Positions 1 to 26,972 of a stretch of 26,972 nt of DNA are shown here, piece after piece. Origin of the DNA: a virus. The DNA lies in the IMG/VR virus record IMGVR_UViG_3300031566_000308, positions 1 through 26,972 of that record; one strand, 5' to 3'. The translations under genes were made by a program, and so were the position numbers. The notes under the pieces were generated by a model, which worked only from the letters and a program-made list of their open reading frames with translations, was not told the origin of the DNA and made no database searches. Position 1 is the stretch's first letter. Each line of letters opens with the position of its first letter.

Positions 1-3000
1 TGCCGGGGATCCCGCGCAACAGATTCTTGCGTCTTAATTCTTTCTCGATGTCAACATCGAACAGCTGGTCGTATAAATACCGCAGCATTTGAAACAATCC
101 ATATACAATCGGATTTCCGGCCACGCCGGCCAAAGCCAGTGTCATGATGGTAAAACGGAGCGCTTTTTTAGGATTCGTCTTAATCCCTTTTGGATTCAGC
201 GTATCCACTGTGTATTTTAGTTGATTCAGTAAAAAGGATTTATAGGGAGAAAACAGCCGGGCCGGTACTTCGCGAATGATCTGGGGTAGGTTTTCCCGGC
301 CCACGCGAAAATTTACCTTATCGTTAAGCTCATATCCGAATTTCCGGGCAAACTCTTCCTGAAGCCGCCGGGTCTTTGCCTTCCAGGAGTCATTTTGCGT
401 CGTCGTTTCATCGGCCAGCCGATCATCGATCTCTCTGCCCAGGGCGAACAGGCTGGACGTATCGGGAACAACCAACCGTGCTGTCTTTGCCGCGGATTTT
501 CCTTTTCCCAGCTGCTTTGCCGCAAAATCTTTACCCGCCCAATAGGTGGAAAAACGATTCATCACTTCAACCGTAGTGAACGGTATCAGGGTTGCTTCCG
601 CGAACCCTTTGGGACCGGCTTTAAACAGCATTTTGCTTTTAAATTCTTTCATTGCGTCTTTGCTGACAAGGATCTCACCGGTTATGGCGCTCACACCCTG
701 GGTAATTCCCATTTTTTCAACTTCAGCCAACAGTTTTTTATTGAAAAAGGTTTTTGCACCGTTTCGATATCCTTTTACCGCGCTCACTTCACCGACAATG
801 GGATACGCGTTCATAAAGAATTGCGATGCATTGGCAATGGCCGAGGATCCGGAAAGGCCCAGATCCCACACATATTGAACCAGGTTGACATTGTGCATGA
901 TCTTTCTAAAGTCCTGCCCGGTAAACCCCGGCACAATTTTTAATTTGTGAAATATATTTGCAATCGCTTCTTCCATATTGGTCGGATGTGCTAAAGTACC
1001 CGGCAAATATACCGTTTCAATGAATTGCTTTAATCGCTGATCTCCGGCCGGCATGGCATCCATGTTCCGCTGAACCTTGCGCCAGAAAATATCCTGCCCG
1101 ACTTTCCTCGATGCACCGTAAAAATACAGCCGCATGATCTCATCCAAATTTTTTATATAATTCGGATTGTCCACCACACGGCGCATCATGTTACCGAAAA
1201 AACGCTTTCGGGGTTTCGGCCTGGCCACCTGGCCTTCGGACAGCATCTGGTGTATTTCATCGGTACTCAGGTCCTCAAAGATCTCGATGGATTCGCCGGC
1301 CTGTTTTTGAATGGCTTTGATCAGGCGCCAGTATCCGCGTTTTGAAAGCATCGTAGCATCGTCAGGAGGAATAAAGGCGTCTTGCATGACCTTTACCCTG
1401 GTTTTTCCTTGTTCGATCCATTCCTGGGCGATCTGCAGGGCCTGGCCGATGGTTTCGACCTTGTGCGAAAACTCATTTTTGGTGCTGATCCAGAACCGGC
1501 CTTGAAAGACATGCGGCAAATACCCTTCCAGATAGCTCACCTGGTGGCCGTTCTTTACAAGATATTCCCTCACATCCTTTAGCAGTGTCCGGACCTTTGC
1601 CGCTGCAACTTCCGCCGGATGATCGCCGGTGATTTCTTCGGTGCTGTCCAATATTTTCAGGACTGTCTTCTTCTCCGGGTCGGATAGCCCTTCTACCGCT
1701 GCATTATATTCAGCCTCCCATACGCGAAAACGCCGGACGGTTTTTTCCTTAAATTCCCGGCCGGATTCGTATATCTTTCGACCTTCATCGGTTTGAGACA
1801 GAACGCTTTCCATGTTCCGGATCCAGCTGCCCAATTGAGGCATGTGCTTTTTCTGCAATATTACGCTTATTTGGGCATCCTGACGACCGCGGATGTAGTT
1901 ATACCAATGCTCTAATCGGGAATTCTGCGCCCCGAGTGCCGCCTTTTTTATTTTCTCTGCCATTTTCTTGGGAACCAGCATATCAATATTGATAAATCCG
2001 GCTTCATTGCCGGCCGAGTCGAACAGATTGTTTGACGGAGAATTGTCGCCAAACCATTCGTTAAAAGATTCCGGCTGAGACGGCGGCGCAAACAACGCCT
2101 TCTGATTCTTGATGTCCTTTGCGGCATCGGACGCATATCCTCTGAATCGCTTCAATAAAGACGTTGGCTTTTCATCGACAAGAAGATGCGCCAGTATAAC
2201 CGCTTCCGAAGACATCGGTTTTTTATCGCCGAACAGACTTCCCTGGGCCATTAATTGATCGACGCTTCCGATATTGTTGTCGGACTTCACCTTTACCGCG
2301 ATTTCAAACGCATCTTTCAGATGCTGAGTTATGTCCCACTGATCTCCCCGGCTGCGGATCCTGGCCACCGGAGACAAGATATAAGCGATTTTATTGGTCA
2401 TTGATTTTGGTGCAACGCTGAGTAGGTCCTGATCGTCGATAACAGCGCCGAGGATGGTTTTTTCTATCATCTCTTTGCCGGCGCTATTCAGCTGATCATA
2501 TTTGTCGTTGTAATATGTGTTGAATTCGTTTTCCGTCAAAACACCATCCCGGATTAGCCTTCGCAATATTTCAACACCGTCCTTCTTGTCGAGCAGCTGC
2601 CGTAAGGTCAGATCGCGGTCTGTAAGCCGGACGCCGATGTTCTCCAGGGTTTCCGGCGATACATTCTTTCCCATGGATACAGTTTTGGCTTCAGCGCTCA
2701 TTCCCTGGGTCAACGGCGCATTAAACAGGCTGGCCAGTTTGTGGAGTGTTTTTTGATCCGTGGCTTCCGCTTTATAGATTCGGACCAGAACGGGTTCATC
2801 GAACTGTTTGACCTTTTCCGGATCCAGGCCGAACTGATCGGCAAATTGAACCAGCTTCTTTTTGAACTTAGTTCCCTTGCCGTATTGCGAATCGAATATA
2901 TACGCCCGCTGCAGGGTCATGGCCCTGGAATTTCCGCCGAGCACGATACCGTTTTCAAGCACAATGGGCGGCCCGTTAATGGCGTCCGGGTTGTTCGTTA

Positions 3001-5986
3001 AAATCAGATCGGTTTTTAAGTTTTTGGCATGGCCAATTACTTTTAATTGCTCGTTTTTATCGCTGTGATACATCCGTTCTTGCACACCTTCGGGATATTG
3101 AGGGTGCTTTGCAAAGGTTTCCGGGCGATGAGACGGAATTAAATCTTTTTGCTCCATCACCGCAAACGTAATGGTTTCCCGATCGCTCCCGGGAACCATT
3201 AGCTTCCGGTCGGCGCCGATTACAACATTCTTGACTTTATCGGGTTTTTGTGTTATCTTTTGTTTGTCTTTAGAAGGAGGTGATTTTATGTCCGAACGTT
3301 TTGTGGATTGGGAGGGGATTCCCTGTGTCATCGACAAGGATGACAAGGTTTGGATAATGAGAGGGTCCAAACGCGTCGAGCCGGAAAGTTCCCGCAGCCG
3401 ATATGCTATCCGGTTCAATTCAGATGAAATTCCCGAAGTCAAGGCCAGAGATATGGCCGGGTCTGACTGATAAATATGATCATAGTATTGCTTTTGTATC
3501 TCCGTTAATTCATCCCGAAGTTCCTTTACCTCTTTGTTGCCCGATTCTTCTGCAGCAATTTCTAATTTTCTATGTACTTCATAAAGTTTATGCCCCGGGC
3601 CGTATTCTTTGGCTTCAAAAAGCCGGTCTTTGGTAAACTGGATTTCTGCAAGCGTGCCGTCCTTGAGACGAACCACCATCAAAATATCCCGATACCCGGT
3701 CGTGAGTGGTTTTTTGAAACGGTCCTTTAACTCCAGCACGCCGTGTTCGCGATCGAATTCCTCAAGCGCCCGGTACATTTCCTTTTCGGTTTTAAAGCTC
3801 ACGGTCGAAGCGATCACGTCTTTTACCCGTGACGCATCGCCGCGATAATCTTTGATTTTTCGCTTTACACGTTCTTTTGATTTTAATTCCTGCGCGTCCG
3901 GCCTGAACCAGGCCTTGGCATTGTATTTTTTGGCAGTTTTTTCGGTGATGTCTTTTAATTCCTTATAGTTCTTTTCCGCTCTCTCATATAATTCATTTAA
4001 ATTATTTACTTTCGGTTGTTTTATGTTCTTTTTGATTTCTCCAACAGCGAACTTTTCACCCCGATCCTTTAATGAAAAATAGGTATGGTTGCCGTCTAAA
4101 ATTATAATTTTGCCGTCGTGTCGTTTGAACAGCTGCAGGGGTTCGCGCTTTTCTTTCAGGTTTCGTTTGGCATCGGACATGTAACGCCAGGTTTTTTTTA
4201 ATTTGCTTTTATCGGGTTTTTCGGTGGGTTGTATATCGTCGATGTCAAAGAGTTGGGCGTCTTCCGTGATTTTAAAATATTGGGTCTGAGCATATTGATC
4301 GAGATAACTTTTTCCTATGGCGCCATACGCCTCTTCCAATAGATATTCAGTTGTATCATATTCCCGATCGGCGGCGGCACGTTCTAAGTCACCCATGTAT
4401 TTGTCGGCAATTTCAATACGCTTGTTTTTTAGTTTCTTGTTATCTATTTCATCCAGTTCTTCCAAGGTTTCATATGTGCCGAATATTTTCTGAAGTTTTT
4501 CCTGGATCTCTTCTCTTGTTCTGGATTCGACCAGGTCTTTGGCCGTTATTTTTTCTTTAAGGATTTTGGGATATTTTTCCGCTTTAATCAGATCGGGTCC
4601 GGCCGCTGCTTTTTGGGCGGGTTCTTCAGCCTTGACTTTTTCAGGTTCTGCCAGACGATTTTGAATCTTACGCATGGTCGTCAGTGCATGAACCGGTTCA
4701 TCGATGATCAGATCTTTTGCCTTTTCTTTTTCCTCCGGAGACAGCTGCTCGATATAGTCTTTGTATTCTTTTAATGCCTTTTCGCGCTTTGTCGGCGGTT
4801 TTGCCGCTTCGGTTTTCGGTACCGTCGGTTCGATAACCGGTTCTGTTTTAACCCCTTCTTCAACAGGTTCTTCAAATGCCTTATCGATCTCGGCCTGTCT
4901 GGCTTCGGCTGCGGTTTTGATTTTATCTTCCGGCGCTTCTTCAAACGCCTTATCGATCTCGGCCTGTCTGGCTTCAGCTGCAGCCTTGACCTTATCTTCC
5001 GGCTTTTCTTTATATTTTTCCTCCAGGCCTTCAAGATCCGGGCGTTTTTCTTCGGTCTTTTTCTCTGCCGGGGCTTTTGCACCCGGAGTCACCACACTGA
5101 CACCGCCGCCAACGATCGCGCCGACGCCGGCGGATCTCAATACCGCCTCCGGATCTATATCTTTGTTTTGGGATACCGCGGCAATGATCTCCTGGGCGCC
5201 TTCCTGGCTGCCTTCCATCAGCGCCGACATAATGGCTTTTCGGACTTTGCCGCCTTTGTCACCGAAGATCCCGAGTTTATTGGTCACCGGCAACAGGACC
5301 ATGTTCATCCAGAAGGTTTTCGACGCCGCATCCTCTGCTTTTTTAACGTCTTTGGTATCCTGAAGGGTTTCTCTGTATCCAAGACCGGCTTCGGTCATGG
5401 CTTCCAATGCAGACGCAACCCCCACACCGGCCCAGACAGCCAATTTAGGCGCCAGGAGTGCGGCCGCTTGTGCGCCCCTGGCAACACCGATACCGGGTAT
5501 AAAGAACGTGGCCACGGATCCGACGCCCATGGCGATTTCATCGACAAAGGTTGGATCTTCCGGCGCCAGTTCTTCCCGCCAGGCTTTGGCCACATTGGCC
5601 AGTTCTTTAGCGGTCTCACTTCCGGTAATCCATTCAACACCGCCGATCAGGCCTTCAGCGGTCCCCAGGGCGCCGGAAATAACATTGTCCCCCATCTGTT
5701 CAAGGCGTTTTAACCGGGATCCTTCGGGATAGACTTCGCTCTTATATTGTTCCGGAGTCAAGCCCCGCTGCATGGCTTCCAGGCCGATCTGGGCTTCGGC
5801 GGTCCGCTCGGGAAGGGATTGCCGCGGCATCATGCTTTCGAACATGCCGGGTTTTTTCGGAACATCCTGGCGCAAAGACGGCGCTCCGTAAAATTCGGCC
5901 TGAATGGTATTTCTCATGACATATTCGGGAGTCCCATCCGGAAACTCAACGGTTATGCCCTTATCTGGAAGTTCTATCTCGATCAT
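1..5986 (-). CDS. giant polyvalent virion/ejection protein (partial, open at left edge)
   Basis: One frame stays open from the ATG at 5986 to the window edge, giving at least 1,995 residues with no stop seen. It starts in an ATGA overlap with the preceding gene. Residues 1-31 carry an ELPD..EFPDGTP motif seen at the start of phage internal virion proteins. Hydrophobic Gly/Ala-rich stretches follow at about 153-197 and 280-305, then a charged linker with a duplicated 23-residue unit (about 328-378). A ParB-like motif ILDGNH lies near 631. A RelA/SpoT-like domain spans about 690-800 (DYRGDASRVKDVI at 713, GYRD at 764, EIQ at 781). A DdrB-type ParB domain has GPPIVLENG and GGNSR (1017-1021). A FNEWFGD motif near 1308 resembles the start of polyvalent ADP-ribosyltransferase domains, without the rest of it. 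The remainder is helical, with YLPHVF near 1489 and a hydrophobic segment near 1945-1970. This fits the large polyvalent proteins injected with phage DNA. The individual domain calls are inferences from motifs. Confidence 0.85.
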   Translation of the reverse strand, partial: MIEIELPDKGITVEFPDGTPEYVMRNTIQAEFYGAPSLRQDVPKKPGMFESMMPRQSLPERTAEAQIGLEAMQRGLTPEQYKSEVYPEGSRLKRLEQMGDNVISGALGTAEGLIGGVEWITGSETAKELANVAKAWREELAPEDPTFVDEIAMGVGSVATFFIPGIGVARGAQAAALLAPKLAVWAGVGVASALEAMTEAGLGYRETLQDTKDVKKAEDAASKTFWMNMVLLPVTNKLGIFGDKGGKVRKAIMSALMEGSQEGAQEIIAAVSQNKDIDPEAVLRSAGVGAIVGGGVSVVTPGAKAPAEKKTEEKRPDLEGLEEKYKEKPEDKVKAAAEARQAEIDKAFEEAPEDKIKTAAEARQAEIDKAFEEPVEEGVKTEPVIEPTVPKTEAAKPPTKREKALKEYKDYIEQLSPEEKEKAKDLIIDEPVHALTTMRKIQNRLAEPEKVKAEEPAQKAAAGPDLIKAEKYPKILKEKITAKDLVESRTREEIQEKLQKIFGTYETLEELDEIDNKKLKNKRIEIADKYMGDLERAAADREYDTTEYLLEEAYGAIGKSYLDQYAQTQYFKITEDAQLFDIDDIQPTEKPDKSKLKKTWRYMSDAKRNLKEKREPLQLFKRHDGKIIILDGNHTYFSLKDRGEKFAVGEIKKNIKQPKVNNLNELYERAEKNYKELKDITEKTAKKYNAKAWFRPDAQELKSKERVKRKIKDYRGDASRVKDVIASTVSFKTEKEMYRALEEFDREHGVLELKDRFKKPLTTGYRDILMVVRLKDGTLAEIQFTKDRLFEAKEYGPGHKLYEVHRKLEIAAEESGNKEVKELRDELTEIQKQYYDHIYQSDPAISLALTSGISSELNRIAYRLRELSGSTRLDPLIIQTLSSLSMTQGIPSQSTKRSDIKSPPSKDKQKITQKPDKVKNVVIGADRKLMVPGSDRETITFAVMEQKDLIPSHRPETFAKHPQYPEGVQERMYHSDKNEQLKVIGHAKNLKTDLILTNNPDAINGPPIVLENGIVLGGNSRAMTLQRAYIFDSQYGKGTKFKKKLVQFADQFGLDPEKVKQFDEPVLVRIYKAEATDQKTLHKLASLFNAPLTQGMSAEAKTVSMGKNVSPETLENIGVRLTDRDLTLRQLLDKKDGVEILRRLIRDGVLTENEFNTYYNDKYDQLNSAGKEMIEKTILGAVIDDQDLLSVAPKSMTNKIAYILSPVARIRSRGDQWDITQHLKDAFEIAVKVKSDNNIGSVDQLMAQGSLFGDKKPMSSEAVILAHLLVDEKPTSLLKRFRGYASDAAKDIKNQKALFAPPSQPESFNEWFGDNSPSNNLFDSAGNEAGFINIDMLVPKKMAEKIKKAALGAQNSRLEHWYNYIRGRQDAQISVILQKKHMPQLGSWIRNMESVLSQTDEGRKIYESGREFKEKTVRRFRVWEAEYNAAVEGLSDPEKKTVLKILDSTEEITGDHPAEVAAAKVRTLLKDVREYLVKNGHQVSYLEGYLPHVFQGRFWISTKNEFSHKVETIGQALQIAQEWIEQGKTRVKVMQDAFIPPDDATMLSKRGYWRLIKAIQKQAGESIEIFEDLSTDEIHQMLSEGQVARPKPRKRFFGNMMRRVVDNPNYIKNLDEIMRLYFYGASRKVGQDIFWRKVQRNMDAMPAGDQRLKQFIETVYLPGTLAHPTNMEEAIANIFHKLKIVPGFTGQDFRKIMHNVNLVQYVWDLGLSGSSAIANASQFFMNAYPIVGEVSAVKGYRNGAKTFFNKKLLAEVEKMGITQGVSAITGEILVSKDAMKEFKSKMLFKAGPKGFAEATLIPFTTVEVMNRFSTYWAGKDFAAKQLGKGKSAAKTARLVVPDTSSLFALGREIDDRLADETTTQNDSWKAKTRRLQEEFARKFGYELNDKVNFRVGRENLPQIIREVPARLFSPYKSFLLNQLKYTVDTLNPKGIKTNPKKALRFTIMTLALAGVAGNPIVYGLFQMLRYLYDQLFDVDIEKELRRKNLLRGIPG
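3231..3259 (+). promoter_or_regulatory. sigma70-type promoter with extended -10, antisense to the polyvalent gene
   Basis: TTGACT at 3231-3236 is followed by a 17-bp spacer and TATCTT at 3254-3259. TGT sits directly before the -10 box, which is an extended -10 TGn motif. The start codon of the plus-strand gene lies 28 bp downstream, and no other plus-strand gene is nearby. Confidence 0.6.
3288..3470 (+). CDS. small antisense gene embedded in the polyvalent protein gene
   Basis: This 60-residue protein is encoded on the opposite strand to everything around it. The ATG at 3288 is preceded by AAGGAGGTGA, a full match to the 16S anti-Shine-Dalgarno complement, 7 nt from the start, and by an extended -10 promoter. 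This start was chosen over longer in-frame extensions for that reason. The product is hydrophilic (MSERFVDWEGIPCVIDKDDK at the N-terminus) with no signal peptide or membrane segment, and I do not recognise its family. On the other strand the same DNA encodes a Ser/Thr/Lys/Pro-rich linker between the RelA/SpoT-like and DdrB-ParB domains, so overlap there would be tolerated. It behaves like a moron gene, transcribed separately from the late operon. The reading frame is certain; its expression is inferred. Confidence 0.65.
   Translation: MSERFVDWEGIPCVIDKDDKVWIMRGSKRVEPESSRSRYAIRFNSDEIPEVKARDMAGSD
4878..5015 (-). repeat. two tandem 69-bp units inside the polyvalent protein
   Basis: Two adjacent copies with a 69-bp period encode a 23-residue unit built on AAEARQAEIDKAFEE. 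They are nearly identical at the DNA level over their first ~30 bases. They lie in a Lys/Glu-rich, probably helical linker ahead of the ParB-like region. The phase is preserved, so copy number could vary without breaking the frame. Confidence 0.85.
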
Positions 5987-6963
5987 TTATAGGTAAACCT
6001 TCCGGTCGCGGGATCGAAGGTGGCTTTATTCTTGCCGCCGCTGGACGGTGTTTTACCGCCGGCGGCATTGGCACCCATTTTATTTAACGACGGCCCGGTG
6101 TTCTGGGATCCCCGGATCATGCCGTCCATCAAACCGTAATACTCGTTGATTTTTTCAAGATCCTTTTTAGCGTCGGGATCCCCGGCATCCGCTTTTTTCT
6201 TGATAATGTTATAGGCGGTTTCCTTGCCGGCCATGAACGTCGCCATGTCCACGGTGTACTTGCCGTCGGGGGTGACATTGATACCCAATCCGGCATCGAC
6301 TTTGTATTTCTTAAACAGCGCATTCAGGGCGGTATTGATATCGCTTATTTTTAATCCGGATCCGGATTTGCCCGTTCCTTTTCCGTCTGCATAAGGTTCA
6401 AATGTTACCTTGCCCGTATCCTTGCTATAAATACCCTGCCCCGGGGTAAAGGTTCCGAATCCTTTGGAAGCGTCTTTTTTCGACACGGTGATTTTGGCAA
6501 GGTTCAATTCGGCCAGCTTTGATAATACCTGGGGTGTAACTTCTTCGGGTTTCTGAGAAAGAGAAATAACCTCAATGGCTTGCATAACATGATCTTTAGA
6601 CCCGGAGATGATCAATCCCTTGTAGTTGATTTCTATGTCTGTTTCACCAAAAGTGACTTTCGGGATCTCGCTTTCCGGGTCCAGGCTTTTAAAAACCGTT
6701 CCAAAAGTAGCTTCCGGATCCGGGGATCCCTGGGCAAGATCATAGGCTGTTTTAAATGCAGCGGCATGATTTTGTATTTTAACCCGGTTCTCTTCGCTGT
6801 CGATCCGCTGCTGCTGCATCCCAAGCGATTTTTCCCGATATTGCTCTGTGGAAGTGCGCTCTTTTTCGCGTTCTTCCCTGGCCATGTTGAACATGGTGCC
6901 TTTTACGGCACCGCCGGTAGCGCCTTCCATCATTTTTCCAAGTCCATACCCTATTCCGTACAT
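5983..6963 (-). CDS. putative internal virion protein, 326 aa
   Basis: The ATG at 6963 is preceded by AAGGAG six bases upstream, so it is preferred to an earlier in-frame start at 7002. The protein opens with a Gly-rich hydrophobic segment (MYGIGYGLGKMMEGATGG), followed by a charged, probably coiled-coil stretch at about 22-60 rich in Glu, Arg and Gln. The rest is mixed and soluble, ending in a Gly/Ser-rich tail and the motif FDPATGRFTYK. It ends in an ATGA overlap with the giant polyvalent gene. Its position between an ejection-type protein and the polyvalent protein suggests it is packaged in the virion. I do not recognise a named family. Confidence 0.75.
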   Translation of the reverse strand: MYGIGYGLGKMMEGATGGAVKGTMFNMAREEREKERTSTEQYREKSLGMQQQRIDSEENRVKIQNHAAAFKTAYDLAQGSPDPEATFGTVFKSLDPESEIPKVTFGETDIEINYKGLIISGSKDHVMQAIEVISLSQKPEEVTPQVLSKLAELNLAKITVSKKDASKGFGTFTPGQGIYSKDTGKVTFEPYADGKGTGKSGSGLKISDINTALNALFKKYKVDAGLGINVTPDGKYTVDMATFMAGKETAYNIIKKKADAGDPDAKKDLEKINEYYGLMDGMIRGSQNTGPSLNKMGANAAGGKTPSSGGKNKATFDPATGRFTYK

Positions 6964-6973
6964 GACATTCTCC

Positions 6974-7642
6974 TTATCGGCCGTATTGATACGGCCCGGC
7001 ATACGTATATCCGGGTGTGTTCGGCGTTAACATCGGTGTTCCTCCGCCTCTTGACATCAGATACATCTGCATAAGATTGCCGGCGGTATTTCCCACGGAT
7101 CCCCAGGCGTTTTGTGCGGCATTGCCCTGCATGTTGGCCATATAATTTTGCTGTGCTCCGACGTTTCCCGCGGTGTTCATTACGGTGGTCGGTATGCCCC
7201 GGCCCAGACCGGCGGCCCGAAGCATCCGGTCAAACCGGGCTTCTCTGGCAGCACCGACAGCGCCGGTTTTGGTTCGGGTGCGCTCCAGTTCGATATCCTG
7301 CTGATTCAAAACGTCCAAACCGGATCCGGATGGATACCGTCCGCCCATGGTGCGCCGGACATTGGCCCCTAAATCCGAATACCCCCGATCGATGGTTCCC
7401 ATCATCCGGCCAAATCCGGGCTGTTCTTCAACCGGTTTGGAAGCGTCCGCTACAAGCATGTCTTCAAGGGGCGCAAAGGTTGTCATATACCGTTCCCATT
7501 GCTGAACGGCCAGATCCCTCTGCCATTGGGATGTTTCCCTTGCAGCATCCGCGGCCCGGTCTGCCGCCTGGCCTTGCTTGTGGGCGCCAAAAGCCCCCAA
7601 TGCCAAACCGGCGCCGCCCAGAGCTATTATCGGACTAGGCAT
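6974..7642 (-). CDS. putative DNA-ejection/internal virion protein, 222 aa
   Basis: The N-terminus is hydrophobic and Gly/Ala-rich (SPIIALGGAGLALGAFGAHK), followed by an Ala/Gln/Arg-rich helical segment and a C-terminal half dominated by Gly, Asn, Gln and Met. That composition is typical of podovirus ejection proteins such as T7 gp14 or P22 gp7, which enter the host envelope ahead of DNA; the assignment rests on composition and position. AAGGAGAT lies 5 nt before the ATG. It overlaps the preceding gene by 8 bp and leads into the 326-aa protein and the giant polyvalent protein, which together look like an ejectosome set. Confidence 0.75.
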   Translation of the reverse strand: MPSPIIALGGAGLALGAFGAHKQGQAADRAADAARETSQWQRDLAVQQWERYMTTFAPLEDMLVADASKPVEEQPGFGRMMGTIDRGYSDLGANVRRTMGGRYPSGSGLDVLNQQDIELERTRTKTGAVGAAREARFDRMLRAAGLGRGIPTTVMNTAGNVGAQQNYMANMQGNAAQNAWGSVGNTAGNLMQMYLMSRGGGTPMLTPNTPGYTYAGPYQYGR

Positions 7643-8114
7643 GTTTCATCTCCTTCATATATTCGTTCAAGGGTTCCTCATAAAGCCGCCGCATATCGGG
7701 ACCCACATGAGCCGCCCATTCCGGACCGCCCACCAAGTAGGCGCAATAGTTGAATATCTGCAAAAAAGACGCCCGGAGCATATAGGCCATGTGCATGTCA
7801 TGATCCGTCCCGGTTTTTTCCAGGTGGTTGGCATCCTGCCATTGCAATATGGCGTTCATCATCAGCGGCCGGAAATCGGTCAAGTGTTCCAGATAAAACG
7901 GATTCAAGGCAATATCCACCAGGGCAACCCTGAAGGCATCGCTGATGTCTTTTCCGGTCCGGACTCTGTCCTGATCATACAGATCATCCCAGACATGGGC
8001 GATATAGGTCAGGTTTATGCAAAAATGAACGGCCGCGATGTTTTCTTTTAAAAAAAACATCAATTTTTCTTCTAACACCTTCTGGTTCATTAATTCTGTT
8101 TTATGCTGTGGCAT
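7635..8114 (-). CDS. conserved all-helical phage protein with WDDLYDQD motif
   Basis: This is a soluble, predicted all-helical protein of about 159 residues, rich in His, Met and aromatic residues. It carries HVWDDLYDQD, DISDAFRVALVDIALNPF and YLVGGPEW; I associate such sequences with a conserved hypothetical family in podovirus tail modules. The start is uncertain: ATG at 8114 (GGAAGG about 11 nt upstream), a GTG at 8126, or ATG at 8090 are all possible. It overlaps the next gene by 8 bp. The Asp-rich motif resembles metal-binding motifs of helical enzymes, but no second motif was found, so no activity is claimed. Confidence 0.75.
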   Translation of the reverse strand: MPQHKTELMNQKVLEEKLMFFLKENIAAVHFCINLTYIAHVWDDLYDQDRVRTGKDISDAFRVALVDIALNPFYLEHLTDFRPLMMNAILQWQDANHLEKTGTDHDMHMAYMLRASFLQIFNYCAYLVGGPEWAAHVGPDMRRLYEEPLNEYMKEMKHA

Positions 8115-8211
8115 TGATTTCCGCACCTTCCATGTTTGTCAATATGGTATTCACGACGGTCTTGACTGCGTTGATCTCTGTAACCAGGGTGGTTTTTTTA
8201 TTCCTGCGATT

Positions 8212-8454
8212 TCATCTGTTTTTCCCGTCACGCATTTCTCTTGTAGGTAATTCTATTTTTGATAACTTAGTAAGTTTATCATCCTTTGTCATTTTTTGAG
8301 GATTCAGATTGGTGTGCTTTAAGATAGAAGCGTCAACTCTCAGCCTTATCTTATTATCAAGAGCGCGTTGAATCCAGGGTTGAACTGCCCCAACACCGAG
8401 CCAAGATTCCAAAACTTCAAATTCTTTGTCTGTAAGCGTTACTATTATATCCAT
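8212..8454 (-). CDS. small phage tail-module protein, 80 aa
   Basis: An AAAGGA site lies about 8 nt before the ATG. The protein begins DIIVTLTDKEFEVLESWLGVG, continues with PWIQRALDNKIRLRVDASIL and ends in a basic, charged tail. This pattern (a short strand, then two helices around IQRALDNKIR) resembles small proteins found beside tail-fibre genes in many phages, possibly fibre chaperone or assembly factors, but I cannot name the family. It lies directly downstream of the fibre gene, 13 bp away. Confidence 0.7.
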   Translation of the reverse strand: MDIIVTLTDKEFEVLESWLGVGAVQPWIQRALDNKIRLRVDASILKHTNLNPQKMTKDDKLTKLSKIELPTREMRDGKNR

Positions 8455-8467
8455 TTAAAATTCCTTT

Positions 8468-9514
8468 CTAACAAATCAAATGTCCTTGGATATATGTAGT
8501 GTTTGCAGCAATATCGATGCACTTAGTACCATTTAATACTGCCAAAAGAATATTGCACGTATCGTTTGCATCCATTTTAACCTCTATGCTTGCTGAAAAA
8601 GTTAAATAGCCGCCATAACTACAAGCATAAGGATTTAATACCGTTGCGACATAATTTCCGTTTGACAGGATAAAAAATAAAACCAAATAATTATTAGCTG
8701 CCAAATATCCACCAGTATCAAGGGTGGCAGTAAATAGGTATTTACCGTCAACAGGCGCAGTAAAAGCACCATTACTGAAATTATTTCCTTGGTCGTAAAT
8801 TTCCGTCCATATCGCGCCCGTTATTGAAAAATTAGTTCCATCTCCGGTTACATCGACTTGGGTAGTGTTCAGATAAGCGCGAAATGCCGGTTGACTTGGA
8901 TTGAGCATTTCTCCATTGTCAGATACCGAGATCGTTGATTCCTGGATGTTCCTGGATCCCCCATCACCCCGGGTTAATTTATTATCGGCTAAAACCGCTG
9001 TTGATTCTGTCAAGGTGATGGGTTTGCCCGAAACCTTTGTCCAGGCTGATTTTTGTTCGTCTGCTGCCTCTCCTGACAGACCGGTTATTGATATTTCATC
9101 AACGCCGCCGTTTTCATGGTCGGCGGCGTGATCTGTAGGAAAGGTTATTTCATCAGCTCCCCCCGGTTCATGGCTTGCGTGGTGTGGTGTTGGATCGAAA
9201 GTCAAAGGCTTGCCCGAAACCTTTGTCCAGGCTGATTTTTGTTCGTCTGCTGCCTCTCCGCTTAAAGCGGCAATTGATATTTCATCAGCGCCGCCATCCT
9301 GGTGAACGACGGCATGTTTGGCCAAAGATTTTGGGCTGATATTGCGCAGAATGCGCCCTTTGATATCCGGATCCTGGCCGATGGCGTCAACCTGATCGAG
9401 TCTTAGGCCGATATCCTGCAACACTCGATTAATTTCCGAGATGGAAACCTGGCCGATTCTATATTGGCGCCGGCGGGTATTGGTTGGCGCTGAATTTGAT
9501 TTCGGGTTGCTCAT
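8468..9514 (-). CDS. tail fibre/adhesin with C-terminal C1q-like head
   Basis: The 348-residue protein starts in an ATGA overlap with the nozzle-like gene. Residues about 1-60 (RRRQYRIGQVSISEINRVLQ) are a probable virion-anchoring segment. The stem at about 65-170 has repeated H-x2-GG(A/V)DEI motifs, with two identical blocks around SGEAADEQKSAWTKVSGKP. Residues about 210-348 match the C1q/TNF-like jelly-roll: FRAYLN, VTGDGTNFSITGAIW, a GAFTAPVDGKYLF strand pair, and alternating strands to the C-terminus. C1q-like heads occur on phage and bacterial adhesins, so the likely role is receptor binding. A homotrimer is expected from the fold. Confidence 0.85.
   Translation of the reverse strand: MSNPKSNSAPTNTRRRQYRIGQVSISEINRVLQDIGLRLDQVDAIGQDPDIKGRILRNISPKSLAKHAVVHQDGGADEISIAALSGEAADEQKSAWTKVSGKPLTFDPTPHHASHEPGGADEITFPTDHAADHENGGVDEISITGLSGEAADEQKSAWTKVSGKPITLTESTAVLADNKLTRGDGGSRNIQESTISVSDNGEMLNPSQPAFRAYLNTTQVDVTGDGTNFSITGAIWTEIYDQGNNFSNGAFTAPVDGKYLFTATLDTGGYLAANNYLVLFFILSNGNYVATVLNPYACSYGGYLTFSASIEVKMDANDTCNILLAVLNGTKCIDIAANTTYIQGHLIC
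9024..9259 (-). repeat. identical 50-bp direct repeats in the fibre stem
   Basis: Positions 9024-9073 and 9210-9259 are identical over 50 bp. The offset is 186 bp, exactly 62 codons, so recombination between the copies would delete or duplicate stem sequence in frame. The repeats encode part of the GEAADEQKSAWTKVSGKP block. Confidence 0.9.
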
Positions 9515-11637
9515 GGCGAATACCTTATAACAACTTCATCCACCTGGCCGGTACCGGTCAATTTATATTGTGCGGCCCTGGCATTGATTTCAGCCGAAAA
9601 ATTGAGCGTTCGATTTCGCTCCATGGTAAAAGACAGGGCTTTTGTGGCTTGCTGAAGACCATCCGCATAAAGTGTCGCGGTAATGGTTCCGGATCCGCGG
9701 ACCTCGATCCCCTGAAACGGTTTATCCCCCGGATGCGCTCCGACGATATCCCCGCTCTGCCAGGTCCAGGTTAAAGATCCGGATCCGCCGAAAAGTTTTT
9801 GCACGCCCGCGGAATCGATATAATACAGATCGCCGGTATCCGGCCGGACATGTGCGGCATATGCGATAATGTCCAGGGTAAACCAAATGGCTGTTTTCGG
9901 TCGGGTATCCACCACTAGGACGCCGGCGGAATGAAACAGATATAAAACACCGTCGTTTTCGATCATGAACGCACCGGCGCTGCTCACGTTGTTTTTGAAC
10001 CAATCCTCGGTAAATCGATCGTCTGAAACGACAATGGTTTCCGCCAGGTTGAAAAGCACGGTCCCGGAATCAGACAGGTATGCCACGCCTTTGGATGTTT
10101 TACATGCCGCGGTACCGATACACGGTTCTTCGCCCAGAACTTTGGACGGCTGAAGCAATTCGGGATGTGTGCCGTCTACCCGGAGCGGTCCTGTTTCCGT
10201 CAAAACTGACACCGTGCCGGCAAAGGGAATTACCCGTTTGATATCCGACGGCATATTCATATTGTAGAAAGAGGGCCATGCATCCGGATAGCCGGGTTCA
10301 GACCAATACAGCGTTGATCCTTTCCAGGCAAATATCATACCGGTAAAAGGTTCCGTAATCAGGCCGTCGAAAGTGACTTTTGGCTTATCGAAACCAATGG
10401 AATTGCCCTGGTCGGATGTGTACCAGGTCGTGGGAGAGGCGCCAAGATCCGCATCGGCATTGTTATCGTCATACGTGGACGTACCGGCGGCCACCTGGGC
10501 AACAAATTGATAGGCTCCGCTTGAATTGCTGATACGATAAATATTCCAATACGTGACATTAGAATCTGATATGGCCGGCCGGGTAATCCGAATAAATTCA
10601 TATTCGGCAATTATTTCACTTGACACTGCAGAAGGCCCGGACTCATCTTTATATCCATTAACATTGCGAGTGGTTGTGAGAACGTATGTATAGGTATCGT
10701 TCAAATTTCCGGGATTGGTTTCTGTGTGATGCTTGATATATCCATCGACTTTTCCATCCGGATCCTTATCATCGATCAAACGAACGTAAATGGTATTAAA
10801 TCCCAATGAATCATTGTCGCCATAATCCCATTCACCCACCAAAAGGCTGCCGGTCGTGCCTTCATTAGCATCGGCATCAGAACCCAACTCAAGTCTGTCC
10901 GGATAAGATAGAGTAGGATCCCAAAGCTCAAATATAAAATCGTTGTCTTTCGTATCCGGATCCGCATCGCCAACAAGCCTTACATATACGGTATTATATC
11001 CCAACGTATCATTATCCCCCCAATTCCATTCACCGACGGCCAGGGTTCCCAGGGTTCCTTTGGTCGCAACCATTAAATCCATTGTTAAAGCATCCGGCGG
11101 CGTTAGTCCTGGATCTCCGCCGCCGGCGGCTTCGCAGTAATACTCATTTGGTGTTGCTGGAGATGACGTCCATTTATAACTGGAGTTCCTAATACTTGCA
11201 TACGTTACACATAAGTATTCAATGGGCATGGTTTTAGATCGTGTCCAACCATATGGATCTGCAGTGATATCCAATGTTGTTCTTGCGGTTTGACTTTCAA
11301 GCGTTGGCGCTCCAAGGCGGGTTTGGCCCAAGGGTGCTGCAGTCCCGTTGACTTTCTTGTACGGTACTCCGCCGGACAGGTAAATCAACAGATCAAAATT
11401 CCCGATCTTCCAATTCAGATAATGTTTGTTGTTTCCGGTTTGCCAGGCGCCGTTATAAAAAAAAAGAGAGTTGTATAAATTCGTATCCGCTTTCTGAAGA
11501 ACGGCATCGGCCAGGGGTTTGATCTTTCCGGATGAAAGATCGCAGTTCTCCGCGGTCCGGGCAAATCCCTTTTTTAATGCAGGATCATACCGCGGGGCAA
11601 TGCCCTGGTGGCTGGATATGATAATGGGTCTGCTCAT
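9511..11637 (-). CDS. tail nozzle / tubular-type protein, 708 aa
   Basis: This large beta-rich protein resembles podovirus nozzle proteins (T7 gp12-like, P22 gp10-like beta-propeller tail components). The opening RPIIISSHQGIAPRYDPALK, the repeated GSxxxYWSEPGYPDAWP region (about 420-450) and GTVSVLTETGPLRVDGTHP are propeller-like blades; the final ~100 residues form another beta domain. About 66 residues are duplicated near 195-320 (GEWNWGDNDTLGYNTVYVRL and GEWDYGDNDSLGFNTIYVRL). The ATG at 11637 overlaps the upstream stop as ATGA, and was preferred to an in-frame GTG at 11676. It lies between the adaptor and fibre genes, as expected of a nozzle. Confidence 0.75.
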   Translation of the reverse strand: MSRPIIISSHQGIAPRYDPALKKGFARTAENCDLSSGKIKPLADAVLQKADTNLYNSLFFYNGAWQTGNNKHYLNWKIGNFDLLIYLSGGVPYKKVNGTAAPLGQTRLGAPTLESQTARTTLDITADPYGWTRSKTMPIEYLCVTYASIRNSSYKWTSSPATPNEYYCEAAGGGDPGLTPPDALTMDLMVATKGTLGTLAVGEWNWGDNDTLGYNTVYVRLVGDADPDTKDNDFIFELWDPTLSYPDRLELGSDADANEGTTGSLLVGEWDYGDNDSLGFNTIYVRLIDDKDPDGKVDGYIKHHTETNPGNLNDTYTYVLTTTRNVNGYKDESGPSAVSSEIIAEYEFIRITRPAISDSNVTYWNIYRISNSSGAYQFVAQVAAGTSTYDDNNADADLGASPTTWYTSDQGNSIGFDKPKVTFDGLITEPFTGMIFAWKGSTLYWSEPGYPDAWPSFYNMNMPSDIKRVIPFAGTVSVLTETGPLRVDGTHPELLQPSKVLGEEPCIGTAACKTSKGVAYLSDSGTVLFNLAETIVVSDDRFTEDWFKNNVSSAGAFMIENDGVLYLFHSAGVLVVDTRPKTAIWFTLDIIAYAAHVRPDTGDLYYIDSAGVQKLFGGSGSLTWTWQSGDIVGAHPGDKPFQGIEVRGSGTITATLYADGLQQATKALSFTMERNRTLNFSAEINARAAQYKLTGTGQVDEVVIRYSP
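10792..11036 (-). repeat. diverged internal duplication in the nozzle-like gene
   Basis: The stretch around 10792-10840 and that around 10990-11036 are diverged copies offset by 198 bp (66 codons). Both encode G-E-W-(N/D)-x-GDND(T/S)LG(Y/F)NT(V/I)YVRL followed by an Asp-rich loop. This indicates a duplicated small beta domain inserted in the protein. Confidence 0.8.
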
Positions 11638-12047
11638 TTCTGACTCAGCGCCGTGTATTTTCGTGGATAGGTCCACATTACCAGCTGGGGATTTTGTCGC
11701 CGGGTGCCCAGGTGGGTGAAGGTTTCACCGATACCGATCCGTTTAATGCCTACTCCGATAGCCGCCTCGATGATTTTCCATCGGCAAGAAGAGTTTCGGG
11801 TTAAAATATCTACGCCTTCTCCGAACAAATGATCCGAAGCCTTTTTCCCGCCGACCTCTTTATTGTGTTTTTTGCATCGATACCCGGATTCGATATCAAA
11901 TCGTATTCTTGCTTCTGATCGGGCCTGTTGCAATTTCCACAAAAACAAGCTTTGCATTTTATTTTCACCGCAGCATGGACAGACAAATTCATGTTCACCA
12001 AAATTATCCAATTCTATATCCACGCCGTCGGGCATAATGATAATCAT
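11634..12047 (-). CDS. M15-family peptidase (peptidoglycan-cleaving), 137 aa
   Basis: The core SGYRCKKHNKEVGGKKASDH plus LFGEGVD matches peptidase family M15 (VanY / Peptidase_M15_3 type). H73, D80 and H112 (in GETFTH) are the likely zinc ligands. These enzymes cut peptide stems of peptidoglycan. An N-terminal VCPCCGENKM knuckle (C23, C25, C26) suggests a second small metal site. The start has AAGGTAAGGA just upstream. It sits within the tail operon between adaptor and nozzle rather than next to a holin, so it may be virion-associated and aid entry; a role as the endolysin cannot be excluded. Confidence 0.85.
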   Translation of the reverse strand: MIIIMPDGVDIELDNFGEHEFVCPCCGENKMQSLFLWKLQQARSEARIRFDIESGYRCKKHNKEVGGKKASDHLFGEGVDILTRNSSCRWKIIEAAIGVGIKRIGIGETFTHLGTRRQNPQLVMWTYPRKYTALSQK

Positions 12048-12075
12048 GTCCTTACCTTTTCACCTTCTATCTCTG

Positions 12076-12777
12076 TCAAACCGGCCTCACATCGTCATAT
12101 GCGGTTAAATTTCGATATTCATCGGCAATTGCTTCCAGTGTCCATTTCCGGTACATGAAATCCATTTCAAGGGATTTCAGCAAGTCTTGTTCATCCCCTT
12201 CATCCAAAAGCCTGGACGCCGTTCCGTATGGAAACGCCTCGTAGGAAATCACCGGGATCTTGGTATCCGGGAAAGCATCTCCGGCGCTCATGTAGGCCGG
12301 AAGTGCGATATAGGTCACTTGCATGTTGTTTTCTTCCGAAGGCAATGCCTCGCCGTCTTCCGCCGGCGGACCGAACAGAATCACCTTCCCCGGACTGACG
12401 CTATCCAGGTGCCACTGATGCGTATTGGTCCCGGATGTTTGAGGACATCCAAGAAGATCGATGGCCAGCAATGCCGTCGGCCACATTGCGGGATTGTTGT
12501 TCCCGTTGAATCCCAACCTGGTCGGATATCCGTAAAAGCGCAACGTGCCGTCTTCTTCAACCAGGGTTTTGATATCGTACTCGTGAACACTCTTTTTCAG
12601 CTGAACATTGATTTCCTCTTTGATCATCCGCGTCTTTAGACAGAAATCAAGAACAACGTCATTCAATGCCTGTGCCGCTCGGGTTAAACTCCATCGTTCG
12701 CCCAGGGGATCCCCGGCCAATAGAAGCGCCTTTCTGGAAAGCGCATTACGATCTTTTCTATATTCTGACAGAAGCAT
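12076..12777 (-). CDS. head-tail adaptor-like protein 2, 233 aa
   Basis: The helical N-terminus (WSLTRAAQALNDVVLDFCLKTRMIKEEINVQL) and C-terminus (a stretch equivalent to the IPEYIHKDLKYGVADRLL block, then a charged helix) parallel the 294-aa protein encoded two genes upstream. This matches the layout of podovirus adaptor or gatekeeper proteins (T7 gp11 / P22 gp4 class), which form the ring below the portal. The middle is a beta-rich insertion. The ribosome site is weak (AGGG about 10 nt upstream). Confidence 0.65.
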   Translation of the reverse strand: MLLSEYRKDRNALSRKALLLAGDPLGERWSLTRAAQALNDVVLDFCLKTRMIKEEINVQLKKSVHEYDIKTLVEEDGTLRFYGYPTRLGFNGNNNPAMWPTALLAIDLLGCPQTSGTNTHQWHLDSVSPGKVILFGPPAEDGEALPSEENNMQVTYIALPAYMSAGDAFPDTKIPVISYEAFPYGTASRLLDEGDEQDLLKSLEMDFMYRKWTLEAIADEYRNLTAYDDVRPV

Positions 12778-12788
12778 TTAAAAAAACC

Positions 12789-12986
12789 CTATACATCTAT
12801 TCGAATATGATGTGACTCACAATTATCATTAGTACAGTGAAAGGTGCAGGCAGGAGTACTATATATCTCACTACCACAAAATTCACACATATCCCCCGTT
12901 AATAAATCCTGATCGTATAAATCATCAGCTTCACTGTACTCGTATTTATCTGCAACCATGGCAGGTTGAACATTGTCGGCAACCAT
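12789..12986 (-). CDS. small zinc-ribbon protein, 65 aa
   Basis: GAGGG lies 4-5 nt before the ATG at 12986; an earlier TTG at 13016 is in frame but would overlap more of the micro-gene upstream. The acidic N-terminus (EYSEADDLYDQDLLTGD) is followed by C34-x2-C37 and C47-x3-C51-x4-C56-x2-HH, a likely single zinc ribbon. Its first 41 bp overlap, in a different frame, the end of the 42-codon CxxC peptide gene. Function is unknown; similar Cys-rich proteins are common in phage structural operons. Confidence 0.6.
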   Translation of the reverse strand: MVADNVQPAMVADKYEYSEADDLYDQDLLTGDMCEFCGSEIYSTPACTFHCTNDNCESHHIRIDV

Positions 12987-13074
12987 ATTTCCCTCTTTTT
13001 TTCTTAATAGCATCAAACATGAATGTCATGTTTTTAACCAATTCATATTTTGGTTTAATGTATTTTTTCTTCAT
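12946..13074 (-). CDS. CXXCH-containing Cys-cluster micropeptide A, 42 aa
   Basis: An ATG at 13074, 11 bp after the stop of the 294-aa adaptor gene, opens a 42-codon frame (checked codon by codon) ending TAA at 12946. The product starts MKKKYIKPKYELVKNMTF, continues MFDAI and a KKKRGKYG linker, and ends CRQCSTCHGCR. It is clearly paralogous to the peptide at 17068-17241: both have PK, MTF-x2-D-x-I, a Gly-Lys linker, and C-x2-C-x2-C-x2-C at the very C-terminus, with CXXCH inside. The conserved pattern in two different loci argues strongly that both are real genes. The ribosome site is weak (GAG about 15 nt upstream), so coupling to the adaptor is likely. No signal peptide. Possible roles include metal binding, [Fe-S] binding, disulfide crosslinking or a modified peptide; none is shown. 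Confidence 0.75.
   Translation of the reverse strand: MKKKYIKPKYELVKNMTFMFDAIKKKRGKYGCRQCSTCHGCR
13015..13033. repeat. perfect 8-bp inverted repeat with 3-nt loop
   Basis: AAACATGA and TCATGTTT flank ATG. It lies inside the 42-codon micro-gene, so it is probably coding-driven; a short T run follows on the plus strand, but the stem is AT-rich and unlikely to terminate. Confidence 0.5.
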
Positions 13075-13085
13075 AATAATTGATT

Positions 13086-13970
13086 TTACTCAGATGGATA
13101 ATCAAACAGTTCGCCGCTCATTGGACCGGTCACGCCGCCGCCGGGGATCCCCGCATCATCCAGCGGCCCTTTATGCTCGGCGTTATACTGAAGATCCTTG
13201 ACGGCCCCGTACCATTTCGGACCGAACTTCTTTTTTTTGACTTGATGGACTCTAAGCCGGGATCCGGTCAACAGCCGGTCGGCAACACCGTATTTTAAAT
13301 CCTTGTGAATATACTCCGGTATTTCACTGTCGATATACTGATTCGGGTTGTCCGGAAACTCCGGCGCTCTCACGAACGAAAGCATGATGTTCCCATACGG
13401 TGAAATAATCTCCCGGATAATTTGGCCGTCGCCGGACCGGGTAAACGGCACCCCGGATATTCGCCGTAAAGCCAGGTTGTCATCGTAAGGCAAAACATTG
13501 CCGTCTTCATCCACAACCCGCCGTAAAAGACCGTAATCGCTATCACGGGTAAAGCTCGATCCTGCCGCGCTCGGCGTCGGGTAAAATCCGATCTTACCGA
13601 AATCGATATTATCCTTAAAGAATTCTCGCGGAAAACCTTCCTCTACCATGCCGCGGCCTGATCGATCATATTCAGCCATGGACCGCGGCAAGACCACCGT
13701 GCCGGATAGGCCGTGGATCCCGACCCTTAATATCCGGATGCAATCACCGAACAGATCATAAATGGCCACATCTTCCTTCAAGGGAAGAATCCGAACAGCC
13801 TTTAATACTCCCGTTCGTCGAACCATATCCAAAACCGTATCTTTTAAAGCGGTTTCAGCTTCTTCCCAGGACCATTTTTTGCCGTCTGATCCGGACGCCC
13901 GGAAATCATTGCAAAGCCGAAGGGTATCGTCTAAAATTTGCAATACGGTTCTGGCATAGGGACTAGCCAT
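13086..13970 (-). CDS. head-tail adaptor-like protein 1, 294 aa
   Basis: The N-terminal helix bundle (WSWEEAETALKDTVLDMVRRTGVLKAVRILPL) and the C-terminal helices (SEIPEYIHKDLKYGVADRLL) bracket a beta-rich centre with a FGDCIRILRVGI motif. This is the arrangement of podovirus adaptor proteins that dock below the portal. It shares local similarity with the 233-aa protein downstream, so the pair are probably duplicated and diverged ring proteins. It overlaps the preceding gene by 8 bp. Confidence 0.65.
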   Translation of the reverse strand: MASPYARTVLQILDDTLRLCNDFRASGSDGKKWSWEEAETALKDTVLDMVRRTGVLKAVRILPLKEDVAIYDLFGDCIRILRVGIHGLSGTVVLPRSMAEYDRSGRGMVEEGFPREFFKDNIDFGKIGFYPTPSAAGSSFTRDSDYGLLRRVVDEDGNVLPYDDNLALRRISGVPFTRSGDGQIIREIISPYGNIMLSFVRAPEFPDNPNQYIDSEIPEYIHKDLKYGVADRLLTGSRLRVHQVKKKKFGPKWYGAVKDLQYNAEHKGPLDDAGIPGGGVTGPMSGELFDYPSE

Positions 13971-14364
13971 ATATCGCCTTATCGGCTTCCTGATCGGTGA
14001 TGCTGCGTTTAAGCGCGATTTTTCGAAGCTTATTGAAATCTTTAGCGGTTATCCACCCCACCAACTCAAACGGAAACCGCGGCGCGTGAGACACCACTTT
14101 CCGCCGGCGAACCATATCCACGTCGCCGCCGGCGGAATCCTCAGACTCCACAACGGGTTCAGTCGCGTTTCGCAGGGCATGAACCACTTCCAGCTTGACC
14201 GGGATAAATTCAATTCGCTTCATCCTGACAGGATTTCCGTTCACCCGAACGTAGATAATGTCAGGATCCTGCTTTCGGGTTTTCCCTGGAAATTTAATCA
14301 ATGCAAATTCCTTGGGCGCGTTTTTTGGCCGGTCATTCGGTTTTTCTTGGGTATTTTCTGTCAT
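13963..14364 (-). CDS. small phage head-module protein, 133 aa
   Basis: GGAGAAGAATT precedes the ATG. The central portion (YVRVNGNPVRMKRIEFIPVKLEVVHALRNA) follows the pattern of small podovirus proteins with a V-x-NG...I-x-R...VPV...vL-x-NA motif, found between capsid and adaptor genes. The N-terminus is Pro/Lys-rich, the C-terminus basic and helical. Function is unknown; a minor head or connector-associated role is a guess from position. Confidence 0.7.
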   Translation of the reverse strand: MTENTQEKPNDRPKNAPKEFALIKFPGKTRKQDPDIIYVRVNGNPVRMKRIEFIPVKLEVVHALRNATEPVVESEDSAGGDVDMVRRRKVVSHAPRFPFELVGWITAKDFNKLRKIALKRSITDQEADKAIYG

Positions 14365-14389
14365 AATTCTTCTCCGGTTGAATTCATAG

Positions 14390-14418
14390 GGGATCCCGGG
14401 GACTTGGGCCGGGATCCC
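14390..14418. repeat. perfect 10-bp inverted repeat (hairpin) in the 14365-14427 gap
   Basis: GGGATCCCGG (14390-14399) and CCGGGATCCC (14409-14418) flank a 9-nt loop. Each arm also contains a palindromic GGATCC. There is no T run on either side in the direction of transcription, so it is not a standard terminator; an RNA-processing or mRNA-stabilising hairpin just after the 169-aa gene is possible. Confidence 0.6.
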
Positions 14419-14427
14419 AGGTTTGAT

Positions 14428-14937
14428 TTACCGCGTAGCGATCCAGAGCAGCTGTTCGCCGCTGACATTCAGATCTGCGTCGGCGCCGATCTTAAATCCC
14501 GGCGTCGTCTTCAGCTTCATACCGTGCCTTGGATCGGGATCGACCGCATCGCCATAACATTGATACAAGGCCGCCGTAGCGGCGGCCCGTTCATAATGGC
14601 CGTTAACATAGATCTCTTCCTTGGAATTGAGATCCGTTAAATTATCGACCCAATTGCCGGATGCACTGTCAAAGACGATTTCATCGCCGCCGGGATATTC
14701 GCTGATCCCGTCGGCTGCCAGTAAAGCCCGAGTCGGTGCCGCTATTCCGCTTTCCTTAATACCTTCATCCAGTGCGGCAATGACTTTCATACCCTTCCAC
14801 CATTCAGCTTCGGGATAAAGTGCGCCGACATCTTCGGGATTGATGACCTTGACATGCCTGGGAATAAACCCCAGGCACACATTGATCACCGCGCCGGTAC
14901 CGTCACAGGTTCCATGCACTACACCACTTAATTCCAT
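14428..14937 (-). CDS. putative capsid decoration/minor head protein, 169 aa
   Basis: The N-terminus MELSGVVHGTCDGTGAVINVCLGFIPRHVKVIN matches a common small virion-protein start (…GTGAxIxVxLGFxPxxVxVxN). It follows the major capsid gene directly, as decoration or head-fibre proteins often do. The ribosome site AGAAGGAG lies 9 nt upstream. Residues are mainly beta/loop with no membrane or catalytic motifs. The gene is bracketed by hairpins at 14972-14998 and 14390-14418. Confidence 0.65.
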   Translation of the reverse strand: MELSGVVHGTCDGTGAVINVCLGFIPRHVKVINPEDVGALYPEAEWWKGMKVIAALDEGIKESGIAAPTRALLAADGISEYPGGDEIVFDSASGNWVDNLTDLNSKEEIYVNGHYERAAATAALYQCYGDAVDPDPRHGMKLKTTPGFKIGADADLNVSGEQLLWIATR

Positions 14938-14971
14938 GTCAATACTCCTTCTTGTTTATTTATTGGGTTAT

Positions 14972-14998
14972 GGGTTCAGAGCTTTAAGCCCTGAACCC
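14972..14998. repeat. hairpin between major capsid and decoration genes
   Basis: GGGTTCAG and CTGAACCC (8 bp) flank an inner GCTT/AAGC pairing. It lies between the capsid stop (15017) and the next ribosome site. No T run follows on the minus strand, so a role in partial attenuation or RNA processing, to keep capsid mRNA in excess, is only a suggestion. Confidence 0.55.
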
Positions 14999-15016
14999 CT
15001 TGACGCTACTTACACC

Positions 15017-16015
15017 CTATGTCGGATTTTCCGTCACCGCGCACTCGATTCTTTCCATCAGTTCATCGGACAGGATGCAGCCCGCGTGCCAGAATTTCCA
15101 GCCCAGGGTGCCGCGCTGGCCCAATGGATCGCCGCCCCTGGGTTTTGGGTTGACAACGGCGATGTTGCCGGAATTCACACCGCGAAGCGGCACCGTACAC
15201 CAGGCATCCGGAGCAACCACGATCACCGGATAGACATCGGCGTTTACGCCGGTCGTTGACAGCATGGCCCCCTTGGCACCGCCGGCATCCGCCCAGGGTG
15301 AGAACATGGTGGTCAACAGAAACCGGATGTTCTCTGCGGCGCAGACTTCATACGGCATGGCCTTGGATGGATCCGGATAGTTCTGAACCTTGGTACATCC
15401 GGCAATCCCGGTCAGATCGGCTTCGATATCGGTATGGCCGAATCCGACAAATGACGCACCAATGGGTTCTGTGGCGTATTTTGGTGATCCGGCCAAAATT
15501 TCCATGTAATATTCGGCATCCGATCCCCGGAGGCTTCTGATTACTTTTTTCAGATCACCCTTATCAAAAAAGGTGTTGACATCGGTTCGGGCAGCGCCGT
15601 TCGCATACAAAACGCTGGTTCCGCCCTTGAGAATCCCGATATTGAGATCTTCACGGGTCTCCCGCATTTGCCGGGATTGCAAACCTTTAAATTCTGCCAG
15701 AACCGGATCTTCGTGGGTATCCTGGATAACATCGGTAAGACCGATCCAGTCGCCGTATTGTTCTAACGTACATTGCACATCCACGTACTGCGGTTTGGTG
15801 CCTGGGGGAGTTACGCCTTCCTGCAATGGACCGGTGGCCCTTGCAAGTACCAGGTACCGGCGGAAGATCATCACCCGGCCCTTGCCTTTGGGCATGGGTT
15901 TTGTCTGGGCGGTCCGTTCCGTTACAATTCCCGGAACCGTCCGCTTGAGCAGCTTGCCCCAGGCCGCGAAATTGGTACGTGGAGAAATATCACCATAATG
16001 CGTATATTCGGACAT
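15017..16015 (-). CDS. major capsid protein, N4-gp56 family, 332 aa
   Basis: The motifs MIFRRYLVLARATGPLQEGVTP, CTLEQYGDWIGLTDVIQDTHEDPVL and a GGTSVLYANGA loop identify the N4-gp56 family of HK97-fold capsids. It builds the icosahedral shell. Length (332 aa) is at the lower end of that family's range. The ATG at 16015 is preceded by AAAAGGAG, a strong site fitting high expression. It lies directly downstream of the scaffold gene, the usual order. Confidence 0.92.
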   Translation of the reverse strand: MSEYTHYGDISPRTNFAAWGKLLKRTVPGIVTERTAQTKPMPKGKGRVMIFRRYLVLARATGPLQEGVTPPGTKPQYVDVQCTLEQYGDWIGLTDVIQDTHEDPVLAEFKGLQSRQMRETREDLNIGILKGGTSVLYANGAARTDVNTFFDKGDLKKVIRSLRGSDAEYYMEILAGSPKYATEPIGASFVGFGHTDIEADLTGIAGCTKVQNYPDPSKAMPYEVCAAENIRFLLTTMFSPWADAGGAKGAMLSTTGVNADVYPVIVVAPDAWCTVPLRGVNSGNIAVVNPKPRGGDPLGQRGTLGWKFWHAGCILSDELMERIECAVTENPT

Positions 16016-16055
16016 GATAAAAACTCCTTTTTATCCGCCGGTTTTTTTGGCGGAA

Positions 16056-16991
16056 TTACGTCGCATGTTCGTCAAATATTTCCTCTGGTGATTTGTCCTC
16101 ATCTTTTTTTGCTCTGGCTTCCGGACCGGTCGAAGCGCCGGGCTTGATCCCGCCGGCCGCGATATCTTTGACATCCTTGGCGATATCGCCGCCCAGATCG
16201 GCATCGTGCGTCGCTGCTGCAGTGCCGGCCTTTTTGGTCTTATACCGGGTAAGGACATCGATGGCCGCGCCCGGATCCGATATATTGTTTAGGGTAGGAT
16301 CCCGCACAAGTTCGGCCGTAAACCAATCTTGATAATCCTTCGTGGCCATGATTTTGTAGGCATCCGGCTGGCCGTCCTTCCACTGGCCGCCGTCTGCCAT
16401 AAATCCGGTTACCACTGCTTTTTCAAAATTGGCCTGGCCAAGCTGTTCTTGCATCCCGGTAACCACTTTTTGAATTTCTTCGGGATTCAGGCCGCCCATC
16501 ATCTTTTTTGCCAAATGCTCAAAAGCTTTCTTGGCCTCCGGATAATCTTCAAGATATGATTTGATTTCTTCGGGCATATCGTCGTCGGATTGATCCAGTC
16601 CCCCGGTTTTGGTCCCTGGCGGATCCGTTGCGTCAACCTTCTTTTTCAATTCTGCAACGGTCGATGTCAAGCCATGCGCCCAGGTTTGGGTGTTCCTGAG
16701 TTGTTTTTCAAGATCTTCATAACTGGGCTTTTTAGAGAGTTCATCACCATCCTTAGTTTCGTCACCGGGCGTTTCTGTCCCTGCCGCACCCGGGTGGCTT
16801 GCATCGTCGGTAATCTCTGAACCTTCAGGGGCCGTTTCTTTTCCGGTAATCCCTTCCGGTGTTTCAGGGGCCGTTTCTCCAAGACCTTCGGCAAAAGCCG
16901 CTTCAGCGTCTTCTTCGGTAAATTCTTCGGCGTCTTCGGCTTCAGTTGTTCCGCCGCCTTTATTAGCGGCATGTCCAGCTTCTTTACTCAT
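16056..16991 (-). CDS. scaffolding protein, 311 aa
   Basis: An acidic, Ala/Glu/Gly-rich N-terminal half (long runs of EDAEE, TPE, TETPG) leads into predicted coiled coil (YEDLEKQLRNTQTWAHGLTS), then conserved PEEIKSYLEDYPEAKKAFEHLAKKM and a helical C-terminus. This low-complexity, acidic and helical makeup is typical of capsid scaffolds, as is the place between portal and capsid genes. AAAGGAG lies 10 nt before the ATG at 16991, which was chosen over an in-frame start at 17024. Confidence 0.82.
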   Translation of the reverse strand: MSKEAGHAANKGGGTTEAEDAEEFTEEDAEAAFAEGLGETAPETPEGITGKETAPEGSEITDDASHPGAAGTETPGDETKDGDELSKKPSYEDLEKQLRNTQTWAHGLTSTVAELKKKVDATDPPGTKTGGLDQSDDDMPEEIKSYLEDYPEAKKAFEHLAKKMMGGLNPEEIQKVVTGMQEQLGQANFEKAVVTGFMADGGQWKDGQPDAYKIMATKDYQDWFTAELVRDPTLNNISDPGAAIDVLTRYKTKKAGTAAATHDADLGGDIAKDVKDIAAGGIKPGASTGPEARAKKDEDKSPEEIFDEHAT

Positions 16992-17067
16992 TATGAATAG
17001 TCTCCTTTGGTAATCCAGGCTCAAACAGGCCGTTTCCGGTAATCCGCTTAAACGAGGGCCATTTTTT

Positions 17068-17241
17068 TTATTTACAGTTATGGCAGGATGAGCATTGTTT
17101 GCAAACCTGGCCTTTCCCTGTGGATTCGATAATATCGATCGGGAAAGTCATTTTATTTTTTCTCACAATTTTTGGAGGCTCATATTCCCGCTGATTATTT
17201 TTATCACTTTTTTCTATGGTTTTAAATCGTCTCTTCTTCAT
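17068..17241 (-). CDS. CXXCH-containing Cys-cluster micropeptide B, 57 aa
   Basis: The ATG at 17241 overlaps the upstream stop as ATGA and has AAGGAGAAGACTT in front, an excellent start. The 57-residue product is basic (MKKRRFKTIEKSDKNNQREY), carries EPPKIVRKNKMTFPIDIIES and ends CKQCSSCHNCK. Compared with peptide A it shares PK, MTF-x2-D-x-I, Gly-Lys, and the terminal C-x2-C-x2-C-x2-C with internal CXXCH. It sits between portal-adjacent and scaffold genes and would be co-translated with them. CXXCH is the haem c attachment motif, but no export signal is present, so a zinc, iron-sulfur or redox-disulfide role is as likely. I recall similar short phage peptides but no function. Confidence 0.8.
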   Translation of the reverse strand: MKKRRFKTIEKSDKNNQREYEPPKIVRKNKMTFPIDIIESTGKGQVCKQCSSCHNCK

Positions 17242-17531
17242 AAGTCTTCTCCTTGTTCTTCATCTTGGGTGTCTTTGGCAAATATTTGTTTGCCTATTTC
17301 TTTAGGCAATTCAATTAAATCATTGGCCAGGTTCCACACGCCCTTGAAATATCCGCTGCTTTCAAGGCCCTGGTCTAACCGCATGTGTTTTTTAAATGCT
17401 GCATCCCGGATCCGGGTCAGATATCGATCAAATACCGGCCAGTTTGGGTCCCGCATGAGCGCTGCCAGGCTTTGGGCCTCATTTTCATCGATGGCCGGGC
17501 CGGTCTTTATGTTTTCAGATCGTTCTTTCAT
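17238..17531 (-). CDS. small hypothetical protein downstream of portal, 97 aa
   Basis: GGAG about 9 nt before the ATG at 17531 supports this start; the gene overlaps the portal by 17 bp and the next gene by 4 bp (ATGA). The product is charged and helical (DENEAQSLAALMRDPNWPVFDRYLTRIRD), ending in an acidic tail. I do not recognise a family, but similar small proteins often follow portal genes. Confidence 0.75.
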   Translation of the reverse strand: MKERSENIKTGPAIDENEAQSLAALMRDPNWPVFDRYLTRIRDAAFKKHMRLDQGLESSGYFKGVWNLANDLIELPKEIGKQIFAKDTQDEEQGEDL

Positions 17532-19365
17532 TAATCGCCGCTCCGGGCGGTCCTTGCATAAAGGGTTGTGGGAGAAGCTTGGCAATGCCTTCAGCTTCTT
17601 CGGTCAATTCCTTGTCTGTCGGAAAGTAGGCGTCCGGATCCAGATCCCTGGTTCTGGCCAACTCCCGCAAAAACGGCAATACTTTGGTAAACTGTGCGGT
17701 AAACTCCGAGCTTAATGCAACCTGGAGTAACGACAGGACATCCTGAGATCGTCTTGCCCGGTCTATAAATGTCTGGTAACCTTTGGCTTCCGGCATAAAA
17801 TCGCCCTTGATCATTTCATCCGGATTGGTCACCATGTGATAATGATAATGGCCGGTTACCACCGGTTCGGTATGCCCTTCATCGGTGTTGCGAATGGTGC
17901 CGCCGATCATTTTATTACCGGCCTCGGCCATTTTGCTCATTTCATAGGCCGTGCGCCGGTCTTTGGAATCAACCTGGCCTTCCATGTTTCTCGATATACC
18001 CGACTCGTGGTCGGCAAATTCTCGAAACAGATTGATCATGTCCGGGGTCCCCCGGGTATTGTCCGGCGGAGCATAAAACTGCATGGCCTGGCGAACATCT
18101 TCGGTGCCTTCTTCAACTTCGAATGTTTTTCCCGGATACAGGGTTTTGTTCTGCCCTGGGGCCAGTCGCCGGGGGTTCCAGTACAAAAGCAAGTTGGAAG
18201 AGAGTGCTTTATTATCGAGCATGGACCGGGTCAGGCCGTTGATGATCATCTGGGAGTCTTCTATATTTTCCGGGATCCCGACACCGCCGGCTTCCAGCGG
18301 CAAATGTTCCCACTTCGCCAGATACGTGGGTCTGTATGGAAATTGATTGATCACCGGCGGCCGGATAATCTCCGCCTGCTTGGCCTTGGCCACTACGCAA
18401 AAAATCTCGACTTCACGATCCTTCTTTTTAGATAAGCCGCGGATTTGCGTCTTTGCCCTGCCTTCATATCCAATCAAATATTTTCTCGGGACCCGGCCGT
18501 AAAAGGTATAAACCGGGATAACGCGCTTTCGCTTGTTGAACCTTTCATGCGCCGGGCCAAAGGAATCATCGTCTTCATCCGAAGCGTCGTCTCTGTCGGT
18601 AAACTGATCGGCAATCCGCTGTATGGCCTTTGCATCATACCCGTTGGTTTCGGCCAGATCCAAAAACCGGCCTTTTGACATCATATCCCGGATAATAACC
18701 CCGTGGCCCTGGTTGTGATCGGAATTTTCCAGATCCCAGAACACATTCCATACACCCGGATTTTCAACCACCGGCTGGTAAGTTTTTTGAGGTGTCATGA
18801 TGTGCCGGCCATACCGTTGCAAAATCTCCGGTGAATAATAGAGTTGATCCAGACCCGGAACACCAAACTGAACCGACATGCCGTTAAACGGTCGGAGCAC
18901 CGGACCCCTTAACCAGGACAACCCATACAGCGCATTTTCCAGCCCGGAACTCATAAAAACCCGATCCGCTTTTGCGTGGATGAAATCCCCCTTGATCTGC
19001 AGCCGCATGCGATCACACCGCTCTTTGGCCGTGTTGGGATCTAAAGCAGCCATGGACCTGTTCGTCGGGATCGGGGACGGTTGAATATCCCAGGGGATCT
19101 TGCCTTCTTGAAGCATGACGGACATCACCTGGTTAAATCCGGTCACCACTTTTTGCTTGGTCAACCGAACAAATACCTTGCTGCGCCAACCCCGGCCTTC
19201 GGTCGCTTTCCAGCGCTTCAACGCATCCGAATCGTATCTGCCCCTGAACGCATCGTAATTGCGCCGCCAGGTAGGTTCCAGTTGACCGTTCCGCTCTTCC
19301 TTGAACCATGAAAACAGATCGTCAACGATGTATTTGGCAAGTTTAGTTTCTTCGGTGTCTGGCAT
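17515..19365 (-). CDS. portal protein, 616 aa
   Basis: Residues give typical podovirus portal sequence: WRRNYDAFRGRYDSDALKRW, a long middle with VWNVFWDLENSDHNQGHGVI and VIPVYTFYG, a PLEAGGVGIPENIEDSQMII stretch and a C-terminal helical wing (DVLSLLQVALSSEFTAQFTK). Portals form the dodecameric ring that carries DNA at one capsid vertex. The length fits the family (about 600-750 aa). The ATG at 19365 with GGAAG upstream was preferred to an in-frame start at 19437. It is upstream of scaffold and capsid, and downstream of terminase, the standard order. Confidence 0.88.
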   Translation of the reverse strand: MPDTEETKLAKYIVDDLFSWFKEERNGQLEPTWRRNYDAFRGRYDSDALKRWKATEGRGWRSKVFVRLTKQKVVTGFNQVMSVMLQEGKIPWDIQPSPIPTNRSMAALDPNTAKERCDRMRLQIKGDFIHAKADRVFMSSGLENALYGLSWLRGPVLRPFNGMSVQFGVPGLDQLYYSPEILQRYGRHIMTPQKTYQPVVENPGVWNVFWDLENSDHNQGHGVIIRDMMSKGRFLDLAETNGYDAKAIQRIADQFTDRDDASDEDDDSFGPAHERFNKRKRVIPVYTFYGRVPRKYLIGYEGRAKTQIRGLSKKKDREVEIFCVVAKAKQAEIIRPPVINQFPYRPTYLAKWEHLPLEAGGVGIPENIEDSQMIINGLTRSMLDNKALSSNLLLYWNPRRLAPGQNKTLYPGKTFEVEEGTEDVRQAMQFYAPPDNTRGTPDMINLFREFADHESGISRNMEGQVDSKDRRTAYEMSKMAEAGNKMIGGTIRNTDEGHTEPVVTGHYHYHMVTNPDEMIKGDFMPEAKGYQTFIDRARRSQDVLSLLQVALSSEFTAQFTKVLPFLRELARTRDLDPDAYFPTDKELTEEAEGIAKLLPQPFMQGPPGAAINERTI

Positions 19366-19663
19366 TTTTCTTCCATACCTCTTCAACTTTTTGAAATACG
19401 CGGGTTTCACGGTTTTTATGCGTAAATACCGGAGCATAAACCCTTAAAATGGTTTGCTTTTTATAGATGTAATCCGCATATCCCATATGATCGAAGGTTT
19501 CGATCCCGGCGTGTTTGGCCATATCCAGTTGATCCGGTTCTTTGCCGGTAATCTCTCTAATGGCATTGTAAAAAGCGCCGTGAATCATTTTCCGGTGCTC
19601 TACCGCCATATCATGCAGCAACTGATTTCGACCGGCCGGGCGGATTATATTGTCAATACTCAT
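19343..19663 (-). CDS. small hypothetical protein, 106 aa
   Basis: The frame starts 2 bp after the preceding stop and overlaps the portal start by 23 bp. The product is basic and helical, with a GYADYIYKKQTILRVYAPVF segment. No family recognised; the tight coupling to the portal suggests a head-assembly accessory role. Confidence 0.75.
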   Translation of the reverse strand: MSIDNIIRPAGRNQLLHDMAVEHRKMIHGAFYNAIREITGKEPDQLDMAKHAGIETFDHMGYADYIYKKQTILRVYAPVFTHKNRETRVFQKVEEVWKKNARHRRN

Positions 19664-19665
19664 GG

Positions 19666-20067
19666 TTACACCAACCTTAAAATGGTTAATCTTACCCTAC
19701 CGACAGCGCTGTTCACGTTATTGCCGGTTAGTCCGAAGGTTAAAATCCCGGACACGGCGACGCCGTTTAAATTCACCGTGGCGCCGGGTTCTTTGGGAAA
19801 GGCGACTTCACTTGTGGCTGTTTTCCTGTCGTCCAGGGCGCCGCCCATAACATCAACACCGTCCTCATCTTTAAGGGTAATGTCATACAGATCTTGGGGT
19901 GCCGGTGCGCCGGGATTGGTGGTCACATAAGACAGAATTCCGGCAATGGGCCAATTGATGATTGTTTCCGGAACGCCGCCATCCGTATCGTCCGCCGTCC
20001 AGTCCAGCGTGATTTCCACAATGCCCTCGCGTTCTTCCCGTTCCTGGGTTACTACCGATCCTGCCAT
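19666..20067 (-). CDS. beta-rich phage structural protein, 133 aa
   Basis: AAAGGGGAAATATC precedes the ATG. The protein alternates hydrophobic and polar residues (IVEITLDWTADDTDGG, DLYDITLKDEDGVDVMGGAL, AVSGILTFGLTGNNVNSAVG), giving an all-beta prediction. This sequence type is common among small virion proteins near terminase or portal genes (decoration or tail-tip-like). The exact role is not known. Confidence 0.75.
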   Translation of the reverse strand: MAGSVVTQEREEREGIVEITLDWTADDTDGGVPETIINWPIAGILSYVTTNPGAPAPQDLYDITLKDEDGVDVMGGALDDRKTATSEVAFPKEPGATVNLNGVAVSGILTFGLTGNNVNSAVGRVRLTILRLV

Positions 20068-20168
20068 GATATTTCCCCTTTACCTTTATGCAGCCGTATC
20101 GCCGATGCGCCGGCGCCGTGAATTCGTTCAGCCGGGATGAGATCCGGGATTTCGATTTCTATTTTCAA
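20052..20168 (-). CDS. possible 38-aa peptide with TTG start
   Basis: A TTG at 20168 overlaps the preceding stop (TTGA), with AAGAAG a few bases upstream. The 38-codon frame reads IEIEIPDLIPAERIHGAGAS and ends 16 bp inside the next gene. The length, coupling and regular sequence look genuine, but the start codon is weak and no family is recognised. Confidence 0.4.
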   Translation of the reverse strand: MKIEIEIPDLIPAERIHGAGASAIRLHKGKGEISWQDR

Positions 20169-20437
20169 ACTTGCTTCTTGTCATACATCCTGCAGCAAAA
20201 TTTCGCGTGAACGAGCAGGTGCTGCTTCGCCTGTCCCGGATAGAGAGATATTCCAAGAAATGGCGGGTCGGATTTAATAATTACACCCACGCCGTCCAGG
20301 CTTGGTTTTTGTTGAAAATTTATGACACCGGGATTTTTGCATTTTCTGAAAATCTTTGACCGCTCATCCGCATCGTAGACCGGTTCGTTTACATCACCCC
20401 AATGCCGGCATGATTTACAGTTTTCATGTTTTCGCAT
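20165..20437 (-). CDS. small Cys-rich protein, 90 aa
   Basis: GGAGAAGACCT precedes the ATG. The N-terminus has C-x2-C (CKSCRHW), with further Cys at about 33, 81 and 82, and an aromatic/His pattern typical of small phage zinc-binding proteins. Function unknown. It is the first of a run of tightly packed genes leading to the portal. Confidence 0.7.
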   Translation of the reverse strand: MRKHENCKSCRHWGDVNEPVYDADERSKIFRKCKNPGVINFQQKPSLDGVGVIIKSDPPFLGISLYPGQAKQHLLVHAKFCCRMYDKKQV

Positions 20438-20507
20438 AGGTCTTCTCCAGTATCCTTAAATGGGATCGATCAGCTGACCAATGGTGGATGGTGAAATCTT
20501 TCAAATA

Positions 20508-20702
20508 TTAATATTCGTCCAATTTCTTCTCGACGGCATCCGCCCTGGGCTGTTTCTTTTCGATATCCGCCCGGATCTCTTCAAGCTGAGGAATCGTGGT
20601 TCCGGTCGATGCCATCATCTTTGAAATCTCGACAAACTTACTAAACCCGAAATCGCCAAGCATGAGTCCGAGTCTGAGAAGTTCCAGTGTTTTTTCTTTC
20701 AT
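20508..20702 (-). CDS. small helical protein, 64 aa
   Basis: AAGGGAG lies about 10 nt before the ATG. The product is amphipathic and helical (MKEKTLELLRLGLMLGDFGF) with a charged C-terminal helix (EEIRADIEKKQPRADAVEKK). No signal peptide or Cys. Unrecognised. Confidence 0.65.
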   Translation of the reverse strand: MKEKTLELLRLGLMLGDFGFSKFVEISKMMASTGTTIPQLEEIRADIEKKQPRADAVEKKLDEY

Positions 20703-20733
20703 TTTTACGATCTCCCTTGGTTGATAAAATTTA

Positions 20734-21096
20734 TTATTTCAGAAACGTCAGGCCGTAGGCGATGATCGATGTTTTCAACCTGTTGATGGTTTCAGTGTAA
20801 TCTTCGCCGACCTGGCCTTTATCCAGGGTCTTTTTCCACTCATCCAGGGCGCCTTTGATCTGCTTAAACACCGGATTGATGTTTTCTTTCCATTTGGCCT
20901 TTATGGCCTCATCAGCGGCCTGGTAATGAGTGTCATACGTTTCCGCCGCATCCACGTACCAATTCAGCGCCTGATCGTAGGCATACATATTGGCCGTGAA
21001 CGGATCTTCTTTTATGGCCTGTCTGGTAAGTCCGCAGCCGGCCACGAAAAAAATCAAAAGCAATGCAATCAAAAATCTAAAGTTTTTCCGGTTCAT
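20734..21096 (-). CDS. phage-encoded lipoprotein, 120 aa
   Basis: The N-terminus (NRK, hydrophobic run FLIALLLIFFVAGC) is a signal peptide with a lipobox V-A-G-C21; Gly at +2 suggests outer-membrane sorting if Gram-negative. The mature part is helical (about 22-120) with no enzyme motif. AAAAGGAG lies upstream; it overlaps the preceding gene by 20 bp. It could be a spanin-like or superinfection-exclusion lipoprotein, or an entry/receptor-masking protein; the position beside a membrane protein slightly favours lysis or exclusion. Confidence 0.8.
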   Translation of the reverse strand: MNRKNFRFLIALLLIFFVAGCGLTRQAIKEDPFTANMYAYDQALNWYVDAAETYDTHYQAADEAIKAKWKENINPVFKQIKGALDEWKKTLDKGQVGEDYTETINRLKTSIIAYGLTFLK

Positions 21097-21412
21097 CTTT
21101 TGTGTCTCCTTTTAAAATAACCTTGTTGGGATAAACATCTGGTTCTAACGATAACGTTGTCCTTTCTTCGGCCGGGTTGGATCTTTTATCGATTACGCCT
21201 CTATTTATTTTCTCTGGCTTTATCGACAGAAAAAGATTCGTCAAAAGCGTCACAATCTTATCATCCGTAGTTCCCGGCGTGATTTTTGCCAGCCCTTTTA
21301 AAAATCCAAGAAATAAACCGAGGGTTACCAGGTTGTTTTTGACGAAAGCGATCACAATGGGATCGAGCGCCAATACAGCCGGAAGTGCCTCCACTGGAAC
21401 AACAGGTGTCAT
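21077..21412 (-). CDS. single-span membrane protein, 111 aa (holin-like?)
   Basis: It starts in an ATGA overlap with the staple gene, with GAGGAGG upstream. Residues about 12-44 are hydrophobic (LALDPIVIAFVKNNLVTLGL, FLGFLKGLAKI), followed by a TTDDKIVTLL helix and a hydrophilic tail. A charged residue within the span and the lack of a second clear span make a canonical holin uncertain. It directly precedes the lipoprotein gene. Confidence 0.7.
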   Translation of the reverse strand: MTPVVPVEALPAVLALDPIVIAFVKNNLVTLGLFLGFLKGLAKITPGTTDDKIVTLLTNLFLSIKPEKINRGVIDKRSNPAEERTTLSLEPDVYPNKVILKGDTKDEPEKL

Positions 21413-21741
21413 TTTATGGCCTCCTCAAAAATCTGCTCTTTGGTTTTGGACCGGTCTTCAAATCCGACCTTTTGGATCTGGATTTCAATATTGTGCCGTT
21501 CGCGGCCTTTTTCCGCATCGGTTATCCGGACCTCAATAATTTTACCAACAGCTGCGATTTTAATTTTTGCGCCGGCAACCGCTGTTTTCAGAGCCGGAAG
21601 TTTCTCGATTTCTTTCTTATTAAAAGAAAGGCGCAGTCCCCAGGGATATTCTTCCCGATCATCGCTTTTGATCGATGGAGACATTTCATCCTTCAGCTGC
21701 TTTTTCGTTTTTTTCGGGATCTTCATGTCGATAAGTTTCAT
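21409..21741 (-). CDS. capsid-staple-like protein, 110 aa
   Basis: The opening MKLIDMKIPKKTKKQLKDEM, the YPWGLRLSFNKKEIEKL strand and the C-terminal VGKIIEVRITDAEKG...ERHNIEIQIQKV match the layout of phage 'capsid staple' proteins (MKLxDMK..., YPxGLxLxL..., ELQIxxV) that pin the shell. The ATG at 21741 has GGGG 8-9 nt upstream and is preferred to a GTG at 21747 that forms a GTGA overlap with the terminase stop. The position right after TerL is unusual but not unique. Confidence 0.65.
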   Translation of the reverse strand: MKLIDMKIPKKTKKQLKDEMSPSIKSDDREEYPWGLRLSFNKKEIEKLPALKTAVAGAKIKIAAVGKIIEVRITDAEKGRERHNIEIQIQKVGFEDRSKTKEQIFEEAIK

Positions 21742-21743
21742 TT

Positions 21744-23300
21744 TCACATCCCCACTGTTGCGTCTAAGGGTACATATTTATCTTTTTGCCGCTCTTCGAT
21801 CTCTCCGGGTGTGGCCGGGCGCCAGTGTTCGGCCAGCTGATGACAAAGAAGAGCGATCGAATCTATAATGTCTTTATCCTTGCCTTTCGGAAATCTTCTG
21901 ATCTGCAATTCTGCATGAGATAACCATTCAGGTTGATCCGGTGCTTTTTTCGGCAAAAAAACCGCGCCTTCTTTGGCCCGGCCCTGGGCCGGCCTGGCCT
22001 TTGCGACTTTATCGCCCTTGGGCATCCGCGGATCCGTATTGATAAAATATCCGGTTTCTCGCATCTTGATCTTCAAAAACGGCATGATCGTTCGTTGAAT
22101 ATTTTCAGCTTCAATTGTAAATATGCCCGGTTTATATTTCCGCTGAACCTCGATCATCTCTTCAATAATTTCCAAAGAACCCCAATGCCCGTGAATGACA
22201 TCGATAATAAAAAGATCGTAATATGTATTTACACCGCCGACGACAATAGCAGTCTCGGCGGAAGTTTTCTTTTCAGATATGGCAAGATCCGCAGCTGCGA
22301 ACATATTAAGCCGCCGGGGAAGTTTGGTATAACGGCCAAACCATTTGAGTTGAAAAAATGCGTTTTCATCTTCCGGTACCGGATCCAGAAGGTACTGGCA
22401 TGAATAGATATAAATCCCGACGGCCGGGTCCCGCTTGATTTTATCCAGAACCCTTGGCCCGAATTGAACCGGCCAGAGGGTTCGGCGGTGTTTGATACTA
22501 TTTTCTGTCTCATGCCATTCCGCCGCCCGTTTATAGACCCGGTATTCTCCGGAGTCCTCCATTTCCCTGTGAAGATCACCGTCGTCATAAATCGTGCCGC
22601 ATATTTGAATATTGCCGTCCGGCTGAAGGATCGATGATCGCACGGTTCCGTAATTATGCCGGGTTTTATTGATCTGATCCGCGGTCGTGACCGTCTCGGG
22701 TGTAACCAGGTCGTCGCATTTGATTCTCGGGAAGTGCAGCCCGGTCGGCATGTTGTCAATGCCATACGCGCCGATGGAAGGTTCCTGGCCCCCTTGATGA
22801 ATTTTAAGAATAAGCTCTTCATCGGTCCATTTGTCGGATTGCCGTTTCGGCTTTTGAAAGAGAAGTTCCGGAAAAAGCCATTTAAGATCGGCATTCTTTT
22901 CAAATTGATACCGTATCGGCCTGAGTTTCCATTTTGCCTTTTTGGATTGATCGCAAAAAATACCGATGGGTTCGGAAGGGTTTTTAAGATAATTTCGGAT
23001 GGTATCTGCAGTGTTGTAGATCTGTGTCTTACAGTGTCCCCTGGGGAGCAAATACAGCGAAAAACTGATGTCTTTCTCGATTTCTTCGCAAAATACTTTA
23101 TGGGGATCCCAACAGATCCACCAATACCCCAGAATGTATTTTGTAAGAAAATAAAGATCATTTTTAACGACCTCACGGAGGATTTCACGCTGTTTTTTTT
23201 CCGGCTCCGATTCCAAATCGATTAGAAATTGATCGTATATTGGATCCGGCCGGTACAGTGGATGCGTCGATATTCGGCTTGCCGTCATCTCCAGTTTCAC
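21744..23300 (-). CDS. terminase large subunit, 518 aa
   Basis: The ATPase has a Walker A variant LLPRGHCKT (87-92 is the RGHCKT core) and a Walker B-like IKCDD (D196, D197). A nuclease domain follows: D338 in AAADLAIS, an Asp/Glu in IEAENIQ near 391 and DSIALLCHQL near 479 supply the RNase H-like metal ligands. It packages DNA into the prohead. The frame begins at a GTG (23300) or ATG (23288), overlapping the small-subunit gene by over 100 bp; no later ATG fits, so the overlap is real or the subunit gene is shorter than drawn. Length is within the usual 450-600 aa. Confidence 0.9.
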   Translation of the reverse strand: MKLEMTASRISTHPLYRPDPIYDQFLIDLESEPEKKQREILREVVKNDLYFLTKYILGYWWICWDPHKVFCEEIEKDISFSLYLLPRGHCKTQIYNTADTIRNYLKNPSEPIGIFCDQSKKAKWKLRPIRYQFEKNADLKWLFPELLFQKPKRQSDKWTDEELILKIHQGGQEPSIGAYGIDNMPTGLHFPRIKCDDLVTPETVTTADQINKTRHNYGTVRSSILQPDGNIQICGTIYDDGDLHREMEDSGEYRVYKRAAEWHETENSIKHRRTLWPVQFGPRVLDKIKRDPAVGIYIYSCQYLLDPVPEDENAFFQLKWFGRYTKLPRRLNMFAAADLAISEKKTSAETAIVVGGVNTYYDLFIIDVIHGHWGSLEIIEEMIEVQRKYKPGIFTIEAENIQRTIMPFLKIKMRETGYFINTDPRMPKGDKVAKARPAQGRAKEGAVFLPKKAPDQPEWLSHAELQIRRFPKGKDKDIIDSIALLCHQLAEHWRPATPGEIEERQKDKYVPLDATVGM

Positions 23301-23736
23301 CTGTTTCGGGGGGATCCAGCGCGCCTAAGTTTTTCAACTTATCGAATGTTACCCTGGCTAGACTGACCGCCGCGTATATTCTATCTCTAATATTAATTTT
23401 AAGATCTTTAACTTCTCCGGTTTCAGGATCCGCCTCTTGGTTGCGCTTTATACTTAAAAGAAAGTTTTGAACCTCTTCTATGACTTCCAAATCTCTGGGA
23501 ACTGTGGTTTGTGTGTAGCCCCTCACGATCTCGGCGGCTTCCTCGCTTCTCTGATTCTTGATCTTTTTTAAAAACCGCTGCACTGCGGACTGGCTGATAC
23601 TGTCATCAATCCCGCGGCCCTCTTGAAGTTCAACTGAGAGTTTTTTGGCGATGGCGTCTTGATTTAAACCTTGGCTTTTGAATTCCAAACATAGGTCTTG
23701 AAGGTTGTACTGTTCGATTTTATTCGGGGATGCCAT
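23185..23736 (-). CDS. putative terminase small subunit / HTH protein, 183 aa
   Basis: AAAAGGA precedes the ATG. A helix-turn-helix region lies at about 12-58 (LCLEFKSQGLNQDAIAKKLS and SQSAVQRFLKKIK), followed by a helical oligomerisation segment (VIEEVQNFLLSIKRNQ, RDRIYAAVSLARVTFDKLKN). This is the makeup of phage small terminase subunits that recognise DNA. Its C-terminal tail (about 40 residues) overlaps the TerL frame and is Gly/Ser/Thr-rich. Confidence 0.75.
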   Translation of the reverse strand: MASPNKIEQYNLQDLCLEFKSQGLNQDAIAKKLSVELQEGRGIDDSISQSAVQRFLKKIKNQRSEEAAEIVRGYTQTTVPRDLEVIEEVQNFLLSIKRNQEADPETGEVKDLKINIRDRIYAAVSLARVTFDKLKNLGALDPPETGETGDDGKPNIDASTVPAGSNIRSISNRFGIGAGKKTA

Positions 23737-23796
23737 ATATAAATCCTTTTATTCAGATAAATATATATCACGGCTTTTTGGAGGGAATTTTTAAGC

Positions 23797-23835
23797 GGAC
23801 ACAACTGGACACAACTGGACACAACTGGACACAAC
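23797..23835. repeat. 10-bp tandem repeat (GGACACAACT), 3.9 copies
   Basis: GGACACAACT repeats at 23797, 23807, 23817 and (one base short) 23827. One full turn of DNA per unit would place bound proteins on the same face. It lies upstream of TerS in the 303-bp non-coding stretch, which also contains a very AT-rich tract (about 23868-23965) and a double palindrome. A regulatory or packaging (pac-like) site is a candidate role. Confidence 0.8.
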
Positions 23836-23988
23836 GACCCACAAAAAGACAATAGCGGTTCATAAACGGACAAAAAAAATCCTTGACAGGGTATTTTTTA
23901 ATGGATTTTTTGAAAAAAATTTTATAAAAAATTTTAAAATTAAAATTCAGAAAAACAAAAAAACTATCCGTCTGTCAGTTACAATATA

Positions 23989-24011
23989 TTGGGAGTCCCA
24001 ATGGGACCCAT
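23989..24011. repeat. two adjoining odd palindromes
   Basis: TTGGGAGTCCCAA (23989-24001) and ATGGGACCCAT (24001-24011) share one base and could also pair with each other in RNA as GGGTCCCA/TGGGACTCCC with a small bulge. They lie just downstream of the DNA-binding gene at 24040-24249. An operator or hairpin is plausible. Confidence 0.5.
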
Positions 24012-24039
24012 GGGGGGTTCGTCCATCTGACATCTCCGG

Positions 24040-24249
24040 TCACTGATCGGACTGATCGGATGATCGGGATTCCGACAGTTTGACGAAATCCCTAAACCAA
24101 TTTTTCAGAACATCCTGGTGGCCATACCAGAATTTACCAACCTTTTTGACCGGGAGGCCTTGGTCCACTAATTGATAAAAAACGGCTTTACTGATTTCCA
24201 GAAATGTGCAAATACTATTTCTACCTTTCAATATTCCAAAATCATCCAT
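24040..24249 (-). CDS. Nu1/AlpA-like DNA-binding protein, 69 aa
   Basis: The protein reads ICTFLEISKAVFYQLVDQGL then PVKKVGKFWYGHQDVLKNWF: a winged helix-turn-helix of the AlpA/excisionase and lambda Nu1 type, in which the 'GLPV' turn precedes a wing. The ATG at 24249 with AAGGTG upstream was preferred to a GTG at 24255. Its place just ahead of TerS suggests a packaging-site binding or regulatory role; an excisionase is an alternative. Confidence 0.75.
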   Translation of the reverse strand: MDDFGILKGRNSICTFLEISKAVFYQLVDQGLPVKKVGKFWYGHQDVLKNWFRDFVKLSESRSSDQSDQ

Positions 24250-24275
24250 TTTCACACCTTTTTAATCCGCTCTAA

Positions 24276-24467
24276 TTACCGATAATCGCCATACTTCAAC
24301 CCGGGAAATAGGCAAAAAAGTTTACATATTAGGCTATTATCAGACGTGTCCGCTTCGTGAGACACACGATCCGCTGCAATCATCGAAGCATTTCCAAGAT
24401 CCGAATCCGGAAAAATCGCCAAAAACGACGATGATGATAAAATCGATATTTCGCCGTAACCGGCCAT
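24276..24467 (-). CDS. uncertain 63-aa ORF ahead of DNA-binding gene
   Basis: An ATG at 24467 with GAGTGAGAT in front opens a 63-codon frame (AGYGEISILSSSSFLAIFPD start). The ribosome site is weak and no family is recognised. It fits between the control region and the DNA-binding gene in the same direction. Could be a leader ORF or chance. Confidence 0.35.
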   Translation of the reverse strand: MAGYGEISILSSSSFLAIFPDSDLGNASMIAADRVSHEADTSDNSLICKLFCLFPGLKYGDYR

Positions 24468-24475
24468 ATCTCACT

Positions 24476-24492
24476 CTAACCCTTGCTAACCC
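24476..24492. repeat. direct repeat CTAACCC-TTG-CTAACCC
   Basis: Two 7-bp direct copies separated by TTG, i.e. GGGTTAG repeats on the minus strand, about 10 bp before the ATG at 24467. A minus-strand TTGACA lies at 24504-24499, but the -10 position (GGTTAG) is poor. May be an operator. Confidence 0.4.
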
Positions 24493-24577
24493 GGTTTTTG
24501 TCAATCCCTGATTACCCTGAACCCGCGATAATCAAAGCTTTAAAGAGATATTCCAAGAACACGCAATAATCACCGTG

Positions 24578-24733
24578 TCAACTATCGGAATCCACGCTCC
24601 AAAAATAAATATGATCTCTCCAGATCTTACACTTAAAGACATACCCGGCTTCTCTATGAATCTGACTTGGAAGAAATATTAATACCAAATACTCCCACCA
24701 TTTGATTGTTTTAAACTTTAAGTTATCAAACAT
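24578..24733 (-). CDS. small aromatic protein, 51 aa
   Basis: An ATG at 24733, preceded by GGGGAGGGGACG, opens 51 codons ending TGA at 24578. The product begins MFDNLKFKTIKWWEYLVLIF and continues with HREAGYVFKCKIWRDHIYFW; the mix of a short hydrophobic stretch and basic aromatic segments resembles other short phage proteins of the form WEYL...YxxKxxRGxxY. Function unknown. It lies in the otherwise non-coding control region. Confidence 0.4.
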   Translation of the reverse strand: MFDNLKFKTIKWWEYLVLIFLPSQIHREAGYVFKCKIWRDHIYFWSVDSDS

Positions 24734-25256
24734 GCCGCGTCCCCTCCCCCTTCCTTTTAAAAATTTGTCCGCTCACTTGTTGGTAGGTCCTTGTTTCGAT
24801 GCGAATCGAAAGCCGGCGGCCGGGCGCGTCGATCCGTCTTTTCCCCGCTATAATTCGGTATTATTCACTAAAAAGAGCAGTTTTTCATCAAAGTGAGCAC
24901 TTTATGAGCGCTTTTTTTTACAAAAGTGCTCAGCGCTGGCCTTACTGCTGCGCGGCTTTTGAGTAAAAAGAGCAATAAGAGCGCTTTTTTCGAACTTTAC
25001 TTTTCACATTCTCTTTTTTTTTCTTTTTCTTTTTTTTTCTAGTAAATAAAGTAGAAAAAAGTGCTCTTGATGCTCATTCAGCGATAAACCCCTGTAATTA
25101 CATTAAATAATCTGAGCACTTTTACTTAAAAAACTGCTCTTTTGTTGCTCATATGTATCAAAAACTGCTCTTTTTGAGACACATCTGTATCAATAATACA
25201 CATTTTGAACGATAAATTTTCGAAGAAAGGGAGAGAGGGAGGGGCGCGAAAAAGAC
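24734..25256. other. AT-rich control/origin-like region without a supported gene
   Basis: No frame here has a convincing start. The stretch holds the GAGC iteron-like array (24875-25170), a ~30-nt polypyrimidine tract (about 25011-25040) and a pair of TGTATCA copies near 25154 and 25187. It is much richer in A/T than the flanking genes. A replication origin or master regulatory region is the simplest explanation, given the replicative helicase just upstream. Confidence 0.5.
24875..25170. repeat. iteron-like array GAGC(A/G)(C/G)TTTT, at least 9 copies
   Basis: Direct-orientation copies start at 24875, 24895, 24906, 24979 and 25114; inverted copies (AAAA(G/C)(T/C)GCTC) lie at 24926, 25061, 25134 and 25165. 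Partial copies without the flanking run lie at 24970, 25070 and 25145. All share GAGC plus two bases next to a run of T. The array is confined to this gap. Confidence 0.8.
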
Positions 25257-25288
25257 AAAAAAAATATATGGAGCCCCTCCGGGTCTCC
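25257..25288 (-). terminator. intrinsic terminator after helicase/primase
   Basis: On the minus strand GGAGACCCGGAGGGGCTCC folds into GGAG/CTCC and CCC/GGG stems around a GGA loop, followed by ATATATTTTTTTT. It lies about 45 bp after the helicase stop and separates replication from the packaging/structural module. Confidence 0.8.
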
Positions 25289-25332
25289 ACGAAAAGGAAC
25301 CAGTCGCTTCGCTCCTGGATCTAATTTTTAAA

Positions 25333-26972
25333 CTAAGACCATGCGTCTTTTAAGCCTATTCCGACGAACATACGCTTCCTGGTCGGCCCATCGAGGCGCC
25401 TGACAACACTCGGGCAATGAATCATAATTTGTGAATAAAAACGATTCCTGGCCAAAGGCCGGTTTCCTCCGTCGGCGCACCATTTTTTATATTCTGCAAA
25501 TGCATCGGGCGGATTGGCTTTGTAGATCGGCCCCAGGGCGCAGCATTCCTCGATGAATTGCAGGATCGGGTTGGTGCTCTGGATAAACGCCATAGTGTCC
25601 TCTTCCACTGATTCAGGAACATGCAGATATCCGGTTTCCAGGACCACCTGGAGGCCTTCGAGCATCCACATGAATATGCCGTTCATTTCCTTTTTTAATT
25701 TCTCCAACAGCATGGGATCGTTGTCCGGCGGTTCGAACCGCTGGTTGAATGTCAAAACGATCGGGCGCCGCTGAAATCCGTGGCTTTTATCGGTGATCTT
25801 CGGCACTTCGTTCATATTAAAAATGTGCTTTGCGATTGGATAAAAGGCAAAGGGCTGGCCGTGCTTTTGATCGGCCATGAGAAGCCCGCCGGCCACGGCA
25901 TCTTTGAAATTTGCGGTATCGATGGGCTGGTTGGTGGCGATCTCGGTGGCCACGTTAACCAATTTGTCTTTAAGCTGGCCGATCAAGAAGCGCTGGCCCA
26001 TCAACTGCAGCGGCAACGAACAGACGTTGACTTCTCCCAGGATGCTGACCAAAATGTCTGCAGCCACGGATTTACCGTTGGCGCCGGATCCGATCATAAA
26101 CAAACACCGCTGGAACCTGCAGTCCGGAAGTAAACAATATCCGTAATATGCCTGCAGGGCAGCGGCTTTTGTAATGTCGTCAGAAAAAACCTCGTTTAAA
26201 AATTTATGCCACCTGGGGCATTCTGCATCTTCATCGTATTTCACCGGCAGCTGGATCCGGCTTTGATAGTCAGATTTATGGGGTTTTAATTTGCCAGTAG
26301 ATATTTCCAGCATCCCGTTTTTTAAATTCAAATATTCCGCATTGTGCCTGAACCGCTCCGGATCGATCATGATCCGCTTTCCCATCAGTTTTATAGTCGC
26401 TTCGATCAGGCTGTTTGTGGCGTATTTGTCCAGGGCGCGCTCTGCAACCTTGCCGATCAGGTCGGTGTGTGTCGTTTTCCAAACGCCGGTGTCTCTATAC
26501 CTGTAAAACTCGGATCCGTCCCAGAGCATCGGCGATAGATGTCCCTGAAGGTATTTGGCCAGGAATTGAGATCTTAGTTTTTTTCGGTCAAAAAAAATTA
26601 CAGGGTCGACACTTTCAGGAGGGGGGACGCGGGGCGGCGGATCCGGGAAATCCTTGCCGGTATCCAATGGTGATTTTTTCTCTTGAGGTTTAAAATTCGG
26701 ATCGTAGCCTTCGCAGAATTGCGCGATTTTATCCTGTCCGGAGATCATCGATCGTGCATCGTGCCAGGTATGATTGCACGTATCATGGAAGCACCAATAG
26801 GTTAACAGGCCGCGGGTATCCTGGGTAATTGCCGAGTCTTTCTTGCCGTGATTGGGGTCAAAGAGGCATTGATTCAGCACATACAGGGTTTTATTTCCCT
26901 TGTCTTTTCGCTGAAATTCAACGCCATAATGCGATAAGTACTTTTCAACGTCAACAGGCCCCAAATCGGCCT
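25333..26972 (-). CDS. SF3/D5-type replicative helicase-primase (partial, open at right edge)
   Basis: The frame is open to the window edge, so the true start is outside; numbering below counts from the TTG at 26964. A zinc-binding region at about 28-65 (C33-x5-H39, C58-x4-C63) is CHC2-like. The helicase core has Walker A GSGANGKS (292-299), a LKDKLVNVATEIA acidic motif near 330 and a HIFNMNEVPKITDKSHGFQR sensor segment with RR, as in P4/D5 superfamily-3 helicases. A C-terminal D5-like winged domain follows (YKKWCADGGNRPLARNRFYS). These proteins unwind and prime at phage origins; the iteron-like array downstream could be its target. Confidence 0.88.
   Translation of the reverse strand, partial: ADLGPVDVEKYLSHYGVEFQRKDKGNKTLYVLNQCLFDPNHGKKDSAITQDTRGLLTYWCFHDTCNHTWHDARSMISGQDKIAQFCEGYDPNFKPQEKKSPLDTGKDFPDPPPRVPPPESVDPVIFFDRKKLRSQFLAKYLQGHLSPMLWDGSEFYRYRDTGVWKTTHTDLIGKVAERALDKYATNSLIEATIKLMGKRIMIDPERFRHNAEYLNLKNGMLEISTGKLKPHKSDYQSRIQLPVKYDEDAECPRWHKFLNEVFSDDITKAAALQAYYGYCLLPDCRFQRCLFMIGSGANGKSVAADILVSILGEVNVCSLPLQLMGQRFLIGQLKDKLVNVATEIATNQPIDTANFKDAVAGGLLMADQKHGQPFAFYPIAKHIFNMNEVPKITDKSHGFQRRPIVLTFNQRFEPPDNDPMLLEKLKKEMNGIFMWMLEGLQVVLETGYLHVPESVEEDTMAFIQSTNPILQFIEECCALGPIYKANPPDAFAEYKKWCADGGNRPLARNRFYSQIMIHCPSVVRRLDGPTRKRMFVGIGLKDAWS

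Follow-up and report, generated by a model that had tools for sequence, protein, structure and literature searches.

Candidate RiPP-type precursor peptides of a widespread family in phage head modules

The head module and its two peptide genes

The window analysed here, meaning the whole 26,972-base stretch of an IMG/VR virus record, carries a head module on its minus strand (Table 1). Read along that strand, the order is terminase, portal, a 90-aa ORF, peptide A, a probable scaffold, the capsid, three unassigned ORFs, peptide B and a zinc-ribbon-like ORF, so that the gene for peptide A is placed between the portal and the scaffold and capsid genes. A PHROG search with the scaffold ORF returned no match. 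The N4-gp56-capsid phages, here Pseudoalteromonas phage vB_Pun_Y3 and Pseudomonas phage Rollin, possess a homologous capsid and the same order of terminase, portal, scaffold and capsid. The peptide is absent from the 11-13 kb head region of these cultured relatives, and in the window phage it is therefore an accessory gene.

Table 1. Features of the head module in the window
Feature	Coordinates	Strand	Assignment and remarks
Terminase large subunit	21744..23300	minus	phrog_38
Portal / head-tail adaptor protein	17515..19437	minus	phrog_332, phrog_1216
Peptide A, 57 aa, MTFP class	17068..17241	minus	translated ORF: MKKRRFKTIEKSDKNNQREYEPPKIVRKNKMTFPIDIIESTGKGQVCKQCSSCHNCK
Probable scaffold protein	16056..16991	minus	acidic and helical, flanked by peptide A and the capsid; same slot as the pre-capsid ORF in phages Y3 and Rollin
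Major capsid protein	15017..16015	minus	phrog_1357; homologue of the N4-gp56-family capsid of Pseudoalteromonas phage Y3
Peptide B, 42 aa, MTFMFD class	12946..13074	minus	translated ORF: MKKKYIKPKYELVKNMTFMFDAIKKKRGKYGCRQCSTCHGCR
Small Cys-rich (zinc-ribbon-like) ORF, ~55-65 aa	12789..12986	minus	begins, out of frame, inside the 3' end of the gene for peptide B

The initial annotation, which named no strand, had described the two short frames as paralogues sharing PK, MTF-x2-D-x-I, a Gly-Lys linker and four evenly spaced terminal cysteines. Both frames are present where it placed them, on the minus strand, while the plus strand of either interval is interrupted early by a stop codon, and the common motifs can be read directly from the two translations. 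Peptide A has the leader YEPPKIVRKNKMTF and the core CKQCSSCHNCK, which forms its extreme C terminus; in peptide B the leader is YIKPKYELVKNMTF and the core CRQCSTCHGCR. MTF and the first cysteine are 16 residues apart in both, confirming that the same spacing recurs at two loci. Furthermore, the two are true paralogues in that one, used as query, retrieves the other in the window (E=1.3e-6), and a profile of the family, comprising 32 rows with both window peptides among them, matches each at ~1e-22. As judged by these sequence comparisons, the likeness of the two peptides is far beyond chance.

The initial annotation had also argued for selection, and this is upheld by the codons of the core, in which positions 1 and 2 hardly vary and position 3 is close to saturation. 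Among 65 distinct DNA copies, the mean pairwise difference at codon positions 1, 2 and 3 is 0.16, 0.12 and 0.56, respectively, a pattern that indicates coding constraint. The ATG of peptide A lies 7 nt downstream of AAGGAG, a strong Shine-Dalgarno sequence. Inspection of the region upstream of peptide B revealed no Shine-Dalgarno sequence, and its translation may depend on translational coupling. A structure model of the peptide is mostly unstructured, with a single helix at 34-40.

The zinc-ribbon-like ORF that overlaps peptide B has a 56%-identical counterpart in a different phage (L085), where it likewise overlaps a peptide gene. Part of the N-terminal likeness is forced by the overlap, but the stretch after it, YSEADDLYDQD, is similar in the two phages independently of it.

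Distribution of the peptide family

By their sequence pattern, both window peptides belong to a widespread family, for which the provisional name YPMF-C4 peptides is used here. The pattern consists of Y-x2-P-x7-M-x-F, a variable linker, and C[RK]QCSSCHxC[RK] at the stop codon. The leader register Y-x2-P-x7-M-x-F is held in 63 of 63 distinct peptides, both window peptides included, in a count that allows conservative substitution of P, M and F, and both window peptides terminate in C[RK]QC[ST]xCHxC[RK] at the stop codon.

Members of the family were found in some 33 records of prokaryote genomes and some 40 of viruses. A first scan of viral contigs, queried with the MTF and YxxP regions only and without the cysteines, yielded 9 loci, all of which possess the Cys core. 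A genome scan gave 33 loci, in records assigned to Desulfobacterota, Myxococcota, Chloroflexota, Actinomycetota, Calditrichota, Bacillota, CPR and DPANN, and a second viral scan gave 39. Because these two scans used the pattern C[RK]QCS[ST]CH or C[RK]QCSSCH, invariance within that string is partly a matter of ascertainment; the last three residues of the core, the leader and the first viral scan are free of this effect. Three contigs recovered in the genome scan (L028, L036 and L038) themselves look like phage.

Neither window peptide could be assigned to a family in NCBIfam or Pfam. A Pfam match to PF12669 (E=0.057) was rejected as one of Cys composition. Searches of 32 family members against NCBIfam, including its precursor models, produced weak chance matches only, and the peptide profile had no match in the PDB. 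Similarly, three peptide queries against cultured phages (50,697 records) and one against plasmids returned chance matches only (E>=4), and a text search of the literature found nothing on the motif or on phage RiPP precursors. The family defined here, which spans bacteria, CPR, DPANN and phages, is thus one that is unnamed in NCBIfam and Pfam.

The peptide lies amid terminase, portal or capsid genes in no fewer than 24 of the roughly 32 distinct contexts in viruses, by our own count; the exceptions include L028, L038, L057, L061, L065, L071, L077, L081 and L135. If contigs shorter than 40 kb are set aside, a terminase or portal gene is no more than 5 kb from the peptide in 11 of 13 cases (again our own count), for which the binomial P is ~1e-5 if 25% are expected and 3e-4 if 35% are. 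The head genes in question are unrelated between phages, with terminases and portals of phrog_38, 9 and 2 and of phrog_332, 12, 2662, 156, 213 and 113, and capsids of phrog_1357 and phrog_10. The position of the peptide also varies: it may precede the terminase, follow the portal, or occupy the gap between terminase and portal or that between portal and capsid. According to the initial annotation, its proposal would be refuted if homologues of this pattern were missing from other head operons; such homologues clearly exist.

The bacterial cassette and the orphan phage copies

In 17 bacterial genomes, a radical SAM (rSAM)/SPASM protein of 340-375 aa (~500-590 bits) is encoded a short way upstream of the peptide, its gene being split over two frames in one of the 17, and the rSAM adjoins the peptide in every bacterial genome with a contig long enough for the locus to be read. 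Between the two lies a PqqD/RRE protein (PF05402) of ~90 aa, which was found in 15 of the 16 genomes searched, 14 of them above the curated cut-off; in the sixteenth, the bases at this position are masked. The closest PDB relatives of the RRE profile are the lasso B1 proteins TfuB1 and TbiB1, and YxxP is the documented lasso-type RRE motif (PMC12710340, PMC13381572). The cellular rSAM, for its part, is similar to SkfB, CteB-type and PqqE enzymes. Given an RRE and an rSAM/SPASM enzyme as neighbours of a peptide with a YxxP leader, the cellular peptide is, on this gene context, almost certainly a RiPP-type precursor.

On the 3' side of the bacterial peptide are genes for an alpha-toroid (squalene-cyclase-like) protein, a family-4-type glycosyltransferase, an asparagine synthetase, and operon proteins of metallo-beta-lactamase (MBL), HD, dGTPase-like or PHP type. 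The predicted structure of one of these, a 584-aa HD-like protein, is poor (pLDDT 48). PADLOC matched one operon protein to dGTPase, and no other was clearly matched save for generic viperin-family radical SAM ones. The study of YPMF-C4 peptides thus also yields an uncharacterised RiPP-type cassette composed of RRE, rSAM, alpha-toroid, glycosyltransferase, asparagine synthetase and MBL/HD proteins.

This cassette resembles, in part, several known systems. Like other YxxP-leader RiPPs with discrete RREs (lasso peptides and linear polyphosphorylated peptides, PMC13381572), the family possesses YxxPx[I/L/V/F], and the window peptides themselves carry the YxxP motif that lasso leaders have for a B1-type RRE. 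The cellular loci also share with lasso-type systems a stand-alone B1-like RRE, and the MTFP-class operons encode an asparagine-synthetase-type enzyme, as lasso cyclases are. However, the C-terminal Cys4-His core of YPMF-C4 peptides is not a lasso core: whereas the latter requires an N-terminal ring residue and an Asp/Glu at core position 7-9, the 11-residue Cys4-His tail contains no acceptor. Moreover, the main neighbour is a radical SAM/SPASM enzyme, and processing genes are wholly missing from the window phage. Sactipeptides and ranthipeptides (SkfB, CteB, SCIFF; the TIGR04340 'ACGX system') likewise have an rSAM/SPASM gene beside a short Cys-rich precursor, and TIGR04340 is the closest NCBIfam model to the cellular rSAM. 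Yet with 192-202 bits against a curated cut-off of 400, the cellular rSAM is not a member of that family, and the YPMF-C4 precursor differs from those of radical SAM/SPASM Cys-peptide systems in fitting no NCBIfam precursor model.

Peptides of the MTFP and the MTFMFD class go with two clades of the maturase, the MTFMFD-linked rSAMs forming a 100/100 clade in the tree, and the window phage has one peptide of each class. Its two paralogues could therefore serve hosts of either type. The maturase is rare, with a core-type rSAM present in 2 of 297 genomes of one phylum. Every maturase-bearing genome has exactly one peptide, and extra copies, which would be a sign of resident prophages, were found in none of them. 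The sister rSAMs that score 320-350 bits (L088-L094) have no such peptide nearby.

Whereas the bacterial homologues are encoded beside an RRE and a modifying enzyme, the phage genes are not. Radical SAM genes were found in none of 34 viral records (1.03 Mb of fragments, including 13 contigs of 45-66 kb), while the same search succeeded in 14 of 14 control genomes, and PqqD was found in none of 27 viral records, which are also fragments. When orphan peptides are compared with maturase-linked ones, the leader is conserved to the same degree: Y in 43/43 versus 20/20, P in 42/43 versus 20/20, M in 43/43 versus 19/20, and F in 41/43 versus 19/20. The core is also the same in the 43 distinct orphans as in the 20 linked peptides. 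Orphans are not confined to phages, as the chromosomal peptides of four CPR and three DPANN genomes lack both a matching rSAM and PqqD, and three of these seven have no SPASM protein whatever, with the proviso that MAGs are incomplete.

Possible roles and phage-encoded partners

Taken together, these observations suggest that the phages, namely the window phage and some 30 others, most of them unrelated, supply a substrate and rely on the machinery of another cell, or on other phage proteins. The explanation we favour, with a probability of roughly 0.55, is that the phage provides a RiPP-type precursor that is matured in trans by a putative cassette of its host or of a co-resident, and is used late. 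The rarity of the maturase speaks against this explanation, as do the CPR and DPANN copies that lack it and the pairing of some phage peptides with other proteins. In bacteria, the PqqD-like RRE would most likely bind the YxxP leader, and the radical SAM/SPASM enzyme would most likely modify the C-terminal C-x2-C-x2-C-H-x-C core, presumably by introducing a thioether or another C-S crosslink. In the phage, leader and core are fully recognisable and neither RRE nor maturase is encoded, so that the precursor would most probably be finished in trans, and its place on a late head-module transcript would time the finished peptide to head assembly and packaging. The recurrence of the peptide among unrelated head genes similarly points to a late or virion-linked role of the modified peptide, for which no description was found in the literature searched. 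A broader form of this proposal is rather more speculative, namely that unrelated phages, CPR and DPANN all carry orphan precursors of one RiPP family that are matured in trans by the radical SAM cassette of another cell, with the phage product made from the head operon and acting in, or leaving with, the virion. If true, viruses and hosts, as well as episymbionts and hosts, would share a peptide natural-product pathway. The phages in any case offer a concrete, testable example of viruses that carry the substrate of such a radical SAM pathway and nothing else of it.

The initial annotation had considered attachment of haem c, along with metal binding, redox crosslinking and post-translational modification. 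The sole link to haem c is the CxxCH string, supported by weak NCBIfam cytochrome matches (E ~0.02-0.1) in 2-3 of 32 family members. A c-type cytochrome would combine this string with an export signal, and, as had been pointed out, peptides A and B have no hydrophobic N-terminal signal. In addition, haem c does not need a constant four-Cys spacing, and the bacterial neighbours are RRE and rSAM rather than Ccm genes, which leaves haem c attachment or any other cytochrome-like role very improbable. Of the earlier proposal, the paralogous Cys micropeptides in a head operon therefore stand, the option of post-translational modification is strengthened by the RRE/rSAM cassettes, and haem c is abandoned. 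Binding of [Fe-S] or zinc by the unmodified peptide is possible, but the cellular cassettes point to a RiPP-type precursor rather than to a haem or zinc peptide as the better reading. As for the peptides being random ORFs, or coming from host DNA that was wrongly binned as viral, the ORFs are indeed very short and peptide B lacks a Shine-Dalgarno sequence; the invariant residues despite third-position saturation, the recurrence in some 40 viral records and the linkage of the peptides to terminase, portal and capsid genes within single contigs nevertheless refute such an artefact.

The main competitor, which we regard as less likely, is that the peptide acts without this radical SAM maturase, as a Cys4-His micropeptide that binds metal, is redox-active or is modified by other enzymes, and that the bacterial cassette is a later elaboration. 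The CPR and DPANN copies, which have HAD, P-loop kinase or APH-like genes as neighbours in place of rSAM and PqqD, argue for a maturase-independent function, at least in those genomes, and the phage copies have recurrent neighbours of their own. However, a YxxP-x7-MxF leader has no relation to metal binding and is equally strict in orphans and linked peptides, and no readable bacterial locus lacks the adjoining rSAM. Alternatively, the phage peptide might be a decoy that swamps the RRE or maturase of the host and thereby blocks a host peptide pathway, which is perhaps anti-phage. An intact recognition motif without a maturase would fit this idea, as would the correspondence of two peptide classes to two maturase clades, and the varied partners in the cell operons (HD, dGTPase-like and metallo-beta-lactamase proteins) resemble nucleotide hydrolases, one with the PADLOC match to dGTPase. 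Yet a decoy would need the leader alone, and the equal conservation of the 11-residue core in orphans favours a finished product instead; furthermore, a peptide expressed from a head operon would come late as a means of counter-defence, except if it were packaged, and PADLOC gave no clear match among the operon proteins beyond that dGTPase and the generic viperin-family enzymes. We thus consider a decoy unlikely.

Whether or not a host cassette is used, the phages may add tailoring or binding proteins of their own, as several partners recur beside the peptide. A 110-aa protein with an SDGYPMDGWHR box is encoded directly downstream of it in L036, L038, L079 and L135, and two copies flank it in L071; identity among the first five copies is 55-77%. 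With one member as sole query, L135 was retrieved, whose peptide core, CRQCCSCHGCR, had been missed by the peptide scans, and all viral loci retrieved with this protein also carry the peptide. A ParB/sulfiredoxin-like assignment of the 110-aa protein was not confirmed by searches with PF02195 or against the PDB. Phage-encoded partners of this kind may matter more than those of the host. In L007, the portal is fused to a methyltransferase domain, which in L028 has a gene of its own immediately before the peptide; it lies within ~0.2 kb of the peptide in L072, where it is clipped by the contig start, and at 1.1 kb in L081. In L006, the gene directly before the peptide encodes an asparagine-synthetase ATP domain that stands alone and bears a distant similarity to that of the cellular operon.

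Phage neighbours of the peptide

A 110-aa protein marked by a SDGYPMDGWHRI box neighbours the YPMF-C4 peptide in five phages. At all viral loci found with this protein, the peptide adjoins its gene or lies near it, and the protein was absent from each of the 19 cellular genomes tested. Methyltransferases related to the portal domain of phage locus L007 also occur in the vicinity of the peptide at viral loci L028, L072 and L081.

In the window, the frame of at least 1995 aa probably encodes a large virion protein, of the ejection or the internal type. A homologue of the zinc-ribbon-like ORF, with the same mode of peptide overlap, lies at about 1015-1242 of viral locus L085.

Features in the window and at the other loci
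Feature	Locus	Position	Strand	Context
Small Cys-rich zinc-ribbon-like ORF	window	12789-12986	-	starts within 3' end of peptide B (42 aa)
Reading frame, at least 1995 aa	window	2-5986	-	continues past contig end
110-aa protein	L036	8114-8449		beside peptide
110-aa protein	L038	8352-8696		beside peptide
110-aa protein, two copies	L071	6391-6723, 8844-9176		beside peptide
110-aa protein	L079	8146-8475		beside peptide
110-aa protein	L135	3001-3321		beside peptide
Stand-alone asparagine-synthetase ATP-binding domain	L006	2721-3446		last base immediately precedes peptide ORF
Portal protein, C-terminal class I methyltransferase domain	L007	7921-9810		directly before Cys-rich peptide
Tandem pair, both peptide classes	L017	7896-8302		Pacearchaeota chromosome
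RiPP-type operon	L014	8182-14221
RiPP-type operon	L043	6594-15303

Cellular loci

The two bacterial RiPP-type operons encode an alpha-toroid protein and a glycosyltransferase, together with metal-dependent hydrolases that vary in type (MBL, HD, dGTPase-like, PHP) and are possibly variable effectors. The bacterial-operon asparagine synthetase is distantly similar to the stand-alone domain of phage locus L006. Several of the CPR/DPANN loci with the peptide (L017, L019, L029, L037, L040) have recurrent neighbours, namely genes for a TrmB-like regulator, HAD proteins and kinases.
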